64,000 bases of DNA from Gemmatimonadota bacterium. Its GTDB lineage: Bacteria > Gemmatimonadota > Gemmatimonadetes > Gemmatimonadales > GWC2-71-9. Within the stretch, counting starts at the first letter, position 1, and each line of letters starts with the position of its first letter. The stretch spans positions 1-64,000 of the forward strand of contig JANYKV010000186.1 in assembly GCA_025358055.1 (NCBI GenBank). Direction: 5' to 3'. Under the pieces are notes generated by a model. That model saw only the letters and a list, made by a program, of their open reading frames with translations. It did not search any database and had not been told where the DNA came from. The translations under genes and the position numbers were made by a program. Shown here in pieces: positions 1-64,000 of the stretch.

Positions 1-1364
1 GGGAGCGCCGGCGTGACCTCCCACCGGCCCCGAGTAAAATCAGGAATGTTGACCGGTCGGCTCCGGTTCGCCACCGACAGCTCCGTGAGCGGTGAAATGG
101 CGCTCCACGCCAGGCCGTCGTAAATCGAATAGTCCGTGGCCCGGCCGGCGCGAAGCGCCTGGACCAGGCGAAGATCCTCGAGGAAGTCCATCCCGCCGTG
201 GCCATTCGTTTCATTCCGTATGGCCTCGCTTTTCCAGAGTGGGTGCTCGAATTCCGGAAAGTACTTCTCGATCGGCTCCCACTGACCCTCAGGGCTTCGC
301 CCCTCGATGTGAATTCGATTCGGATATCCGGAGAAGAGTCCTTTGGTTCCCTGCACCAAGTTCACTCGGCTGTACGGCCGGGGGTTGTCGCAGTTGTGTC
401 CCAGGGTGATGGTCTTGCCTTTCATCGTACGAATCAAAGTGGTGTTCACGTCGCCGAGGGCGAAGAACTCCTTGCGCTTTGGGTGGTCGGCGGGGAAGTG
501 TTCAGCGGCATAGAGCCTCAAGCCCCTCGCATTGGTACTCATCGACACGAGGTAGTCGAACCGGTCGCCCCGATTAATATCCATGCATTGGGCAATCGGC
601 CCCAGCCCATGAGTGGGGTAGAGGTTGCCGTTGCGGCGCACCGCATGCGCCCGGCGCCAAAGTCCCTCTCCTTCGTCGGCGAATTTGATGCCGCGTAAAT
701 CGTGTAGATACCCGCATTCCCCATGTTGGATTTCACCAAAAAGGCCTTTCCGCACCATTTGCAGACAGAGCATTTCGGGGCGATCGTACACACAGTTTTC
801 CATCATCAGACAGAGGCGGCCGGTCTTTTCAGCCGTCTCCAACAGCTGCCAGCATTCCTCCATGGTGACCGCCATTGGAACCTCGGTGAGGGCATGCTTG
901 CCCGCATTCATCGCCGCGAGCAGGACCGGCACATGCCACTCCCAGGGAGTGGCCGTGTACACGAGGTCGATATCGGCCTGCTGGCAAAGCCGTTCGAAAT
1001 CGTGAGGGCCACGAGAGTATCCGATCGGCCGCTTGAATCCCTTCTTCTCCACTAGGTCCTGTGCTCGGCGCACCTTGTCCTCGACGATGTCGCACACCGC
1101 GACGATCTCCGCACCTTCGATGTTGAGTAGGTTTTGGACGTGGGTCGTACCCTGGCCACCAACGCCAACGTAGCCGATGCGCACCCGTTCCATCGGCGCG
1201 AGGATTGGAATCGCCGACGGAGTCGCTTCGACGATGGTGGTGGTTGGTGGGGCCGAGGCGGAACGGGGGTCCCACGCCAGGCCTAGCCCGGCGAGCGCGG
1301 AGACCTTGAGGAAATCGCGCCGGGAATCTCCTGACGCAGGGCCGGGCTTGAGGTCGTGGGCCAT
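1..1364 (-). CDS. GH109-type alpha-N-acetylgalactosaminidase, Tat-exported (partial)
   Basis: The reverse strand is open from an ATG at 1364 to the window edge (454 codons, no stop), so the last residues lie outside. Residues 14-20 (SRRDFLK) followed by a hydrophobic run form a twin-arginine signal, so it should be exported folded with its cofactor. A Rossmann motif GYVGVGGQG follows near residue 65. TPWEWHVPVLLAAMNAGKH, EVPMAVT and GYLHDLR match the GH109 branch of Gfo/Idh/MocA proteins, where tightly bound NAD drives an oxidation-elimination cleavage of alpha-GalNAc glycosides. GH109 proteins are usually 440-470 residues, so little is missing. It is divergent from a nucleotidyltransferase/NahK pair that could use the released HexNAc. 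The AGGAG upstream of the ATG is 11 nt away. Family call is firm; the exact sugar is inferred. Confidence 0.88.
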   Translation of the reverse strand, partial: MAHDLKPGPASGDSRRDFLKVSALAGLGLAWDPRSASAPPTTTIVEATPSAIPILAPMERVRIGYVGVGGQGTTHVQNLLNIEGAEIVAVCDIVEDKVRRAQDLVEKKGFKRPIGYSRGPHDFERLCQQADIDLVYTATPWEWHVPVLLAAMNAGKHALTEVPMAVTMEECWQLLETAEKTGRLCLMMENCVYDRPEMLCLQMVRKGLFGEIQHGECGYLHDLRGIKFADEGEGLWRRAHAVRRNGNLYPTHGLGPIAQCMDINRGDRFDYLVSMSTNARGLRLYAAEHFPADHPKRKEFFALGDVNTTLIRTMKGKTITLGHNCDNPRPYSRVNLVQGTKGLFSGYPNRIHIEGRSPEGQWEPIEKYFPEFEHPLWKSEAIRNETNGHGGMDFLEDLRLVQALRAGRATDYSIYDGLAWSAISPLTELSVANRSRPVNIPDFTRGRWEVTPAL

Positions 1365-1422
1365 AGGATCGTTGCTCCTGGAGGAGACCACCAAAGACCA
1401 GATTAAACTTACTCCTGCACCG

Positions 1423-2361
1423 GTGACTCGTGGAGGGGATCTGACGCTCACACTCGTCGTGATGGCTGCGGGGCTTGGCTCCCGGTATGGTGGCGCCAAA
1501 CAACTCGAGGCCGTTGGGCCCGACGGGGCCACGCTCATTGACTATGCCGTCTTTGACGCGCTCCGGTCCGGGTTTGACGACGTCGTTCTGGTCGTGCGGC
1601 GTGAAATGGAGCCCCCACTGCGCGAGACGGTCGGGCGACGATTTGGTGCGCACGCCACGGTTCGGTTTGCTTTTCAAGAGATCACGGGTGTTCCCGCAGG
1701 ATTCACGGTGCCCAGGGACCGCGTCAAGCCGTGGGGCACCGGGCAAGCAGTCTTGGCATGCGCATCTCTCGTACACGCACCCTTTGCCGTCATCAACGCC
1801 GACGATTTCTACGGCAAAGCCGCGTTCGACGTACTTGCGACATTTCTCCGGACTACGTCGCCAACTGAATCCGAGTACGCCGTGGTCGGCTTCTCGCTCC
1901 GGGAGACCCTCTCCGACACCGGGGGGGTGAATCGGGCTGTCTGCCGAGTGACCGGAGACGGCTGGCTCCAAGGCATTGAGGAAACCCTGGACATCGTTCG
2001 AGAGGGTGACGGGGGACGGTACCACGGTTCCTCGGGGGAAGTTGGGATACTTGCAGGCGAGACACCGGTTTCGATGAACTGCTGGGCGTTCACCCCGACC
2101 GTGTTTCCACTGCTGGAAAGTGGCTTCGTCGAATTCATGCAGACGTGGGGAGAGGGCCAGGATCTCAAAGCGGAGTACTTACTTCCGAATCGCGTGGAGG
2201 AGCTCATCCGATGCGGTGCCGCGCGCGTGAAGGTCCTCACGAGTTCGACGCGCTGGTTCGGTGTAACCCATCGAGGCGACAAAACTACGGTCGAGGCACG
2301 AATTGCCGAACTGATCGCGTCTGGTGAATACCCCGCCCGGTTGGGTCCCTTCACCTCATGA
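1423..2361 (+). CDS. sugar-1-phosphate nucleotidyltransferase (HexNAc-1-P uridylyltransferase candidate)
   Basis: The N-terminal loop MAAGLGSRYGG plus KQLEAVGPDG is the nucleotide-binding signature of the NTP_transferase family, which joins an NTP to a sugar 1-phosphate. Further family features are INADDFYG (metal-binding Asp) and a C-terminal WFGVTHRGD segment. It overlaps the NahK-type kinase by 4 bp (ATGA), so the two are one transcript. The context suggests it turns the HexNAc-1-phosphate made by the kinase into UDP-HexNAc. The start is uncertain. GTG at 1423 is the nearest conventional codon upstream of the loop but has no Shine-Dalgarno. A CTG at 1441 sits 4 nt after GGAGG and may be the true start. 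An ATG at 1462 would cut into the first beta strand. The frame stays open upstream to 1177, opposite the GH109 gene, which is unlikely to be coding. Confidence 0.85.
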   Translation: MTRGGDLTLTLVVMAAGLGSRYGGAKQLEAVGPDGATLIDYAVFDALRSGFDDVVLVVRREMEPPLRETVGRRFGAHATVRFAFQEITGVPAGFTVPRDRVKPWGTGQAVLACASLVHAPFAVINADDFYGKAAFDVLATFLRTTSPTESEYAVVGFSLRETLSDTGGVNRAVCRVTGDGWLQGIEETLDIVREGDGGRYHGSSGEVGILAGETPVSMNCWAFTPTVFPLLESGFVEFMQTWGEGQDLKAEYLLPNRVEELIRCGAARVKVLTSSTRWFGVTHRGDKTTVEARIAELIASGEYPARLGPFTS

Positions 2362-3461
2362 ACGATGCGAGGCTTGCCGAGGCCCGCGTAGTCGTGGAGG
2401 CGTTTGCGATTGACGGCCCGCTGCTCGAGATCGCTCGATATGGCGCCGGTCTCATCAACGATACGTTTCGAGTCGTCACCGGCCCTTTCCCTGGCCCGGT
2501 CTCAAGGTTACTCCAACGCATCAATCCGATCGTTTTTCCTGACGGTGCCGCGGTCATGGAAAACATGACCCACGTCACGCAGCACGTAGCCAAAACACTC
2601 AAACGGCAAGGAGTACTGGATCTGGAGCGACGGCTTTTGAGCCTGGTGCCCACTCGGTCCGGAACGCCGTGGTTCCAGCATGAGGATGGCTCGGCTTGGA
2701 GGGTGGTTCGCTTCATCGACGGAGCCCGGATGCATGAGCGGGCGGAATCGCCGGAACACGCCTACCGCGCCGCCTCGGCGTTCGGCCGTTTTCAGGCGCT
2801 GCTCCTCGAATACGCCGGCCCGCGGTTGCACGAAACGATACCACGGTTTCATGACACACCATTTCGCTTTCAACAATTCGACCAAGCGGTTACTCAAGAC
2901 CGCGCCGGGCGCCTGGCGGAGGTGGAGCCTGAGGTTGCTTTCGCGCTGGAACAGCGTCCGCTTGGCGGCGCGCTGCTCGCGCTCCAAGCCTCGGGCGACA
3001 TACCCGAGCGGATCGCTCATAACGACGCCAAAATCGCCAACGTCCTATTCGATACGGTGTCCGGAGAGGAACTCTGCGTGGTCGATCTGGACACCGTGAT
3101 GCCGGGTCTCTCTCTGTTCGACTTCGGCGACATGGTGCGATCGATGGCGAATAGTGGCAACGAAGACGGACTGGATCCGTCCGAAGCAAGAGTGAGTCTC
3201 CGGATGTTCGAGGCGATCACGCGAGGATACTTGGGTTCCGTGGGACCCCGGCTTTGCACCGCGGAGCGGGAGCACTTGGTGACTGCGGCCCAAGTAATCG
3301 TGCTGGAGCAAGGCGTCAGATTTTTGACGGACTATCTGAACGGGGATGTGTACTACCGCACCGGGCGCCCGGGGCAGAACCGTGATCGGAGTCGGATGCA
3401 CCTTGGCCTGCTGCGCTCGCTCACGCGGGAGCAGAGGGAGCTGGAGCGCTTGACCCGTTAG
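2358..3461 (+). CDS. nahK: N-acetylhexosamine 1-kinase (NahK/LnpB-like)
   Basis: This 367-residue aminoglycoside-phosphotransferase-fold kinase matches bifidobacterial NahK along its length: an N-terminal GAGLINDTF, LLQRINPIVFPD, FHDTPFRF, the catalytic AHNDAKIANVLF and the metal-binding VVDLDTVMPG, then FDFGDMVRS. NahK phosphorylates GlcNAc and GalNAc at C1 with ATP, allowing direct conversion to UDP-HexNAc without the 6-phosphate route. The ATG overlaps the stop of the nucleotidyltransferase (ATGA), the classic arrangement for a kinase/uridylyltransferase pair. With the divergent exported GH109 enzyme it forms a compact GalNAc or GlcNAc salvage module. Length equals that of characterised NahK (about 360). 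Preference for GalNAc over GlcNAc cannot be read from sequence. Confidence 0.88.
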   Translation: MNDARLAEARVVVEAFAIDGPLLEIARYGAGLINDTFRVVTGPFPGPVSRLLQRINPIVFPDGAAVMENMTHVTQHVAKTLKRQGVLDLERRLLSLVPTRSGTPWFQHEDGSAWRVVRFIDGARMHERAESPEHAYRAASAFGRFQALLLEYAGPRLHETIPRFHDTPFRFQQFDQAVTQDRAGRLAEVEPEVAFALEQRPLGGALLALQASGDIPERIAHNDAKIANVLFDTVSGEELCVVDLDTVMPGLSLFDFGDMVRSMANSGNEDGLDPSEARVSLRMFEAITRGYLGSVGPRLCTAEREHLVTAAQVIVLEQGVRFLTDYLNGDVYYRTGRPGQNRDRSRMHLGLLRSLTREQRELERLTR

Positions 3462-3889
3462 CGGCCCTTCGCTTGGTCCCCACGTAACGTGAGGCAGGTG
3501 CTCGTTGCCTTGGCGATCAGCCTTCGATTCGGGTCATAGACCGAACATTCCGTCATTCCCACCGTCTTGCCGCGTTGGACCACCGTGCCTTCCGCGGTGA
3601 GCGTCGTTTGCCACACCGGCCGGAGGAAATTGATCTTGAGCTCCAGCGTCGTGAACGACTCCCCTTCCGCAAGGGTCGTGACGTACGACAAGCCCATCGC
3701 GGCATCCGCCAAATCACAGATGATGCCTCCATGTACGGTTCCGAGGGGGCTCGCGTGCCGTTCGAGGGCAGTCTCCATTTGCAGGGTGACCTTGCCGACT
3801 TCGGCTGCGATCGGGCGGAAGCCGATCAGCCGGGCGACGGGAGGAAGGGGGAGATCGCCACTGATCATTTTGAGGAGAGTGTCAAGCAT
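3458..3889 (-). CDS. PaaI-type hotdog-fold thioesterase
   Basis: The central HGGIICDLADAAMG motif is the signature of the PaaI/YbgC-type hotdog thioesterases, followed by the beta-rich segment LKINFLRPVW and a C-terminal KATSTCLTL. These small cytosolic enzymes hydrolyse acyl- or phenylacyl-CoA thioesters. The gene is convergent with the NahK-type kinase and overlaps its stop by 4 bp. The start is open: ATG at 3889 is used here, with in-frame TTG at 3913, GTG at 3910 and ATG at 3868 as alternatives. None has a convincing Shine-Dalgarno. About 143 residues is normal for the family. It is probably unrelated to the flanking sugar genes. Confidence 0.82.
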   Translation of the reverse strand: MLDTLLKMISGDLPLPPVARLIGFRPIAAEVGKVTLQMETALERHASPLGTVHGGIICDLADAAMGLSYVTTLAEGESFTTLELKINFLRPVWQTTLTAEGTVVQRGKTVGMTECSVYDPNRRLIAKATSTCLTLRGDQAKGR

Positions 3890-4016
3890 TTGGAATAATA
3901 AGCTCGGCACCAACGTACCAAAAATTGCTCTTGCCTAGGTAAGCACTGAGTTGTACCGGAGTTGAGGTGAGAAAGACGGCGCTTCGGATTCCCGGCTAAT
4001 ACAGGGTAGTCGAGCC

Positions 4017-5786
4017 CTACGCTACGCTGGGCCGAAACATGGCGCTCATCACACGATACAATACTATTCCGCTTCCGAGGAACAACAGGCCACAAAGGTA
4101 CGCTACCGTGGTCCGGCCATAGAGCGCGCTCCCGAACCCGAACAGTGCGGAGTAGACAAACAGGCACCCCGCGGTCCAGGCCAAGAGCATTTGGGGCATG
4201 CTATCCGGCGAAGCGGGCAAGCCCGCCCTCTTGCGGATGGTGGCCCATCCCGGACCCGCGGGACGGGTGAGCGCGTAGAACTTCTCGAGCGTGGGGGTGT
4301 CGACCGGTTCCGTGAGAAGCGTAACGGTGACCCAGATGACCGTCGTGACCAGGACGGTGGTGATCAGCGCGATGTGGTCCGGAATGCCCACTCCATTCTT
4401 TCGCGCGATGAAAATGCCGAACGACAACACAAACGACGACGCCATCGCGGAAATCTCACTCCAAGCGTTGATCCGCCACCAAAACCACCGCAGGAGGTAA
4501 ATCAGTCCGGTGCCGGCCCCGATCGTGAGCAGCAACTGGAACGCTTCACTCGCCGTGGAAAGAAAGAGGGTGAACGTACCACACGCGATCATGAGGCAAG
4601 CCGTGAGCCCACGGGAGACCCAGAGATAGTGTCGCTGGCTCTTACCCGGCGCTAAGAAGCGCTGGTAGAAATCGATGACGAGATACGAGGAGCCCCAATT
4701 GAGGTGGGTTTCCATGGTGGATCGATACGCGGCAAACAACGACGCAATGAGCAATCCCTTCATCCCGCTCGGCAACAACGTCAACATGGCCGGATATGCC
4801 AGGTCATTGCCGATGAGGGCCGGATTCACGTGCGGCAAAGCCTTTTGGATGTCCGCGAGGGTCGGGAAGACTTGCATCGAGCACAGCGCCACGATGATCC
4901 AGGGCCATGGGCGGAGGGCGTAATGCGCGACGTTGAACCAGAGGGTTCCCAGCAACGCATGCTTTTCATTCTTCGAGGCCAAAATCCGCTGTGCGATATA
5001 ACTGCCTCCGCCGGGTTCCGCGCCGGGGTACCACACCGACCACCATTGTACCGTGAGGGGAATGATCAGGACCGTCAGCGTGAGCGATGTGTTGTTGAAA
5101 TCGGGGAGGAGCGAGAGAACATTCGGGCTGGTTTTGTGCAACAGATTGGCGAGTCCGCCGACGGCGGGGTGCTGGAGGGAAACATAGGCGGCTCCGATCA
5201 CGCCGATCATTGCGAGAATGAACTGGAGCACGTCCGTAGTCATCACTCCCCAAAGGCCTGACACCGACGCGAATATGATGCAGGTGATGCCGCCGACCAG
5301 GATCGTCTCCACCCGCCCCCAGCCCAGCATGACGTTAGCGATCTTGATCGCCGCGAGCGTAACCGTGGACATGATCATCAGATTGAAAAACAGCCCGAGA
5401 TATACGGCCCGAAACCCGCGGACAAACGCGGCCGGCCGGCCCGTATAGCGCAACTCGTAGAATTGCAGATCCGTGAGCACGCCCGATCGGCGCCACAGCT
5501 GCGCATAGAAAAACACCGTCGCCATGCCGGTGAGCAGGAACGACCACCACACCCAATTGTACGAGACGCCGCGCGAACGGACGAAGTCGGTGACCAGGTT
5601 CGGCGTATCCGTGCTGAACGTGGTCGCCACCATCGAGGTGCCGACCAGCCACCAGGGGACGGCCTGTCCGGACGTGAAAAACTCCGCGGTGCCGCGCCCG
5701 GATCGACGCGCGAAATAGAGGGCCGGGCTGAAGCACACCACCACGGAGACGAATAGGATGATGAGGTCGAGTGTCGTCAGTTGCAT
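4017..5786 (-). CDS. sodium:solute symporter (SSS/SGLT family)
   Basis: A 589-residue polytopic membrane protein with about 13-14 hydrophobic helices. The N-terminal region (FFTSGQAVPWWLVGTSMVAT, then FSTDTPNLV) is characteristic of SSS transporters, where TM1 and the following loop line the sodium and substrate sites. Family members couple sodium influx to uptake of sugars, sialic acids, inositols, amino acids or carboxylates. It begins 11 nt downstream of the stop of an exported Gfo/Idh/MocA oxidoreductase and shares its strand, so the two are likely cotranscribed. That suggests the symporter carries the sugar or polyol derivative handled by this cluster. The substrate is not readable from sequence. 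Confidence 0.9.
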   Translation of the reverse strand: MQLTTLDLIILFVSVVVCFSPALYFARRSGRGTAEFFTSGQAVPWWLVGTSMVATTFSTDTPNLVTDFVRSRGVSYNWVWWSFLLTGMATVFFYAQLWRRSGVLTDLQFYELRYTGRPAAFVRGFRAVYLGLFFNLMIMSTVTLAAIKIANVMLGWGRVETILVGGITCIIFASVSGLWGVMTTDVLQFILAMIGVIGAAYVSLQHPAVGGLANLLHKTSPNVLSLLPDFNNTSLTLTVLIIPLTVQWWSVWYPGAEPGGGSYIAQRILASKNEKHALLGTLWFNVAHYALRPWPWIIVALCSMQVFPTLADIQKALPHVNPALIGNDLAYPAMLTLLPSGMKGLLIASLFAAYRSTMETHLNWGSSYLVIDFYQRFLAPGKSQRHYLWVSRGLTACLMIACGTFTLFLSTASEAFQLLLTIGAGTGLIYLLRWFWWRINAWSEISAMASSFVLSFGIFIARKNGVGIPDHIALITTVLVTTVIWVTVTLLTEPVDTPTLEKFYALTRPAGPGWATIRKRAGLPASPDSMPQMLLAWTAGCLFVYSALFGFGSALYGRTTVAYLCGLLFLGSGIVLYRVMSAMFRPSVA

Positions 5787-5796
5787 GCGCGGCCCT

Positions 5797-7038
5797 TTAG
5801 GTGGCCTGAAGGAGATCGGCGGGGATCGCTTGTTCCGTACCTGAGGCGATGGCTCGATGCGTGAGAACGCTCACCACTGTGGCTCGCATGCCTTCGGCGA
5901 GGCTCGTGATCGGCGGCTTGAGGTCTTCGATACTCTTCACGAAATCGGCGAGCGCGTAGTACAGCGAGGTATAGGGCAGACCCAACCCTTCTTTGAGCTT
6001 GCCTTGCGCTGCCAGCTTCGTGGCGTCCACAATCAGGGTGATGCCCTCCTCGTTGCCGATCTGCTGACGATTCGCATAGACCTCCCACCCTTGGGTAGGT
6101 GCGTCGGCCTCTTTGAACATCCAGCCATGCGTCCACGTGAGCTTGATGGCCGCGTTGGATCCATGCATGAGTTCGTACTGGCCGCCGTAGGAGTTGCCAA
6201 GGGTTGCGGAGTAGCCCAGCTCGACGCGATCCGGCCAGGTCAACGTGGCGTGAATAGTATCGGCGACAGTGCGTCCGTCGGTGTGCACGCGCACCCCGCC
6301 ACTGCCACGCACCCGCGTCGGATACGACCCGCGAAACCAATGAAACAGATCAAACTGGCCGGTGCCGACTTCGCCCGCCAGCCCGAGCGACACGGCCGGG
6401 TCGAGCCGCCAATTGGCCTCACGTTCTTTGCCCAGGTCGGCCGCGGGAAAGCGCCAGCTTGTCTTGCGGTGGAACTGCGCATACATCGAGACCAATTCGC
6501 GAACCGCATCGGACTTGAAAAAGGCGTGGGCGAGCTGGTAGATCGGGTTCGAACGGGCATACAATCCTGCCTGGTGCACCCGCCCCCGAACTCCCTCCGC
6601 GGCGCGCACGATGGCTCGGCAGTCGTCGATCGTGGTCGCGAGCGGAGCTTCGCAATACACGTGACGATTCGCGTCGATTGCATCCACCGCGATGGCTCGG
6701 TGAAGATGGGATGGTGTGGCCACCACGATGGCGGGGATATCCTTCCGCTTCTCAAGGAGGGCTCGATGGTCCGCAAAGCCTTCGACGCCAGGAGTCTTCG
6801 ACGCCACGTTCACTAAGTGCGTCGGACTCGTGTCACACACCGCGGCAACCTCAACGCCCTCCATCTTCTGGAGTTCGCTGATGATGGCCCGGCCGTGTCG
6901 CCCCACTCCGACGACGCCGACCTTCAACGCCAGGCCCGGTCGGACCCGTCGCAACGGCTCCAACTCCGGGATCAGCGCGATCGCCGCCATGGTTCCCGCC
7001 GTATGGACCAAGAAGGCCCGACGATCCGTGTCCGTCAT
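5797..7038 (-). CDS. Gfo/Idh/MocA-family oxidoreductase, exported
   Basis: A 413-residue NAD(P)-dependent oxidoreductase. The N-terminus (TDRRAFLVHTAG then a hydrophobic stretch) looks like a twin-arginine signal. The Rossmann motif GVVGVGRHG starts near residue 41, and ATPSHLHRAIAVDAI and YCEAPLA replace the usual EKP region; EAP in place of EKP removes the conserved lysine. The C-terminal half carries the alpha/beta substrate domain with EVGTGQFDLFHWF. Family members oxidise or reduce sugars and inositols; exported ones carry their nicotinamide cofactor with them, as glucose-fructose oxidoreductase does. It lies upstream of the symporter in one operon. The missing EKP lysine may mean an altered reaction. 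Confidence 0.85.
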   Translation of the reverse strand: MTDTDRRAFLVHTAGTMAAIALIPELEPLRRVRPGLALKVGVVGVGRHGRAIISELQKMEGVEVAAVCDTSPTHLVNVASKTPGVEGFADHRALLEKRKDIPAIVVATPSHLHRAIAVDAIDANRHVYCEAPLATTIDDCRAIVRAAEGVRGRVHQAGLYARSNPIYQLAHAFFKSDAVRELVSMYAQFHRKTSWRFPAADLGKEREANWRLDPAVSLGLAGEVGTGQFDLFHWFRGSYPTRVRGSGGVRVHTDGRTVADTIHATLTWPDRVELGYSATLGNSYGGQYELMHGSNAAIKLTWTHGWMFKEADAPTQGWEVYANRQQIGNEEGITLIVDATKLAAQGKLKEGLGLPYTSLYYALADFVKSIEDLKPPITSLAEGMRATVVSVLTHRAIASGTEQAIPADLLQAT

Positions 7039-7171
7039 GAGTTCGTCTTTGGTTGAATCGATCCGTAAGAGTACGGAATCAAACCCGCCCGGTCAAAGGA
7101 CCGCCCTCCCGCGTTTCTGGCGTAAGCGGCACTTGAGGTCCCTCAATGCTTTCGCGATGACACTGGTGTGC

Positions 7172-7227
7172 TTGCCGTCCTGTTCTTGCCGTCGTGTATT
7201 TGCCGTCCTGTTCTTGCCGTCCCACCT
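7172..7227. repeat. four tandem 14-bp units, TTGCCGTCCTGTTC type
   Basis: Units at 7172-7185, 7186-7199, 7200-7213 and 7214-7227 start TTGCCGTCCTGTTC, TTGCCGTCGTGTAT, TTGCCGTCCTGTTC and TTGCCGTCCCACCT. The array lies 13 bp beyond the apbE stop codon; in the apbE transcript it reads as GGACGGCAAGAACA repeats. GGACGG-rich tracts in a similar 3-prime position occur near 38,300 and 38,860, so this may belong to a dispersed intergenic family. The rest of the 200-bp gap shows nothing recognisable. Confidence 0.8.
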
Positions 7228-7240
7228 TCCCGCCCTCCGC

Positions 7241-8059
7241 CTAGATGAGTACGACCTCGTACTCAGCTGGGAAACCCGGGGGTACTCCGTCCAGAACCAA
7301 GAGCGCGGTCGACCACGCATCACAAAGCCGGGCCGAGGGCCCGATGACCGCAACCGATCGGGTCGTGCCGACCGGCGCCTGGTCTCTCGGATCAATGATG
7401 TGGCTCACGGTACGATCCGCTATCACTACGGTCCGGCCCGACGTACGCGACACCGACAGGCAATTATCGTGGAGCGTCGCGGTCCGCACCGGCCTCTCAC
7501 CTCCGAGCGCGACGCGCCAGCCTTCACTACCAGGAGGACGGCCGATAGCCGCGGCACTGCTGGTGCCGCCATGGAGCAAGGCCGTGTTCACACCCCCGCC
7601 CCGGAGCACCCCAACCGCACAATCAACGGCGTGCCCTTTACCGACAGCACCCAGGTCGAGGGAAAGCCCGTCGCGACAAAATCGGATCGTAACGTCGTCC
7701 GGATCGAGCTCGACATGTGCCATGCCGACGGTCCCTAGTTCACTCGCATCGCCCCGATCGTGAAATCCCAACCGCTCCATTGCGGACCCGATCGTGATGT
7801 CGAATGCTCCCTCGGAGGCGCGCCACACCTCTTGGCAGCACGCGAACAAGTCGTACGTTTCGCGATCCAAGGGAATGGGACGGGTCGCGGCCGTGCGGTT
7901 GATGAAAGAGACCAGGCTGCCCGGCTCGAAACGGGTGAGCCGCTGATGCCAGACCTCGATCTCATCCAGTGCGGCTTCGGCAACCGGACGAAAGCGTTCC
8001 GGCTCTTCCGCCACGAGCACCAATTCGAATCGCGTGCCCATGGCGGCGACGGCTAGCAC
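7241..8059 (-). CDS. apbE: ApbE-family FAD:protein FMN transferase
   Basis: ApbE enzymes take FMN from FAD and attach it to a threonine of target flavoproteins, usually outside the cytoplasm, using magnesium. The protein shows GTRFELVL at the N-terminus, LSLDLGAVGKGHAVD (FAD-binding core), LLHGGTSSAAAIG, SHIIDPRDQAPVG and the metal-binding DAWSTALLVLD. At 272 residues it lacks the N-terminal lipoprotein signal of typical periplasmic ApbE, so it may act in the cytosol or rely on another export route. Start is GTG at 8059; an in-frame ATG at 8041 is possible but would cut close to the first motif. It follows an exported Gfo/Idh oxidoreductase by 17 bp, so both share an operon. The target flavoprotein is not evident among the neighbours. 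Confidence 0.9.
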   Translation of the reverse strand: MLAVAAMGTRFELVLVAEEPERFRPVAEAALDEIEVWHQRLTRFEPGSLVSFINRTAATRPIPLDRETYDLFACCQEVWRASEGAFDITIGSAMERLGFHDRGDASELGTVGMAHVELDPDDVTIRFCRDGLSLDLGAVGKGHAVDCAVGVLRGGGVNTALLHGGTSSAAAIGRPPGSEGWRVALGGERPVRTATLHDNCLSVSRTSGRTVVIADRTVSHIIDPRDQAPVGTTRSVAVIGPSARLCDAWSTALLVLDGVPPGFPAEYEVVLI

Positions 8060-8076
8060 CAGGGTCGTTGGAGCAC

Positions 8077-9399
8077 TCAGAGTTTCGTGACCCGCATGCT
8101 CTTGGAGTCGAACCCGAAGGCGCTTCCTTCCCAGAGGGAACGGGTCGCTAAATCCACGATCACCATGATTTTGGTGCCGAGCTCAACCGGACTCGCCGGT
8201 TTTTCCCGGGTCCGAATTGAACTCAGCCAATTGAGTCGCAGCTGGTCCTGGTCATCACCGTGGTCCGGGCCCTCGATAATCTTCTCCTCGATCTCATCGG
8301 CGAAAAGGCGCTCCGGGCGCACCGTGGTGTTGCGACCCCCCAAATAAATGTTCCCTTTGTGCCCCCGTATCAGGGTCTCCAACCCAACCTCGTTGTCGGT
8401 GGACCCCGCGATGATCATCGTGTGCTCATCCTCAAATTCCACGTTGATGTTGATTTGATCGTGGTTCTCCATCACCTTGTCGATATAGTGGCCTCCGGAT
8501 GCGACGACGCGGGTCGGCCAACCTAGTCCCAAGGCCATCACTAGCGGCGTAATGCGGTGTACCAACAGGTCGCCGATGATCCCGGTGCTGAATTTCCGAT
8601 AACGGCGCCACCGGGCGTACACTTGCGGATCCCACGGCTGTTCGCCCATCGGCCCACACCACGTCTTCCAATCCAAATTGACGCCCGGCTGCCAAGCGGG
8701 ATCGATTTCGTAATACAGCCACTCCCCATCCTTCGAGTTTCGGCAATAGCTCGTTTGGCTCGAGACCGCCTTACCAATCGCCCCCTGTTGAATCAGCCGC
8801 TTCGCCTCGATGTAGCTCGGAATCAGTACGAACTGAGTGCCGACCTGGACGTTGATTCTCGGGTTTGCCTCCGTCACCCGCTTGAGCCGAAACGCCTGCT
8901 CCAACCGGAGCGTCATCGGCTTTTCCAAATACACATCCTTGCCCCTGAGAATGGCATCTTCAGCCAGCTGTTGGTGCCAATGCTCTGGCGCCGCGATGAG
9001 AACACCATGGAGATCCTTCTGGGCGAGCAGTTCCTTTGAGTTGGTGTACGTCGCCACCGACCCGCCCTGGCTGTCGTCGCACATTTTCTTCGCCTTCTCG
9101 AGCCGCGGTTGGCACACGTCGCAGAGCCCGACAATTTCCAAGTTCTCCTTCCCGTCTTTCTTGAATTTCAGAAACGCCTCCAAGTGCCCGCTGCCCATAC
9201 CTCCGGTGCCGATGATGGCCATTTTGATTGGTTCGTCCGGCGCGGGGACCACGGGTTCGATACCCGGGGAGACCTCGGGCCCTGGTGCCTCGGCGCCGAG
9301 CGGGTCCGGCGCTCCTCCGAGAAGGGCGCTGGTGCCGGCCGCAATCGCTGCCGATTGCAGGAGAAAATCTCGGCGCGAGGGAATATCGGGCTGGGACAT
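8077..9399 (-). CDS. Gfo/Idh/MocA-family oxidoreductase, Tat-exported
   Basis: A 440-residue member starting at the ATG at 9399, which is preceded by GGTGAG at suitable spacing; an upstream in-frame start at 9411 is less likely. The signal peptide has SRRDFLLQSAAIAAG, a standard Tat motif. The Rossmann loop AIIGTGGMGSGH, AAPEHWHQQLAEDAI and the conserved YLEKPMTL (EKP, lysine present) are complete. GIIGDLLVH and the long C-terminal beta domain match exported members found with TIM-barrel partners in bacteria that process glycosides through keto-sugar intermediates. It is the first gene of an operon with apbE. The substrate is unknown. Confidence 0.9.
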   Translation of the reverse strand: MSQPDIPSRRDFLLQSAAIAAGTSALLGGAPDPLGAEAPGPEVSPGIEPVVPAPDEPIKMAIIGTGGMGSGHLEAFLKFKKDGKENLEIVGLCDVCQPRLEKAKKMCDDSQGGSVATYTNSKELLAQKDLHGVLIAAPEHWHQQLAEDAILRGKDVYLEKPMTLRLEQAFRLKRVTEANPRINVQVGTQFVLIPSYIEAKRLIQQGAIGKAVSSQTSYCRNSKDGEWLYYEIDPAWQPGVNLDWKTWCGPMGEQPWDPQVYARWRRYRKFSTGIIGDLLVHRITPLVMALGLGWPTRVVASGGHYIDKVMENHDQININVEFEDEHTMIIAGSTDNEVGLETLIRGHKGNIYLGGRNTTVRPERLFADEIEEKIIEGPDHGDDQDQLRLNWLSSIRTREKPASPVELGTKIMVIVDLATRSLWEGSAFGFDSKSMRVTKL

Positions 9400-9449
9400 G
9401 GCTGATCTCACCGTTAGAGGTCCTGAGAACGCGTGGGGAAAAATCGTGT

Positions 9450-10355
9450 CTACGCAAGTTCCGCTTGAATCCGCTTGAGCAACGCGAGGGTGCCGGCGAC
9501 GCCGTCCATTTCGCTCAGCCGATCCCCCTCGTATTCAATACCAACCCAGGAATGGAAACCGGCGTCCACAACGGTTTTCATCAATCGGTGATAGTCCTTG
9601 GTCGTCTCTTCACCGCGGGCATCAAAGTCGTGCGATTTTGCGCTCACCGCTTTCGCGAACGGCATCATCTCCGCAACGCCCAGATAGCGGTCATACTCAT
9701 AGAAGTTGCCGAAGTCGGGCAGGGTTCCGCAGCGCGGATGGTCGACCATCCGCATCACCTTCGTGAGCCATTGGCCATTGGATGAGAGACCTCCGTGGTT
9801 TTCCACGATTACGTTGATGTCATGGCCCGCCCCGTATTCGGTAAGGTGACGGAGTCCGTCCGCGGCCAGCTTAGCTTGTTCGTCATAGCTGCCTTCACTC
9901 GCCGCGTTCACCCGGATGGTGATACATCCGAGCACCTTTGCGGCATCCACCCACTTGAAGTGATTTTCGACAGCCTCACTTCGCTTGGCGGTATCCGGGT
10001 CGCCGAGGCGGCCTTCTCCGTCGCACATGATCAGGTGCTGAAATACGCCATGATCCGCCGCGCGGCGGTTCATTTCCGCGAGGTACGTCTGGTCCTTCGC
10101 CTTGTCCTTGAAAAAGGAATTCACATATTCGATGGCGTCTATGTTGAAATCCTTACGGGCCACCTTGGCAAAGTCCAAGTGATCGAGTCGTTTTTCCGCC
10201 AACGCGCGATGAAACGACCATTGCGCCAAGGAGATTCGAAAGGTTTCCTTCCGGCCGCTGCCGGCGGCCAACGCGGGTCGCACCCACGCGGCCCCGGCCA
10301 CGGCGGCCAGCGCGCTATGGAGTAGAAAATGACGCCGATCGAGGCCACGAGACAT
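9450..10355 (-). CDS. xylose isomerase-like TIM-barrel protein, Tat-exported
   Basis: The start is the ATG at 10355, preceded by GGAAGG 8-10 nt upstream; the longer open frame to 10565 overlaps the divergent gene and lacks family sequence. The 301-residue product has a twin-arginine signal ([19 protein letters not shown]) followed by ALAAG. The rest is an AP-endonuclease-2/xylose-isomerase TIM barrel: ISLAQWSFH opening, [17 protein letters not shown] and GIEYEGD, with Glu and Asp residues placed for a divalent metal site. Members isomerise or epimerise sugars, or cleave 3-keto-glycosides. It is 50 bp upstream of an exported oxidoreductase on the same strand, suggesting a periplasmic two-enzyme step. 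Confidence 0.85.
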
Positions 10356-10442
10356 TGGGAAATCCCTTCCACCCGGAGTGGTTGGTGATGCGGAACGCTT
10401 CTCCATGACAATACTCGCCATTGACGTGCGCCGGGAGGGTGC

Positions 10443-11285
10443 GTGACCCGACCGATTGGGGTGTGCTCGTGGTCCCTGCAGCCCCGGAGCTCTGAACAGC
10501 TGGTGGAGCGGGTGGAAGCTACAGGACTCCGGGCCGTCCAACTCGCCCTTGAGCCCATCCGACAAGGTCTTCTGGATCTCGACACTCTGCGGGGCCTGCT
10601 GGCCGGCGCTGGGATTACGGTCCTTTCGGGCATGATGGAGACCAAAGATGAGGACTACTCCACCCTAGAGTCGATTCGCCGGACCGGCGGCATTGTCCCG
10701 GACCATACTTGGAAAGACAACGTAGGTCGGGCCCGGCAAGTGGCGGACTTGGCCCATCGGCTGGAGATTTCCCTCGTTACCTTTCACGCCGGATTCATCC
10801 CGCACGATCCGGGTGATGCGAGCGGCCCAAAACTGATCGGGCGGGTGCAGCTGCTGGCGGACCTGTTTGCGGCCGAAGGAATCCAACTCGGTTTGGAAAC
10901 CGGACAAGAAACCGCTACGACGCTGCTTGCTACGCTCGTCGCCATTGACCGAGCTAACGTCGTCGTCAACTTCGACCCCGCCAACCTGATTCTGTATGGG
11001 AAGGGCGACCCGGTGGCCGCCTTGCCCGTTCTGGTGCCGTTCATCCACCAGGTGCACGTCAAGGACGCGAGGCCGGCGATGATCGAAGGGGCCTGGGGTA
11101 CCGAGGTAATTGTGGGCGAAGGGGCAGTGGAGTGGGACCGGTTGTTTGACGTGCTAAATCATCATTTGCCGGATGTGCCACTGGTGTTCGAGCGCGAGGC
11201 GGGGGTGGCCCGAGTACAGGACATTCAACATGGTTTTGAGTTCGTCCGTCCCTTTCTGCCCAACGCTGACTCGGTGAGACCGTGA
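10443..11285 (+). CDS. sugar phosphate isomerase/epimerase family TIM barrel (cytosolic)
   Basis: GTG start at 10443 with GGGAGGG 4-5 nt upstream. The 280-residue protein lacks a signal peptide. It opens with [10 protein letters not shown] and continues through [26 protein letters not shown] and HQVHVKDA, typical of the xylose isomerase-like barrel with metal-binding Glu, Asp and His residues. VFEREAG near the end supplies the last Glu. It is divergent from the exported barrel at 9450-10355 (87 bp between starts) and overlaps the next oxidoreductase gene, so it is the first gene of a plus-strand operon. Probably isomerises or epimerises a keto-sugar made by its partner; substrate unknown. Confidence 0.85.
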
Positions 11286-12331
11286 TGTCCGAGACGCAGG
11301 AAATCGGAGTCGGAATCATCGGCTTTGGGGTCATGGGCCGTACCCATGCAGCGGCGTATGAGGCCGCCCGGAAGACCGGGGTTCCGGTCCGCCTTCGCGC
11401 GATTTGTAGCCGCGGCGCCGCGGCGCCCGGAACGGTGGCCGGCAACCTGAACCCGCAGAGCCACGATTCGCCGCTCGATCTTGCTTCGGTGGACCGCGTC
11501 CAGGACCCCAGCCACATCTTCAATCGATCGGACATCACTGCCGTCAGCATTTGTACGTATACCGACACGCACATCGACCTGAGCCGACGTGCCCTTCACG
11601 CGGGGAAGCACGTGCTAGTCGAGAAGCCGGTTGCCCTCACCAGTCAGGCGGTGCATGCGCTCGACCTGATTGCCCGCCAGGCCGATCGAGTCTGTATGCC
11701 TGCGATGTGTATGCGATTTTGGCCGGGCTGGAGTTGGCTGCGCGACCGGATCCTCGACCAGAGCTTCGGCTCGCTGCGAAGTCTCGTCCTTCGACGGCTC
11801 GGGGCCAAGCCGACGTGGGCGATCGATTTCTATGGCGATCTCTCTCGGTCGGGAGGGGCGTTGGTCGATCTGCACGTGCACGACGTAGACTTCGTGTCCT
11901 GGTGCCTCGGCGCGCCGATCGCGGTGTCAAGCCATGGCAGCATCGAACGGGTGTCAACCTCCTATCGGTTTGCCGCCGGGCCCCCTCACGTCGTCGCCGA
12001 AGGCGGCTACGTTTCGGTGCCTGGATTTGAATTCCAAATGCGCTACCAGGCCGTCTTTGACGAGGCCGTCGCCGAATTCGACCTCGCGGCCGCGAATCCT
12101 CTCACCCTGGTACGGGGTGGCGTTTCCACCACGGTTGATGTGCCGGTCGAAAGCGCGTACGAGGCCGAGGTGCGACATTTCCTGGAAGTCGTCCGTGGAC
12201 GCAGACAGAAACTGGCAGCGACGCTGGAAGATGCCGAAAGCGTGACCCGGGTCCTTGAAGCGGAAGCGGAGAGTCTCGACCGCGGACAATGGGTGGCGGT
12301 CGGCCCGCGCCCTCCGGCTGGGCACTTGTAG
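11285..12331 (+). CDS. Gfo/Idh/MocA-family oxidoreductase (cytosolic)
   Basis: ATG at 11285 follows GGTGAG by 6 nt and overlaps the stop of the TIM-barrel gene by 1 bp, so the two are translationally coupled; a GTG at 11282 is also in frame. The 348-residue protein has the Rossmann motif GIIGFGVMGRTHA, then SICTYTDTHIDLS, VLVEKPVALT (complete EKP) and GALVDLHVHDVDF, the segment that in family members holds the active-site Asp and His. No signal peptide, so it uses cytosolic NAD(P). With its upstream partner it would form an oxidise/isomerise pair on an imported sugar or polyol. Confidence 0.88.
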   Translation: MSETQEIGVGIIGFGVMGRTHAAAYEAARKTGVPVRLRAICSRGAAAPGTVAGNLNPQSHDSPLDLASVDRVQDPSHIFNRSDITAVSICTYTDTHIDLSRRALHAGKHVLVEKPVALTSQAVHALDLIARQADRVCMPAMCMRFWPGWSWLRDRILDQSFGSLRSLVLRRLGAKPTWAIDFYGDLSRSGGALVDLHVHDVDFVSWCLGAPIAVSSHGSIERVSTSYRFAAGPPHVVAEGGYVSVPGFEFQMRYQAVFDEAVAEFDLAAANPLTLVRGGVSTTVDVPVESAYEAEVRHFLEVVRGRRQKLAATLEDAESVTRVLEAEAESLDRGQWVAVGPRPPAGHL

Positions 12332-12455
12332 CTGCTGAATCCACAATGGTGTCATTCCGAGGTCGCACCGCGACCGAGGAATCTCAAGATCTACGGGACA
12401 ACTGTTCCTTTTCAGCCGACCGATAAGTGATCTCTCGAGTGGAGTGCGGACCACA

Positions 12456-13619
12456 ATGAAATACGCCCGCTCATCGCGACCCATCGGGATCGGTCTCATC
12501 GGTCAGAAATTCATGGGCCGAGCGCACAGCAACGCCTGGGGACAAGTGCCGAAGTTCTTTGATCTCCTCCGACCGCCTCGTCTCGTGGTTATCAGTGCTC
12601 GTGATCGGACAGAACTTGCGACGTTCGCGGAGCGTTGGGGATGGGCGCGATGGACGACCCGGTGGCGCGAACTGGCCGAGGCGCCCGATATCGATTTGGT
12701 GGACGTCGGGACCCCGAACGCGCTCCATGCGGAGCAATCGATCGCCATGCTCGAGGCGGGCAAACATGTCGCCTGCGAAAAGCCCCTGGCGGGAACCCTC
12801 GCCGAGGCGCGCGCGATGCGTGATGCGGCGCGGAAGAGTCGGCGGAAGACCTTCGTCTGGTTCAACTATCGGCGCTGTCCCGCCGTCGGCCTCGCCTGGC
12901 ATCTGATGCGCGAAGGCGCCCTCGGCCGGATCTATCATCTGCGCGCGACCTATCTGCAGGATTGGGGCGGTCCTGCGACGCCCCTGTCCTGGCGCTTTCG
13001 GAAAAAGGAGGCGGGTTCCGGAGCGCACGGTGATCTCAATGCCCACATCGTGGACTTGGCTCGCTTCCTCCTGGCCGACGAGGTGGACGCCGTCCATGGT
13101 GCTCTCGCCCGGACCTTCATTGCCGAGCGCGTGTTGCCCGGTGCGAGCAAGAAGCGGGGGCGAAGCGACGTCGACGATTGCCTCTTGTTTCTCGCGAGTT
13201 TTCGCCGGGGCACGGTCGCGAGTTTCGAAGCCACTCGTTTGGCGACTGGCGATCAGAACGCAAATCGGGTCGAGATCAATGGTGAGCACGGCAGCCTCCG
13301 GTTCGATTTCGAAGACATGAACCTGCTGCATTACTTCGACGCACGACAAGGCAAGCGAACCGCAGGATGGCGGCGAATCATGTGTACCGGAGCCGGGGTT
13401 CATCCGTACGCTGGCCACTGGTGGCCCGATGCACATCTCCTCGGCTACGAACACGGGTTCGTCAACATGGCGGCCGATATCCTGCGCGTCCTCGGAGGAG
13501 AGGCACCCGAGCTGCCCCTGCCCGATTTCGCGGACGCCTACGAAACCCAGCGGGTTCTCGAGGCGGCACTTCTCGCGTCCGACGAGCGCTGTGCGGTTCC
13601 GCTCAAGGAGGTTCGGTAA
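12456..13619 (+). CDS. Gfo/Idh/MocA-family oxidoreductase (cytosolic)
   Basis: A 387-residue oxidoreductase with [17 protein letters not shown] at the N-terminus, [24 protein letters not shown] (EKP present) and [16 protein letters not shown] for the substrate pocket. ATG at 12456 is used; a GTG at 12444 is in frame. The N-terminal [10 protein letters not shown] and the length are typical of the inositol/sugar dehydrogenase-like branch seen next to TIM-barrel isomerases. The stop is 2 bp from the start of the next TIM-barrel gene, so they are cotranscribed. It repeats the pairing seen at 10443-12331. Confidence 0.88.
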
Positions 13620-13621
13620 AG

Positions 13622-14674
13622 ATGACCCATCTCCTCACCTTATTCACGGGCCAATGGGCTGACCTTCCGCTCAGCGTGCTATGTCAAAAGGTTCAGCCCC
13701 TCGGATACGATGGGCTCGAACTGGCGTGTTGGGGCGATCACTTTGACGTTGTACGCGCCCTGTCCGAGGCGGATTACTGTCGGCAGCGCTGGCAGCTGTT
13801 GCAGGACCATGGCTTGGCATGCTACGCCATCAGCAATCACCTCGTTGGGCAAGCGGTGTGCGATCTCATCGATGCCCGGCATCAGGCGATTGTGCCGCCG
13901 CGAGTGTGGGGCGACGGCGATCCTGAAGGGGTGCGTCGGCGCGCCGCGGAGGAATTGAAGACGACGGCTCGCGCAGCCCGGCGCTTTTTTGACGCGGCGC
14001 CGACCGCGGTCAAAACCCGACTCGCCGAGCAGCGCCGGACCGTGGTCAATGGATTCACCGGGAGCAGCATCTGGGCTTACCATTACTCGTTCCCTCCCAC
14101 CCTTCCCGGCCAAGTCGAAGCGGGGTTCCAAGACTTCGCTACACGGTGGAAGCCGATTCTGGACGTGTTCGCGGCTGAGAACGTGCATTTCGCGTTGGAG
14201 GTACATCCGGCGGAGATCGCGTTTGACATCAGCTCGGCGCGGCGAGCGCTCAATGCCGTCGGTCATCATCCTCACTTTGGTTTCAACTTCGATCCCTCCC
14301 ATTTCGGGTACCAGGGTGTGGACTACATTCGGTTCATTCGTGAATTCAGTGCCCGTATTTTCCACACGCATGTGAAGGATGTGTGGTGGTCCCCCACGCC
14401 CACCGAAGCCGGGACGTTCGGCGGCCACACCGAATTCGGCTCGGGTGAGCGGAACTGGAATTTCCGCTCGCCGGGGCGAGGCCGAATCGATTTCGAAAGC
14501 GTCATACGGGCTCTCGATCAGGCCGGCTATACCGGTCCGCTCTCGGTGGAGTGGGAAGATTCTCTGATGGATCGGGAGCATGGCGCCGCGGAAGCAGCCC
14601 GGTTTGTTCGATCGCTGGATTTCCCCCCCTCCAGAGTCGCATTCGACGCCGCGTTCGCCCGTCACGAAGATTGA
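13622..14674 (+). CDS. sugar phosphate isomerase/epimerase family TIM barrel
   Basis: The ATG at 13622 has AAGGAGG 10 nt upstream inside the end of the previous gene, which fixes the start; the open frame extending back to 13367 is overlap. The 350-residue protein shows [56 protein letters not shown] and [11 protein letters not shown], a TIM barrel with all expected metal ligands. The pattern is close to the larger cytosolic isomerases that accompany Gfo/Idh/MocA enzymes. It is the middle gene of an oxidoreductase/isomerase/MFS run. Confidence 0.88.
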
Positions 14675-14711
14675 CCGATACTACTTTTTACCCCTGACCC
14701 GGGAGCCCGCG

Positions 14712-15980
14712 GTGCGCCGACTCTCCTTCATGATGTTTCTGCAATACGCCGTATGGGGCGCGTGGCTTCCCCTGGCGGGCCGCTACCTTTCCGCCAGTAC
14801 GGCGGAAGGAGGGCTTGGGTTCACCGGCGGACAGATCGGCCTCATCCTCGGATTGGCCGGGTCGATTGGAGCGATTGCCTCGCCATTCATCGCGGGACAG
14901 GTTGCTGATCGATACTTCAGCACCGAACGATTCCTGGCTTCCCTGCTGGTCGTTGGCGGGGTCATCAAGTGGTACACCGCCTCCCAAACGAGTTATCAGG
15001 CCTGGCTCTGGCTTTCCATCGCGTATGGTGTGGTTTACATGCCCACGCTGGCGTTGTCGAATTCCATGGCGTTCGCCAATCTGAACCACCCCGGCCAGCA
15101 ATTCCCCAAGATTCGCGTCTGGGGAACCATTGGCTGGATCGCCGCGAGTTGGATCTTCCCAATGCTCTACCTTCAGACTGGACTCCATGTTCAATGGATG
15201 CCGCCCTTTTTGGTGGGTCCTGAATTGCCGAACGTGACGGCCCGCTTGGCGACCTCACTTCACTTCTCGGCGCTCATCTCTTGGGGCTATGCGATCTTTT
15301 GTCTGTTCCTGCCTCACACCCCCCCCAAGCCCAACGCGGTGGAGCCACTCGCTTTTGCAAAGGCCTTCCGGTTGCTGCGCGAGCCTTCGTTCGCCGTGCT
15401 CGTCGCGGTCAGCCTGCCGATCAGCGTCATTCACCAGATCTACTTTATCCAAACGCCGCCGTTCCTCTCGCATCTGGGCCTGCTGGACTCCCAAATTGGT
15501 CCCACGATGACCATCGGCCAATTCAGTGAGATTGCGGTCATGGCCGGTCTGGGATGGGGGCTCTCCCGGTATGGATTTCGCTCGGTGATCTCGGTGGGGG
15601 CCTTCGCCTACTTCCTACGGTATATGATTTGGAGCATCCCAACCCTTCCCGTGTCAGTCTTGGTGGCGAGCCAAGCGCTGCACGGAGTGTGTTACGCCTG
15701 CTTCTTCGCCGCCGGGTTCATCTACGCGGACCGTGTGGCCCCGGACGATGCCCGCCATTCGGTTCAGACCGTCTTTGGGATTTTGATTTTGGGCGGCGGC
15801 CCGGTCGTGGGTGGCATCCTCTCTGGCTGGTTGGCGGAGCACTACAAGGTGGTTGGAGGCGGAGTAGATTTCGCCGCGCTGTGGCGAGTGGTCGCCCTGA
15901 TCGGTCTCGGCGCTGCCGTTGGTTTTGCGGCCTTCTTTCGTGCCAAGCCGGTGTCCCTGAGCGTGCCCTCGAAAGCGTGA
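14712..15980 (+). CDS. MFS permease of the nucleoside:H+ symporter (NupG-like) type
   Basis: GTG at 14712 is preceded by GGGAG at 7 nt; the frame is open back to 14580 but that part overlaps the isomerase gene. The 422-residue protein has 12 predicted membrane helices, opening LSFMMFLQYAVWGAWLPLAG, the usual first helix of this branch. Later features are a helix-2/3 loop with GQVADRYFSTER and KIRVWGTIGWI. Members of this branch move nucleosides or sugars with protons. The position at the end of the oxidoreductase/isomerase run suggests it imports or exports that pathway's substrate. Confidence 0.88.
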   Translation: MRRLSFMMFLQYAVWGAWLPLAGRYLSASTAEGGLGFTGGQIGLILGLAGSIGAIASPFIAGQVADRYFSTERFLASLLVVGGVIKWYTASQTSYQAWLWLSIAYGVVYMPTLALSNSMAFANLNHPGQQFPKIRVWGTIGWIAASWIFPMLYLQTGLHVQWMPPFLVGPELPNVTARLATSLHFSALISWGYAIFCLFLPHTPPKPNAVEPLAFAKAFRLLREPSFAVLVAVSLPISVIHQIYFIQTPPFLSHLGLLDSQIGPTMTIGQFSEIAVMAGLGWGLSRYGFRSVISVGAFAYFLRYMIWSIPTLPVSVLVASQALHGVCYACFFAAGFIYADRVAPDDARHSVQTVFGILILGGGPVVGGILSGWLAEHYKVVGGGVDFAALWRVVALIGLGAAVGFAAFFRAKPVSLSVPSKA

Positions 15981-16034
15981 GTTGCGCCGCCGCGTCCTCC
16001 ACTGAGAGGTTGGTTTCTCGTTCCTGACTCGGCG

Positions 16035-16898
16035 ATGCGACTCCTGGATATTCTGCGCCGGTTTCGGCGGGGGATCTTCGTTGCCCTCGTCCTGGTGGTG
16101 ATCGAGCACGTCGCGTGGATCGCCGAGCCCGCCGCGTTCGGGCCGGTAATCGACGCGTGGCTCGAAAAAGATGTCCAGCCGCACGCGCACCTCCTCGTGC
16201 CTCTCGGCATTTGGATCGGATTGTTCGCGGTGAACTCCATCGTCGGCTCCCTCCGGCGGTCGATCGACCAGCGAATTTATCTCCGAATGTACGCCGATAT
16301 CGCCGCGATCGTGGCGCGCACCGCCCAAGAGCAGAAACTATCCATGTCGCAAACAGCGGCTCGAGCTGACCTCTCCCGCCAGTTCATCACCTTTTTTCAA
16401 TACCGGGTTCCCGAAGTACTCGAGCAGGTTATTGCCATCGGTGGTGCCCTCGTGAGCCTCGCGTTCTTCGACTGGAGGATCTCGCTCGCGTGCTTTTTCG
16501 TGACCGTGCCCATCGTAATTACGATCCAAGTGTATCGCACCAAGGTCACCAAGCTTCAATCCTCGGTGCACGACACGATGGAACACTCCTACGAGATGTT
16601 CGCGACCCAGGACCCCGAACGGGTCCGGGCGTATTATCTCGAGCTCGCGAAACCCCAGCAAAAAATCGCGAACTGGGGTGCAGGGGCATTTGGAATGGTC
16701 CGCTTCTTTCTACTGCTCATCTTCCTCGTGGTTCTGTACGTCGCGATCGACCTGGACAATTTCAGTACCGGCAATATTTATTCAATCGTTGCTTACATTT
16801 GGACCTTTATCACCTCCTCCGAATACCTACCCGAGCTACTGGAGAGTTGGACCGCGTTGCGCGACATCTCCGCTCGGCTGCGGGCCGAAGAGGACTGA
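16035..16898 (+). CDS. ABC transporter six-transmembrane domain protein without ATPase domain
   Basis: A 287-residue protein with roughly six membrane helices. It matches the stand-alone 'ABC_membrane_3' type: VIEHVAWIAEPAAFGPVIDAW at the start (an exporter-like first helix region), then LRRSIDQRIYLRMYADIAA and the second half VPIVITIQVYRTKVTK. There is no Walker A or signature motif and no ATPase gene beside it, so either an ATPase is supplied from elsewhere or the protein has another role. It starts at the ATG at 16035, 54 bp after the MFS gene on the same strand. Confidence 0.78.
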   Translation: MRLLDILRRFRRGIFVALVLVVIEHVAWIAEPAAFGPVIDAWLEKDVQPHAHLLVPLGIWIGLFAVNSIVGSLRRSIDQRIYLRMYADIAAIVARTAQEQKLSMSQTAARADLSRQFITFFQYRVPEVLEQVIAIGGALVSLAFFDWRISLACFFVTVPIVITIQVYRTKVTKLQSSVHDTMEHSYEMFATQDPERVRAYYLELAKPQQKIANWGAGAFGMVRFFLLLIFLVVLYVAIDLDNFSTGNIYSIVAYIWTFITSSEYLPELLESWTALRDISARLRAEED

Positions 16899-17012
16899 AT
16901 CAAACCTTCTTGGCCTGATCGGCATCATATTGTCGTGTCCTCACTGGTGTTGGGCCTATCTCATTCCTCCATCACGCGTCCGAGCGCGGGCTCCCTGCGC
17001 CATGATGTTCCG

Positions 17013-17534
17013 GTGACCAACGCCGCCACCCTTGTTCGACGGGCCCAGGTCGGAGACGAGCACGCGTTCCGTACGCTGTATCAACAGCATGCCGGCGCCG
17101 TCTTTGCTGTTTGTGTTCGGCTTTCTGCCGACGGAGTGTTGGCCGCGGAACTCACCCAGGACGTCTTTGTTCGCGCTTGGGAGGGTCTGGCCTCATTTCG
17201 GGGGGAAAGCGCATTTTCGACTTGGCTGCATCGGATTGCGGTCAACGTTGTGCTCGCGCACCAGCGAACCGCAGAACGGCGTGAGCGTCGCGTGAGTCTC
17301 CCGGGCGACCTCGAACTGGAATCTCACGGAGTGGATGGTCCATCCGCCGCCGAGTCAATCGATCTGGAGCGCGCCATCGCCAAACTGCCGACGGGCGCCC
17401 GAACCGTGTTCGTCCTCTATGATATTGAAGGCTACAGCCACGCCGATATCGCTTCCCTAACCGGGATTGCGGAGGGCACCTCGAAAGCGCAGCTGTTTCG
17501 AGCCAGGAGGCTCTTACGCGAGGCCTTGAAATGA
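17013..17534 (+). CDS. ECF RNA polymerase sigma factor
   Basis: GTG at 17013 begins the family-homologous part (region 2 opens AATLVRRAQVGDEHAFRTLY); the frame is open to 16935. Region 2 contains AELTQDVFVRAWEGLASFRG and region 4 contains LPTGARTVFVLYDIEGYSHADIA with the helix-turn-helix up to LFRARRLLREAL. ECF sigma factors direct RNA polymerase to stress or envelope promoters and are held inactive by a cognate anti-sigma factor. The stop overlaps the anti-sigma start (ATGA), so they are coexpressed and the pair is very likely functional. About 173 residues is normal for an ECF factor. Confidence 0.93.
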   Translation: MTNAATLVRRAQVGDEHAFRTLYQQHAGAVFAVCVRLSADGVLAAELTQDVFVRAWEGLASFRGESAFSTWLHRIAVNVVLAHQRTAERRERRVSLPGDLELESHGVDGPSAAESIDLERAIAKLPTGARTVFVLYDIEGYSHADIASLTGIAEGTSKAQLFRARRLLREALK

Positions 17535-18160
17535 TGACCTGCGCCGACGTCCGCGATCGGCTCGATGCGCTATTGGAGGGTCGCCTCGCACCCGAGGATG
17601 CTGCCAGCATCCTCGGTCATGTGGCCACCTGCGCGGAATGCCGTGAGGACCTGAGCGCGGCCGAGGAATTGCGCCCGCTGGTGGCCTCGCTCTCCCGGCA
17701 CATCGAGCCTCCTCCGGAGCTATGGGGTGCGATCCGCAGGAACCTGCGCTCTCCCGAACGTCCCGACGCCACGCGCTGGTCTCGGCGATCCGTGGTCTTC
17801 GTCCTTGCCACGGCCGCAATCGTGCTCATCGCGCTGTCTTCGCTCATCACGCTGGAGGTGGTGCGGCGAACTGGTCGTTCCACCCGACCAGCAATTGCCG
17901 TTGTCGCTTGGGAAGCGGATTATCGTGCCGCGGCGGCGGATCTTCACACCGAGTTACAGCGCCGCCGGTCGCAGCTCCCCACCTCCACGATTCTGGCTGT
18001 CGAACGAGATCTGGCGGTGATCGACAGTGCGATATCCGAGGCCGGCCGGGCCCTCTCAGGTGAACCCAACGACACCACCTTACGACGCCTTCTCCGGTCG
18101 AGCCATGAACAGAAACTGGCCCTCTTGCGGCGCGCCGTTTTCCTCGGGCCCGAGACTTGA
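17531..18160 (+). CDS. anti-sigma factor with zinc-binding (ZAS-like) domain
   Basis: The N-terminus holds the zinc-type anti-sigma motif H30-x3-C34-x2-C37 (GHVATCAECRED). A single membrane helix follows at about residues 96-117 (VVFVLATAAIVLIALSSLI), then an extracytoplasmic domain of about 90 residues rich in charged helices (DYRAAAADLHTELQRRR). It should hold the adjacent ECF factor at the membrane until an envelope signal triggers release. Translationally coupled to the sigma gene. The periplasmic part resembles the heavy-metal-sensor-like helical C-termini of Gemmatimonadota/Acidobacteriota anti-sigmas, but the signal is unknown. Confidence 0.9.
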   Translation: MMTCADVRDRLDALLEGRLAPEDAASILGHVATCAECREDLSAAEELRPLVASLSRHIEPPPELWGAIRRNLRSPERPDATRWSRRSVVFVLATAAIVLIALSSLITLEVVRRTGRSTRPAIAVVAWEADYRAAAADLHTELQRRRSQLPTSTILAVERDLAVIDSAISEAGRALSGEPNDTTLRRLLRSSHEQKLALLRRAVFLGPET

Positions 18161-18163
18161 TCT

Positions 18164-19045
18164 ATGACGCTCCTCGCTTCAGCGCCGCTTCCTCTCAGTC
18201 TCCTCCTGGTTCTGACGGCCGGTTTGACGGCGCAAGAACGCATTGAGCGAACGATCCCAGTGGCCGGTGACGCGTCGATTCGAATCACCAATCTCGCGGG
18301 GACAATTCGCGTAAGAGGATGGAACCGGGACTCGATTTCTGTAACCGCCACCATACCTCCCGGTGGTGGATCGTTCTTTCTCGGCGGGCGAGACCGCATC
18401 GCCAAGCTGGGCGTCTACACTGCTGGCGATACCCTGGGTGCTCCGGGCTCCTCTCTCGACGTCCGAGTTCCCCGGGGGGCGAAAGTCTGGGTCAAGAGCA
18501 TCTCGGCCCCAGTCGAGGTCAGCGAATTTGTGGGGGAGCTCGACTTTCTCTCGGGCAGCGGATCCCTCCGGGTCGAAGGCACCCCCCTTCGCGGAATCAC
18601 CGCGGAGTCGCTCGAAGGAGACATCGTCGTGATCGGCTCCGCCGGCTATACTCGGATTCGCTCCGGCACGGGTCGGGTCACGCTTACCCACGCGCGAAAC
18701 GACGTCAGCGTCATCACGGTCGAAGGGGCCGTGGTGCTGGAGGATGCCAACCTGGCCCATGCCCACTTGGAGACGGTCTCGGGACCGGTGACTTGCGAAG
18801 GGAAGGTTGAGGCGGCAGGTACTCTGGACGTCCAGACCCATAGCGGAGATGTCGATCTCAGCCTTCCCAGTGATTTCCGGGCCGAATTCAGCCTCCAGTC
18901 GCTCGCGGGGACGGTCGCCAGTGCGATCGGCCCCAAGACCGCTCTTCCCCCAAAAGGGCGGCCCCTCCAGTTCCAGGTCGGCGGAGGGGGTAGCCAGATC
19001 ACCGTTCGATCTTTCAAGGGTCGGATTCGAGTTCTCACGCACTGA
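18164..19045 (+). CDS. DUF4097-family beta-strand repeat protein, secreted
   Basis: An N-terminal signal peptide (LPLSLLLVLTAGLTAQ) precedes repeats of short beta strands with SGSGSLRVEG, TAESLEGDIVVIGS, IRSGTGRVTLTHA and TVEGAVVLEDA, the pattern of DUF4097, a right-handed beta-helix-like fold. It starts 3 bp after the anti-sigma stop, forming a three-gene operon. This arrangement is common in Gemmatimonadota and Acidobacteriota; the DUF4097 product is thought to lie in the envelope but its function is not known. 293 residues is typical. Confidence 0.88.
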   Translation: MTLLASAPLPLSLLLVLTAGLTAQERIERTIPVAGDASIRITNLAGTIRVRGWNRDSISVTATIPPGGGSFFLGGRDRIAKLGVYTAGDTLGAPGSSLDVRVPRGAKVWVKSISAPVEVSEFVGELDFLSGSGSLRVEGTPLRGITAESLEGDIVVIGSAGYTRIRSGTGRVTLTHARNDVSVITVEGAVVLEDANLAHAHLETVSGPVTCEGKVEAAGTLDVQTHSGDVDLSLPSDFRAEFSLQSLAGTVASAIGPKTALPPKGRPLQFQVGGGGSQITVRSFKGRIRVLTH

Positions 19046-19157
19046 TCGCGGGGCCCCGCCTCAGCCAGGTCACCCGAAAAGACTCAGCTCATGTGGCCGG
19101 GCTCCGTGGCCGATACTGTAGCTTGAGAATTCCGTTTTGCCCGATTGGGGGCCCCAG

Positions 19158-19718
19158 GTGAGTTCGGTGAAGCAGGCTACCATCCGTCAAGAGTCCATTC
19201 ACGATTCACTGGCTGGACGGAGGATCATCCTTCGGCCTACCTCGCCGGAGGACCGCGCGGATCTTATGGATGAGACCTCCTGGGCCCAGCGATTCACCTG
19301 GAGTGAAATCAAGGACCTCGCCAAATACGTTCGCCTCTACGATGTGCCCGAAGGGGGCATCCTGTTCACCGAAGGCGAGCAGGACACTTGGTTTGGTCTC
19401 ATTGCGTCCGGACACGTGGAAATCGGGAAAGAGGATCTGGGGAAGGAACGACGCGTTCTGGCGACGCTTGGCGTGGGCAAACCAGTAGGTGAAATGTCCC
19501 TCTTGGATGGGCAGCCCCGTTCCGCTACGGCGATCGCCACGGAGCCGACCAGCATTCTGCTGCTTTCGCGAGAAGAATTTGGAACCCTATCGGAGGAGCA
19601 TCCGAAAACAGCACTGGCGCTTGTGCTGGCGATCGCGGCGGCGATCAGTCAGCGCCTCCGCCAAACGACCGGGACTCTGGTGGAGTGCCTGCCGGACCCG
19701 GGCTCCGACCGGTCATGA
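19158..19718 (+). CDS. cyclic nucleotide-binding (CNB) domain protein
   Basis: A CRP-like CNB domain spans about residues 45-165: LYDVPEGGILFTEGEQDTWF, IASGHVEIGKED and the phosphate-binding PVGEMSLLDGQPRSATAIA. There is no helix-turn-helix or other effector domain, so this is a stand-alone sensor. An approximately 40-residue N-terminal extension is of unknown fold. GTG at 19158 lies 6 nt after GGGGG; a further start is possible at 19137. Its end overlaps the convergent hybrid kinase by 6 bp. Whether it binds cAMP, cGMP or neither is not readable; the RSATAIA motif is intact. Confidence 0.83.
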   Translation: MSSVKQATIRQESIHDSLAGRRIILRPTSPEDRADLMDETSWAQRFTWSEIKDLAKYVRLYDVPEGGILFTEGEQDTWFGLIASGHVEIGKEDLGKERRVLATLGVGKPVGEMSLLDGQPRSATAIATEPTSILLLSREEFGTLSEEHPKTALALVLAIAAAISQRLRQTTGTLVECLPDPGSDRS

Positions 19719-22700
19719 GTGCGGGATCGGTTCGGTCTCGGCTGCCTGGAGAGTGGCCCGAAGGGTGTCGAGGCTGAATGGCTTTTGCACGAAGCCAGCA
19801 AGGCCTTGGCCTACAAATCGTTGCACCGCTTCGTGCTCGGAGTAGCCACTCATCAGAATGACTTTGATGGCCGGGTCGGTTTGGCGTAGTGCACGGAAGG
19901 TCTCTTCACCATTCCAATGCGGCATCGTAAGATCAAGCAGCACGATCCGGATTGAGCCCGCCTGGCCGCGAAATACATCCATGGCCGCCCGCCCGTCCTC
20001 CGCGGTGAGGACATCGTACCCCAATGCCTCCAGCATCCGATTCGCTACGGTGCGCACCGTTGCTTCGTCATCCACCACTAACACTTTCCCGGATCCGCGC
20101 CACGTCTCGCTGGCGCCTCGGCCACTGTTCCAATGCTCCGCCGCACCTTCAGCGCAGGGCAGAAGGAGCCGGAATGTGCTGCCCCGTGATGGTGTACTTT
20201 CGACCTTGAGTGCTCCGCGGTGGCCCCGGACGATGCCGAGCACGGCGGCCAGGCCGAGTCCTCGTCCGGTAAATTTTGTGGTGAAGAATGGATCGAAGAT
20301 CCGGTTGAGAGTCTCCACGCTCATCCCGCATCCGGTGTCGGTCACCTCGAGGAAAACATATTCCCCCTCCGGCAAGTCCGGCGCCAGATGCGTGTGCTTC
20401 AGAAACTCGCGATTGGCCTGCATGACCCCGGTCGAAATGGTGATCAACCCGCTTCGTTCCCCGATCGCATCGGAGGCGTTCATCACCAGATTCATGATGA
20501 TTTGCCGAATTTGAGTGCCGTCGGCTAGGACCGGGGGGAGTCCTTGCGTCAACTGGAACTTAAGCACCGCGTGTTTGGAAATCGACAACTGGAGAAGGTG
20601 GGTCGTGTCCGTGACGAGGGCCGAAAGATCTAGGCGCTGCACCACGAATCGTCCCTTGCCGGAATACGCGAGCATCTGGCGGCAGAGATCGGCCGCGCGC
20701 TGCGCAGCCTGCTCGATCTGTTGGACCGCCGTGTCGATTCCGGTGCCGGGGATGGCGTCCATCTTGGCGAGGGAAGCGTTGCCCAGGATGCCGGTCAAGA
20801 GATTGTTGAAATCGTGCGCGATACCGCCAGCCAAGACGCCGAGTGACTCGAGTTTTTGGGTTTCTTGGAGCCGGCGCTCCATCGATTCTCGCTCGACCTC
20901 GGCCCGCTTCCGGTCGGTGATGTCGAGATCCGCCGCGAGTACGTACGCGATATGGCCATCGAGATCGCGGATCGGTACGAAGGTGCAGGCCCAGGTTCGC
21001 ATTTCCCCCTGGATCGGGTAGGTGGTTTCAAACTGGATTGGCTCTCCCGCCGCGATTGCTTGAGACAAACGCAGGTCGATTTCGCGTCCGCGCTCGGAAG
21101 GAAAGCTCGGAATCTCATGCCAATACTTCCCCACCACATCGGCGAGATGGCGCCGGCATGCTTCGAGGGCGGGGCGATTCACATAGAGATGACGGCCCTG
21201 AGCGTCGTACAGCACGATGTGCCCAGGAGTGTTGGAGACGATTTCGTCCAGAAGTTTGCGTTGCTCCTCGAGCTGCCGTCCAGTTTGGATCAGGGCCGCT
21301 TGGGCTTGACGCGTCTTGGAGACATCGGCGAAAGTCGCGATCGAAAAGGCGACATTACCGGCATCGTCCCGGACCGGCGACGCCGAGACATGAAGGGGGA
21401 TTTCCACTCCCAATCGGCGCACCACCATGTCTTCGACCGAGGAGCTTTCGCCGGCGAGTGCTCGAACTATAGGCATTCGCGACGGAGGGTACTGCTCCTC
21501 CGTTCCTTCCAGGTAGACCTGATACGTCTCCGCCAATGATTCGGGGCTCGCTCCGAGCACCAAACCTCGTCCCAAGATGTGCGCGGCCTCGCGATTTAAG
21601 TACTGTGGGTGTCCATCCGCATCCGTGACGAACACACCCACGGGCACACCGTCCAGGAAATCGAATGCCCGCCGCTCGGATCGTCGTAAGGCTTCCTCGG
21701 CCTGCTTGCGCTCCGTGATGTCTTCGAACGAGAGCACGACCTGGCGTTTGCCGGTGTCCTCTCCACTGCACATGATGCGTGAATTGACCGCGATCCAAGT
21801 CGTCGGTCCCTCGGGCCGCTCAATGCCCATGACGAGGTTGGTTTGGGGCTCGCCCGTCCGTAGGGTCATCCGGCCGGGCATGTCATCGTCGCTGATCGGA
21901 CTGCCGTCCTCGCGGGTGATCAGCCACTTGGAGGCATAAGCCGGGTGTCCGAGCAGCTCTTCCGACGTTTGCATCAGGATGCGCTCGGCGCTGGGGTTCA
22001 CGGCACGAATGATCCCCTCGTCGTCCAAGAGGAGTACGCCTTCCGCCAACGTATCGATCACGGAACGATGGCGCTCCTCGGATTCTCGGAGCGAGCGTTC
22101 GGCCTCCTTTTTCGCGGTCATGTCCACCATAACGCCATTCAGTCGTTCCGGAATGCCATCCTTACCCTCCACACTCACGATGTTCCGTACCCAAATGACC
22201 CGCCCGTCGGCGGCAATCATCCGGTACTCGAACTCATGGGAGCGCACCCCCGCAGTCTCCGCTTCACTAAAAGCGACGGCAGCCGCGCGATCTTCGGGGT
22301 GGATATGTTGCTCGAAGAATCCGGGCTCGTCGATCCAACGCTGTTGCGGATATCCAAGGAATCGTTCCCCTTGTTCGCTCACGAACGTGAATCGCAGCGG
22401 GTTCGCCTGAGCTTCCCACACGATGCTGTCTACCGAGTTAATGATTGTGGCAAAATGCTCCGACGTTCGACGGAGGTCCTGCGCCATTCGTCGCCGGTCT
22501 GTCACGTCTCGGGTTAAGACCAAGACCCGGTCAGGACCAAACGCGACCAGCTTCGCTTCGAAGGACCGCTCGCTGCCGTCCACCGGCATTACGTAGTCGA
22601 ATACCTGTGGATCACCGGTCTCGAGGGCCCGGGCTACGGCGGCTCGGACGTCCCGTGCAACACCTAGGTCGTGCACTTCGTCGATGCTTCTTCCCAAGAA

Positions 22701-23999
22701 CCGCTCCGGTGTCCCACCGAGTCGGGCCGGATCGGGTGTGCTGTAGTCGCGATAGATACACTCTCCGTCGAGGACGAAGATCACATCCGGGATGGCACTA
22801 AGGATTGCTCGATTCCGGGCATCCCCGACCCGTAAGGCTTCCTCGGCGTCCTTCCGCTCAGTGATGTCCAAGATGGAGCCCGCAATTCGGATGGGCCGAC
22901 CCTCGGCGTTCCAAATCGCTTGGCCCCTCGACTCGAACCATCGATACGTCCCGTCGGCATGACGCAGCCGATACTCGACCTGCAACGGAACGTGGTGGTT
23001 GAGGTGCTCCTGCAGCGCGCGGTCGCGGATCGGCCGATCGTCCGGATGAAGCCTCCGCAAGAACGCGTCGATGCCAGTACTCAAGTCCTCCGGGGCACAC
23101 CCGAGGAGTTCGAGATAACGTGGCGAGTAGTACACCTCCCCAGTCAGCAGATTCCAGTCCCAAAGTCCGGCACTGGAGCCTCGCACGGCGAACGCGTAGC
23201 GCTCCTCGCTTTCGCGAAGGGCCTGCTCAAGGCGCTTCGCGGAGGTGACATCCCGCAAGTAGGTGAGAAAATGCACCGGCCGCTCCGCCGAGTCGGTGAC
23301 CAGTGCCATGTTCACGGAAAGCCAGACGATTCCCCCGTCGCGTTTGAGATAGCGCGTCTCGAAATCGATAGCCTTCAACTCGCCGCGAATGACCTGGTCG
23401 CGAGCCGCGGCAGAGGTGTCCGAATCCTCCGGGTGAGTGAAGTCCTCAAATCGTCGACCCTTGAGTTCATGTTCGGAGTATCCGAGTAGCTGAGAGAGCG
23501 AAGACGGGACCTTGAGCCACTGACCCTCGAGCCCGACGTGAGTAACGATGATGGAGGAGAACGCCTCGGTCCGAGCGAGTCGAGTGCTACTCTCTTTGAG
23601 CGCGTCCTCCGCCTTGCCGCGCTCACGAATGCGGAGGACCTGGCGCTCGGCGATCATGAGCCGAAGCCGAAGGATCGCGGGGTCGATTGGTTTGGAGACG
23701 TAGTCGTCGGCCCCGACTTCCAAAGCGGCCAGGGCATCGGCCGGGGTATCGCGGGCGGTCACGACCATGATGAAAACGCGGTCGCCCCCCGGTTGGGCCC
23801 GGAGAAGGCTGCAGAACGTCAGGCCATCCATGCCCGGAAGGCCGAGATCGAGGAGGATGAGGGAGAACGCTTCTCGCGTGCAGCGCTCGAGGGCTTCCTC
23901 CGCGCTGGAAGCGAGCACGGCCTCATGGCGGCGTTCACGGACAAACGCGCCCAGGAGTTTTCGAGTGTCTGGATCGTCCTCGATGATGAGCGCCTTCAT
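19713..23999 (-). CDS. hybrid sensor histidine kinase: receiver, about seven PAS domains, HisKA/HATPase, receiver
   Basis: A 1428-residue soluble signalling protein. An N-terminal receiver (residues 1-120, phosphoacceptor D51 in LLDLGLPGMDG) is followed by about seven PAS/PAC units between residues 140 and 1040, each ending in a DITERK-, DVTxxK- or DMTxKK-type linker. The dimerisation domain has the phosphorylatable His in GGIAHDFNNLL near 1070. The ATPase follows with NLVMNASDAIG, DTGCGMS and FTGRGLGLAAVLG. A C-terminal receiver has VLLDLTMPHWNG. The AHDFNNL form of the H-box is typical of NtrB-like cytosolic hybrids. No membrane helices are seen, so the PAS domains likely sense cytosolic signals such as redox, oxygen or ligands. 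The gene is convergent with the CNB gene. Confidence 0.92.
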   Translation of the reverse strand: MKALIIEDDPDTRKLLGAFVRERRHEAVLASSAEEALERCTREAFSLILLDLGLPGMDGLTFCSLLRAQPGGDRVFIMVVTARDTPADALAALEVGADDYVSKPIDPAILRLRLMIAERQVLRIRERGKAEDALKESSTRLARTEAFSSIIVTHVGLEGQWLKVPSSLSQLLGYSEHELKGRRFEDFTHPEDSDTSAAARDQVIRGELKAIDFETRYLKRDGGIVWLSVNMALVTDSAERPVHFLTYLRDVTSAKRLEQALRESEERYAFAVRGSSAGLWDWNLLTGEVYYSPRYLELLGCAPEDLSTGIDAFLRRLHPDDRPIRDRALQEHLNHHVPLQVEYRLRHADGTYRWFESRGQAIWNAEGRPIRIAGSILDITERKDAEEALRVGDARNRAILSAIPDVIFVLDGECIYRDYSTPDPARLGGTPERFLGRSIDEVHDLGVARDVRAAVARALETGDPQVFDYVMPVDGSERSFEAKLVAFGPDRVLVLTRDVTDRRRMAQDLRRTSEHFATIINSVDSIVWEAQANPLRFTFVSEQGERFLGYPQQRWIDEPGFFEQHIHPEDRAAAVAFSEAETAGVRSHEFEYRMIAADGRVIWVRNIVSVEGKDGIPERLNGVMVDMTAKKEAERSLRESEERHRSVIDTLAEGVLLLDDEGIIRAVNPSAERILMQTSEELLGHPAYASKWLITREDGSPISDDDMPGRMTLRTGEPQTNLVMGIERPEGPTTWIAVNSRIMCSGEDTGKRQVVLSFEDITERKQAEEALRRSERRAFDFLDGVPVGVFVTDADGHPQYLNREAAHILGRGLVLGASPESLAETYQVYLEGTEEQYPPSRMPIVRALAGESSSVEDMVVRRLGVEIPLHVSASPVRDDAGNVAFSIATFADVSKTRQAQAALIQTGRQLEEQRKLLDEIVSNTPGHIVLYDAQGRHLYVNRPALEACRRHLADVVGKYWHEIPSFPSERGREIDLRLSQAIAAGEPIQFETTYPIQGEMRTWACTFVPIRDLDGHIAYVLAADLDITDRKRAEVERESMERRLQETQKLESLGVLAGGIAHDFNNLLTGILGNASLAKMDAIPGTGIDTAVQQIEQAAQRAADLCRQMLAYSGKGRFVVQRLDLSALVTDTTHLLQLSISKHAVLKFQLTQGLPPVLADGTQIRQIIMNLVMNASDAIGERSGLITISTGVMQANREFLKHTHLAPDLPEGEYVFLEVTDTGCGMSVETLNRIFDPFFTTKFTGRGLGLAAVLGIVRGHRGALKVESTPSRGSTFRLLLPCAEGAAEHWNSGRGASETWRGSGKVLVVDDEATVRTVANRMLEALGYDVLTAEDGRAAMDVFRGQAGSIRIVLLDLTMPHWNGEETFRALRQTDPAIKVILMSGYSEHEAVQRFVGQGLAGFVQKPFSLDTLRATLQAAETEPIPHS

Positions 24000-24201
24000 C
24001 GGCCTCGCTCGGACTGGGACACTCGAAGAGGTGGTGGAGTGCGGCTCCGCCAGCGAAACCTTTTCCGCACCATCACCTTACGATCAGCTCGGGATCCCCA
24101 CAATCTCGCCATAACGGGGGCCGGAAACAACCATCTCCGTCGGAACGGGTCCGCGCCGATCGCGGGGGGCTCAATCGGCGTTCCAATGAGGGCTCGAGGT
24201 C

Positions 24202-25131
24202 TTACGCGTTTCTCAATGCCTGGAGCATCTCGTCGGCCGATCCCCAGCGCTCTTCCCGCTGCTTCGCCAATGCCTTCATGATCACCATGGCCATGCTGGG
24301 CGGCGTGCTCGGCGCGAGTCGGAGCAAATCGGGAGGTGGCTCCGACTGTTGCATGCGCAGGACCACCACTTCGTTACGGTGATGAAATGGTGGGCGACCC
24401 GCAAGGCACTCGTAGAGGACGCAACCGACCGAATAGAGGTCACTCCGAGGATCGATCTCCTCGAGCCCCAGGACTTGCTCGGGGCTCATGTAACTCGAAG
24501 TCCCCACTGCCACCCCCGAGCGAGTGAGGCGATCGGTGCCGGACAGGGCTACCGCCCGCGCGATGCCAAAATCGAGAAGCACCGCTCCAGGCCTCGCGAG
24601 GATGATATTGTCTGGTTTGACATCTCGATGCACCACCTGATGCGCATGGGCGTGGCTCAGGGCATCCAAGAGGTCGCCGCCGATTCTGAGGGCGTCTTCG
24701 GGCGGCAAGAAGCGGCGGAGATCCAGGGCCTGTTTGAGGGTAGGGCCTTCGAGGTACGGCATGACATAATACACCAGCCAGTCCTGCTCTCCGGAATCGA
24801 TCAGGCGGCCAACCTTCGGGTGGTCCAAGCGGGCGATGAGACGGATCTCGCGAAGAAACCGGTCGGCGGAGACCGTGGCGCAGAGTTCCGGACGGAGGAT
24901 TTTGAGGGCGACATCCTGGCCCGCCGAATCTTGGGCAAGGTAGACTACCGACGTTCCGCCCCGACCGAGTTCCCGGTCCACGGAGTACCGGCCGGCGAGC
25001 GCTTTGCGGACGATGGGCAGTAGGTCGCGAATGAGTTTAGCTCCCGGCCGGAACCTGAGGCCCCAAGGAGACTCAAGAACCCTGGGATCATAGGCGCGTG
25101 GTGAGGTTTCCGCCAGCAGAGTTGGAGCCAA
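24202..25131 (-). CDS. Pkn2-type serine/threonine protein kinase
   Basis: Hanks-type kinase domain with all signature motifs: glycine loop ELGRGGTSVVYLA, ATP-binding ALKIL, catalytic HRDVKPDNIIL, DFGIA, the activation segment with GTSSYMSPEQVLG and a final RW-containing helix. It has no transmembrane segment or sensory domain, so it is likely soluble and controlled by other proteins. The start is uncertain: TTG at 25131 is the nearest codon before the kinase core; upstream frame to 25173 runs through a terminator hairpin and is unlikely to be coding. The 200-bp gap before the hybrid kinase gene (24000-24201) shows nothing recognisable. Confidence 0.88.
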   Translation of the reverse strand: MAPTLLAETSPRAYDPRVLESPWGLRFRPGAKLIRDLLPIVRKALAGRYSVDRELGRGGTSVVYLAQDSAGQDVALKILRPELCATVSADRFLREIRLIARLDHPKVGRLIDSGEQDWLVYYVMPYLEGPTLKQALDLRRFLPPEDALRIGGDLLDALSHAHAHQVVHRDVKPDNIILARPGAVLLDFGIARAVALSGTDRLTRSGVAVGTSSYMSPEQVLGLEEIDPRSDLYSVGCVLYECLAGRPPFHHRNEVVVLRMQQSEPPPDLLRLAPSTPPSMAMVIMKALAKQREERWGSADEMLQALRNA

Positions 25132-25167
25132 GAAAAGCCCGGGGGGCGCGTTTGAGCGCCCCCCGGG
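25130..25167 (-). terminator. intrinsic terminator after the Lys-rich protein gene
   Basis: Perfect 12-bp arms (25138-25149 and 25156-25167, CCCGGGGGGCGC and its complement) with a 6-nt loop; on the minus strand the hairpin is followed by CTTTTCTT. It sits 24 bp beyond the stop of the 84-residue gene, so that gene is probably a stand-alone transcript. Confidence 0.85.
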
Positions 25168-25190
25168 GAACAACCGAGTGACGGCTCGAG

Positions 25191-25445
25191 TTAGTTCTTC
25201 TTCACGGAATCAGCGGCAGCCTTCTTACCCTTTTTCCATGCCTTCTTGCTCTTCTTGCTCATCTTCTTCATGCCAGTGTCGGTCTTAGCTTCCGCCTTTG
25301 CCATCGCCGGGGCTGTGGTCGCGGCCTTCGCAACCTTCGCAGCCTTCTTGCCAGTGTCGGCCTTCGCGGCCGGCTGCTGGGCCGCCACGACGCCCGCGAA
25401 CAACACGGACAGGATCGCGGCGCTGAACAGGGACTTACGGATCAT
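25191..25445 (-). CDS. small exported Lys/Ala-rich protein
   Basis: An 84-residue protein starting with a Sec signal peptide (MIRKSLFSAAILSVLFAGVVAAQQ). The mature part of about 60 residues is roughly one-third lysine and one-third alanine, with two similar blocks (ADTGKKAAKVAKA and AKTDTGMKKMSKKSKKAWKK). The composition resembles histone H1-like or cationic linker peptides but there is no recognised family. It would be a strongly basic periplasmic or surface peptide. A sigma-54 promoter at 25531-25545 and an intrinsic terminator at 25130-25167 bracket it as a single-gene unit, which argues it is a real gene. A start codon ATG at 25445 is clear; GGAG-like purines (TCCTGGAGAGACGC) precede it. 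Confidence 0.75.
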   Translation of the reverse strand: MIRKSLFSAAILSVLFAGVVAAQQPAAKADTGKKAAKVAKAATTAPAMAKAEAKTDTGMKKMSKKSKKAWKKGKKAAADSVKKN

Positions 25446-25494
25446 GCGTCTCTCCAGGAAGTGAGCCCACCGAGATCTCGGACTTGTCGCGTGC

Positions 25495-25508
25495 TGTCGG
25501 GCCCGACA
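25495..25508. promoter_or_regulatory. 14-bp perfect palindrome in the leader of the Lys-rich gene
   Basis: TGTCGGGCCCGACA reads the same on both strands. It lies about 11-24 nt downstream of the predicted sigma-54 start point and 50 nt upstream of the ORF. It could be an operator or an RNA hairpin. Confidence 0.4.
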
Positions 25509-25530
25509 AACAGCATCGGGAACCCATCAG

Positions 25531-25545
25531 GCAAGCGGTGGGCCA
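25531..25545 (-). promoter_or_regulatory. sigma-54 (-24/-12) promoter for the Lys-rich exported protein
   Basis: The minus strand reads TGGCCCACCGCTTGC, against the consensus TGGCAC-N5-TTGC: the GG and GC pairs are separated by exactly 10 bp and only one base differs in the fixed positions. The predicted start at about 25519 gives a leader of about 75 nt to the ATG at 25445. A GACA-N3-TGTC site lies about 140 bp upstream, a usual distance for an activator-binding site. Confidence 0.65.
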
Positions 25546-25681
25546 AACGGTGGAAGCTGGCAAACTGAACCGGAGCGGCGAATCGCGAGGAAAAACAGAT
25601 CAGTTTGCCCCGGAAACGGCTGCCCGGAGGAGTTCCCAGACGAAACCGGGACACCCGTGCGTGACACCTTGACCTCGACTG

Positions 25682-25692
25682 GACAAACTGTC
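25682..25692. promoter_or_regulatory. GACA-N3-TGTC palindrome, candidate activator site
   Basis: GACAAACTGTC, identical to the site at 28674-28684. It begins 6 bp past the stop of the NtrC-type regulator gene and about 140 bp upstream of the -24 element of the sigma-54 promoter at 25531-25545. Confidence 0.55.
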
Positions 25693-25698
25693 GCGGGT

Positions 25699-27135
25699 TT
25701 ATGCTTTGGTCATCCCCCAGCGCTGGAGCATCCGGCTGAGGGTGCGGCGAGAGATCCCGAGGATTTGTGAGGCGCGATCCCGGTTCCCGCCGGTCTCCTG
25801 AAGCACCCTCAAAACATGCAGCCGTTCAACGTCAGCCAACGAGGCGAACGACGTGGGCGCATCCCCGGTTCCGCTGCCCGCAGCTGAGATCTGGGCCGGA
25901 ATGACCGCGGACGTCCCTCCCCGGCGAAGGTCCGCTGGGAGGTGTTCGGGGCCGATCACGTCTTGGGCGGCCAAGACGAGGGCCCGTTCCAGCACGTTGT
26001 GGAGTTCGCGGACATTTCCCGGCCAATCGTAGATCAACAACTGATGTAGGGCTTCGGGATCTACCGCGACCGGCCCCCGGTTGTGATGCGCGCCAAGACG
26101 AACCAGAAAGAAATTGATCAACAAGGGGAGGTCTTGCCGTCTGGTCCGAAGCGGCGGCAGTTCAAGCGTCACCACGTTCAGACGGTAGTAGAGATCGGCC
26201 CGGAACCGGTTCTCCCGCACCAAGGTCTCAAGATTGTTGTGCGTCGCGGCGATGACGCGGACATCCACGGGAATGGTGGCTTCTGCGCCGACGGGTTGGA
26301 TCTCGTGCTCTTGGAGTACCCGGAGGAGTCGAGATTGGAGGGCTGGGCTGATATCACCAATCTCATCGAGAAAAATGGTCCCTTTGTCCGCCTCCCGAAA
26401 TAGGCCCGGGCGAGCTCCGGCCGCACCGGTGAACGCGCCCTTCACATGGCCAAAGAGTTCGCTTTCCAAAAGTCCCTCTGCCAATGCGGAACAATTGACC
26501 GCCACGAATCGCCGGTTGGCCCGATCGGAGTATTTGTGAATAATTCGCGCGATGAGCTCTTTCCCGGTCCCGGTCTCACCGGTGATCAGGACCGTGGCCT
26601 GACTCGGAGCGACTCGCGCCACCGTCTTCATGACTTCAATGATGGCGGGGCTATGGCCGACCAGAGCGAGACTTCCCGCCGTGGTGAGCTCATCGCCCAG
26701 CGGGGTCCCGGCCAACGGCATTTTCTCCAGCGGAACCGCCACCCGACGGCGCTCGAGCGCTCTCCCGATGGCGATGCGGAGGGTGTTGATGTCGTACGGT
26801 TTGCTGATGAAATCGTATGCCCCGGCCCGGATCGCCTCGCCCGCCGTCGTCGCATCGCCGAACGCGGTCAGGACGAAGACAAGGGCCTCTGGGTCTCGTT
26901 CCCGGATGGTTCGGAGCAGGCCGAGGCCACTAGTTCCCGGCATTCGGAGGTCGGTGAGGACCGCATCGTACCGCCCCTCACGGTCGATCGCCTGGATGGC
27001 CTCCTCGGCCGAGAGCGCCCGGGTTACCGTGTATGACTCGCGCTCGAGCACTTCGCCCAGCAACCGACATGCGTCCTCGTCGTCATCGACCAGGAGTAGC
27101 CGGGGTCGAGGCGTGCCGATCGATGGACTAGACAT
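25699..27135 (-). CDS. sigma-54-dependent (NtrC-family) response regulator
   Basis: A 478-residue activator with three domains. The receiver has VDDDEDA and a phosphoacceptor in AVLTDLRMPG. The AAA+ domain has Walker A GETGTGKEL, the sigma-54 contact loop GAFTGA, Walker B GTIFLDEIGD and the R-finger region FRADLYYRL. A Fis-type helix-turn-helix closes the protein (ASQILGISRRTLSRMLQRWG). ATG at 27135 is preceded by GGAAGGAG and overlaps the kinase gene by 8 bp; the ORF upstream to 27198 is inside the kinase. Operon partner of the histidine kinase. Its natural targets are the two sigma-54 promoters that flank the pair. Confidence 0.93.
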   Translation of the reverse strand: MSSPSIGTPRPRLLLVDDDEDACRLLGEVLERESYTVTRALSAEEAIQAIDREGRYDAVLTDLRMPGTSGLGLLRTIRERDPEALVFVLTAFGDATTAGEAIRAGAYDFISKPYDINTLRIAIGRALERRRVAVPLEKMPLAGTPLGDELTTAGSLALVGHSPAIIEVMKTVARVAPSQATVLITGETGTGKELIARIIHKYSDRANRRFVAVNCSALAEGLLESELFGHVKGAFTGAAGARPGLFREADKGTIFLDEIGDISPALQSRLLRVLQEHEIQPVGAEATIPVDVRVIAATHNNLETLVRENRFRADLYYRLNVVTLELPPLRTRRQDLPLLINFFLVRLGAHHNRGPVAVDPEALHQLLIYDWPGNVRELHNVLERALVLAAQDVIGPEHLPADLRRGGTSAVIPAQISAAGSGTGDAPTSFASLADVERLHVLRVLQETGGNRDRASQILGISRRTLSRMLQRWGMTKA

Positions 27136-28609
27136 GAGCTCCTTCCAGCGCGCCCCGAAGGGTAAGTCGCCACGCCGTGCCGCGCTCACTCGGTTCATAG
27201 GTGAGATCTCCTCCCATCGTCCGCGCCAGTCGGCGGCTCACCGTAAGTCCCAAGCCCGTGCCCCCCGGCCCCTTGGTCGTCGCGAAGGGGTTGAACAGGT
27301 GGGCCTTGGCTTCCTCGGCCAGGCCCGGCCCATTGTCCGCGACGACGATCCACGCCGAGCCGTCTCGGTGCCCCGCCGCGACCGTGATCTGGCCGCCGGG
27401 GCGAAGGGCTTCGATGGCGTTCTTGAGTAGGTTGAGCAAAATCTGCTCGACCAGTGCCGGATCACACTCGGCCATAACTGCTGCTGCCGCATCGTTCTCG
27501 GCCCCGGGGATGAGCCGGGTGGCCACTCCGGCATCCTCACAGGAGGGTTCCATGAAGTCGAGAATGCGTCGAATGATCGAAAGTAGGTCGACCGCCTCCG
27601 CCGTCGGCTGAGGCCAAGCCCCACGACGTAGCCAGGCGCGGACGATTCCGGCCACTCGCTCCACCTGGCCGAGTAGGAGGTTCACCCGCCGGACCGCGTC
27701 CGGGGCTTTATTGGGCTCCAAATCGTCGCGCAGCAACTGGAAATGCCCACTCATCGTGTTGAGGGGGGTCCCGATCTCATGGGCGAACGTCGCGGTGGTT
27801 TCTTCCATCAGAGCCAACCGGTCGAACGACCGGGCCCGCTCTTCGAGAGCCTGCAGGGCGGCTCGGGCCTCACTCTCTCGCTCCCGATCGGCGAGTGCGG
27901 TCCGGAGCTCGTTGTAGCGCCGGGCCAATTGACGAAACTCCGGAGGGCCCAGTTCCGTGGCAGGGGGCCCGAATTGGGCGCCCGCGTGCGCCCCGGCAAA
28001 CGCCTGCCCCAGCGCCGCGAGCGGCCGACCCACCCAGCGGGAGGTCAAGAGGGCGATCCCGCCCGCCAGGAGCAATGCTGCCGTGAGCGCGAGGATGTAC
28101 GCCCGCTGGCGCTCCCGGCTGGCCCAGTCGTGAAACCGGGCCGTCGACACCGACAGTTGAAGCACAGCTACGGGTCTGCGGGTCCCGATCGGGGTCGCGA
28201 CATTCCAGCCTTGGGCCTCACCCGACGTCAGCCACACGACTGAGGTCCGTGTTTCCAACGCCTTCAGGTCCCCACCGCGGGGCCGCATCGGAACAGTACT
28301 ATCTGTGGCCGCAACCAGCACGATGCCATGGGGTTCCTTCGATTTGACAAAAACGGCGGCCGTGGTGCCGGCCAGCCGCTTTCCACTCCACGCTGCCAAA
28401 CCGGACGCAAGGCTCTGGGGGTCCCCGTTGGGGGCCAACCGGGTGAGATAACTCGCGAGCGTGTTCGCGAGGACGATCGCCTCTTGGCGCACATCGTCGA
28501 GATTCGACCGCTCCGTCCAGTACAGTGAGATCTCGGTTGCGCTGAAGATCAGCGTACCTGCGCTGAGAGCCGCGATGATGGCCAACCGCTGAGAAAGGCC
28601 CATTGCCAT
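27128..28609 (-). CDS. membrane sensor histidine kinase (ZraS/AtoS-like)
   Basis: A 493-residue kinase beginning with a membrane helix (LAIIAALSAGTLIFSA), a periplasmic domain of about 150 residues, a second helix (AYILALTAALLLAGGIALL), a HAMP-like linker, a HisKA domain with FAHEIGTPLNTMSGHF and an ATPase with NLLKNAIEAL, ADNGPGLAEEA and GGTGLGLTVSRRLA. The periplasmic part suggests it senses envelope or external conditions. ATG at 28609 is chosen because it begins the first helix; a second ATG is at 28603. Translationally coupled to the NtrC-type regulator. The divergent sigma-54-driven operon lies just upstream. Confidence 0.9.
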   Translation of the reverse strand: MAMGLSQRLAIIAALSAGTLIFSATEISLYWTERSNLDDVRQEAIVLANTLASYLTRLAPNGDPQSLASGLAAWSGKRLAGTTAAVFVKSKEPHGIVLVAATDSTVPMRPRGGDLKALETRTSVVWLTSGEAQGWNVATPIGTRRPVAVLQLSVSTARFHDWASRERQRAYILALTAALLLAGGIALLTSRWVGRPLAALGQAFAGAHAGAQFGPPATELGPPEFRQLARRYNELRTALADRERESEARAALQALEERARSFDRLALMEETTATFAHEIGTPLNTMSGHFQLLRDDLEPNKAPDAVRRVNLLLGQVERVAGIVRAWLRRGAWPQPTAEAVDLLSIIRRILDFMEPSCEDAGVATRLIPGAENDAAAAVMAECDPALVEQILLNLLKNAIEALRPGGQITVAAGHRDGSAWIVVADNGPGLAEEAKAHLFNPFATTKGPGGTGLGLTVSRRLARTMGGDLTYEPSERGTAWRLTLRGALEGAHV

Positions 28610-28654
28610 GGACTCAAAATACCTGGAGTGGGCGAAAGACGAAGGTGCGAGCGG

Positions 28655-28684
28655 GACAGTCTGTCTGACCAGGGACAAACTGTC
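28655..28684. promoter_or_regulatory. paired GACA-N3-TGTC activator sites
   Basis: Two palindromes, GACAGTCTGTC at 28655-28665 and GACAAACTGTC at 28674-28684, with 19 bp between centres (close to two helix turns). They lie between the divergent kinase gene and the headgroup operon, 67-96 bp upstream of the -24 element at 28751. A third copy lies at 25682-25692. Confidence 0.6.
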
Positions 28685-28750
28685 ATGGTCAGAGCGACGG
28701 TGTAGAGGGCGAAGCGCAAATGGCCATTGGACTTGAGGATGCGTGGTCGG

Positions 28751-28765
28751 CGGCACAGCGCTTGC
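28751..28765 (+). promoter_or_regulatory. sigma-54 (-24/-12) promoter for the seven-gene operon
   Basis: The plus strand reads CGGCACAGCGCTTGC, differing from TGGCAC-N5-TTGC only at the first base, with the exact 10 bp between GG and GC. The predicted transcription start near 28777 is 40 nt before the TTG start of the HAD gene at 28817, which has AAGGGGAG before it. Confidence 0.65.
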
Positions 28766-28816
28766 CTTGGATGCTCAGCATCACCGCGGTCACCGAACTA
28801 CGAAGGGGAGTTTCTG

Positions 28817-29503
28817 TTGCTGACCAAGAAAGCCTTGGGCATCCTCTTCGATTTTGGCGGCACCCTCGACGCGGATGGAGAGCCTTGGGGGCTTCGATTC
28901 CACCGCTCGTACGCCCGGGAAGGTGGTCGTCTTCCCCTAGATGCTTTCTTGGTTTTGTTCGAGGAATCCGATCGGCGCTTGGAACGTTGGAGCGGCATCG
29001 AGACCCTTGGCCTCCGAGATACCGCCTACGTGCAGGCTAAACTCCTTGCCGAACTGCTCCCCGCCGACTCCGCCGTGACGGTGGATCGCATGGCCGAGGG
29101 GTTCGTCAGCGACGCCCAGCGAATTGCTGACCGCAACCTTCCCATTCTCCACGCACTCTCGGCCCAATTTCGCCTCGGCGTCATTTCCAATTACACTGGC
29201 AATCTCCGACCCTGCCTTGCTGAGCTTGGCTTGGCCGATTGCTTTGAGGTGACCATCGATTCCGCCTTGGTCGGGGTGCGGAAGCCCGATCCACGCATCT
29301 TTCAAACGACGCTGGAGGCTCTGGGGCTCGACGCCCATGAATGCTGGATGGTCGGTGACAATCCGTTTGCGGATATCCGTGCGGCCGCGTCGATGGGGTT
29401 CCTCACTTGTTGGATTGCTCCGGCCACCCGGGTGGTCCCAGACGATGTCCGCCCGAGCCAGCGCATTTCTGAACTCCCTCAGCTCCCTGCCGTGGTGAAC
29501 TGA
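28817..29503 (+). CDS. HAD-superfamily hydrolase
   Basis: A 228-residue HAD protein. TTG at 28817 is used: AAGGGGAG ends 6 nt upstream and motif I follows at once. The motifs are FDFGGTLDADG (motif I), VISNYTGN (motif II), VRKPDPRIF (motif III lysine) and MVGDNPFADI (motif IV). In motif I the second aspartate of DxD is glycine (DFGGTL). That variant occurs in several HAD branches and leaves the phosphatase acid/base role uncertain. It is the first gene of an operon whose next six genes follow with little or no spacing. Expected role: removing phosphate from a pathway intermediate, or another HAD reaction. Confidence 0.85.
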   Translation: MLTKKALGILFDFGGTLDADGEPWGLRFHRSYAREGGRLPLDAFLVLFEESDRRLERWSGIETLGLRDTAYVQAKLLAELLPADSAVTVDRMAEGFVSDAQRIADRNLPILHALSAQFRLGVISNYTGNLRPCLAELGLADCFEVTIDSALVGVRKPDPRIFQTTLEALGLDAHECWMVGDNPFADIRAAASMGFLTCWIAPATRVVPDDVRPSQRISELPQLPAVVN

Positions 29504-29505
29504 CG

Positions 29506-30213
29506 ATGCATGGTTTGATTCTCGCCGGGGGTGAAGGCTCACGTCTGTCCGCGGATGGGATCACCATTCCGAAGGCCCTGGTGCCGCTAGCGGGACAACC
29601 GCTTATCGGTCGACTGGTGGATACGTTCAAAACAATCGGGTGCGAGACCGTGACCTGTGCGGTGCGGCGGCCGGTGGCGAACGCCGTGAATCAAATGGTC
29701 TTGGCCGGCGCCTTGCCGGGCGCGACGATTCTCTCCTGCGAAACCTCATCCTCCCTTCACACCCTTGCTGCTGGGCTCGAGGTAATGCCGCCAGGCCCCG
29801 CCTTCTGTTCGATGGTGGACACCATTATGCCTCTCGAGGACTGGCACCGGGTTTTCCAGTCGGCCACCCGGGCGCTCGCCGAGGGGGCAGATGCCGTGGT
29901 CGCGGTGACCCCCTTCGTGGATGACGAGAAACCACTGTATGTTGCACGCCGTCCGGACGGTTGGATTGGCGCTTTCAGCGGTCAGGAAACGACCCCCCCG
30001 CTGGTAACCGGCGGCGTCTATCTCTTGAGCTCCCGAACCCGGGATCTAGTTCCCCGGGTTGTTGGTCTTGGGTTGGGCCGGATGCGTGGGTTCCTGGCGT
30101 GGCTCGTGGAGCATGGCTACCGGGTTGGATCCGCTGAGGTGGAGCGTATCGTAGATGTGGACCGGCGTTGGGACCTCGAATTGGCGACTGCGTGGTTGGG
30201 AGGAGTTGAATGA
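29506..30213 (+). CDS. nucleotidyltransferase of the sugar/polyol-phosphate family
   Basis: A 235-residue NTP_transferase protein: LILAGGEGSRLSADG binds the NTP, and PKALVPLAGQPLIGR binds the phosphosugar loop; FCSMVDTIMPL carries the metal-binding Asp. Small stand-alone members of this size activate polyol or choline phosphates, or sugars, to CDP- or UDP-derivatives. The CDP-alcohol phosphotransferase encoded three genes later suggests CTP as donor, in the manner of inositol-1-phosphate cytidylyltransferase; this is inference. Starts 2 bp after the HAD gene and overlaps the next gene by 4 bp. Confidence 0.85.
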   Translation: MHGLILAGGEGSRLSADGITIPKALVPLAGQPLIGRLVDTFKTIGCETVTCAVRRPVANAVNQMVLAGALPGATILSCETSSSLHTLAAGLEVMPPGPAFCSMVDTIMPLEDWHRVFQSATRALAEGADAVVAVTPFVDDEKPLYVARRPDGWIGAFSGQETTPPLVTGGVYLLSSRTRDLVPRVVGLGLGRMRGFLAWLVEHGYRVGSAEVERIVDVDRRWDLELATAWLGGVE

Positions 30214-31100
30214 CCAGATCCTACGATAGCCCGACGCCGCATGGAGGTGGGAGCCATCCCAGGCTCGTCGCGATCTATCGGAGTCCCACGTACTCTCCGC
30301 TCCAGCACGCCAGTAACGACACCGCGATTCTCGACGAGACGACGCGGTGGTTCGAGGAATGGGGCTATGACGTCCACCGGGTGGGCGAGCGCGACGTTGT
30401 TGGGGGGGCCATTCCGCACGCCGATCTGTACCTGAACATGTGCCAAGGAGCCGCTGCCTCAGAAGTCCTGGTGCCGCTTGAATCCACCGGCGCCCCGGTA
30501 TTCAACCGACCGACCAGCGTCCTGAATTGTCATCGACACCGACTAGTGCGATTGCTCGACCAGAGCGGGCTTGCGTTCCCGACCACCAAGTTGGTTCCGA
30601 CCTCCGGGCCGGTCGACGAGCATCAACGGGAGGAAGTGGAACGGCTGCGCGAACGAGCGGTGTGGATCAAGCGGGGAGATGTTCATGCCGAACGCCCCGA
30701 AGACGTCGTGGCCGTGCTGAACGGAGGGTTTTCTCGAGCGATGGCCACTTTTGCCGAACGAGGCATTCCGTGGGTGGCGCTCCAAGAGCATGTCCCGGGG
30801 CCGGTGCTCAAGTTCTATGGCGTGGCCTCGGGCGGCTTGTTCCACGCCTACGTTGCCGAAACCAAGGCCGAACCCACTCCTGATATCGTTGATCTTGCGG
30901 TGCTCCGGCGACTGGCGTTCGCCGCCGCCGCACAGGTAGGTCTCGATGTTTTTGGCGGCGATGTCGCAGTCCCTGAGCCGAGTCACCCCGTCCTCATCGA
31001 TCTCAACGACTGGCCAAGCTTCGCGCCGATTCGAACTCGCGCGGCCCGTGCCATTGCAGATCATATTCATGCGAAGTTTCAGCAAGGAGTTGCGTCATGA
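30210..31100 (+). CDS. ATP-grasp-fold protein of unknown substrate
   Basis: A 296-residue protein. The central VWIKRGDVHAERPEDVV and ALQEHVPGPVLKFYGVA segments match ATP-grasp subdomain strands, and the closing VLIDLNDWPSFAP supplies the metal-binding Asp/Asn pair (DLND). This DxN-(W/F)PSF ending recalls inositol polyphosphate kinases (ITPK1 type) as well as RimK-like ligases. ATP-grasp enzymes join acids to amines or phosphorylate polyols. Its place between a nucleotidyltransferase and an aminotransferase fits either a polyol kinase or an amide ligase. The overlaps (ATGA on both sides) show translational coupling. Substrate unresolved. Confidence 0.7.
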   Translation: MTRSYDSPTPHGGGSHPRLVAIYRSPTYSPLQHASNDTAILDETTRWFEEWGYDVHRVGERDVVGGAIPHADLYLNMCQGAAASEVLVPLESTGAPVFNRPTSVLNCHRHRLVRLLDQSGLAFPTTKLVPTSGPVDEHQREEVERLRERAVWIKRGDVHAERPEDVVAVLNGGFSRAMATFAERGIPWVALQEHVPGPVLKFYGVASGGLFHAYVAETKAEPTPDIVDLAVLRRLAFAAAAQVGLDVFGGDVAVPEPSHPVLIDLNDWPSFAPIRTRAARAIADHIHAKFQQGVAS

Positions 31101-32431
31101 CCCAGGTGTCTCCGGTGGTGACCCTGCCAGGCCCGAAATCGGTGGCGATCTTCGAGAGCGAATCGAAATACGCCGCCCCGGGGACGCAGTCCGTCGCCCT
31201 GTTTAGCAAGATCTCTTTCGAGCGGGGCGAAGGGGCCATTCTCTACGACGCGGACGGCAACGCATTCATCGACCTGCTGGCCGGGGTGGGGGTCGCCAGC
31301 CTAGGCTATGCGCACCCGCGGTACGTCGACGCGATGCAGAAACAGATTGCCAAGCTGCACGTAGGGAGTTTCACGACCCCCCATCGGGCCGAACTCGTCA
31401 AGCTCCTGGCGGACATCACCCCCGGCGATCTAAGTCGGACCCAGTTCTATTCGAGCGGAGCCGAGGCGGTCGAAGCGGCGTTTCGGTTGGCCAAGGCCGC
31501 GACAAAAAAGCAGGACGTCATCGGGTTCTGGGGTGGGTTCCACGGCAAGACCGCGGGCGTGTTGCCGCTGTTGGGCGGCAACTTCAAGCACGGTCTCGGC
31601 CCGTTGATGCCGGGCGCCTACGCTTCGCCATACGCGAATTGTGCCCGGTGCGAGTTCAACCTGAGGTTCGACAGCTGCCACTGGCACTGTGTGGAGTTCC
31701 TCAAACGGAAGATCGAGCACGAAACGGCCAACAATGTGGCCGCTATCATCGTGGAGCCCATTCAAGGGACCGCTGGCAATATCGTTCCCCCGCCCGGATA
31801 CCTTAAGTTGCTTCGCGACGTGGCTGATCAGATCGGCGCGCTCCTGATCTGCGATGAGATGATCACCGGCTTCGGTCGGACCGGACGGATGTTCGCGATC
31901 GAGCACGACAATGTGCTCCCGGATATCATCACGGTGGGCAAGGGGTTTGGCGGCGGCTTCCCGATGAGCGGGGTCATCGCGAGAGAGGGGATCGCGTTCT
32001 CGAAGCCGTGGGCGAATCCGAGTGGAAGCTCGTCGAGCTATGGCGGAAACCCGTTAGCCTCTATGGCGGCGCTCACCGCAATCCGGATTACGCGAGACGA
32101 GGGGTTGGTGGAGCACTCGCGTCGGCTCGGCGAGAAAATGTTGATGGAAATGCGTCGCTGGGAACGGGAGATCCCGATCGTGAGCGACGTCCGGGGCCGC
32201 GGCCTGATGATCGGGATGGATCTCGTGAAACCGGGGACGCGAACCCTGTTAGACAAAACCACCACGCGGGAGATCTTCGATGCACTCCTCTCCCGCGGCG
32301 TACTGGCCATGATCTACAATCCCGAAGTGCGGATCAACCCGCCCTTGGTCATCCGGGAAAGCGACGCGATGGAAGCTCTGTCCCGCATGGAGGAGGTCTT
32401 GCGTGACGCTGCCGACAGACTCGGCGCATAA
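31097..32431 (+). CDS. class III PLP-dependent aminotransferase
   Basis: A 444-residue enzyme with the fold-type I features of class III aminotransferases: YSSGAEAVEAAFRLAK, GFHGKTAG, ICDEMITGFGRTGR and the PLP lysine in TVGKGFGGGFPMSG (K282). A cysteine cluster C182-x2-C185-x8-C194-x3-C198 (CARCEFNLRFDSCHWHC) lies before the cofactor domain; comparable clusters exist in some GABA-aminotransferase relatives. The overlap is 4 bp with the upstream ATP-grasp gene and 29 bp with the downstream CDP-alcohol phosphotransferase gene. In this operon it likely aminates a keto-sugar, keto-cyclitol or aldehyde made by the dehydrogenase encoded two genes downstream. Confidence 0.9.
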   Translation: MTQVSPVVTLPGPKSVAIFESESKYAAPGTQSVALFSKISFERGEGAILYDADGNAFIDLLAGVGVASLGYAHPRYVDAMQKQIAKLHVGSFTTPHRAELVKLLADITPGDLSRTQFYSSGAEAVEAAFRLAKAATKKQDVIGFWGGFHGKTAGVLPLLGGNFKHGLGPLMPGAYASPYANCARCEFNLRFDSCHWHCVEFLKRKIEHETANNVAAIIVEPIQGTAGNIVPPPGYLKLLRDVADQIGALLICDEMITGFGRTGRMFAIEHDNVLPDIITVGKGFGGGFPMSGVIAREGIAFSKPWANPSGSSSSYGGNPLASMAALTAIRITRDEGLVEHSRRLGEKMLMEMRRWEREIPIVSDVRGRGLMIGMDLVKPGTRTLLDKTTTREIFDALLSRGVLAMIYNPEVRINPPLVIRESDAMEALSRMEEVLRDAADRLGA

Positions 32432-33314
32432 GGGAGCGGAGATCGAAGAGTGGATTGATCTCCACTTCTTCCGGCCGATAGGCATACGCATTGCGCGCGT
32501 GCTGTACCCAACGCGGATTTCACCGGATCAGGTGACGCTGATCGCGCTCGTGATTGGGCTCGCGGCCGGGCATCTGATGTTTTATCGATCCGCCTGGCTC
32601 AACGCCGCGGGTGTTGGCCTCTTCATCATTTCCGATTTCTTCGATAGTGCGGACGGGCAACTCGCGCGATTGCGAGGCACCTCGACCCGGTTCGGCCGCA
32701 TGCTGGACGGAATTTCTGATAACGCGCGGTTTGTGAATCTCTACCTCCATTTGGCCGCGCGCATCTTGCTGACCCGAGCGACCCCGTTGGGGATGCTCGA
32801 AACGGTTGCTCTGGTCCTTCTGGCTGGGCTGAGCCATTCCATGCAAAGCACGATCGCGGATTTCATCCGCCAGGTGTACCTCTTTGTGGCCGATGGTGGG
32901 GAAGGGGAATTGGACCTTCCGGAAGACGTTGCCGTCACGTCTGGCCCGGGCCTGTTCGACCGCCTCCAGATCGGCATTTACCGTGGGTACGTCGAGCGCC
33001 AAGCCACTGCGTGTCCTCGGTCGATCGCCGTGGTGCGTCGGATCCGGCAGGGTGGCTCCAGCGAAGAAGTGGCTGCGCGCTGGGGCCACGTCCAACTTGG
33101 GACGGTCCGTGCCTGCGCTTTGATCGGGCAAAACATTCGTTTTCTGCTGCTCGCCCTGACTGTGGTGCCGGGGTGGCCCGAAGGTTTTCTGTGGATCACG
33201 CTCGTCCCGCTCAACCTAGTGTTGCTGGTGCTCCTCCGCCGCCACGAAAGCCGAGTCACGGAGTTGGCCCGGACCGGCGACCTCCCGTCGATTCCGCTCG
33301 CCGGCGTCGCGTAG
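32403..33314 (+). CDS. CDP-alcohol phosphatidyltransferase-family membrane enzyme
   Basis: The family catalytic motif D-x2-D-G-x2-A-R-x8-G-x3-D-x3-D is complete: D81, D84-G85, A88-R89, G98, D102 and D106 (DSADGQLARLRG then FGRMLDGISD). These enzymes move a phospho-alcohol from a CDP-linked donor to an acceptor alcohol, as in phosphatidylinositol or phosphatidylglycerol-phosphate synthesis. Five or six membrane helices. GTG at 32403 overlaps the aminotransferase by 29 bp. In this operon it is the likely transfer step, using a CDP-activated headgroup or CDP-diacylglycerol. The acceptor is unknown. Confidence 0.9.
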   Translation: MTLPTDSAHKGAEIEEWIDLHFFRPIGIRIARVLYPTRISPDQVTLIALVIGLAAGHLMFYRSAWLNAAGVGLFIISDFFDSADGQLARLRGTSTRFGRMLDGISDNARFVNLYLHLAARILLTRATPLGMLETVALVLLAGLSHSMQSTIADFIRQVYLFVADGGEGELDLPEDVAVTSGPGLFDRLQIGIYRGYVERQATACPRSIAVVRRIRQGGSSEEVAARWGHVQLGTVRACALIGQNIRFLLLALTVVPGWPEGFLWITLVPLNLVLLVLLRRHESRVTELARTGDLPSIPLAGVA

Positions 33315-34316
33315 ATGCCCCCGCGGCGCGGGGTGCTCTTCGGACTGGGCGGCATCGCTCGACAATCGCACCTTCCCGCGTTTCTTAGGGAGGACGGTGT
33401 TCGCGACCGGCTCGAGATCGTCGCGGCGGTGGACCTCGGTGGCCCTGGAGTGTTACCCGTTGCTGGAATCCCCCTGCTGCGTGACATCAGTGAAGTGGCA
33501 TCACTCGGTCCCATCGACTTCATCGATATCTGTACCCCCACCTCGAGTCACCTCGACTTGACCCTCTGGGGGCTGAGCCAGGGGTATCACGTGCTGTGCG
33601 AAAAACCCGTGGCCCTGACACGGGGAGAAGTGGGACGGATATCCGACATCGCCAACTCTCGGGGACGGGTTGTTATGGCGTGCCACCAGTACCGCTTCAA
33701 TCCCGCCTGGCGGAAGGTTCGGGAGTGGTTGGAGGCCGGATTCGTTGGACGCTGGCACCTGGCGGAGTTTCAAGTGTATCGGATGGCCGCGGATGCCGGC
33801 ACCGCCGTGAATGACGCGCCATGGCGGGGAAGTAGGGATGTCAGCCGGGGTGGTGTGCTTCTCGATCATGGTACCCATCTGATCTACCAACTTCTCGATG
33901 TGGCCGGGATGCCCTCCGGCGTCCGCGGCTGGACCGGGCGGCTTCGCCACCATTACGATGTTGAGGACACCGCGCAAGTTCTGCTTGAATTCGAAGGGCG
34001 ACTCGGCAGTTTTTTTCTCACCTGGGCCGCGGACCGCCGAGAAACCACGATACGATTCACCGGTGACCAAGGAAGCATCGAGTGGCGCGGCGGTCTCTTG
34101 CGTCGTTCGGGACGCCACGGAGACGAAACCCTCGACTTCTCGGCTGAACTCGACAAAGCGTCCTACTATCGATGGTTTGTGTCGTTGTTTCACCGCTTTG
34201 CCGATCAGATTGATCAACAGGACGGCCACACCTCCCTCGAAGACATCTCGCGCGTTACTCGAGTCCTGGAAGCCGCCTACGAATCGGCGAATTCCGGTGT
34301 GCGAGTGACGGTATAG
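33315..34316 (+). CDS. Gfo/Idh/MocA-family oxidoreductase (cytosolic)
   Basis: ATG at 33315 immediately follows the previous stop. The 333-residue enzyme has a somewhat divergent Rossmann segment (GLGGIARQSHLPAFL), IDICTPTSSHLDL, VLCEKPVALTRGE (EKP complete) and GGVLLDHGTHLIYQLL, where Asp and His line the substrate pocket. Family members oxidise inositols and sugars to ketones. Encoded in the same operon as a class III aminotransferase, it is a good candidate to supply the keto substrate for amination, as in aminocyclitol routes. No signal peptide. Confidence 0.88.
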   Translation: MPPRRGVLFGLGGIARQSHLPAFLREDGVRDRLEIVAAVDLGGPGVLPVAGIPLLRDISEVASLGPIDFIDICTPTSSHLDLTLWGLSQGYHVLCEKPVALTRGEVGRISDIANSRGRVVMACHQYRFNPAWRKVREWLEAGFVGRWHLAEFQVYRMAADAGTAVNDAPWRGSRDVSRGGVLLDHGTHLIYQLLDVAGMPSGVRGWTGRLRHHYDVEDTAQVLLEFEGRLGSFFLTWAADRRETTIRFTGDQGSIEWRGGLLRRSGRHGDETLDFSAELDKASYYRWFVSLFHRFADQIDQQDGHTSLEDISRVTRVLEAAYESANSGVRVTV

Positions 34317-35309
34317 GTGAGTCGCACCGCACGCCTTCTCGCCTTTCTGCTTGGCGTGGCGGTCTTCGCCGCCTTCGTTCTCCTCAACGATCCCAAGACA
34401 CTACTCGCGGGTCTCCGCTCCGCCGGATGGGTTCTCGCCATCCTGGTACCGCTGTGGGGAGTTACCTACATCTGCAACGCGATCGCCTGGCAATTGCTGA
34501 CCTCCAAAGGGGGCGAGCGGCTCCCGTTTTTCCGGGCCTATACCATCACTATCCTGTCCTTCGCCATCAACTACGCTACCCCCTTGTTCAGCCTGGGTGG
34601 TGAGCCCCTCAAAATCGCCCTGGCCGCGAACTGGCTCGGCCAGCGACGGGCGGCGGGCTCGGTCGTGGCGTTTCGCCTCCTGCATGGCCTGAGTCACATC
34701 CTGGTATTCACTCTCGCCCTTATTCCCGCAGCGATCGTCCTGCCGCATACTCCGGCCATCATGATCGGGATCGGTTGCGCCTTTGTGGGTTTTGTGGCGG
34801 CAGCCGCGTTCCTGCTCTCTCGTCATCGGGAAGGCCTATTTGTCCATCTGTTGGGATTGCTAGGACGGATCCCACTTCTCCGCCGGTTGGCCGTAAAGCT
34901 CGAGCCGAAACGGGAAAGCCTGCATGAAATGGACGCCCACCTCACCGCGATCATCACGTCGTCACCCAAGCGCTTCTACCTGGCCCTCGCGGTGGAAATG
35001 GTGGGACGAATCATCTCGATGATGGAATTCGTGGTCATCCTGCATGGGATGCATCTTGGCGCGGACCCGATCAGAGCATTCGTGGTGGGGAATTTTTCGT
35101 CCCTCGTCTCAAATTTGATGATTTTCATACCCTACGAACTGGGCTCCAAAGAAGGAAGCCTCTACTTGGTATTCAAGTGGCTCGGTTTCGAGCCGGCTTT
35201 GGGAATTCAGGCGTCGCTGTTGAGTCGGATGCGTGAAGTCGTGTGGGTAGGGATCGGTATTGTCCTTATTTGGGCCATGGGTGGACGGCCCAGGGTCCGG
35301 TCTGCCTAG
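34317..35309 (+). CDS. lysylphosphatidylglycerol synthase TM-region (YbhN/UPF0104) family protein
   Basis: A 330-residue protein with about eight membrane helices. The family core is seen in INYATPLFSLGGEPLKIALAA and FVVGNFSSLVSNLMIFIPYELGSKEG, matching the flippase-like domain of MprF and YbhN proteins without the aminoacyl-transferase part. Such proteins flip or handle modified phospholipids or polyprenyl-linked sugars. It is the last gene of the operon and directly abuts the preceding stop codon. It could move the finished lipid to the outer leaflet. Its 3-prime end overlaps the convergent kinase gene by 4 bp. Confidence 0.88.
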   Translation: MSRTARLLAFLLGVAVFAAFVLLNDPKTLLAGLRSAGWVLAILVPLWGVTYICNAIAWQLLTSKGGERLPFFRAYTITILSFAINYATPLFSLGGEPLKIALAANWLGQRRAAGSVVAFRLLHGLSHILVFTLALIPAAIVLPHTPAIMIGIGCAFVGFVAAAAFLLSRHREGLFVHLLGLLGRIPLLRRLAVKLEPKRESLHEMDAHLTAIITSSPKRFYLALAVEMVGRIISMMEFVVILHGMHLGADPIRAFVVGNFSSLVSNLMIFIPYELGSKEGSLYLVFKWLGFEPALGIQASLLSRMREVVWVGIGIVLIWAMGGRPRVRSA

Positions 35310-37384
35310 GCACCCCGTTTCGAGATTTCCTTTTGAGCGTCCTGGTGGCCCTGGCTGGCCGCCCGCTTGAGCCAGACCAATCCAAGCGAATCGGACTTGG
35401 CCACACCCTTCCCCTTGATGTAGCCCATGCCAAGCTGGTACGCCGATTCGGCATCTCCTTCGGTCGCAGCCTTGGTGTACCACCGAATCGCCTCCGCCTC
35501 GTCGCGATCGACTCCACGGCCCTTCGCATACAAAAGGCCGAGCTGAGCAGCCGCCCGTACATCGCCCTTTTCCGCCGCCTTCCGATAGAGGATGGCCGCT
35601 TCGACCTGATTGCGTTTCGTTCCTTCCCCGGTCTCATACAGACCAGCAAGAGGAACCCATGCGCCTTCCGCCCCCTGGTCTGCCGCCTGTTTCAGGAAGA
35701 TGAAAGCGATCTCTTTGTCGACCGCCATGCCCCTTCCGTTCAGGTAGAACTCTCCGATCCGGACCTGGGCGCCCGCGTCACCCGCTTTCGCTGCCATGGA
35801 GTACCAAGTGGCCGCGACCACATCACTGAGTTTCACACCCTGTCCTCGCTCGTACATGACCCCGAGGGTTTTCTCGGCGCTCACCACTCCAGCCGATGCC
35901 TCCCTGGTGCAGAGATCGAGGGCGCTGACAAAGTCCGCGGCTTTGTATGCGGTCGCACAGGTGGCAGCTGCGGCAGGGCTGGCCGGTTTGTTCGTTGCGG
36001 TCACCGTTGGGGACAGTTTGGTCGCGGTACTCAGACTTGGTTTGGGCGGACCTGGCGGTGCGGATTTCCCGGCAGCCGTCGGAGCCGCTTTGTTCGGCGG
36101 CGGCGGAATTGGAATCACTGCCGGCGGATTGGTTGCCCCCACGAGTGAATCGGTCCGAACCGGCGGAGCAACGGGCGCAGGAACGACGACGGGCGGGTTA
36201 GGCGCTACCGCGACCACCGGGGCGGGGCGTAAACGCATCCACCACACGACGCCGAAAACCAACCCACCAACGACGAGTGTGCCTCCAAGCAAGATCCTCC
36301 GGAGCCGTGGTCCGGAGCGAACCCGAATGGCGGGTGGTACCTCGACGGTGGGCAGAGAGGAAACTCCCGGGGGCAGACTGGTCGCCGTCCCGGCCACCGC
36401 CTGGGCGAACGCCTCCGTAGATGGAAAGCGATCCTTGGGTTCCTTCGACATGGCCCGCTCGATCGCAGCCGCAAGATCCGCGGGCACGTCGGGGGCGACT
36501 TCGCGGAGCGGCCTCGCGTCTTCGACCATCTGTTTGTACAGCATGGCACGCGTGCTGGAGGCTTCGAAGGGCAATGCGCCGGAGAGCATTTGATAACCTA
36601 CCACCGCGAGCGAATATTGATCCGCGCGGTGGTCCAACTGATGATCTCCGCTGGCCTGCTCCGGACTCATGTACTGCGGAGTGCCGACCGTCATCCCGGT
36701 GCCGGTCAGCGTGAGGTTGCCTCCCCCGGCTTCGTCCGACGCGGTATCGACCGCTTTGGCGATGCCGAAGTCCATCAGAAGCACTCGGAGCGCTTTCCCC
36801 TCGAGCATGATATTTTCGGGCTTGATATCGCGGTGCACCATGCCGGCGTCATGAGCCGCCGCGAGTCCGCCGGCCGCCTCGACCAGAATTCGGCGCGCGG
36901 CCGGAGGCGGGAGCGGGCCATCGCGGTCGAGCAGGGCCTTGAGACTCTCGCCCTGAATTAACGGCATCAGGATGTAGGCGATACCTTCTGCTTCGCCGAC
37001 AGCATAGATCGGTACGATGTTCGGGTGCCGAAGGGCTGCGGCCGATTCAGCCTCACGAGTAAAGCGTGATCGCAGCACGTCCGAGGTCAACAAGTCGGGC
37101 CGGAGCACCTTGAGGGCGAGATCGCGTTTGAGCCGAATGTCTCGGACCCGATAGACCTCGGCGAACCCGCCCCGGCCGACGAGGGTGCCCAGCTCGTAGT
37201 CCCGGCCCAGCGCTTTGCGGAGGCGGTATAGGTTCGTCTGATGGCTGGAGGTGGTCGCGGGGACCGCGGTACCCGTGGCTCGGTCGATTTCGGTTGGTGT
37301 AGCCGTGCCGCACTTGTAGCAGAAAGCCGCCTCATCGGGGAGCGGCGTCTCACAAATGGGACAAGAACGGGCGATAACGCTCAA
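35306..37384 (-). CDS. Ser/Thr protein kinase with N-terminal zinc ribbon and C-terminal Sel1 repeats
   Basis: A 692-residue membrane kinase. A zinc ribbon occupies residues 8-25 (C8-x2-C11, C22-x2-C25). The kinase domain follows at about 62-330 with LVGRGGFAEVYRV, ALKVL, HRDIKPENIMLE, DFGIA and GTPQYMSPEQ. A single membrane helix near 387-405 (ILLGGTLVVGGLVFGVVWWM) separates it from a Pro/Ala-rich linker and about five Sel1-like TPR repeats (AGDAGAQVRIGEFYLNGRG, KGDVRAAAQLGLLYAKGRG and others). Sel1 domains bind proteins or peptides, so the extracytoplasmic part probably senses an envelope ligand. The gene is monocistronic by position. Confidence 0.92.
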   Translation of the reverse strand: MSVIARSCPICETPLPDEAAFCYKCGTATPTEIDRATGTAVPATTSSHQTNLYRLRKALGRDYELGTLVGRGGFAEVYRVRDIRLKRDLALKVLRPDLLTSDVLRSRFTREAESAAALRHPNIVPIYAVGEAEGIAYILMPLIQGESLKALLDRDGPLPPPAARRILVEAAGGLAAAHDAGMVHRDIKPENIMLEGKALRVLLMDFGIAKAVDTASDEAGGGNLTLTGTGMTVGTPQYMSPEQASGDHQLDHRADQYSLAVVGYQMLSGALPFEASSTRAMLYKQMVEDARPLREVAPDVPADLAAAIERAMSKEPKDRFPSTEAFAQAVAGTATSLPPGVSSLPTVEVPPAIRVRSGPRLRRILLGGTLVVGGLVFGVVWWMRLRPAPVVAVAPNPPVVVPAPVAPPVRTDSLVGATNPPAVIPIPPPPNKAAPTAAGKSAPPGPPKPSLSTATKLSPTVTATNKPASPAAAATCATAYKAADFVSALDLCTREASAGVVSAEKTLGVMYERGQGVKLSDVVAATWYSMAAKAGDAGAQVRIGEFYLNGRGMAVDKEIAFIFLKQAADQGAEGAWVPLAGLYETGEGTKRNQVEAAILYRKAAEKGDVRAAAQLGLLYAKGRGVDRDEAEAIRWYTKAATEGDAESAYQLGMGYIKGKGVAKSDSLGLVWLKRAASQGHQDAQKEISKRGA

Positions 37385-37515
37385 AACTGCCTCACGTGCT
37401 AGGGCGTAGAGACCGCAATTTCATGGTAGGAAGGTCCCATTTAGCAAATCCGGTACCGTGGCCCCGAGGGGCGAAGGATACGAAGACGGCAGATGGTCGG
37501 GAAGGGGATCGAACG

Positions 37516-38280
37516 GTGATCCGAGTGCTGCTCGTCGTCGACGAAAGCCCGGCCAACACTAAGGTGCGCAGGTTGCTCGACTCCGCGTCCGATTTCGAAA
37601 TCATCGGCGAGACGGATGACGGCTACCAGGCGGTGGCACTCATTGGCTCGCTTCGTCCGGAAGTCGTCTTCCTCGACGTTCAAATGCCCGGGCTCGACGG
37701 GTTTGGTGTGCTCGCCAATCTCGAACCGGACCAGATGCCCCACATCGTCTTCATCACCGCCTACGACGAGTATGCGGTTCACGCCTTCGAACTTCACGCC
37801 CTCGACTATCTCCTGAAGCCAGTAGGCCCCGAGCGATTTGAAGCAGTCCTCGCTCGAGTGCGAGGCCAGGTAGGAAAATCAGCCTCGCCGCTGGCTTTGG
37901 ATCGGGTCGAGGAACTCCTTCGGCACGTGATCCGGGAGCCGAGGTATCTCGAGCGGGTGTTGGTGTCGCGGGAGGAGCGATCATTCTTCGTCCGCCTGGA
38001 GAATGTCTCCCGGGTTGAGGCCGCCAAGAATACCCTGGTGTTCCACAGCGCCAAGGGTCCCTACTACATGCGAGGCACCCTCGGCACCATCGAGGACAAG
38101 CTCGACCCGGACCGCTGGGTTCGCATCAACCGATCCGAGATCGTGCAGATCGACGCCATAGCCGAACTCGAACCGTGGTTTCGTGGTGAGTACCGGGTCG
38201 CCTTGCGTGACGGAACCAAAACCGTGTGGGGTCGCCGGTATCTCGACCGAGTCGACGAAGTCCTCGGCCGGAAGTTCTGA
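37516..38280 (+). CDS. LytTR-family response regulator
   Basis: GTG at 37516 lies about 9 nt after AAGGGG and starts the receiver directly (VIRVLLVVDESPANT). D54 in VVFLDVQMPGLDG is the phosphoacceptor and ALDYLLKPVGP closes the receiver. A LytTR DNA-binding domain occupies the last 100 residues (VSREERSFFVRLENVSRVEA, LGTIEDKL, WVRINRSEIVQ). No kinase gene lies beside it, so it is an orphan regulator or pairs with a distant LytS-like sensor. The stop codon is 3 bp from a GGACGG-rich repeat. Confidence 0.92.
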   Translation: MIRVLLVVDESPANTKVRRLLDSASDFEIIGETDDGYQAVALIGSLRPEVVFLDVQMPGLDGFGVLANLEPDQMPHIVFITAYDEYAVHAFELHALDYLLKPVGPERFEAVLARVRGQVGKSASPLALDRVEELLRHVIREPRYLERVLVSREERSFFVRLENVSRVEAAKNTLVFHSAKGPYYMRGTLGTIEDKLDPDRWVRINRSEIVQIDAIAELEPWFRGEYRVALRDGTKTVWGRRYLDRVDEVLGRKF

Positions 38281-38283
38281 AGA

Positions 38284-38334
38284 TGGACGGGACGGACGGG
38301 ACGGACAGACGGACAAACGGACGATGCGGACGGG
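38284..38334 (+). repeat. GGACGG-rich repeat, left arm of the inverted pair
   Basis: A run of GACGGAC/GGACGGGAC units starting 3 bp after the LytTR stop codon. It reads as purine-rich GGACGG on the plus strand. Its complement occurs at 38832-38895, so the two flank the four-helix-bundle ORF as an inverted pair. Confidence 0.75.
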
Positions 38335-38432
38335 AGAGACCGGGCAACAGGACGAATCATTTCACGATGTGTCAGGGACGTACAGATCGGTAGAGAGACC
38401 AAAGGGTTTTCGATGCGGATTCTCGCAGCACC

Positions 38433-38726
38433 TCAACTCGATTCCATTCCGCCGGCTTGATCCATCCCCAGGGCCCGAGCGAACTTGAGGGCATAGGTCA
38501 GTTCGGCCAGCGACCCAAGGGAAATATCGAGGTACCGACCAAACTCATGTCTTCCGCGTTTGCTCGCACCTTCACAAATATTGGCTGGCACGGAGAAGGC
38601 CGCCCGGCGAGTTTGAGATGTGAGCCCAAATCGCTCTTCAGTGGGCCACGATTGGGTCACATCATAAACCGCGTGCACGAGTTGGTCGGCATACTGCCAA
38701 GCCGTGAGTCGTTCGCAGGGTAGCAT
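38433..38726 (-). CDS. four-helix-bundle (S23/IVS-type) protein
   Basis: A 97-residue protein with the hallmarks of the '23S rRNA intervening-sequence protein' family: ERLTAWQYADQLVHAVYDVT, FGLTSQTRRAAFSVPANICE, GASKRGRHEFGRYLDISLGSL and AELTYALKFARALG. Members form a four-helix bundle and are scattered as single genes in many genomes; the Avd proteins of diversity-generating retroelements share the fold. ATG at 38726 is preferred; a TTG at 38753 is in frame. It is flanked on both sides by inverted GGACGG-rich repeats. Function is unknown. Confidence 0.85.
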   Translation of the reverse strand: MLPCERLTAWQYADQLVHAVYDVTQSWPTEERFGLTSQTRRAAFSVPANICEGASKRGRHEFGRYLDISLGSLAELTYALKFARALGMDQAGGMESS

Positions 38727-38831
38727 CCCGAAGAATGGCTCAGCGGGAAGCAAAGCAGTTAACCGTAAGTACGTGACACGAGCACCGAAAAACGCCCATT
38801 CGTCCGGCGACCACGCTGTACCCGTCTACCT

Positions 38832-38895
38832 CTTGTCCGTCCGTCCGTCTGTCCGTCTCGTCCGTCCGTCTGTCCGACTGTCCGTCCGTCTCCTG
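38832..38895 (-). repeat. GGACGG-rich repeat, right arm of the inverted pair
   Basis: A run of GTCCGTCC/GTCTGTCC units ending 4 bp before the ggt stop codon. It is the reverse complement in character of the left arm at 38284-38334, so the minus strand also reads GGACGG-type purine-rich sequence towards the interior. Confidence 0.75.
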
Positions 38896-38899
38896 TCCC

Positions 38900-40615
38900 C
38901 TACCACCCTACCGCTTTGCCGTCAAAAGCCCGTGTATCCGCAGCCCCGTAGAACAGGTGTTTGTTCCAATCGATCCAAATTCCCATCGTGCTGCCCTGAC
39001 CTCCCTCCACGTAGATGCGATGACCCATTCCTTCATAGAGTCGGCGCGTGTCGATCGAGAACAGATTGCGCTCCATCATCGTCACATCGGGGAGCCATTG
39101 ATGATGAATCCGCCCGGCTTCGATCGCTTGCCCGATCGTCATCCCGTGATCGACGACATTCAGCACCACTTGGAGCACGGTGTTGATGATGGTTCGACCA
39201 CCCGGGCTCCCGACGACAAGGACCGGCTTCCCATCCTTGGCTAGGATGGTCGGGGTCATACTTGAAAGCATTTGCTTGCCCGGCGCCACGAGATTCGGGG
39301 CGGTTCCAATCAGACCGGTAGAATCGGTCCGGCCGGGAATGGGATTAAAGTCACCCATCTCATTGTTCAGGAGAAACCCGGCCCCATCCACCGTGATCCG
39401 CGAACCGTAGCCGTACTCCAGCGTATACGTCATGGAGACCGCATTTCCCGCGGCGTCTACGACAGAAAAGTGAGTGGTCTCATCGCTCTCGTAGGCATCA
39501 TTAAACTTGGCCGGGTTGCTGGGCGATGCATGGGCGAGGTCGATTTTGGTCCGCAAGGAATTGGCATATTCCTTGGAAGCAAGGCGCTCCACCGGAAGGT
39601 CGGGGTTGAACGCAGGATCACCGACGTAGCGCGCCCGATCGGCGAAGGCCCGCCGCATGGCTTCCGTGAGAACATGCAGATAGGCGGCCGAGTTGTGGCC
39701 CATTGCCTTGAGATCGTAGCCCTCGAGGATATTCAGCATCTCGATAAGGGCGATGCCCCCGGAACTCGGCGGTCCCATGCCGTAGACATCGTATCCTCGG
39801 TACGTACCGTGGACCGCCGGTTGCTCCGTCGCTTCATACGAGGCCAAATCAGCTTCCGTGATCAACCCGCTGTTCTTTCGCATGAAGTCGGCGACGAGTT
39901 GTGCGGTCTTTCCCTTGTAGAATCCGTCTCGGCCGTTTTGTTGAATTCGACGCAGGGTAGCCGCCAACTCCGGCTGCTTCCACATTTCGCCTGGCTTGTA
40001 GAGCTCCTTGCCGGGTTTGAGGAACACTTTGGCGCTCGACGGGAATTGGCCGGCGTTGGCTTTGAAGTACTCCTGAATGTCCTGCATGTCCCAGGTCGAC
40101 GGCCAGCCCACTTCTGCCAATTTGATCGCGGGTTGAAGGAGTTTGCCCCAGGGCAATTTGCCGAGTCGCTGATGAGCGAGCCATAGGCCGGCAACCGTTC
40201 CGGGAACACCGACCGAGAGAATTCCCTCGTGGTTCGAGTCGTTCTTTATCTCCCCGTCCGGTCCGAGATACATCGTTTGTTTTGCAGCCTTGGGAGCCCG
40301 TTCACGAAAGTTGAATGAGGTGGTCTTTCCGTTAGCACCCGCGTAGACCAGGAATCCCCCGCCGCCGATGTTGCCGGCGGAGGGCAGGGTGACGGCGAGG
40401 GCAAACGCCGTCGCGACGGCGGCATCGATCGCGTTTCCGCCGTGACGTAGAATGTCTCGGCCGGCCTGCGATGCCAGGTAGTGACTACTCACCACCATGC
40501 CGTTGCGTCCGCGGGCGGGTATACGACCGCTTTGTGCGCTGAGGCCGGGCGTGGCCAGCGTGAACATTGCGAGGCTGGAGAGAACCCAGGCGTGGGGGCG
40601 GGGAAGACGAATCAT
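38900..40615 (-). CDS. ggt: gamma-glutamyltransferase
   Basis: A 571-residue precursor with an N-terminal signal peptide ending near LSAQS. The conserved GGNAIDAAVATAFALAV, GNIGGGGFLVY and SFNFRERAP motifs are all present, and the Ntn nucleophile threonine lies in ESDETTHFSVVD, where autocleavage creates the large and small subunits. Periplasmic GGT splits or transfers the gamma-glutamyl group of glutathione and related peptides. ATG at 40615 is preferred over GTG at 40624 because AAGG lies about 8 nt before it. The stop codon is beside a GGACGG-rich repeat. Full length for the family. Confidence 0.94.
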   Translation of the reverse strand: MIRLPRPHAWVLSSLAMFTLATPGLSAQSGRIPARGRNGMVVSSHYLASQAGRDILRHGGNAIDAAVATAFALAVTLPSAGNIGGGGFLVYAGANGKTTSFNFRERAPKAAKQTMYLGPDGEIKNDSNHEGILSVGVPGTVAGLWLAHQRLGKLPWGKLLQPAIKLAEVGWPSTWDMQDIQEYFKANAGQFPSSAKVFLKPGKELYKPGEMWKQPELAATLRRIQQNGRDGFYKGKTAQLVADFMRKNSGLITEADLASYEATEQPAVHGTYRGYDVYGMGPPSSGGIALIEMLNILEGYDLKAMGHNSAAYLHVLTEAMRRAFADRARYVGDPAFNPDLPVERLASKEYANSLRTKIDLAHASPSNPAKFNDAYESDETTHFSVVDAAGNAVSMTYTLEYGYGSRITVDGAGFLLNNEMGDFNPIPGRTDSTGLIGTAPNLVAPGKQMLSSMTPTILAKDGKPVLVVGSPGGRTIINTVLQVVLNVVDHGMTIGQAIEAGRIHHQWLPDVTMMERNLFSIDTRRLYEGMGHRIYVEGGQGSTMGIWIDWNKHLFYGAADTRAFDGKAVGW

Positions 40616-40738
40616 CGTCGGCACCTTCGAAGGAGATGGGTGATTTCCGGAAATGTCGCCCCAGGCGGGCGACCTCGCAAATCTGCTCCCCCTCCCCCCG
40701 AGTCCCCGGCTTCAAGGTGGCCGAGGTATTATCCGGGC

Positions 40739-41404
40739 ATGACGCTCTCCGGTCCACATCAGGGGCTTCCGCCGCTCCGATCGGGAACCCCGCTCAACGA
40801 TGCGCATGCTGGTGTGGTGTTGGTGCATGGCCGCGGTGGCTCGGCGGAAGACATACTGTCCCTCGCGGAACGCTTTCTCGTTCCCTCGATTGCCTACCTC
40901 GCCCCACAGGCCGCCAACCATACGTGGTACCCATACAGCTTTCTCGCCCCAATTCCCCAGAATGAACCTGGTCTCACGAGTGGCCTCACTGCCATCGGCC
41001 AGGCGCTTGATTCCTTGGGGGCCGCGGGCCTCGACGCAACGCGGTGTGTGCTTCTGGGGTTCTCTCAAGGAGCCTGTCTGGCGTTAGAGTTTTCTGCTCG
41101 CAACGCGAGGCGCTTCGGCGGGATCATGGGTTTGAGCGGCGGGTTGATTGGGCCGGAAGGGACCCCTCGGAACTATCCGGGGTCCCTCGCGGGCACCCCG
41201 ATCTTTCTCGGCTGCAGCGACATTGATCCGCACATACCGGTCGGGCGAGTCCGTGAATCCGCTGCGGTGTTCCAAGGCCTCGGCGGCTCGGTTGACATGC
41301 GACTCTATCCCGGCATGGGGCACACCGTAAACGACGATGAGATCGAAGCGGTGCGCTCAGTGCTTGAGGCAATTGTGCTTCCCCCTTCGGCCTCCAAGGC
41401 GTGA
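40739..41404 (+). CDS. phospholipase/carboxylesterase-family alpha/beta hydrolase
   Basis: A 221-residue esterase starting at the ATG at 40739. LVHGRGGSAEDIL holds the oxyanion HG motif, LLGFSQGACLALEF the nucleophile (GFSQG), SDIDPHIPVGRV the acid and YPGMGHTV the histidine. This matches the cytosolic carboxylesterase/lysophospholipase (EstB-like) family. The longer frame back to 40481 is overlap with the divergent ggt. Its end overlaps the next gene by 4 bp (GTGA). Confidence 0.9.
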   Translation: MTLSGPHQGLPPLRSGTPLNDAHAGVVLVHGRGGSAEDILSLAERFLVPSIAYLAPQAANHTWYPYSFLAPIPQNEPGLTSGLTAIGQALDSLGAAGLDATRCVLLGFSQGACLALEFSARNARRFGGIMGLSGGLIGPEGTPRNYPGSLAGTPIFLGCSDIDPHIPVGRVRESAAVFQGLGGSVDMRLYPGMGHTVNDDEIEAVRSVLEAIVLPPSASKA

Positions 41405-42309
41405 GACACTCCTCGGATTCATTGCACCGGCAGGAGCTGTGGGGTACTGGGTACGCATTGCTGGCTGCCGCGGGTTTCGCGACCGTAAGTACGCTTACGA
41501 TTTTGGTCGGCCGCACGGCGGTCGAGGGCGCGCCAATTGCACTTGCCACGATACAGTTTTGGCGATTTGCCGTCTCTGCCCTGATTTTGCTCCTCGTTCT
41601 CTGGCCCACCAAGAAACTCCATGTAAGAGGGGCGCAGTTTTGGCGCCTTACCCTAGCCGGCATGCTTCAAGCCGTCGTGATCTATCTGGCGCTTTCAAGT
41701 CTCCGGTTCATCACAGCGGCCACTCTGGCGTTCTTGTTCTACACCTATCCCGCATGGGTCGCGGTGTTACAAGCAGTGCGACGGGTTGAGCCGCTCACCA
41801 TTCGGAGCGTGGTTGCTCTCGTCCTCGCGCTGGCTGGAATCGGCATTCTCGTGGGATTGCCCGGCGTTTCCGGAATGGACCTACGCGGCGTGATCTTGGC
41901 CCTCTGCAGTGCCATGTTGTACGCGATTTACGTTCCGCTTCTGCGCTACCTTCAGGGAGGCTTAGCCGCCGCGACGGCGACGGCCTACACGAAGGTGGGC
42001 GGGGCCGCCGTCTTTCTCGGGATCGCCCTGGCCCGACACGAGTTCCACGTTATTCTCCCAACCGAAGCGTGGCTTCCGCTCGGGGCGCTCGCGCTTTTCT
42101 CGACGGTTTTGCCTTCGGTGGCGTTTCTCCTGGCGCTCGGTCTGCTGGGTGCGGTGCGGACTACTATCGTTGCCACGGTGGAGCCTTTTCTGACGGCTCT
42201 GCTTGGGGTGGCCGTTCTTGGGCAGCTGTTGAGCTCGGGCCTTCTCGCCGGTGGGCTGCTCGTGGTTGGTGCCGTCCTGATCCTTCAAACCAGGCGACGA
42301 ATGTCCTGA
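41401..42309 (+). CDS. EamA/DMT-family transporter
   Basis: A 302-residue protein with about ten membrane helices in two EamA repeats: LLAAAGFATVSTLTILVG at the start, FWRFAVSALILLLVLW, and the second repeat opening VILALCSAMLYAIYVPLLRYL with VEPFLTALLGVAVLGQ near the end. DMT transporters export amino acids or metabolites. GTG at 41401 overlaps the esterase stop, so the two are cotranscribed. Confidence 0.88.
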   Translation: MRHSSDSLHRQELWGTGYALLAAAGFATVSTLTILVGRTAVEGAPIALATIQFWRFAVSALILLLVLWPTKKLHVRGAQFWRLTLAGMLQAVVIYLALSSLRFITAATLAFLFYTYPAWVAVLQAVRRVEPLTIRSVVALVLALAGIGILVGLPGVSGMDLRGVILALCSAMLYAIYVPLLRYLQGGLAAATATAYTKVGGAAVFLGIALARHEFHVILPTEAWLPLGALALFSTVLPSVAFLLALGLLGAVRTTIVATVEPFLTALLGVAVLGQLLSSGLLAGGLLVVGAVLILQTRRRMS

Positions 42310-42331
42310 CAACCATCGCTCTAGATTTCTG

Positions 42332-42389
42332 GTCCCCTTTGCCCCTTCCCCTTTCCCCAGTTTCTTTCTCCGTCCCACCCTACCACCTT
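42332..42389. repeat. pyrimidine-rich intergenic tract related to the GGACGG repeats
   Basis: The minus strand reads GGTGGTAGGGTGGGACGG and then AAAG/GGGG runs. The block GGTAGGGTGGTAGGGGAC near 38,900-38,915 and GGAAGGTGGGACGG near 7,215-7,230 are similar, so all three may belong to one dispersed intergenic family. The remaining bases between the EamA gene and efp show no clear promoter. Confidence 0.4.
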
Positions 42390-42464
42390 GGGCTTTCCTG
42401 GGCTACTTTGCGCGCCCTAGCACGATGGCTGGACCGAACACAACCCGAACTTTTGTGACTCCGC

Positions 42465-43031
42465 ATGGCTATCATGGCGACCGACCTTCGTAGAGGCATG
42501 GCGATCATTTTCCAGGGGGAACCCTGCCGAGTGATTGAGTTTCATCATCACACACCCGGTAACCTCCGCGCGATGGTTCAGGCCAAACTCAAGAAGCTCA
42601 AGACCGGCAACACTATCGAGCACCGCTTCCGCTCCACCGATTCCATCGACGTAGCCCAGATGGAGACGCACGAGCTTGAGTTCCTGTATCGTGCCGGGGA
42701 CACCTACCATTTCATGAATTCCGAGAATTTCGACCAGCTCGAAATGGAAGACGAAGCCCTCGGTGACGCGGCGCAGTGGATGGCGGAAGGCATGAAGTTC
42801 CGGGCCGAGTTCTTCGAAGGCCGAGCTATCGGCATCGATCTTCCCAACACCCTCACCTTGGAGGTCGTGGATACGGCGCCGGTTATGAAGACCGCAACGA
42901 AGACCTCGTCCACGAAACCGGCCAAGATGAGCAATGGGGCGACGGTCAACGTGCCCGAGTTCATTCAGACCGGTGAGCGGATTCGAGTCAATCCTCAGAC
43001 TGGGCAGTATCTCGACCGGGCCAAGGACTAG
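42465..43031 (+). CDS. efp: translation elongation factor P
   Basis: A 188-residue EF-P with the three OB-type domains: ATDLRRGMAIIFQGEPCRVIEF, KLKKLKTGNTIEHRFRSTD, and a C-terminal TGERIRVNPQTGQYLDRAK. EF-P binds between the P and E sites and rescues ribosomes stalled on proline runs. The domain I loop that reaches the peptidyl-transferase centre reads HHTPGNLRAMVQ. The tip residue normally carrying a modified Lys (PGK) or rhamnosylated Arg (PGR) is Asn33. The surrounding protein is intact, so this is a variant rather than a broken gene. No modification gene is nearby. Confidence 0.95.
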   Translation: MAIMATDLRRGMAIIFQGEPCRVIEFHHHTPGNLRAMVQAKLKKLKTGNTIEHRFRSTDSIDVAQMETHELEFLYRAGDTYHFMNSENFDQLEMEDEALGDAAQWMAEGMKFRAEFFEGRAIGIDLPNTLTLEVVDTAPVMKTATKTSSTKPAKMSNGATVNVPEFIQTGERIRVNPQTGQYLDRAKD

Positions 43032-43089
43032 CCGTCCCCGCACTCTTCACCCCCTGGAACCTCGAAGTCTCCCTCCACGTAAGCTTACC

Positions 43090-43125
43090 TTGACATTCTA
43101 GGTATCAAGCGCCATTCATACCTAG
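43090..43125 (+). promoter_or_regulatory. PadR promoter and operator
   Basis: A -35 box TTGACA (43090-43095) is followed by the inverted repeat CTAGGTAT (43098-43105) and ATACCTAG (43118-43125) with 12 bp between. The repeat overlaps the expected -10 region just upstream of the padR start, as expected for an autorepressed PadR gene. A weaker TACCT/AGGTA pair precedes it. Confidence 0.7.
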
Positions 43126-43145
43126 TCACTCTTGGTAAGGGGCGC

Positions 43146-43478
43146 ATGTCCAAAACCACCGCTGACCTGCTGCAGGGTACGCTGAGTGTCCTGATTCTCA
43201 AGACGCTCACCTGGGGCCCCCGACACGGGTATGCCATCGCCCGGATGATCGAGGACACCACCGACGACACCCTCTTGATCGAAGAAGGTTCGCTCTATCC
43301 TGCGCTTTACCGCATGGAACGCCGAGGATGGATCGAGGCGGAGTGGGGCACGTCGGAGCTCAATCGGAAGGCGAAGTTCTATCGCCTCACCTCGGCCGGT
43401 CGCGCCCAACTGCGAGCGGAGATCGCGCAGTGGCGGCGCTTTAGTGTTGCGGTCGAGAAGGTGTTGGCGACGGCCTAG
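43146..43478 (+). CDS. PadR-family transcriptional regulator
   Basis: A 110-residue winged-helix protein: LLQGTLSVLILKTLTWGPRHGYAIA is the family opening, EGSLYPALYRMERRGWIEAEW is the recognition region, and the C-terminal helix supports dimerisation. The partial inverted repeat at 43098-43125 is its likely own operator. It is followed after 11 bp by the long permease; the PadR/ABC-permease pair is typical of Acidobacteriota and Gemmatimonadota, where PadR likely controls the permease. Confidence 0.92.
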   Translation: MSKTTADLLQGTLSVLILKTLTWGPRHGYAIARMIEDTTDDTLLIEEGSLYPALYRMERRGWIEAEWGTSELNRKAKFYRLTSAGRAQLRAEIAQWRRFSVAVEKVLATA

Positions 43479-43522
43479 CGCACATAGCGGTGTCAATCAA
43501 CCGCAGCAGAAGGGATACTCCC

Positions 43523-46180
43523 GTGAGCCGTTTCGTGTTCTGGAAACCTAGAGTCGAGGAAGAGGTCGATCAGGAGCTGGCCTTTCACCTCGAGATGAAA
43601 ACCCGGGAATACATGAGCAAAGGGCTGAGCCGCGAAGCCGCGCGCCAAGAAGCCGTGCGACGATTTGGCAATGTTCGGCAAGTCAGTGAGGAGTGTCGTG
43701 AGCTGGGCGCCCGCCGAGATCGCGCGATGGCCTGGACCGAGTGGCTCCACGAGGTGGGTCAGGACGCTCAGTTTGCTCTCCGTCACCTCGTCAAGAACGC
43801 CGGCTTCGCCGCAATCGCGATCGTGACGCTGGCCATCGGTATCGGTGCGACGACCGCGATCTTCAGCGTGGTGAACGCGGTGGTCCTGCGCCCGCTTCCG
43901 TTTCCGGCGCCGGACCGGGTGTTGCTGGCGTCCGAGACGTGGCGGGACATGCGCAACTCTGTGTCGGTCGGCAACTATAGCGATTGGAAGGCCCAGACCA
44001 AAAGTTTCTCCCGCTTTGGCGCGATCTCTTGGTCGAGCTTCAACCTGAGCGAGGGGGAAGCTCCCGAACGGGCACTCGGTGCGCGTGCCACGTGGGACTA
44101 CTTCAGTGTCTTCGGTGTGAATCCGGAGATCGGACGCGTCTTTTCAGCCGAGGAGGACCAACCGGGGCGCAGTCAGGTGGTCGTGCTGAGCCATCGCCTC
44201 TGGGTGCGCCGGTTCGGCGCCCAGCCAACCGTGCTCCACCGTTCGATCCTCCTCAACAGTGAGCGCTATGAAATCATCGGCGTGATGCCTGCCGCCTTTG
44301 ATTTGACGGCGGGGACGGAGGAGTTTTGGGTGCCGGCCGCATTCACCCCGGCTCAACTCGCGCTGCACGACGAGCACTTTCTCACCGTGTACGGTCGCCT
44401 CGCGTCCGGAGTCGATCGGGCGCTCGCTCAGAGCGACCTGAAGGCGATTGCGCGAAGACTCGAGCTCCAATACCCGCTGGATGACAAAGAGCGGAGCGTA
44501 GTCTTGACGCCGATGGCGGAGCAGTTCGTGGGCAGCGCGCGGGAACAGCTCCTCGTTCTGCTGGGGGCGGTGTCCTTCGTGATGCTGATCGGCTGCGCCA
44601 ATGTCGCCAACCTGTTGTTGGCCCGCGGCGCCATCCGGGCCAAGGAATTGGCTATTCGCGCATCACTCGGCGCCGGCCGGGGCCGGATTGTCCGTCAGCT
44701 GTTAACGGAGACGCTCGTGCTCACGGGGCTCGCGCTCGGGTTGGGCCTGGTCCTCGCCTATCTCGGTATTCGGGCGCTCATCGTGGCCGCGGGCGCGGCC
44801 GGCGTTCCCCGGCTGGAGCAGGCCGGCATCGACCTCCCGACCCTCCTCTTCGCTCTCGGAGCGACGCTGCTCTGCACGCTGATGGCCGGGCTCCTTCCCG
44901 CGCTCCGGACCGCCGCGGGGAATCTGCAAAGCACGCTCCGTGAAGGCGGTCGGGGCTCGTCGTCGGCCGGTCAGCGCGACCTGCTTCGTCGCGGGTTGGT
45001 GATGAGCGAAGTGGCTCTGGCTCTGGTGCTATTGGTCGGAGCAGGCCTGCTGATCCGCACATCGATTCACCTACGCAAGGTCGACCCGGGATTCGATCCT
45101 ACCGGAGTGCTGACCGCGCGGGTGACCCTGCCGAAATCGGAGTATCCCGATGTGGCGCGAGTGACCGCGACATTTGAACGTATTCTGGACGCGCTGCGGC
45201 ACGCTCCCGGTGTGACCGAGGCGGCGCTCTCCTCGCAAGTGCCGCTTGGACGGGAGGGGGGCTCGAATGGGCTGGTGCCGGAAGGCCGACCGTTGGACCC
45301 CTCCAGCGTCATCGTATCGCAGTCGCGGATCGTCACCCCGGGCTACCTCGCCGCGATGAAAATCCCGCTTATCGTCGGCCGGGACTTTACGGACGCGGAC
45401 CGGCAATCGGGGGTTCGGGTCATGATCGTCAGCAGCACGCTGGCCCAAAAAGCATGGCCCGGCGAGAATGCGATTGGGAAGCGCGTGGCCTGCTGTGAGG
45501 GAACACCAACAGAGCCGGTTTGGAAAGAGGTCATCGGAGTTGCGGGCGCCGTGCGATGGGGCGGGGTCGATCGCGACGCCGCTCCGGAGTTCTATCTCCC
45601 GGTCCAACAGGCCCCGGCCGTCGCGTGGGAGTGGCTGCAGCGGTCCATGACCTTGGTTGCCCGTGGAACCAAGGACCCGGCGCTTCTGACCCCGGTGATC
45701 CGAGCGGCGGTGCGATCGATAAACCCGGCTCTACCGCTCTACGACGTGCGTGGCATGGACGAGCGCCTCTCCCTGGCGCTCGCCCAGTCGAGACTCAACA
45801 CTGTGCTGCTATCGCTCCTCGGCGCGATCGGCTTGCTGCTGGCGGCCGTAGGGATCTACGGTGTCATTGCGTATTTTGTCGCACGGCGCACCCAGGAGAT
45901 CGGCGTTCGCATGGCCCTCGGTGCCTCAACGGGCGATGTCCTTCGACTTGTGGTCGGCCAGAGTCTGCGCCCGGTCCTGCTGGGGATTCTGGTTGGCGGC
46001 GCGGGAGCGCTAGCGGTCACCCGCCTGCTCGCGAGCCAGCTCCATGGAGTCCGGCCGACCGACCCGATTACCTTCGGGGTGGGTGCTTTGGCGTTGGTCG
46101 GAGTCGCGTTGTTGGCGAGCCTGCTCCCCGCACGGCGCGCCACGCTTGTCGATGCAACGATGGCGATGCGGGGCGACTAG
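43523..46180 (+). CDS. ADOP-type ABC transporter permease (MacB/FtsX fold)
   Basis: An 885-residue permease with an N-terminal prefix (FWKPRVEEEVDQELAFHLE), a MacB periplasmic core and two FtsX-like membrane domains (VMLIGCANVANLLLARGAIR in the first, GLLLAAVGIYGVIAYFVARR and LVGVALLASLLPARRA in the second). The double architecture is that of the acidobacterial duplicated orphan permeases. No ATPase gene lies beside it. GTG at 43523 is chosen because AGAAGGGA lies 7 nt upstream; GTG at 43490 is in frame. Probably exports or handles an envelope substrate under PadR control. Confidence 0.9.
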   Translation: MSRFVFWKPRVEEEVDQELAFHLEMKTREYMSKGLSREAARQEAVRRFGNVRQVSEECRELGARRDRAMAWTEWLHEVGQDAQFALRHLVKNAGFAAIAIVTLAIGIGATTAIFSVVNAVVLRPLPFPAPDRVLLASETWRDMRNSVSVGNYSDWKAQTKSFSRFGAISWSSFNLSEGEAPERALGARATWDYFSVFGVNPEIGRVFSAEEDQPGRSQVVVLSHRLWVRRFGAQPTVLHRSILLNSERYEIIGVMPAAFDLTAGTEEFWVPAAFTPAQLALHDEHFLTVYGRLASGVDRALAQSDLKAIARRLELQYPLDDKERSVVLTPMAEQFVGSAREQLLVLLGAVSFVMLIGCANVANLLLARGAIRAKELAIRASLGAGRGRIVRQLLTETLVLTGLALGLGLVLAYLGIRALIVAAGAAGVPRLEQAGIDLPTLLFALGATLLCTLMAGLLPALRTAAGNLQSTLREGGRGSSSAGQRDLLRRGLVMSEVALALVLLVGAGLLIRTSIHLRKVDPGFDPTGVLTARVTLPKSEYPDVARVTATFERILDALRHAPGVTEAALSSQVPLGREGGSNGLVPEGRPLDPSSVIVSQSRIVTPGYLAAMKIPLIVGRDFTDADRQSGVRVMIVSSTLAQKAWPGENAIGKRVACCEGTPTEPVWKEVIGVAGAVRWGGVDRDAAPEFYLPVQQAPAVAWEWLQRSMTLVARGTKDPALLTPVIRAAVRSINPALPLYDVRGMDERLSLALAQSRLNTVLLSLLGAIGLLLAAVGIYGVIAYFVARRTQEIGVRMALGASTGDVLRLVVGQSLRPVLLGILVGGAGALAVTRLLASQLHGVRPTDPITFGVGALALVGVALLASLLPARRATLVDATMAMRGD

Positions 46181-46207
46181 CACGAAGATCACGACTGAGG
46201 AGAGGCG

Positions 46208-46717
46208 ATGACTGCTCGAGTCCGGTTGGTGTTTGGGGCGCTCACAACGTTTGGGCTACTCACGAACGGCTTCGGTCGGATTGCGCTGGGTCAGGTCACA
46301 GATGAGCAGCTCATCCGGCAGGCACGAGCCGCATCGAACGCGGCGATCGCTCGGCACGATGCTGAAGCTGTCGCGGGCTTTCTGCTGGAGAATGCACAGG
46401 CCGTCTTTTCGACCAGTGCGATTCTATCGGGACGCGCCGCCAACCAGGCTAGCTATGCGTCCAGGTTTCAACAGACCCAGGACGTTCGCTGGGTGCGGAC
46501 GCCGAGTACGGTCAAGGTGTGGAACGCATGGCAAGTGGCGGCGGAGGAAGGGGAGTGGACCGGGGAATGGACGCAGACCGACGGGAAGGTCCACATTCGC
46601 GGGAGTTACTTTGCGCAATGGCGCAAAATCGATGGGACCTGGCGAATCCAGGCAGAGGTATTCGTCCCTCTTGAGTGCTCCGGTAGCAGCTACTGCGCGG
46701 CGCGACCAGCGCCCTGA
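46208..46717 (+). CDS. NTF2-like/DUF4440-type protein, exported
   Basis: A 169-residue protein with a signal-like N-terminus and a cystatin/NTF2-like fold: RAASNAAIARHDAEAVAGFL, the VRTPSTVKVW strand and the closing YFAQWRKIDGTWRIQAEVFVPL are usual in DUF4440/SnoaL-like proteins. Functions in this family range from catalysis to binding. It follows the permease by 27 bp and may be cotranscribed with it. Confidence 0.78.
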   Translation: MTARVRLVFGALTTFGLLTNGFGRIALGQVTDEQLIRQARAASNAAIARHDAEAVAGFLLENAQAVFSTSAILSGRAANQASYASRFQQTQDVRWVRTPSTVKVWNAWQVAAEEGEWTGEWTQTDGKVHIRGSYFAQWRKIDGTWRIQAEVFVPLECSGSSYCAARPAP

Positions 46718-46783
46718 CGCCTCCATCTGAGGATTTGCTCCTCATCCTTCCCCGCTCGGTACTCCGACTCTCGCTGTCCCTTT

Positions 46784-47926
46784 TCACACTTTCCAGACGA
46801 GCCCTTTTCTTCGCAGGGGTTCAAGGATTCCCCACCATACCGTCACGAACACCAAAGCAAATAGAAGGGAAGCGTTCTTCGGCGTCAGCCACGGCGCGAA
46901 GGCCGTCTCGAAAAGAACTCTCTGAATTGGGGCTTCGCCCCCGCGGAACGGAACCACCATGACCGTATAGATGAGCCGAGCCATCATTCCGGAGCCCACG
47001 AATACGATGAGAGGGTTCGTACCGAAAGCCAGAAACGGAGTGGCCCACCATCGACTCTTGCGCACATCGACTAGCCAGAGGCAGGTGGCCAACACTACAC
47101 ACGCCATCCCCGCCGTGAACAGCACGTACGAGCTAGTCCAGAGATTCTTATTGATCGGAAATACCCAGTCCCAGATTGATCCGAGGAGAAGGCCAAGGGA
47201 CCCAACAGCGAACAACCCATTGATGCGGCTCTCCAAAGGCATTTTCTGCTTGATCCACTGCCCAGCAATCATGCCAAGAATACAGGTGCCGATGGCGGGA
47301 ATGGTGGACAGGGGGCCTTCGGGGTCCCAGGTTTTCGAGCTCTTCCAGAGGTGACCGTCGAGCAGCAACCGATCCACGTACGCCGCCAGTGTGTCGGACG
47401 GACGATCCAGCGTTGGCAGCTGTTGCCCAGGGGGCGCAATCACGGTCATCACCGCCCAGTATCCCAGAAGAAGGACGGTCACAATGCCGATGCGTCCTAT
47501 CAGGGAGCGGTTGCGGGCCAGAAGCGCAGCGGCGATGTAACAGACGCCGATTCGCTGGAGCACTCCCGGAATCCGGATCTCCGTAATGCGGGTTAGCGGC
47601 GTGAATGGGAACGCATTGAGCAGGAGACCGACCAACACGATCAACCCACCGCGGCGAAGGATCCGGCCGACGATCGCGCGCTCTGACGCTCCGGATTCGG
47701 CTCGTCGCGTGAGGGACAAGTGCGTGGTGATTCCGACGATAAACAAGAAGAAAGGGAAGATCAGATCGGTCGGGGTCCACCCATGCCACGCTGCGTGTTC
47801 GAGCGGCGGGTAAATTGCGCTCCAGCTTCCGGGGTTATTGACCAGAAGCATGGACGCCACGGTCATCCCTCGAAAGACGTCGAGAGCCACGAGGCGTTCG
47901 TGGGGCGGAGACACCTCTTCGATCAT
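46784..47926 (-). CDS. HGSNAT-like acyltransferase (DUF5009/DUF1624)
   Basis: A 380-residue membrane protein opening with RLVALDVFRGMTVASMLLVN, the signature of the heparan-alpha-glucosaminide N-acetyltransferase-like family. AWHGWTPTDLIFPFFLFIVG contains the catalytic histidine. Members transfer acetyl groups from cytosolic acetyl-CoA to amino-sugars across the membrane. About ten helices. It overlaps the deacetylase by 4 bp, so the three genes DPP4, deacetylase and acyltransferase form one operon read leftward. Acetylating and deacetylating functions lie side by side. Confidence 0.87.
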   Translation of the reverse strand: MIEEVSPPHERLVALDVFRGMTVASMLLVNNPGSWSAIYPPLEHAAWHGWTPTDLIFPFFLFIVGITTHLSLTRRAESGASERAIVGRILRRGGLIVLVGLLLNAFPFTPLTRITEIRIPGVLQRIGVCYIAAALLARNRSLIGRIGIVTVLLLGYWAVMTVIAPPGQQLPTLDRPSDTLAAYVDRLLLDGHLWKSSKTWDPEGPLSTIPAIGTCILGMIAGQWIKQKMPLESRINGLFAVGSLGLLLGSIWDWVFPINKNLWTSSYVLFTAGMACVVLATCLWLVDVRKSRWWATPFLAFGTNPLIVFVGSGMMARLIYTVMVVPFRGGEAPIQRVLFETAFAPWLTPKNASLLFALVFVTVWWGILEPLRRKGLVWKV

Positions 47927-48855
47927 CGCGCGACCTTTAAAGGCTTCCCATCCGAGACAAACCCCGTCTGCTCCCGTTCCAGGCGGGCCAACAAGGTTGC
48001 GAGATAGTTCCCGAGGATCTCGACGCGCGGCAGGCGATGCGGATCGAAGCTTGGAGACTTTGGCGAAGGTGCCGGTCCTCCGGTCGCCTCCAAGACCACA
48101 TCAAACTTGTAGCTCACTATTTGGCCGCCTTTGGGGTTCCGCCACGAACCCGCTTGCGTCAAAGCCCGATTCTTGGGCCAGGCACCGTAGGGCAAAGCCA
48201 GCGATCGCACTCGATACCCCGGCACGGCGGAATCGATCGCCAGCGCCCCGCGCGCAATCTGCTCCTGCACCACCGCTTCGGGATACTTCCGGAGATCGGC
48301 ATGCCACAACGTATGATCGCAAAGCTCGAAGCCCAGATCAACCAATTGCTTCAGTTTCGGGAATCGCCACTCGGTCTTCTGGCCTTCGATTCCGTGATCA
48401 CCAAAAAAAGCGTGTCCAGCCTTTGCTGCTGGTAACATGCAGAAGGCGCCGCGGTTCGTCCACCCGGGATGGGATTTCCCAAACGCGAGCCAGATTCCGA
48501 GCGCGGACAGCGAGTCGATCTCGAGCTTGCCGTTACGTTCCACATAGCTAAACTGACTGGGCGATGCGTCATCGAACGTGAATACGACCGGTGCAATCCC
48601 CCGAGGCAGCTCAAAGGTTCCGTCCACGAACTCGGCGAGACCGATAGGACGGTAACCGCGATCGTACAACAGCTGGAGGTCGTGACGAAATCCCTCCCGC
48701 GACCGCCAATATTTCCCATCATGGTCGCCCACGATGTGGTACATGAGGATTGGAACTCTACCTGTCAGGTTCGGTGCCCGTGATGACTGTTGCGAAGGCG
48801 CATGGTGGGCCAGCCCAATGAGGCCGATGCTCACGAGGATGTTACCCATCCGCAT
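47923..48855 (-). CDS. polysaccharide deacetylase-family protein, exported
   Basis: A 310-residue protein with a signal peptide (ILVSIGLIGLAHHAPS) and a NodB-type domain: VPILMYHIVGD, VFTFDDASPSQ (catalytic Asp pair) and CDHTLWHADL (zinc-binding His pair). The family removes N-acetyl groups from chitin-, peptidoglycan- or GlcNAc-containing polymers. Its start shares one base with the DPP4 stop and its stop overlaps the acyltransferase start, so it is the middle gene of an operon. Substrate unknown. Confidence 0.88.
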   Translation of the reverse strand: MRMGNILVSIGLIGLAHHAPSQQSSRAPNLTGRVPILMYHIVGDHDGKYWRSREGFRHDLQLLYDRGYRPIGLAEFVDGTFELPRGIAPVVFTFDDASPSQFSYVERNGKLEIDSLSALGIWLAFGKSHPGWTNRGAFCMLPAAKAGHAFFGDHGIEGQKTEWRFPKLKQLVDLGFELCDHTLWHADLRKYPEAVVQEQIARGALAIDSAVPGYRVRSLALPYGAWPKNRALTQAGSWRNPKGGQIVSYKFDVVLEATGGPAPSPKSPSFDPHRLPRVEILGNYLATLLARLEREQTGFVSDGKPLKVAR

Positions 48856-51101
48856 CAGCGCCCTCCAGTCGGGAGATGGTCCTGGAGGTACCGGGTCAGC
48901 ATTTCGAATAGATGCATGGTTGTGTTCTCTCCTTCGAAAATGCCGTGGGACCGATTCGGGTAGGACATCAATCGGAATTGTTTGTTCGCGGCGACGAGCG
49001 CGTTTACCAGCGCCTCGGTGCCCTGGTAGTGCACGTTGTCGTCACCGGTCCCATGTACGACCAACAGTTCACCCTTGAGCTGACCGGCGAACGTAATCGG
49101 AGACGCTTGCCGGTAGTCCTCAGAGTTTTCCTGGGGCAATCCCATGTATCGTTCCTGGTAGATCGTGTCGTAGAAATGGATGTCGGGAACCGGCGCCACC
49201 GCCATGCCGACCCGGTACAAATCTGGAGACCGGAACATCAGGTTGAGCGTCATGGAGCCTCCGCCACTCCAGCCCCACACTCCAAACCGGGTGGAATCAA
49301 TGCCAGGCCACGTTCCGATGATCCGCGCGGCCGCGGCCTGCTCCTCCGAGGCGACCACCCCGATCTTTCGATAGATTGCCTTGCGCCACGCGCGTCCATG
49401 CAGCATTGGCGTGCCCCGGTTGTCGATACACACGACTGTGTAGCCGAGTTGTGTGAGCATCAGATGCCAGAGGTAGCCGCGCCCGGTCCATTCGTCGACC
49501 ACCTCCGTACCCGCGGGCTCTCCGTAAACATAGAAGAGGACCGGATATCGCTTGGTGGAATCGTAGTCCGCCGGACGCATGATATAGCCGTCGACCGAGA
49601 CCCCTTTGCCGATGTCGACGCGAAAGAACTTCATCGGACCGCGGTGAAGCGCGTTGACGGTCTCCCGGAGCGGCGCGTTCGCTATCAAGATCCGCTCGAC
49701 ATGGTGATCGGACAGCCGAAGCAGATTCACGGTGGTCGGGGTCCCGAAGGTCGAGCGCGAGTGGATGGCCCAACGACCGTCAGGCGAAACGTCGTACCGA
49801 TGTACTCCGACCTCTTCGACCGGCGTGAGCCGCTCGGGAAGGCTTCGCCGCACGAGATGGACGCGGTAGAGGTACCGTTGGGTGGCATTCGAGGGCGAGG
49901 CGATGAAGTAGACCCAGCCCCGGCGCCGATCAATGCCGGCCACGCTTGCTACATCGAACGCTCCCGGCGTGAGCAGCAGCGAAGTTCGACCGTCTCGGCT
50001 CACGAGGTAGAGATGCCGCCACCCATCGCGCTCACTCTGCCATAGGAAGCGCTTCCCGCCGTCGAGCCATTCGAGGTCCTCGGCCAAATCCACCCAGGCA
50101 CTGTCGCGTTCCACGAGCACGGCACGAACCGTCCCAGCTTGGGCGTCAGCCAGGTACACGGTGTTGACTTGTTGATGGCGATTGAGCTGTTGCAGCACAA
50201 TTTCGCTCGGGCTCGCGGCCCACTCCATCCGCGCGATGTAGTGTTCGCGGGGGTCGCCCGGCACATTGAGCCACCGTGTTTCACCGCCGTCAACACTGAC
50301 CACGCCGACCCGGCCCGCCGAATTCGTCGTGCCTGCCTTGGGGTAGGGAATCGCAATCACTCTCGAGTACAGAGAATCGGTATTGTTGATCAAGAAGAAG
50401 TCACGGACACCTCGGGTATCGAGCTGCCAGTATGCGATATGACGACTATCCGGGCTCCACCGGAAGCCATCGCGGAGATCCAGTTCCTCCTCGTACACCC
50501 AGTCGAAGGTGCCGTTGATGGTCGTGGGGCTACCATCGTTCGTGAGTTGTCGAATCGTTCCGCCGGCGAGTTCCTCGACATAGACGTTGTTCGCCCGGAC
50601 GAACGCGACGTACCGGCCATCGGGAGAGAACTTCGCGAACATCAGAGAGGACGCCGCACCGCCACCACCAAGTTGGCGCAGGGTCTTCGCCGCTCGATCG
50701 AGCACCCAATAATCACCGCGGGTGTTCTGGCGCCAAACCCGCTGTGAATTGGTAAAGATCAAGACCAAGCGCTGGTCTTCAGAAAAATCGTAGGCCTCGA
50801 CATCGAGTGGCTCCGCTCTTCCAGCCGGGGTCAAGTCGCGCGAGGAAACGAGTGGGCGTGGGGGGCCGACATTCGTTCCGTACCGAATGATGGCGCGATG
50901 CGTGGTTCCCGTTTCGGGCTCGAGCACCGTGTAAGCGCTGTCACCGCGCAACCATCGGATCTCCGAGAGCGGCTCGCCGCGGAATTCTCCCGATTGATAA
51001 ATCCGTTGGAGCGTGAGCCGGGAGGGGTCGGATGATTGGGCGACGAGAGGAGAGAAGAGGAGGGCCGAGAGATTCACGGCCAACGACAGAGGCGTTCGCA
51101 T
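48855..51101 (-). CDS. S9B-family dipeptidyl peptidase (DPP4-like), exported
   Basis: A 748-residue enzyme starting at ATG 51101, which begins a signal peptide ending near LVAQ; the frame extends upstream to 51161 without family sequence. The beta-propeller carries DWVYEEEL, the double-Glu motif of DPP4 that anchors the substrate N-terminus. The hydrolase domain has the nucleophile in WGWSGGGSM, Asp in TGDDNVHYQG and His in NRSHGIF. DPP4-type enzymes cut X-Pro or X-Ala dipeptides from peptide N-termini, here in the periplasm or outside. It is the first gene of the deacetylase/acyltransferase operon. Confidence 0.94.
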   Translation of the reverse strand: MRTPLSLAVNLSALLFSPLVAQSSDPSRLTLQRIYQSGEFRGEPLSEIRWLRGDSAYTVLEPETGTTHRAIIRYGTNVGPPRPLVSSRDLTPAGRAEPLDVEAYDFSEDQRLVLIFTNSQRVWRQNTRGDYWVLDRAAKTLRQLGGGGAASSLMFAKFSPDGRYVAFVRANNVYVEELAGGTIRQLTNDGSPTTINGTFDWVYEEELDLRDGFRWSPDSRHIAYWQLDTRGVRDFFLINNTDSLYSRVIAIPYPKAGTTNSAGRVGVVSVDGGETRWLNVPGDPREHYIARMEWAASPSEIVLQQLNRHQQVNTVYLADAQAGTVRAVLVERDSAWVDLAEDLEWLDGGKRFLWQSERDGWRHLYLVSRDGRTSLLLTPGAFDVASVAGIDRRRGWVYFIASPSNATQRYLYRVHLVRRSLPERLTPVEEVGVHRYDVSPDGRWAIHSRSTFGTPTTVNLLRLSDHHVERILIANAPLRETVNALHRGPMKFFRVDIGKGVSVDGYIMRPADYDSTKRYPVLFYVYGEPAGTEVVDEWTGRGYLWHLMLTQLGYTVVCIDNRGTPMLHGRAWRKAIYRKIGVVASEEQAAAARIIGTWPGIDSTRFGVWGWSGGGSMTLNLMFRSPDLYRVGMAVAPVPDIHFYDTIYQERYMGLPQENSEDYRQASPITFAGQLKGELLVVHGTGDDNVHYQGTEALVNALVAANKQFRLMSYPNRSHGIFEGENTTMHLFEMLTRYLQDHLPTGGR

Positions 51102-51186
51102 CACGACCGTCCAGATTCGAGGGCAGTTTGATGGGGCGCAACGCTCTGCGCCCCAGAGCAAACTATCACACCTCTGGATCGATGGA

Positions 51187-52677
51187 CTAGTAGCGATAGT
51201 GATCCGGCTTGTAGGGCCCCTGGAGAGGCACGCCGATGTACTTGGCCTGCTCCTCCGTCAGTTTCGTCAACCGCACGCCGAGCTTATCCAAGTGGAGATG
51301 AGCGACTTTCTCATCAAGATGCTTGGGCAGCGTATAAACCTTCCGTTCGTATTTCGAGGCGTTCAGGTGCAATTCAACTTGGGCGATGACTTGATTGCTA
51401 AAACTCGAGGACATGACGAAACTGGGATGACCCGTGGCACAGCCGAGATTGAGCAGCCGGCCCTCGGCGAGAATCATCACGCTGTGACCATCAGGGAAGA
51501 CCCACTCGTCGTACTGCGGCTTAATATTGATCCGCTTGATCCCCTTGATGCGCTTGAGACCGGCCATATCAATCTCGTTATCGAAGTGGCCAATATTCCC
51601 GACGATGGCCTTGTCCTTCATGCGCGCCATGTGGTCGGCGGTGATGATGTTGAAGTTGCCGGTGGAGGTGATGAAAATATCGGCGGTGGAGATCACGTCT
51701 TCGACGGTGAGCACCTGGTAGCCTTCCATAGCAGCCTGCAACGCACAAATCGGATCGATTTCGGTGATGACGACTCGGGCGCCCTGACCCTTCAACGCCT
51801 GGGCGCACCCTTTCCCAACCTCACCGTAACCGGCGACGACCGCGAGCTTTCCGGCCAACATGACATCCGTCGCCCGATTGAGTCCGTCGATGACCGAGTG
51901 CCTGCAGCCATAGATATTGTCGAATTTGCTCTTCGTCACGGAGTCGTTCACGTTGATCGCGGGGAAGAGCAGGGTTCCCGCCTGCATCATCTCATAGAGG
52001 CGGTGCACGCCGGTTGTCGTCTCTTCGGAGACACCGCGAATCGCCGCCGCGACCTTGGTCCAGCGGCCCGGATTCTTCTCGGACTCCGCCTTGATGAGAT
52101 CCAGAATGACGCCCCACTCCTCCGGGTCATTCTTCGGGTCGAAGTCGGGAATCTTGCCCGCCTTCTCAAACTGCGCGCCCTTGTGGATCAGCAACGTGGC
52201 ATCGCCGCCGTCATCCAACAACAAATTGGGGCCGGAGCCGTCGGGCCACCTGAGCGCCTGCTCCGTGCACCACCAATACTCTTGGAGGCTTTCGCCTTTC
52301 CAGGCAAATACGGGTGTGCCCTGAGGATCGGCTTCGGTGCCGTTCTTGCCCACGACCGCGGCGGCGGCGGCATGGTCTTGGGTTGAGAAGATATTGCACG
52401 AGACCCATCGCACATCGGCGCCCAGTTCCGTGAGTGTCTCGATCAACACGGCGGTTTGCACCGTCATATGGAGAGAGCCCATGATCTTCGCGCCCGCGAG
52501 CGGGTTCCGGCCCCGATATTCCTCGCGGAGGGCCATCAGGCCCGGCATTTCCTGTTCGGCGAGACGAATTTCCTTCCGTCCGAATTCAGCCAGTGAAAGG
52601 TCGGCGACCTTAAAGAGCTCGCGACCAGCTTCACGGGCGGCGGCAAACGGATGCTGTGCTGCGGTGATGGTCCCCAC
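51187..52677 (-). CDS. ahcY: adenosylhomocysteinase
   Basis: GTG at 52677 is preceded by GAGGAG at 6 nt and starts the family N-terminus ([15 protein letters not shown]); the open frame reaching 52866 is upstream noise. The 496-residue enzyme has [17 protein letters not shown], the NAD site [20 protein letters not shown], and the C-terminal KPDHYRY. It reversibly splits S-adenosylhomocysteine to adenosine and homocysteine, clearing the product inhibitor of SAM-dependent methylation. It follows the ArsR-methyltransferase gene by 77 bp on the same strand, suggesting joint regulation. Length matches the longer bacterial form. Confidence 0.96.
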
Positions 52678-52754
52678 GGTATCTCCTCTTGGTTTTGTCT
52701 TCTCAGGCACGGGGCGTTCGCTCTCCCCTAGTGAACTCGTATTTCGTTCCCGCT

Positions 52755-53699
52755 CTACGGTCCTACCACGCTGCCGCTCGCAGCGAACAACGCAGGCCCT
52801 TTCGCGTTCCGATCCGGCGGGAGCGGGTAGTAGCGAATGGCGCTGAGACCGGTTTCGGTGAGCCATCCCCGAATTTGGTCTTCATCGAACCCGAGCCAGA
52901 GATGCCCCATTTGCTGCCGATAGTCCGCGCGATCGTGCGTCTGCATATCGACGAGCAGCAGTCGGCCGCCGGGCGACAGAGCCCGAACCGCTTCGCGCAG
53001 TGCCCTGAAAGGCTCAGCCACGTGATGCAAGGCAAGGATCATCACGGCCGCATCAAGCTCTCCATCACGGATCGGCAGGGCTTCGAGTTCGCCCTCGCGG
53101 AACTCAATATTGGGCGCGCCTTCGAGTCGGGCTCGCGCGGCCTGAAGCATGGCGGGCGACCCGTCTACGGCGATCACCCGGTGTACAAAGGGCGCGAAGG
53201 TCTCAGCCACCTGGCCTGTCCCACAGCCGAGGTCGCCGACGGTCCACTGGGCGTTGAGCAAGCCAGGTAAGGCGAGCAGCGCCGCCCGATCTCCAAAGAG
53301 CTCCGAGCGGAGATGGTCCCACTCCTGCGCCGCGGTGGAGAAGAACTCCTTCGACTTGGTTCGTCGCTCCGCCAGCACGCTCCGCAGTCGCTCCCCGTCC
53401 TGGGCCGCCGTCGATGATTCACTCACCTCCGAGCGAACCACCGACCAGAGTTGACTCGCCTGCGGTTCCAGCCGCCGGGTGTCCAGCCGGTACCAACGGC
53501 TGGTGCCCTCCGCTCGAGATGTGATCCAATCCAAGTCCGCGAGTACCTTGAGGTGTCGGCTGACGGTGGATTGCGGGAGCTGGACCACCGCCTGCAACTC
53601 CGACACCGTCAACTCACTCCGCTCGAGGAGAAGAAGGAGTCGGCTCCGCGCGGGATCCGAGAGGGAGGTCAGTTGGTCGAATATGCCGGTTTCTGTCAT
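52755..53699 (-). CDS. ArsR-family regulator fused to a SAM-dependent methyltransferase
   Basis: A 314-residue protein: an ArsR winged helix in the first 90 residues ([36 protein letters not shown]), then a class I methyltransferase domain with [17 protein letters not shown] (SAM-binding), [18 protein letters not shown] and a [18 protein letters not shown] segment. The ligand-binding fold would let it read SAM or SAH. It lies directly upstream of ahcY, as the SahR regulators of the SAM cycle do in other bacteria. A perfect inverted repeat spans its start codon, so autoregulation is likely. ATG at 53699. Confidence 0.9.
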
Positions 53700-53751
53700 A
53701 TTAATCCATATTTCCGGATTAATAGATATAACAAGATGACAATTTTGTCAA
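53699..53751 (-). promoter_or_regulatory. promoter and operator of the ArsR-methyltransferase/ahcY unit
   Basis: Reading leftward, a TTGACA -35 box (53746-53751) and a TATATC- or TATCTA-type -10 region are followed by the perfect inverted repeat TATTAATCC-N8-GGATTAATA (53699-53724), which reaches into the start codon. A second element, TGACAA-TT-TTGTCA (53737-53750), overlaps the -35 box. The layout would let the ArsR-type protein repress its own promoter. Confidence 0.7.
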
Positions 53752-53793
53752 TAGTCACTAATGCATTGTAGCAAAGTGGCTTACGTTGCCGCC

Positions 53794-55161
53794 TCAGGTT
53801 GAATACAGCTGCGGTGTCAAGACCATCGGTGGGGCGGCGGCAGATTCTATTACGAGTTGGATTCTGCTCGTTGTCACGGGCGCAAATCGATGGAGCTTCT
53901 TGTATCCAATCGTAAAGCCGCTCCCGATCTCGCCCCACCCGCTGAAGGACTGGCTCAATATCCGGTATCGCGAGACGCGCTGGCCTAGGCGGATGTCCTC
54001 TTGCAGACCGAGGGTGTCGAACGTGGCCGGAGCCCCTAGCCTGAACTCGTAACGCACCTCTTTCCCGTGGCGTTGCGCCGCCCATTTCCCCGTGCCAGCC
54101 AGGTTTCGGGCGAAAATTTGATTCAGGTGCGCTCGAAACCCAGCTAGCCTCTCCGCGTCCACGGAATGAATGAGTCCTTCACGGGTGGGAGGGACGTTGA
54201 GAAGCAGCTTACTGTTCCGTCCGACCGACGAAAAATAAAGCTCGATGAGGTTTTCGACCGTCCGCACCTTCTCGTTTTCCTTCTCATGCCAGAACCAGCC
54301 GGGTCGGATTGAGACGTCCGTTTCGGCGGGTCGCCAAATTGTCCCTGCTGCGTCGCCATGCTTGAGCGCCTCTTCGACATCGGAACCAGTGGCGCCTGGA
54401 TAGGGGACGCGATCGGGATTCACCGGCGACCAATTCGGGTCCGACGCGGTGCCGTCTTCGTTTCCAACCCATCGAACGTCAGGTCCGGCGTCCGAAAACA
54501 TCACCGCCCGCGGCTGCAACCGCCGGACCAGGGCATGAATTCTGGGCCAATCATAGACTTGACGCTTGCCGTTGGGTCCTTCCCCGTTGGCGCCGTCGAA
54601 CCACACCTCTTCAATTCTTCCGTATTGGCTCAGAAGCTCAGTGAGTTGGGAACAATAAAAATCGTTATAGCGCGGGGAGTCTCCGTACAAAGGTTCGTGC
54701 CGATCCCACGGTGAGAGGTACACTCCCAATCCCAAACTCTCCGCCTGGCATGCCTCGGCCACTTCGCGCACCACGTCACCTTGACCCTCCCGCCAGGGGG
54801 ACGATCGCACCGAGTGGTCGGTATGCCGGCTGGGCCAGAGGCAGAACCCATCGTGATGTTTCGCGGTGAGAATGAGCGTGCGAAACCCGGCCGCGCGCGC
54901 GACGCGCGCCCATTGACGTGGATCAAGCGCCGAGGGGTTGAAGAGCGTAGGGCTTTCTTTGCCTTCGCCCCACTCGCGATCGGTGAAAGTGTTCATGCCG
55001 AAATGGAGGAACATCGCGAGCTCTTTTTGCTGCCAGGCGATCTGTGGTGCGCTGGGTCGAGCGAGGCTCCCGCGGAACGTCGGCGGTGCGGTAGTAGCTC
55101 CGAGCGCTCGGACGCCGAGCAGAGAACTGGCCGTTGCTTGAAAGAAGCCTCGCCGGTGCAT
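53794..55161 (-). CDS. GH29 alpha-L-fucosidase, exported
   Basis: A 455-residue enzyme with a Tat-like N-terminus (MHRRGFFQATASSLLG). The GH29 fold shows AMFLHFGMNTFTDREWGEG, LTAKHHDGFCLWPSRHTDH and the nucleophile Asp in IEEVWFDGANGEG. VKN-type glycine-rich substrate loops follow, and the last 110 residues form a beta-sandwich. It would release terminal alpha-L-fucose from glycans. There is no other fucose gene beside it; the nearest functionally related gene is the GH109 enzyme at the left edge. Full length for the family. Confidence 0.9.
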   Translation of the reverse strand: MHRRGFFQATASSLLGVRALGATTAPPTFRGSLARPSAPQIAWQQKELAMFLHFGMNTFTDREWGEGKESPTLFNPSALDPRQWARVARAAGFRTLILTAKHHDGFCLWPSRHTDHSVRSSPWREGQGDVVREVAEACQAESLGLGVYLSPWDRHEPLYGDSPRYNDFYCSQLTELLSQYGRIEEVWFDGANGEGPNGKRQVYDWPRIHALVRRLQPRAVMFSDAGPDVRWVGNEDGTASDPNWSPVNPDRVPYPGATGSDVEEALKHGDAAGTIWRPAETDVSIRPGWFWHEKENEKVRTVENLIELYFSSVGRNSKLLLNVPPTREGLIHSVDAERLAGFRAHLNQIFARNLAGTGKWAAQRHGKEVRYEFRLGAPATFDTLGLQEDIRLGQRVSRYRILSQSFSGWGEIGSGFTIGYKKLHRFAPVTTSRIQLVIESAAAPPMVLTPQLYST

Positions 55162-55252
55162 GATTTTCTGAACCCCTTCCCCGTCCCTCGTAGTGTGGCC
55201 AAACGCGGACCGTCGGATAGCGGGGTCCGGAAAACTACGATACCTTAAGATC

Positions 55253-57451
55253 GTGCTTTCCGCTTGCTCCAGCCAACGGCTCTCGGCGTTTCTATTCCTT
55301 ATTGTGCCCCTTCTCTCCCATCGAACAATTGCGCAGACGACGATCGACTCACCGGCTGGGGGTCCGTGTTCCTCTGCCGCTGGGCCCTCGGCTCCGGACC
55401 CGTCGCTCTATTGCATGGATCTCATCCCCATCCCGGACCTTCCCGGTGCGCACGTCGTCGTGGAATTGAGTCCAACGCCAACGCCCTTTGGAACCTCGGT
55501 GAGCGTTGATGGCTCGCCCCAGTACGACCTCACTTTTAGGATCCGAGGTCTGCCTCCCGTCGCCAGCTTCGGGCGGTACACTGCATATGTTGCCTGGGTC
55601 ACCACGCCCAACCTGCGCCCGGAATACCGGCTTGGCGAGGTGAGGAACGGATTGAATCGGGTCGGCCGAGTGGCACTGAATAACTTTCTCATCGTGATTA
55701 CAGCGGAGGTGTCCCTCGCTGTAAAAGAACGCCACGGGAAGATCGTCTTGCGCGGGCTCTCGCCGGCGACTTACGTGCATCCTCACGATGCCTCGCGGCT
55801 CCCCGCACAAGCACGTTCGAGCGAGCACACTCACCACGTTCCCGGTGAGTGGGTGATGCCCCCCATGCATCGACTCGTTCCGGCGATGATCCCCGGGCTC
55901 GAAGTGCTGCGGCCCAGCGTGGCCGCCATGCTCCCCGGCGAAGGGATCGATCCGGCGAGCTTACCTGAGGCCGTCCCACGCCAACCGATCGCGCTTCACA
56001 ATGGGGACACGTTGGCCCTTGAAGCCGGACTGGTCCGTCGTCGCATCAGAGATCAGACGCTGGTGATGTACGCCTTCAATGGGCAATACCCCGGGCCGCT
56101 CATCCATGCGCCCCAAGGAGCGACCGTCACAGTCAACTTCGTCAATCGACTCGATCAACCAACGAGTGTGCACTGGCACGGTCTTCGGTTGGACAATCGC
56201 TTCGATGGAGTACCCGGGCTCACGCAGGACCTCATCCCGCCGGGTGGGCAGTTTTGGTATCAGCTCCATTTTCCCGATGTCGGAATCTATTGGTATCACC
56301 CGCATTTCCGAGCGGACATGCAACAGGATCTTGGCCTATACGGCAGCCTGCTCGTGCACTCGCCGCGCCGAGACTATTATGCCCCGGCCGATCACGAGGA
56401 GATCCTGATGCTCGACGACCTTCTGCTCGGGGAAGATGGTCTCGTCCCGTATGGCAGGGAGGCCGTGAGTCATGCTTTCATGGGCCGCTTTGGGAATGTT
56501 TTCCTGGTGAATGGGGAGACGGAGTATCGCCTGGCGGTGCGGCAGGGTGACGTCGTGCGGTTCTTTCTCACGAACACTTCCAACACCCGGGTATTCAATC
56601 TGTCGCTTCCGAGGGTGCGGCTCAAACTCGTCGCCTCCGATGTTGGCAAGTTCGAACGGGAGCGCTGGGTGGATAACGTCGTGATCGCTCCGGCGGAGCG
56701 CTACATCATCGAAGCTCGGTTTGCCGAGCCAGGTGAAGTGTGGTTGCTGAATCGGGTACAAGGCATCAACGGGGCGGCTGGGGCTTTTTTCTCCGAAGTC
56801 GACACGCTGGGCCGAATCGGGGTTGCGCCGTCATCGGTCGCCAATACTTCCACCAAGGGATTCGTGCACCTTCGCACTAACCCCGAGGTCATTCGGGACA
56901 TCGGACGGTATCGAAAGTATTTCAACCGCCCGCCGGACCACGAACTATTCCTCACCGTTCGCACCTCCGGTTTGCCTTTTGCGCTCGAGCAGGTGCTCCG
57001 GCTGGATACATCGTACGTTGCGCCGGTTGAGATGAGTGGCGCAATGCCTATGATGGATTGGCTCAGTAGTGGTAAGGAGGTGCAATGGGTGCTGCGAGAC
57101 CCGGCGACCGGCCGGGAGAACATGGCCATCGACTGGGCGTTTCGGGTCGGGGACGTCGTGAAACTCAGGCTTCGAAACGACCGGCACACCCTGCATCCGA
57201 TGGCGCATCCGGTCCACCTCCACGGTCAGAGGTTCTTGGTCCTGGCGCGGAACGGGATTCGGAACGAGAATTTGGTCTGGAAGGACACCGTACTTGTCCC
57301 GGTCGGAGGCACCACCGACTTATTGTTGGATGTTACCAACCCGGGCGCGTGGATGCTCCATTGCCACATTGCAGAGCATCTCGAGGCGGGTATGCACACA
57401 GTGTTCAAGGTTCTGGGCCGCGGTCATCCAACCTCGGCGCACTCCCACTGA
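55253..57451 (+). CDS. multicopper oxidase with an extra N-terminal domain, exported
   Basis: A 732-residue protein. GTG at 55253 is taken as start because it begins a signal peptide (LSAFLFLIVPLLS); the frame is open to 55193. All four copper motifs are present in the C-terminal 460 residues: SVHWHGLRLD, WYHPHFRAD, HPMAHPVHLHGQ and LHCHIAEHLEAGM, the last including the type 1 Met. Before these, about 190 residues (from SPTPTPFGTSVSVDG to KERHGKIVLRG) form a beta-rich domain that is not part of the standard oxidase and resembles the anti-sigma-K C-terminal fold. The family oxidises phenols, metals or other substrates. Confidence 0.88.
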   Translation: MLSACSSQRLSAFLFLIVPLLSHRTIAQTTIDSPAGGPCSSAAGPSAPDPSLYCMDLIPIPDLPGAHVVVELSPTPTPFGTSVSVDGSPQYDLTFRIRGLPPVASFGRYTAYVAWVTTPNLRPEYRLGEVRNGLNRVGRVALNNFLIVITAEVSLAVKERHGKIVLRGLSPATYVHPHDASRLPAQARSSEHTHHVPGEWVMPPMHRLVPAMIPGLEVLRPSVAAMLPGEGIDPASLPEAVPRQPIALHNGDTLALEAGLVRRRIRDQTLVMYAFNGQYPGPLIHAPQGATVTVNFVNRLDQPTSVHWHGLRLDNRFDGVPGLTQDLIPPGGQFWYQLHFPDVGIYWYHPHFRADMQQDLGLYGSLLVHSPRRDYYAPADHEEILMLDDLLLGEDGLVPYGREAVSHAFMGRFGNVFLVNGETEYRLAVRQGDVVRFFLTNTSNTRVFNLSLPRVRLKLVASDVGKFERERWVDNVVIAPAERYIIEARFAEPGEVWLLNRVQGINGAAGAFFSEVDTLGRIGVAPSSVANTSTKGFVHLRTNPEVIRDIGRYRKYFNRPPDHELFLTVRTSGLPFALEQVLRLDTSYVAPVEMSGAMPMMDWLSSGKEVQWVLRDPATGRENMAIDWAFRVGDVVKLRLRNDRHTLHPMAHPVHLHGQRFLVLARNGIRNENLVWKDTVLVPVGGTTDLLLDVTNPGAWMLHCHIAEHLEAGMHTVFKVLGRGHPTSAHSH

Positions 57452-57464
57452 AGGATTGGTATCA

Positions 57465-58889
57465 ATGCGCACATACTTCGCCGCCGCCATGGTCGCTCTC
57501 GGTCTCCCCTTGTTAGGGCTCGCCGCCCAATCCAGACCGGAGCTCGGAAGCAGAACAAAACGCTTTGTCACGGTCGAGGCGCCGGTCGTGGCCCTCCTGC
57601 ATGTGCGGGTGGTCGACGGCACGGGGACCGCCCCGATGGAGGACCAAACCATAGTGATCGCGAATGGCAAGATCGGTGCGGTCGGGCGCACGGGCACCGT
57701 GACGGTCCCGGCCGGGGCAAAGGCAATCGATCTGACCGGCCACACGATCTTGCCGGGATTCGTCGGACTCCACGATCACACGTTTTATACCACGAGCAAT
57801 CGGGCGGCTCAACTCGACAACAGCGCGCCCGTACTCTACCTCGCGAGCGGTGTCACCACCATTCGGACGACCGGAAGTTTTTCCCCCTACGCGGAAATCA
57901 ACCTCAAGCGGGCGATCGACAATTGGCGGTATCCCGGTCCTCGGATGTACATCACCGGCCCGTATTTGACGGGAGAGACCGGCATGGGAGAGATGCAGCA
58001 ACTCCTCACGCCTGAGGATGCGCGTCGGGTGGTAGCCTACTGGGCGAGCGAAGGGGCGACCTGGATCAAGTTCTACACTACGGTGAGCCGAGCCGTGATG
58101 GGGGCCGCGATCGACGAAGCCCACAAGCACGGCCTCAAGGTTACCGGGCATCTTTGTTCGGTGAGTTTCCGCGAGGCGGTTGGGTTGGGCATCGACAACC
58201 TCGAACACGGCCTTATCACGAACACGGACTATGACGCCGCCAAGACGCCCGATCTCTGCCCGCTCGGGTTCGAGGCCAAGCTGGCCAACCTCGACATCAA
58301 CTCCGAAGGCGTGAAGTCGACCTATCGGGCGATGATCGACAAGAAGGTGGCGATGACATCCACCCTCGCGGTCTTCGAGCTTTTCGTCCCGAACCGCCCC
58401 CCGCTGGAGCAGCGCGTGTTGGATGCCATGTCTCCGGAGGTCAGAACCGAATATCTCACCTCGCGCGCGCGACTCAGCCAACCCGGGGCGTTCGCTATCC
58501 CGGAGGTGGTTTTCAAGAAAGCGTTGGAGTTCGAATACAATTTCGCCAAGGCCGGCGGTCTCCTCGCCGCCGGTGTCGACCCAACCGGAAATGGTGGTGC
58601 GCTGCCCGGGTTTGGGGATCAACGGAACTACGAGCTTTTGATCGAGGCCGGATTCACGCCGGTCGAGGCGATTCAAGTGATGAGTGCCAATGGCGCGAAG
58701 GTGCTCGGCACCTACGATCGTTATGGGTCAGTGTCGGTAGGCAAGTTCGCCGACCTCATCGTCATCAGAGGAAACCCCATTGCGACCCCGGCTGACATTC
58801 GAAACGTAGTGACGGTATTCAAAGAGGGCATTGGCTTCGATTCGCCAATGCTGATCGAATCGGTGAAGGGGGTCGTTGGCGTGCGATGA
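57465..58889 (+). CDS. metal-dependent amidohydrolase, exported
   Basis: A 474-residue protein starting at ATG 57465 with AAGGAT ahead; the signal peptide is AAAMVALGLPLLGLAAQS. The family metal set is complete: GLHDHTFYT (HxH), TWIKFYTTV (Lys for carbamylation), VTGHLCSVS, NLEHGL and AAGVDPTG (Asp). It belongs to the imidazolonepropionase/prolidase-like amidohydrolases, several of which hydrolyse dipeptides or acylated amino acids. It starts 13 bp after the multicopper oxidase stop and is likely in its operon. Confidence 0.9.
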   Translation: MRTYFAAAMVALGLPLLGLAAQSRPELGSRTKRFVTVEAPVVALLHVRVVDGTGTAPMEDQTIVIANGKIGAVGRTGTVTVPAGAKAIDLTGHTILPGFVGLHDHTFYTTSNRAAQLDNSAPVLYLASGVTTIRTTGSFSPYAEINLKRAIDNWRYPGPRMYITGPYLTGETGMGEMQQLLTPEDARRVVAYWASEGATWIKFYTTVSRAVMGAAIDEAHKHGLKVTGHLCSVSFREAVGLGIDNLEHGLITNTDYDAAKTPDLCPLGFEAKLANLDINSEGVKSTYRAMIDKKVAMTSTLAVFELFVPNRPPLEQRVLDAMSPEVRTEYLTSRARLSQPGAFAIPEVVFKKALEFEYNFAKAGGLLAAGVDPTGNGGALPGFGDQRNYELLIEAGFTPVEAIQVMSANGAKVLGTYDRYGSVSVGKFADLIVIRGNPIATPADIRNVVTVFKEGIGFDSPMLIESVKGVVGVR

Positions 58890-58895
58890 TCTCAG

Positions 58896-58925
58896 GATCG
58901 GGGCCGGAAGTTTCCGGCCCCGATC
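58896..58925. other. 14-bp perfect inverted repeat after the amidohydrolase
   Basis: GATCGGGGCCGGAA and its complement (58896-58909, 58912-58925) with a 2-nt centre, 7 bp past the stop. It folds into a very stable hairpin but lacks a U-run on either strand, so it could end transcription by Rho-linked pausing or protect the 3-prime end. Confidence 0.5.
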
Positions 58926-59886
58926 GCTCCCTCAAGATCCATTCATCTTTTCTTACCGCCCCCTTCAATCATCCCTCTCGACCTAACGGTACCTTGCCCA
59001 TACGAACCAAGATCGCACGCGCGGGCAAGAGGAGCGTTTAGCGAGGAGGTTGCGATGCTTCGACGGTCAGGGACGGCTCGGCGACGGTGGGCTCGGTTGG
59101 CGGTGCTGGTGGCAGCAGGCGGAAGCATCTTCATGGCACGCTCGGCGGCCGCGACGGTTCGACCGGGTTGGCATGCTACCGGACCGGATACCGTCAGGGT
59201 GACCGTGGGTGATTTCTATATCAAGGCTCCGGCCGCCATTCCATCGGGTCTCACGACCCTTCTGGTTAAATCGGAAAGCCAAAGCGACCACTCCGTACTG
59301 ATTCTGCGACTCGCGGCCGGAAGGACCATTCGCCAATACGTGGCGGCCTACGGCGCGAACCGCGATCCGGGTTGGGCGACCCCGCTCGGCGGTGCGGTCA
59401 CGGCTGGACCCGGTAGCGAAACGAACGTTACGTTGAACTTGAATCCCGGCTCCAACTATGCGATGGTGAGTTATTTCGTTGCGCCGGACGGGAAGACCCA
59501 CGCTCAAAAGGGTGAAGTGCACGTCTTTCGGGTGACTCGGTCGACAAGGGCTCCAGGGCCGGAACCGAAGTCGGACATCACCCTCACGATGACCGACTAT
59601 GCCTATCAGGTTGCGCCGCAGATTGCGGCGGGCCCGCACGTGATACGGGTCGAGAATCCGAGCGGCCAAGCGCACGAAGCGTTGATCGTCCGGCTCTTGC
59701 CGGGGAAGACGATGGCCGAGGCGGTGGCCTGGGATACGGCTCCCATCGGGCCGCCGCCGTATGAGTCCTTCTCCAGCGTCGCCCGCATGGCTCCCGGGCT
59801 ACACCTATGGATGTCGGCCAACTTCAAGCCTGGGAAGTACGTGATCTCCTGCTACACGCCGGACAAGAAAACAGCCAGGCCGCACA

Positions 59887-62363
<2,477 letters not shown>

Positions 62364-62471
62364 TCACGAGTGACATGAGCTCCCCGTCCGTCTCTCCCCG
62401 TAGGAAGAGGCGTCCATACCACACATGCACATAGGGCATGCGGTGGACCGGAACGGCGCGCGAGCGATCAT
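62364..62471 (-). CDS. candidate 35-residue Cys/Met-rich leader ORF
   Basis: An in-frame ATG at 62471 opens a 35-codon reading frame ending at 62364. It contains an ACPMCMCGMD run: three Cys and three Met within eight residues. Such codon clusters are expected for attenuation by sulfur amino acids, and a terminator follows 39 bp after the stop. However, no good Shine-Dalgarno precedes the ATG, and the same bases form an imperfect hairpin, which may explain the codons. The frame extends back to an ATG at 62561, inside the riboswitch. Confidence 0.3.
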   Translation of the reverse strand: MIARAPFRSTACPMCMCGMDASSYGERRTGSSCHS

Positions 62472-62515
62472 GACGACTCGGTGGTGAAGGGTCGAGCGGC
62501 TTCGTGGCTGGGGAA

Positions 62516-62544
62516 CAAAAAAGCCCGGGCCAAAGAGCCGCGGG
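62516..62544 (-). terminator. intrinsic terminator following the SAM-II aptamer
   Basis: A 7-bp stem with one bulge (CCCG-c-GGC against GCC-CGGG), loop TCTTTG, then CTTTTTTG on the minus strand. It begins right after the SAM-II tail, as expected for a riboswitch expression platform. Confidence 0.75.
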
Positions 62545-62547
62545 TCT

Positions 62548-62601
62548 TCGCTTTTTAGCATTTATTTAGCGTGGCTGCAATACGCGGCAAATGACCACGG
62601 T
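62548..62601 (-). promoter_or_regulatory. SAM-II riboswitch upstream of metYX
   Basis: The minus strand reads CGTGG-TCATTT-GCCGCGTATTGCAG-CCACG-CTAAATAAATG-CTAAAAAGCG. It has the known SAM-II arrangement: a P1 stem (CGTGG with CCACG), a CATTT loop that can pair with downstream AAATG to make the pseudoknot, CGTATTGCA in the P1 loop and GCTAAAAAG at the end. These match the Sargasso Sea metX SAM-II aptamer nearly base for base in the conserved positions. SAM binding is expected to reduce metYX expression. Confidence 0.88.
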
Positions 62602-62618
62602 CTTCAATTGTGCCGGAC

Positions 62619-62647
62619 ACAATATCAGAATGGCGTTGGACTGTCAA
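62619..62647 (-). promoter_or_regulatory. sigma-70-type promoter for the SAM-II/metYX transcript
   Basis: On the minus strand TTGACA (62642-62647) is followed after exactly 17 bp by TATTGT (62619-62624). The start point falls near 62612, about 10 nt before the riboswitch P1 stem. Confidence 0.75.
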
Positions 62648-62680
62648 GAGGACGGCGGGGAGGGTCCCGGCGACGGCACC

Positions 62681-64000
62681 TCATTTCTCACCTGGATGAT
62701 AGGCCCGCTCCAGATGCTGCCGAATCTCCTCGAGGGTGAACCAGGCCGGGCGAAACTCTCCCCGGGTAAACCGCTGGCCCTGGTCGAAGAAGTGGGGAGA
62801 GCGGGGATCTCCGCTCGCGCCGAAAGTGTGGATCGCCACAGCCCTGACGGTGGGGCCGAATTCGACCACACTCACATAGCTCCCCCCCGCGACACCATAC
62901 CACTGCCTCTGTCCCGACTGTGCTCCCGCGTAGGCGGTGAAGACCGCACCGTCCACGCCGCTCACGGCGGGGAGTGGGAGGCTTGGTCGGTCGTCCGCAA
63001 AGCCCTCCCCTTTGCTCTCATCAACGCGTTGCAAGCGGCTCACGTCGCCCCAAGCGGTTCTCCAGGTTCCAAAGCGCGATTCGAGACTTTCGAGCGCGTG
63101 AGCCAACGCGTGCGACCGCACCCCGGGCGATTCAGGGTCCCCTTCCGCTTGCCAAAGAGCTCGGCGCCACGAGACGAACAAGGTCATTGCAACGGATTCG
63201 TTGGTGCTCACGTGATTCCACTCCCGGAGCAGCGCAATAGGCTGCGCGAGTCGCCGAGCGAGGCTCGAGTCATCGAGCTTGGTCAGAGAGATCAGGAGAT
63301 CGGGAAGCACACTGTCGGCTTCAATGACGTGCGTATCGAATGCGGCTCGTGCGAGGTCGTCGAACGTCCATCGGGCATTCGCCCCCATAATGCGACGCGA
63401 GATCTTCCCGCGAGGATTGTCTTGGTCGCCGACCATGTACGCGGGAAAACGCAAAGGATCGGGATTGCCGAGGTCGGTCAACACAAATGGCGAGGTATTG
63501 CAGTTTTGCATCCAGCCGCTGGTAGGGTCGAGCAGTTGGGGCAACTCATCGATGGAATGGTATCCGCGCCACTCAGTCTCCGGATTACTCCCGTCCACCG
63601 GTTTGGTCCAATCGAACCCGAGGGACCGCCTGGGGACCGCACCGTTGTAGATGTACCACGTGTGTCCCCCTCGGTCGGCTGCCATAACATTGCCGAAGTT
63701 CATGGCGAGCGATTTCATCGCTGAGCGCAGCTCGGTTACCGAACTGGCGCGGGTCATGTCATACCACTCGCGGAGCCAGCCGTCCGAATCGAACTTCGCC
63801 ATGCGGACCGCCAACGGGTGCCCGTCGCGGGTCCCGATGATCGGGCCGTGATGCGTCCTTCGAAACCTGAACTGGCGCCATTCGATCCGTCCCCCGTTCA
63901 GTACCCCGATCGAATCGGTCCACTCCTCGGCCAAGCGGACACCGGTGCCGTAGTGATACGCCCGAGGATTAACGGGATCTTCGAACCGCTCGGCGTACAG
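62681..64000 (-). CDS. penicillin acylase-family hydrolase (partial)
   Basis: The reverse strand is open from the right window edge to a stop at 62681, so the N-terminus and Ntn nucleophile region are outside. Visible features include FRFRRTHHGPIIGTRDG, LAVRMAKFDSDGWLREWYDM, NFGNVMAADRGGHTWYIYNG (the beta-chain core) and QNCNTSPFVL. This matches the beta subunit of the penicillin/cephalosporin acylase and AHL-acylase family, secreted enzymes that hydrolyse amides. The frame continues without a start codon in the last 66 bp (first residues LYAERFEDPVNPRAYHYGTG). Substrate unknown. Confidence 0.87.
   Translation of the reverse strand: MYAERFEDPVNPRAYHYGTGVRLAEEWTDSIGVLNGGRIEWRQFRFRRTHHGPIIGTRDGHPLAVRMAKFDSDGWLREWYDMTRASSVTELRSAMKSLAMNFGNVMAADRGGHTWYIYNGAVPRRSLGFDWTKPVDGSNPETEWRGYHSIDELPQLLDPTSGWMQNCNTSPFVLTDLGNPDPLRFPAYMVGDQDNPRGKISRRIMGANARWTFDDLARAAFDTHVIEADSVLPDLLISLTKLDDSSLARRLAQPIALLREWNHVSTNESVAMTLFVSWRRALWQAEGDPESPGVRSHALAHALESLESRFGTWRTAWGDVSRLQRVDESKGEGFADDRPSLPLPAVSGVDGAVFTAYAGAQSGQRQWYGVAGGSYVSVVEFGPTVRAVAIHTFGASGDPRSPHFFDQGQRFTRGEFRPAWFTLEEIRQHLERAYHPGEK

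Follow-up and report, generated by a model that had tools for sequence, protein, structure and literature searches.

We conclude that the locus analysed here is one member of a sigma-54/two-component module that recurs across phyla and whose output would be a secreted polycation or an envelope-binding protein. The whole explanation, in which a histidine kinase (HK) and an NtrC-type response regulator (RR) act through sigma-54 on a secreted, cationic, envelope-binding product, was given a probability of about 0.7. Within it, sigma-54/two-component regulation of the peptide is well supported by the sequence comparisons, and binding of anionic envelope polymers under envelope stress would be the function of the peptide. 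The anatomy of the locus, its rare UAS, its conservation and its recurrence across phyla were established by computation. The following features were assigned in the window (the whole stretch of 64,000 nucleotides that was analysed).

25130-25167, minus strand: intrinsic terminator (12-bp GC stem and T-rich tail; hairpin at 25138-25167)
25191-25445, minus strand: gene for a putative secreted Lys/Ala-rich peptide, 84 codons, from ORF and composition
25380-25445, minus strand: putative signal-peptide coding part MIRKSLFSAAILSVLFAGVVAA, by inspection (basic N-end, hydrophobic core, A-x-A-like end)
25531-25545, minus strand: predicted sigma-54 -24/-12 promoter TGGCCCACCGCTTGC, exact TGGC-N7-TTGC with GG/GC spacing, predicted start near 25519
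25559-25609, no strand: two weaker half-matching sites, GGCAAACTGAT at 25599-25609 and TTCAGTTTGCC at 25559-25569, seen by inspection between UAS and promoter
25663-25692, no strand: tandem enhancer-type site (candidate UAS), GACAGTTTGTC-N8-GTCAAGGTGTC, two 11-bp palindromes 19 bp apart
25699-27198, minus strand: NtrC-type response regulator (receiver, AAA+ with GAFTGA, Fis HTH), from domain searches
27128-28609, minus strand: sensor histidine kinase (HisKA, HATPase) with an sCache/PDC-like extracytoplasmic domain
28655-28684, no strand: second tandem candidate UAS, GACAGTCTGTC-N8-GACAAACTGTC, between the kinase gene and the divergent operon
28751-28765, plus strand: sigma-54-like promoter CGGCACAGCGCTTGC of the divergent operon, 9/11
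28817-35309, plus strand: divergent seven-gene operon, from domain searches

The order on the minus strand is histidine kinase, NtrC-type regulator, intergenic region, 84-codon ORF and terminator. The ORF has a GGAG ribosome site, a GC3 of 0.81 and Lys codons biased towards AAG. The original prediction of a signal peptide followed by a mature part that is about one-third Lys was borne out, with a putative signal-like N-end and a predicted mature part of about 62 residues, 19 of them Lys (31%), for which composition gives a net charge of about +15 and a pI of 10.4. Here and throughout, signal peptides were called by a crude hydrophobicity rule. The strong terminator claimed for the unit was also recovered, as folding gave -41 kcal/mol over an 81-nt stretch (z -4.9). 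The longest form of a Ser/Thr kinase ORF (24202-25173) begins within this terminator, and its true start must therefore be further in. In the predicted 5' leader, a GC-rich palindrome, TGTCGGGCCCGACA, lies at 25493-25512, directly past the predicted start site. Pfam and NCBIfam searches returned no match for the peptide, and no direct homologue was found among 100 relatives; the sole match, in G020 (E 0.0017), was rejected as an unrelated secreted ORF.

The sigma-54-type motif with exact GG/GC spacing was found as predicted, 85 bp upstream of the ORF, and scores 9 of the 11 specified bases of TGGCACGN4TTGC. However, the window holds 13 sites of this score, and TGGCN7TTGC is not enriched genome-wide (168 sites versus 211 for the reversed control); therefore, the motif alone proves nothing. 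For one given gene, the chance of finding the exact pattern in the 150 bp upstream is about 0.3%, whereas the site had originally been picked from the whole window. These counts favour a coincidental TGGCN7TTGC, in which case sigma-70-type promoters or read-through from the RR gene would account for transcription of the peptide. Such a coincidence was nevertheless judged very unlikely, since GG and TTGC do not vary across six aligned orthologous intergenic regions, a UAS lies in front and the arrangement recurs across phyla. This context of palindromes and conservation at orthologous loci, on which the original prediction had not remarked, settles the promoter call beyond chance. A scan with the pattern TGGCN6TTGC was dropped for its wrong spacing.

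The UAS motif consists of two 11-bp palindromes, GNCANNNTGNC, arranged in tandem with a period of 19 bp and separated by 8 bp. A GACAnnnTGTC palindrome lies 6 bp past the stop codon of the regulator gene, and two more lie between the kinase gene and the divergent operon. In the 4.43-Mb genome, GACARNYTGTC occurred at nine sites versus two for the reversed-pattern control, and three of the nine flank this HK-RR pair (binomial probability about 1e-10, calculated after the motif had been seen). The 30-bp tandem pattern matched the locus in five of nine genomes (G000 twice, G008, G012, G043 and G121), with no control matches in the nine. The tandem pair at 25663-25692 is placed about 115 bp before the -24 element. 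NtrC-type enhancers show a tandem dimer-site layout 80-150 bp from the promoter (PMC4987338), and by analogy the layout before the peptide promoter is of this kind. The other six genomic palindromes were considered as extra regulon members and rejected as unconvincing by inspection, several appearing to be coding and one lying in a repeat. No sigma-54-like site was found beside these six, which look like chance matches.

The genome carries a single copy of rpoN. Together with the regulator domains, the adjacent kinase and the conserved promoter with its palindromic UAS, this identifies a sigma-54-dependent NtrC-type module. The longest ORF of the kinase reaches 28756, while homology begins at about residue 50-52; the ORF is thus over-extended by about 49 codons (28610-28756), and the extension overlaps the UAS and divergent promoter region. 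The sensor domain was modelled as a Cache/PDC fold (pLDDT 88.5), for which the nearest solved fold is the WalK extracellular domain (TM 0.61); a fold of this type, as modelled, names no ligand. In a rough count by eye the domain showed no visible acidity, and direct sensing of a cationic peptide as in PhoQ is therefore without support.

Kinase orthologues with 44-59% identity were found in eight further genomes, all of the same family, and a wider class search returned no close HK orthologue outside this family (8 of 394 genomes, own family only). The order regulator, palindrome(s), -24/-12 promoter and small secreted ORF is kept at five Gemmatimonadota loci, in G012, G121, G043, G050 and G052. 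The palindrome is paired at four of these five loci (G012, G121, G043 and G052, with a 9-bp spacer in G052), and G050 has a single clear palindrome behind the regulator. G003 and G002, two other orthologous loci at which the end of the RR gene could be read, lacked the small secreted ORF, and the G008 contig stops within the kinase. The ORFs behind the regulator encode predicted secreted products of 116-134 aa and share the same promoter. Four of them (L015, L016, L017 and L021) end in a PG_binding_1 domain (E 1e-12 to 1e-15), and one carries a helix-hairpin-helix domain, HHH_3 (E 4e-9). By sequence, the statement that the peptide has no recognised homologue stands; by position it has counterparts, whose payloads are PG-binding, HhH or Lys/Arg/His-rich.

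A Pfam search showed that the window peptide lacks the PG_binding_1 C-terminal domain. It shares with the orthologous payloads a MIRK-type start, a similar linker style and DTG/AW motifs, and its tail is only Lys-rich; what probably links it to the PG-binding proteins is its position, the MIRK-type start and the promoter. The presence of the domain in four of the five orthologous small ORFs, with the similar start and motifs in the alignment, would also suit a decayed PG_binding_1 protein that had lost its domain and drifted to a linker and a Lys-rich tail of little function. This was considered improbable, because the frame is open with codon bias, a ribosome site, a strong terminator and a conserved promoter, and domain-free Lys/Arg/His-rich forms are common in other phyla. 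In relatives the same cassette carries PG-binding, HhH or Lys/Arg/His-rich payloads, which suggests that what is conserved is a secreted, mostly polycationic, envelope-binding output and not a sequence family.

The same regulator probably has the divergent operon as its second output. Its promoter, 67 bp behind the second UAS pair, is probably the one that an accompanying prediction had counted as the first sigma-54 promoter. Its genes comprise those for a HAD hydrolase, an NTP transferase, an ATP-grasp-like ORF (no Pfam match), a class III aminotransferase, a CDP-alcohol phosphatidyltransferase, a Gfo/Idh-type (inositol-dehydrogenase-like) oxidoreductase and an LPG_synthase_TM-type flippase. 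From these domains, the operon looks like one of membrane-lipid headgroup type. In G050 (L021), the system likewise has HAD, NTP transferase and ATP-grasp-like genes beside it, with two palindromes there. DedA-family genes lie near the system at five Gemmatimonadota and two Acidobacteriota loci (L014, L015, L016, L017, L019, L066 and L076), and in other bacteria DedA genes act in resistance to cationic peptides (PMC6849406, PMC8692421). At L076, one DedA gene has a sigma-54 site of its own (10/11).

These neighbours bear on where the peptide would act. A secreted polycation might instead bind extracellular DNA or matrix, or antagonise neighbouring cells, as the HhH (ComEA-like) domain of one orthologous payload and the resemblance of Arg/His-rich tails to nucleic-acid binders would suggest. 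However, the lipid-headgroup and DedA membrane genes fit the cell's own envelope, and neither immunity nor export genes were found, so that an external target appears quite unlikely. A possible role in the envelope agrees with the neighbouring genes, with the PG-binding payloads and with the established connection between sigma-54 and the cell exterior (PMC3162934).

A genome scan with the kinase alignment yielded 80 loci, 55 of which had a co-directional regulator beside the kinase. At many of these distant loci, a predicted secreted ORF of 60-95 aa lies beside the pair with a -24/-12 site of 9-11/11 within about 150 bp. Composition varied by clade, with Lys-rich ORFs in Bdellovibrionota and some Acidobacteriota and Arg/His-rich ORFs in other Acidobacteriota. 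Under fixed rules, counting one ORF per locus, 20 of the 55 loci had a near-by cationic secreted small ORF and a sigma-54 site scoring 9/11 or better. Cationic candidates with such a site numbered 0 of 15 in far regions and 1 of 15 in control loci (Fisher 0.017 versus far regions and 0.0027 versus far and control combined), and the lone positive control locus, L061, is itself of the same type. Seven further loci had such a peptide with a weaker or missing site or with the RR not beside the kinase, and many distant loci lacked the small ORF. The regulators that bear the trait fall in several parts of one tree. Thus, a small secreted Lys/Arg/His-rich ORF with a sigma-54 site is found beside homologous HK-RR pairs across phyla. 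A single UAS dyad common to all phyla was sought and not found, since the dyads vary by clade. By inspection, inverted repeats lie about 80-110 bp before the promoters (L048-L080), TGTGGC-N24-GCCACA in Acidobacteriota and TTGCAAC-type in Bdellovibrionota; these are the probable UAS of each clade's regulator.

Several known systems resemble this arrangement. In the PrsK/PrsR PEP-CTERM system, an HK and an NtrC-type RR control secreted proteins, as proposed here. Unlike that system, the window locus has no PEP-CTERM tail, and its proteins missed the corresponding models (PEP_resp_reg, 362.5 bits versus 502.6; PEP_his_kin, 69.9 versus 300). The acid shock protein Asr is Lys/Ala-rich and similar in composition to the window peptide, and we know of no sigma-54 promoter or adjacent NtrC-type system for asr. 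The resemblance is one of type only, as Pfam and NCBIfam gave no Asr family match. Asr is a small periplasmic disordered chaperone that contributes to outer-membrane integrity (PMC10746267).

The original analogy was with ZraPSR, an NtrC-type two-component envelope-stress system with sigma-54 promoters (PMC4987338). ZraSR-ZraP of E. coli and Salmonella likewise joins an NtrC-type system to sigma-54 promoters for a small periplasmic protein and for a second unit on the other side. Comparison strongly supported one part of the analogy, namely that the adjacent system controls a small secreted basic protein in the sigma-54/NtrC manner, but not membership of the ZraP/ZraSR families. The peptide matched no ZraP family in Pfam or NCBIfam, and the NCBIfam cut-offs for ZraR and ZraS were missed (399.5 bits versus 760 for the regulator and 97.5 versus 479 for the kinase). 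Moreover, ZraP is a zinc-binding chaperone, whereas the chain of the window peptide is Lys-rich and of low complexity. QseE/QseG/QseF (GlrK/GlrR) is similarly a two-component system that acts through sigma-54 in envelope homeostasis and has an accessory protein outside the cytoplasm. Its UAS is of the inverted TGT..ACA type, given as TGTN12ACA (PMC6075780) or TGTC-N10-GACA (PMC4987338), and the comparable UAS core at the window locus is TGTC-N8-GACA. In contrast, the QseEGF outputs are the sRNA gene glmY and rpoE whereas the sigma-54 targets seen here are protein genes, QseG is a 237-aa lipoprotein unlike the window peptide, and the window regulator missed the GlrR equivalog cut-off (344 bits versus 763). 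The window system works like ZraPSR or QseEGF and belongs to neither.

These systems also provide precedents for a peptide that acts mainly on the extracytoplasmic domain of its own kinase, as a feedback or sensory subunit, and not as a structural envelope binder: ZraP represses ZraSR (PMC4987338) and QseG activates QseE (PMC6075780). The peptide gene adjoins the HK-RR pair and, in several Bdellovibrionota, directly precedes the kinase gene and is read in the same direction. However, the payload swaps among unrelated domains and low-complexity tails while the kinases change little, a pattern that is difficult to square with a specific contact, and the window peptide forms its own unit with its own terminator. 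A subunit role was therefore considered unlikely, though less so than the other alternatives.

For the preferred envelope-binding reading, we infer phosphotransfer, UAS binding, looping, secretion, envelope binding and the nature of the signal as follows. The HK would sense an extracytoplasmic condition through its Cache-like domain and phosphorylate the RR, whose dimers would bind the tandem palindromes at 25663-25692 and 28655-28684 and then oligomerise. By looping, the oligomerised RR would activate sigma-54 polymerase at two promoters, one yielding the small secreted cationic protein and the other the divergent operon of membrane-lipid headgroup type. Once exported, the peptide would most likely bind anionic envelope polymers (lipid A/phospholipid or peptidoglycan) through its Lys-rich tail and thereby reinforce or chaperone the envelope.

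In a broader reading, to which we give even odds, the locus represents an undescribed envelope-response system in at least Gemmatimonadota, Acidobacteriota and Bdellovibrionota, with one HK/NtrC-type lineage, a swappable secreted polycation or envelope-binding payload, clade-specific UAS dyads and, in places, coupling to lipid-headgroup synthesis or DedA genes. Selection would then act on charge and secretion and not on sequence, which would hide the peptides from family searches. If true, this would be a widespread envelope response in phyla whose handling of envelope stress is poorly understood. It would also be a clear example of conserved regulation and charge without conservation of protein sequence and domain. 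Searches confined to an open-access library found no matching paper on a Lys-rich secreted peptide under sigma-54/two-component control, and the absence of a match is no proof of novelty. Low-complexity cationic secreted peptides slip past homology annotation, and the sigma-54 regulator lineage offers a handle for finding them. In addition, the UAS and promoter form a ready reporter for asking which signal induces the peptide.

The arrangement recurs in soil and predatory bacteria that are only distantly related, with peptides that differ yet carry a positive charge in every case. A follow-up sample was drawn from orthologous regulators of two other families, many of which overlapped the first set; the distant paralogues L178 and L179 and the cut contig L159 were set aside. 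Among ten fresh complete loci of the main orthologue group, eight had a cationic ORF with a site of 9-11/11, including L161, in which the site ends in TTGT, not TTGC. At L077, a second secreted ORF (1371-1778, 135 aa) that is non-cationic and has a 10/11 sigma-54 site lies beside the cationic peptide gene.
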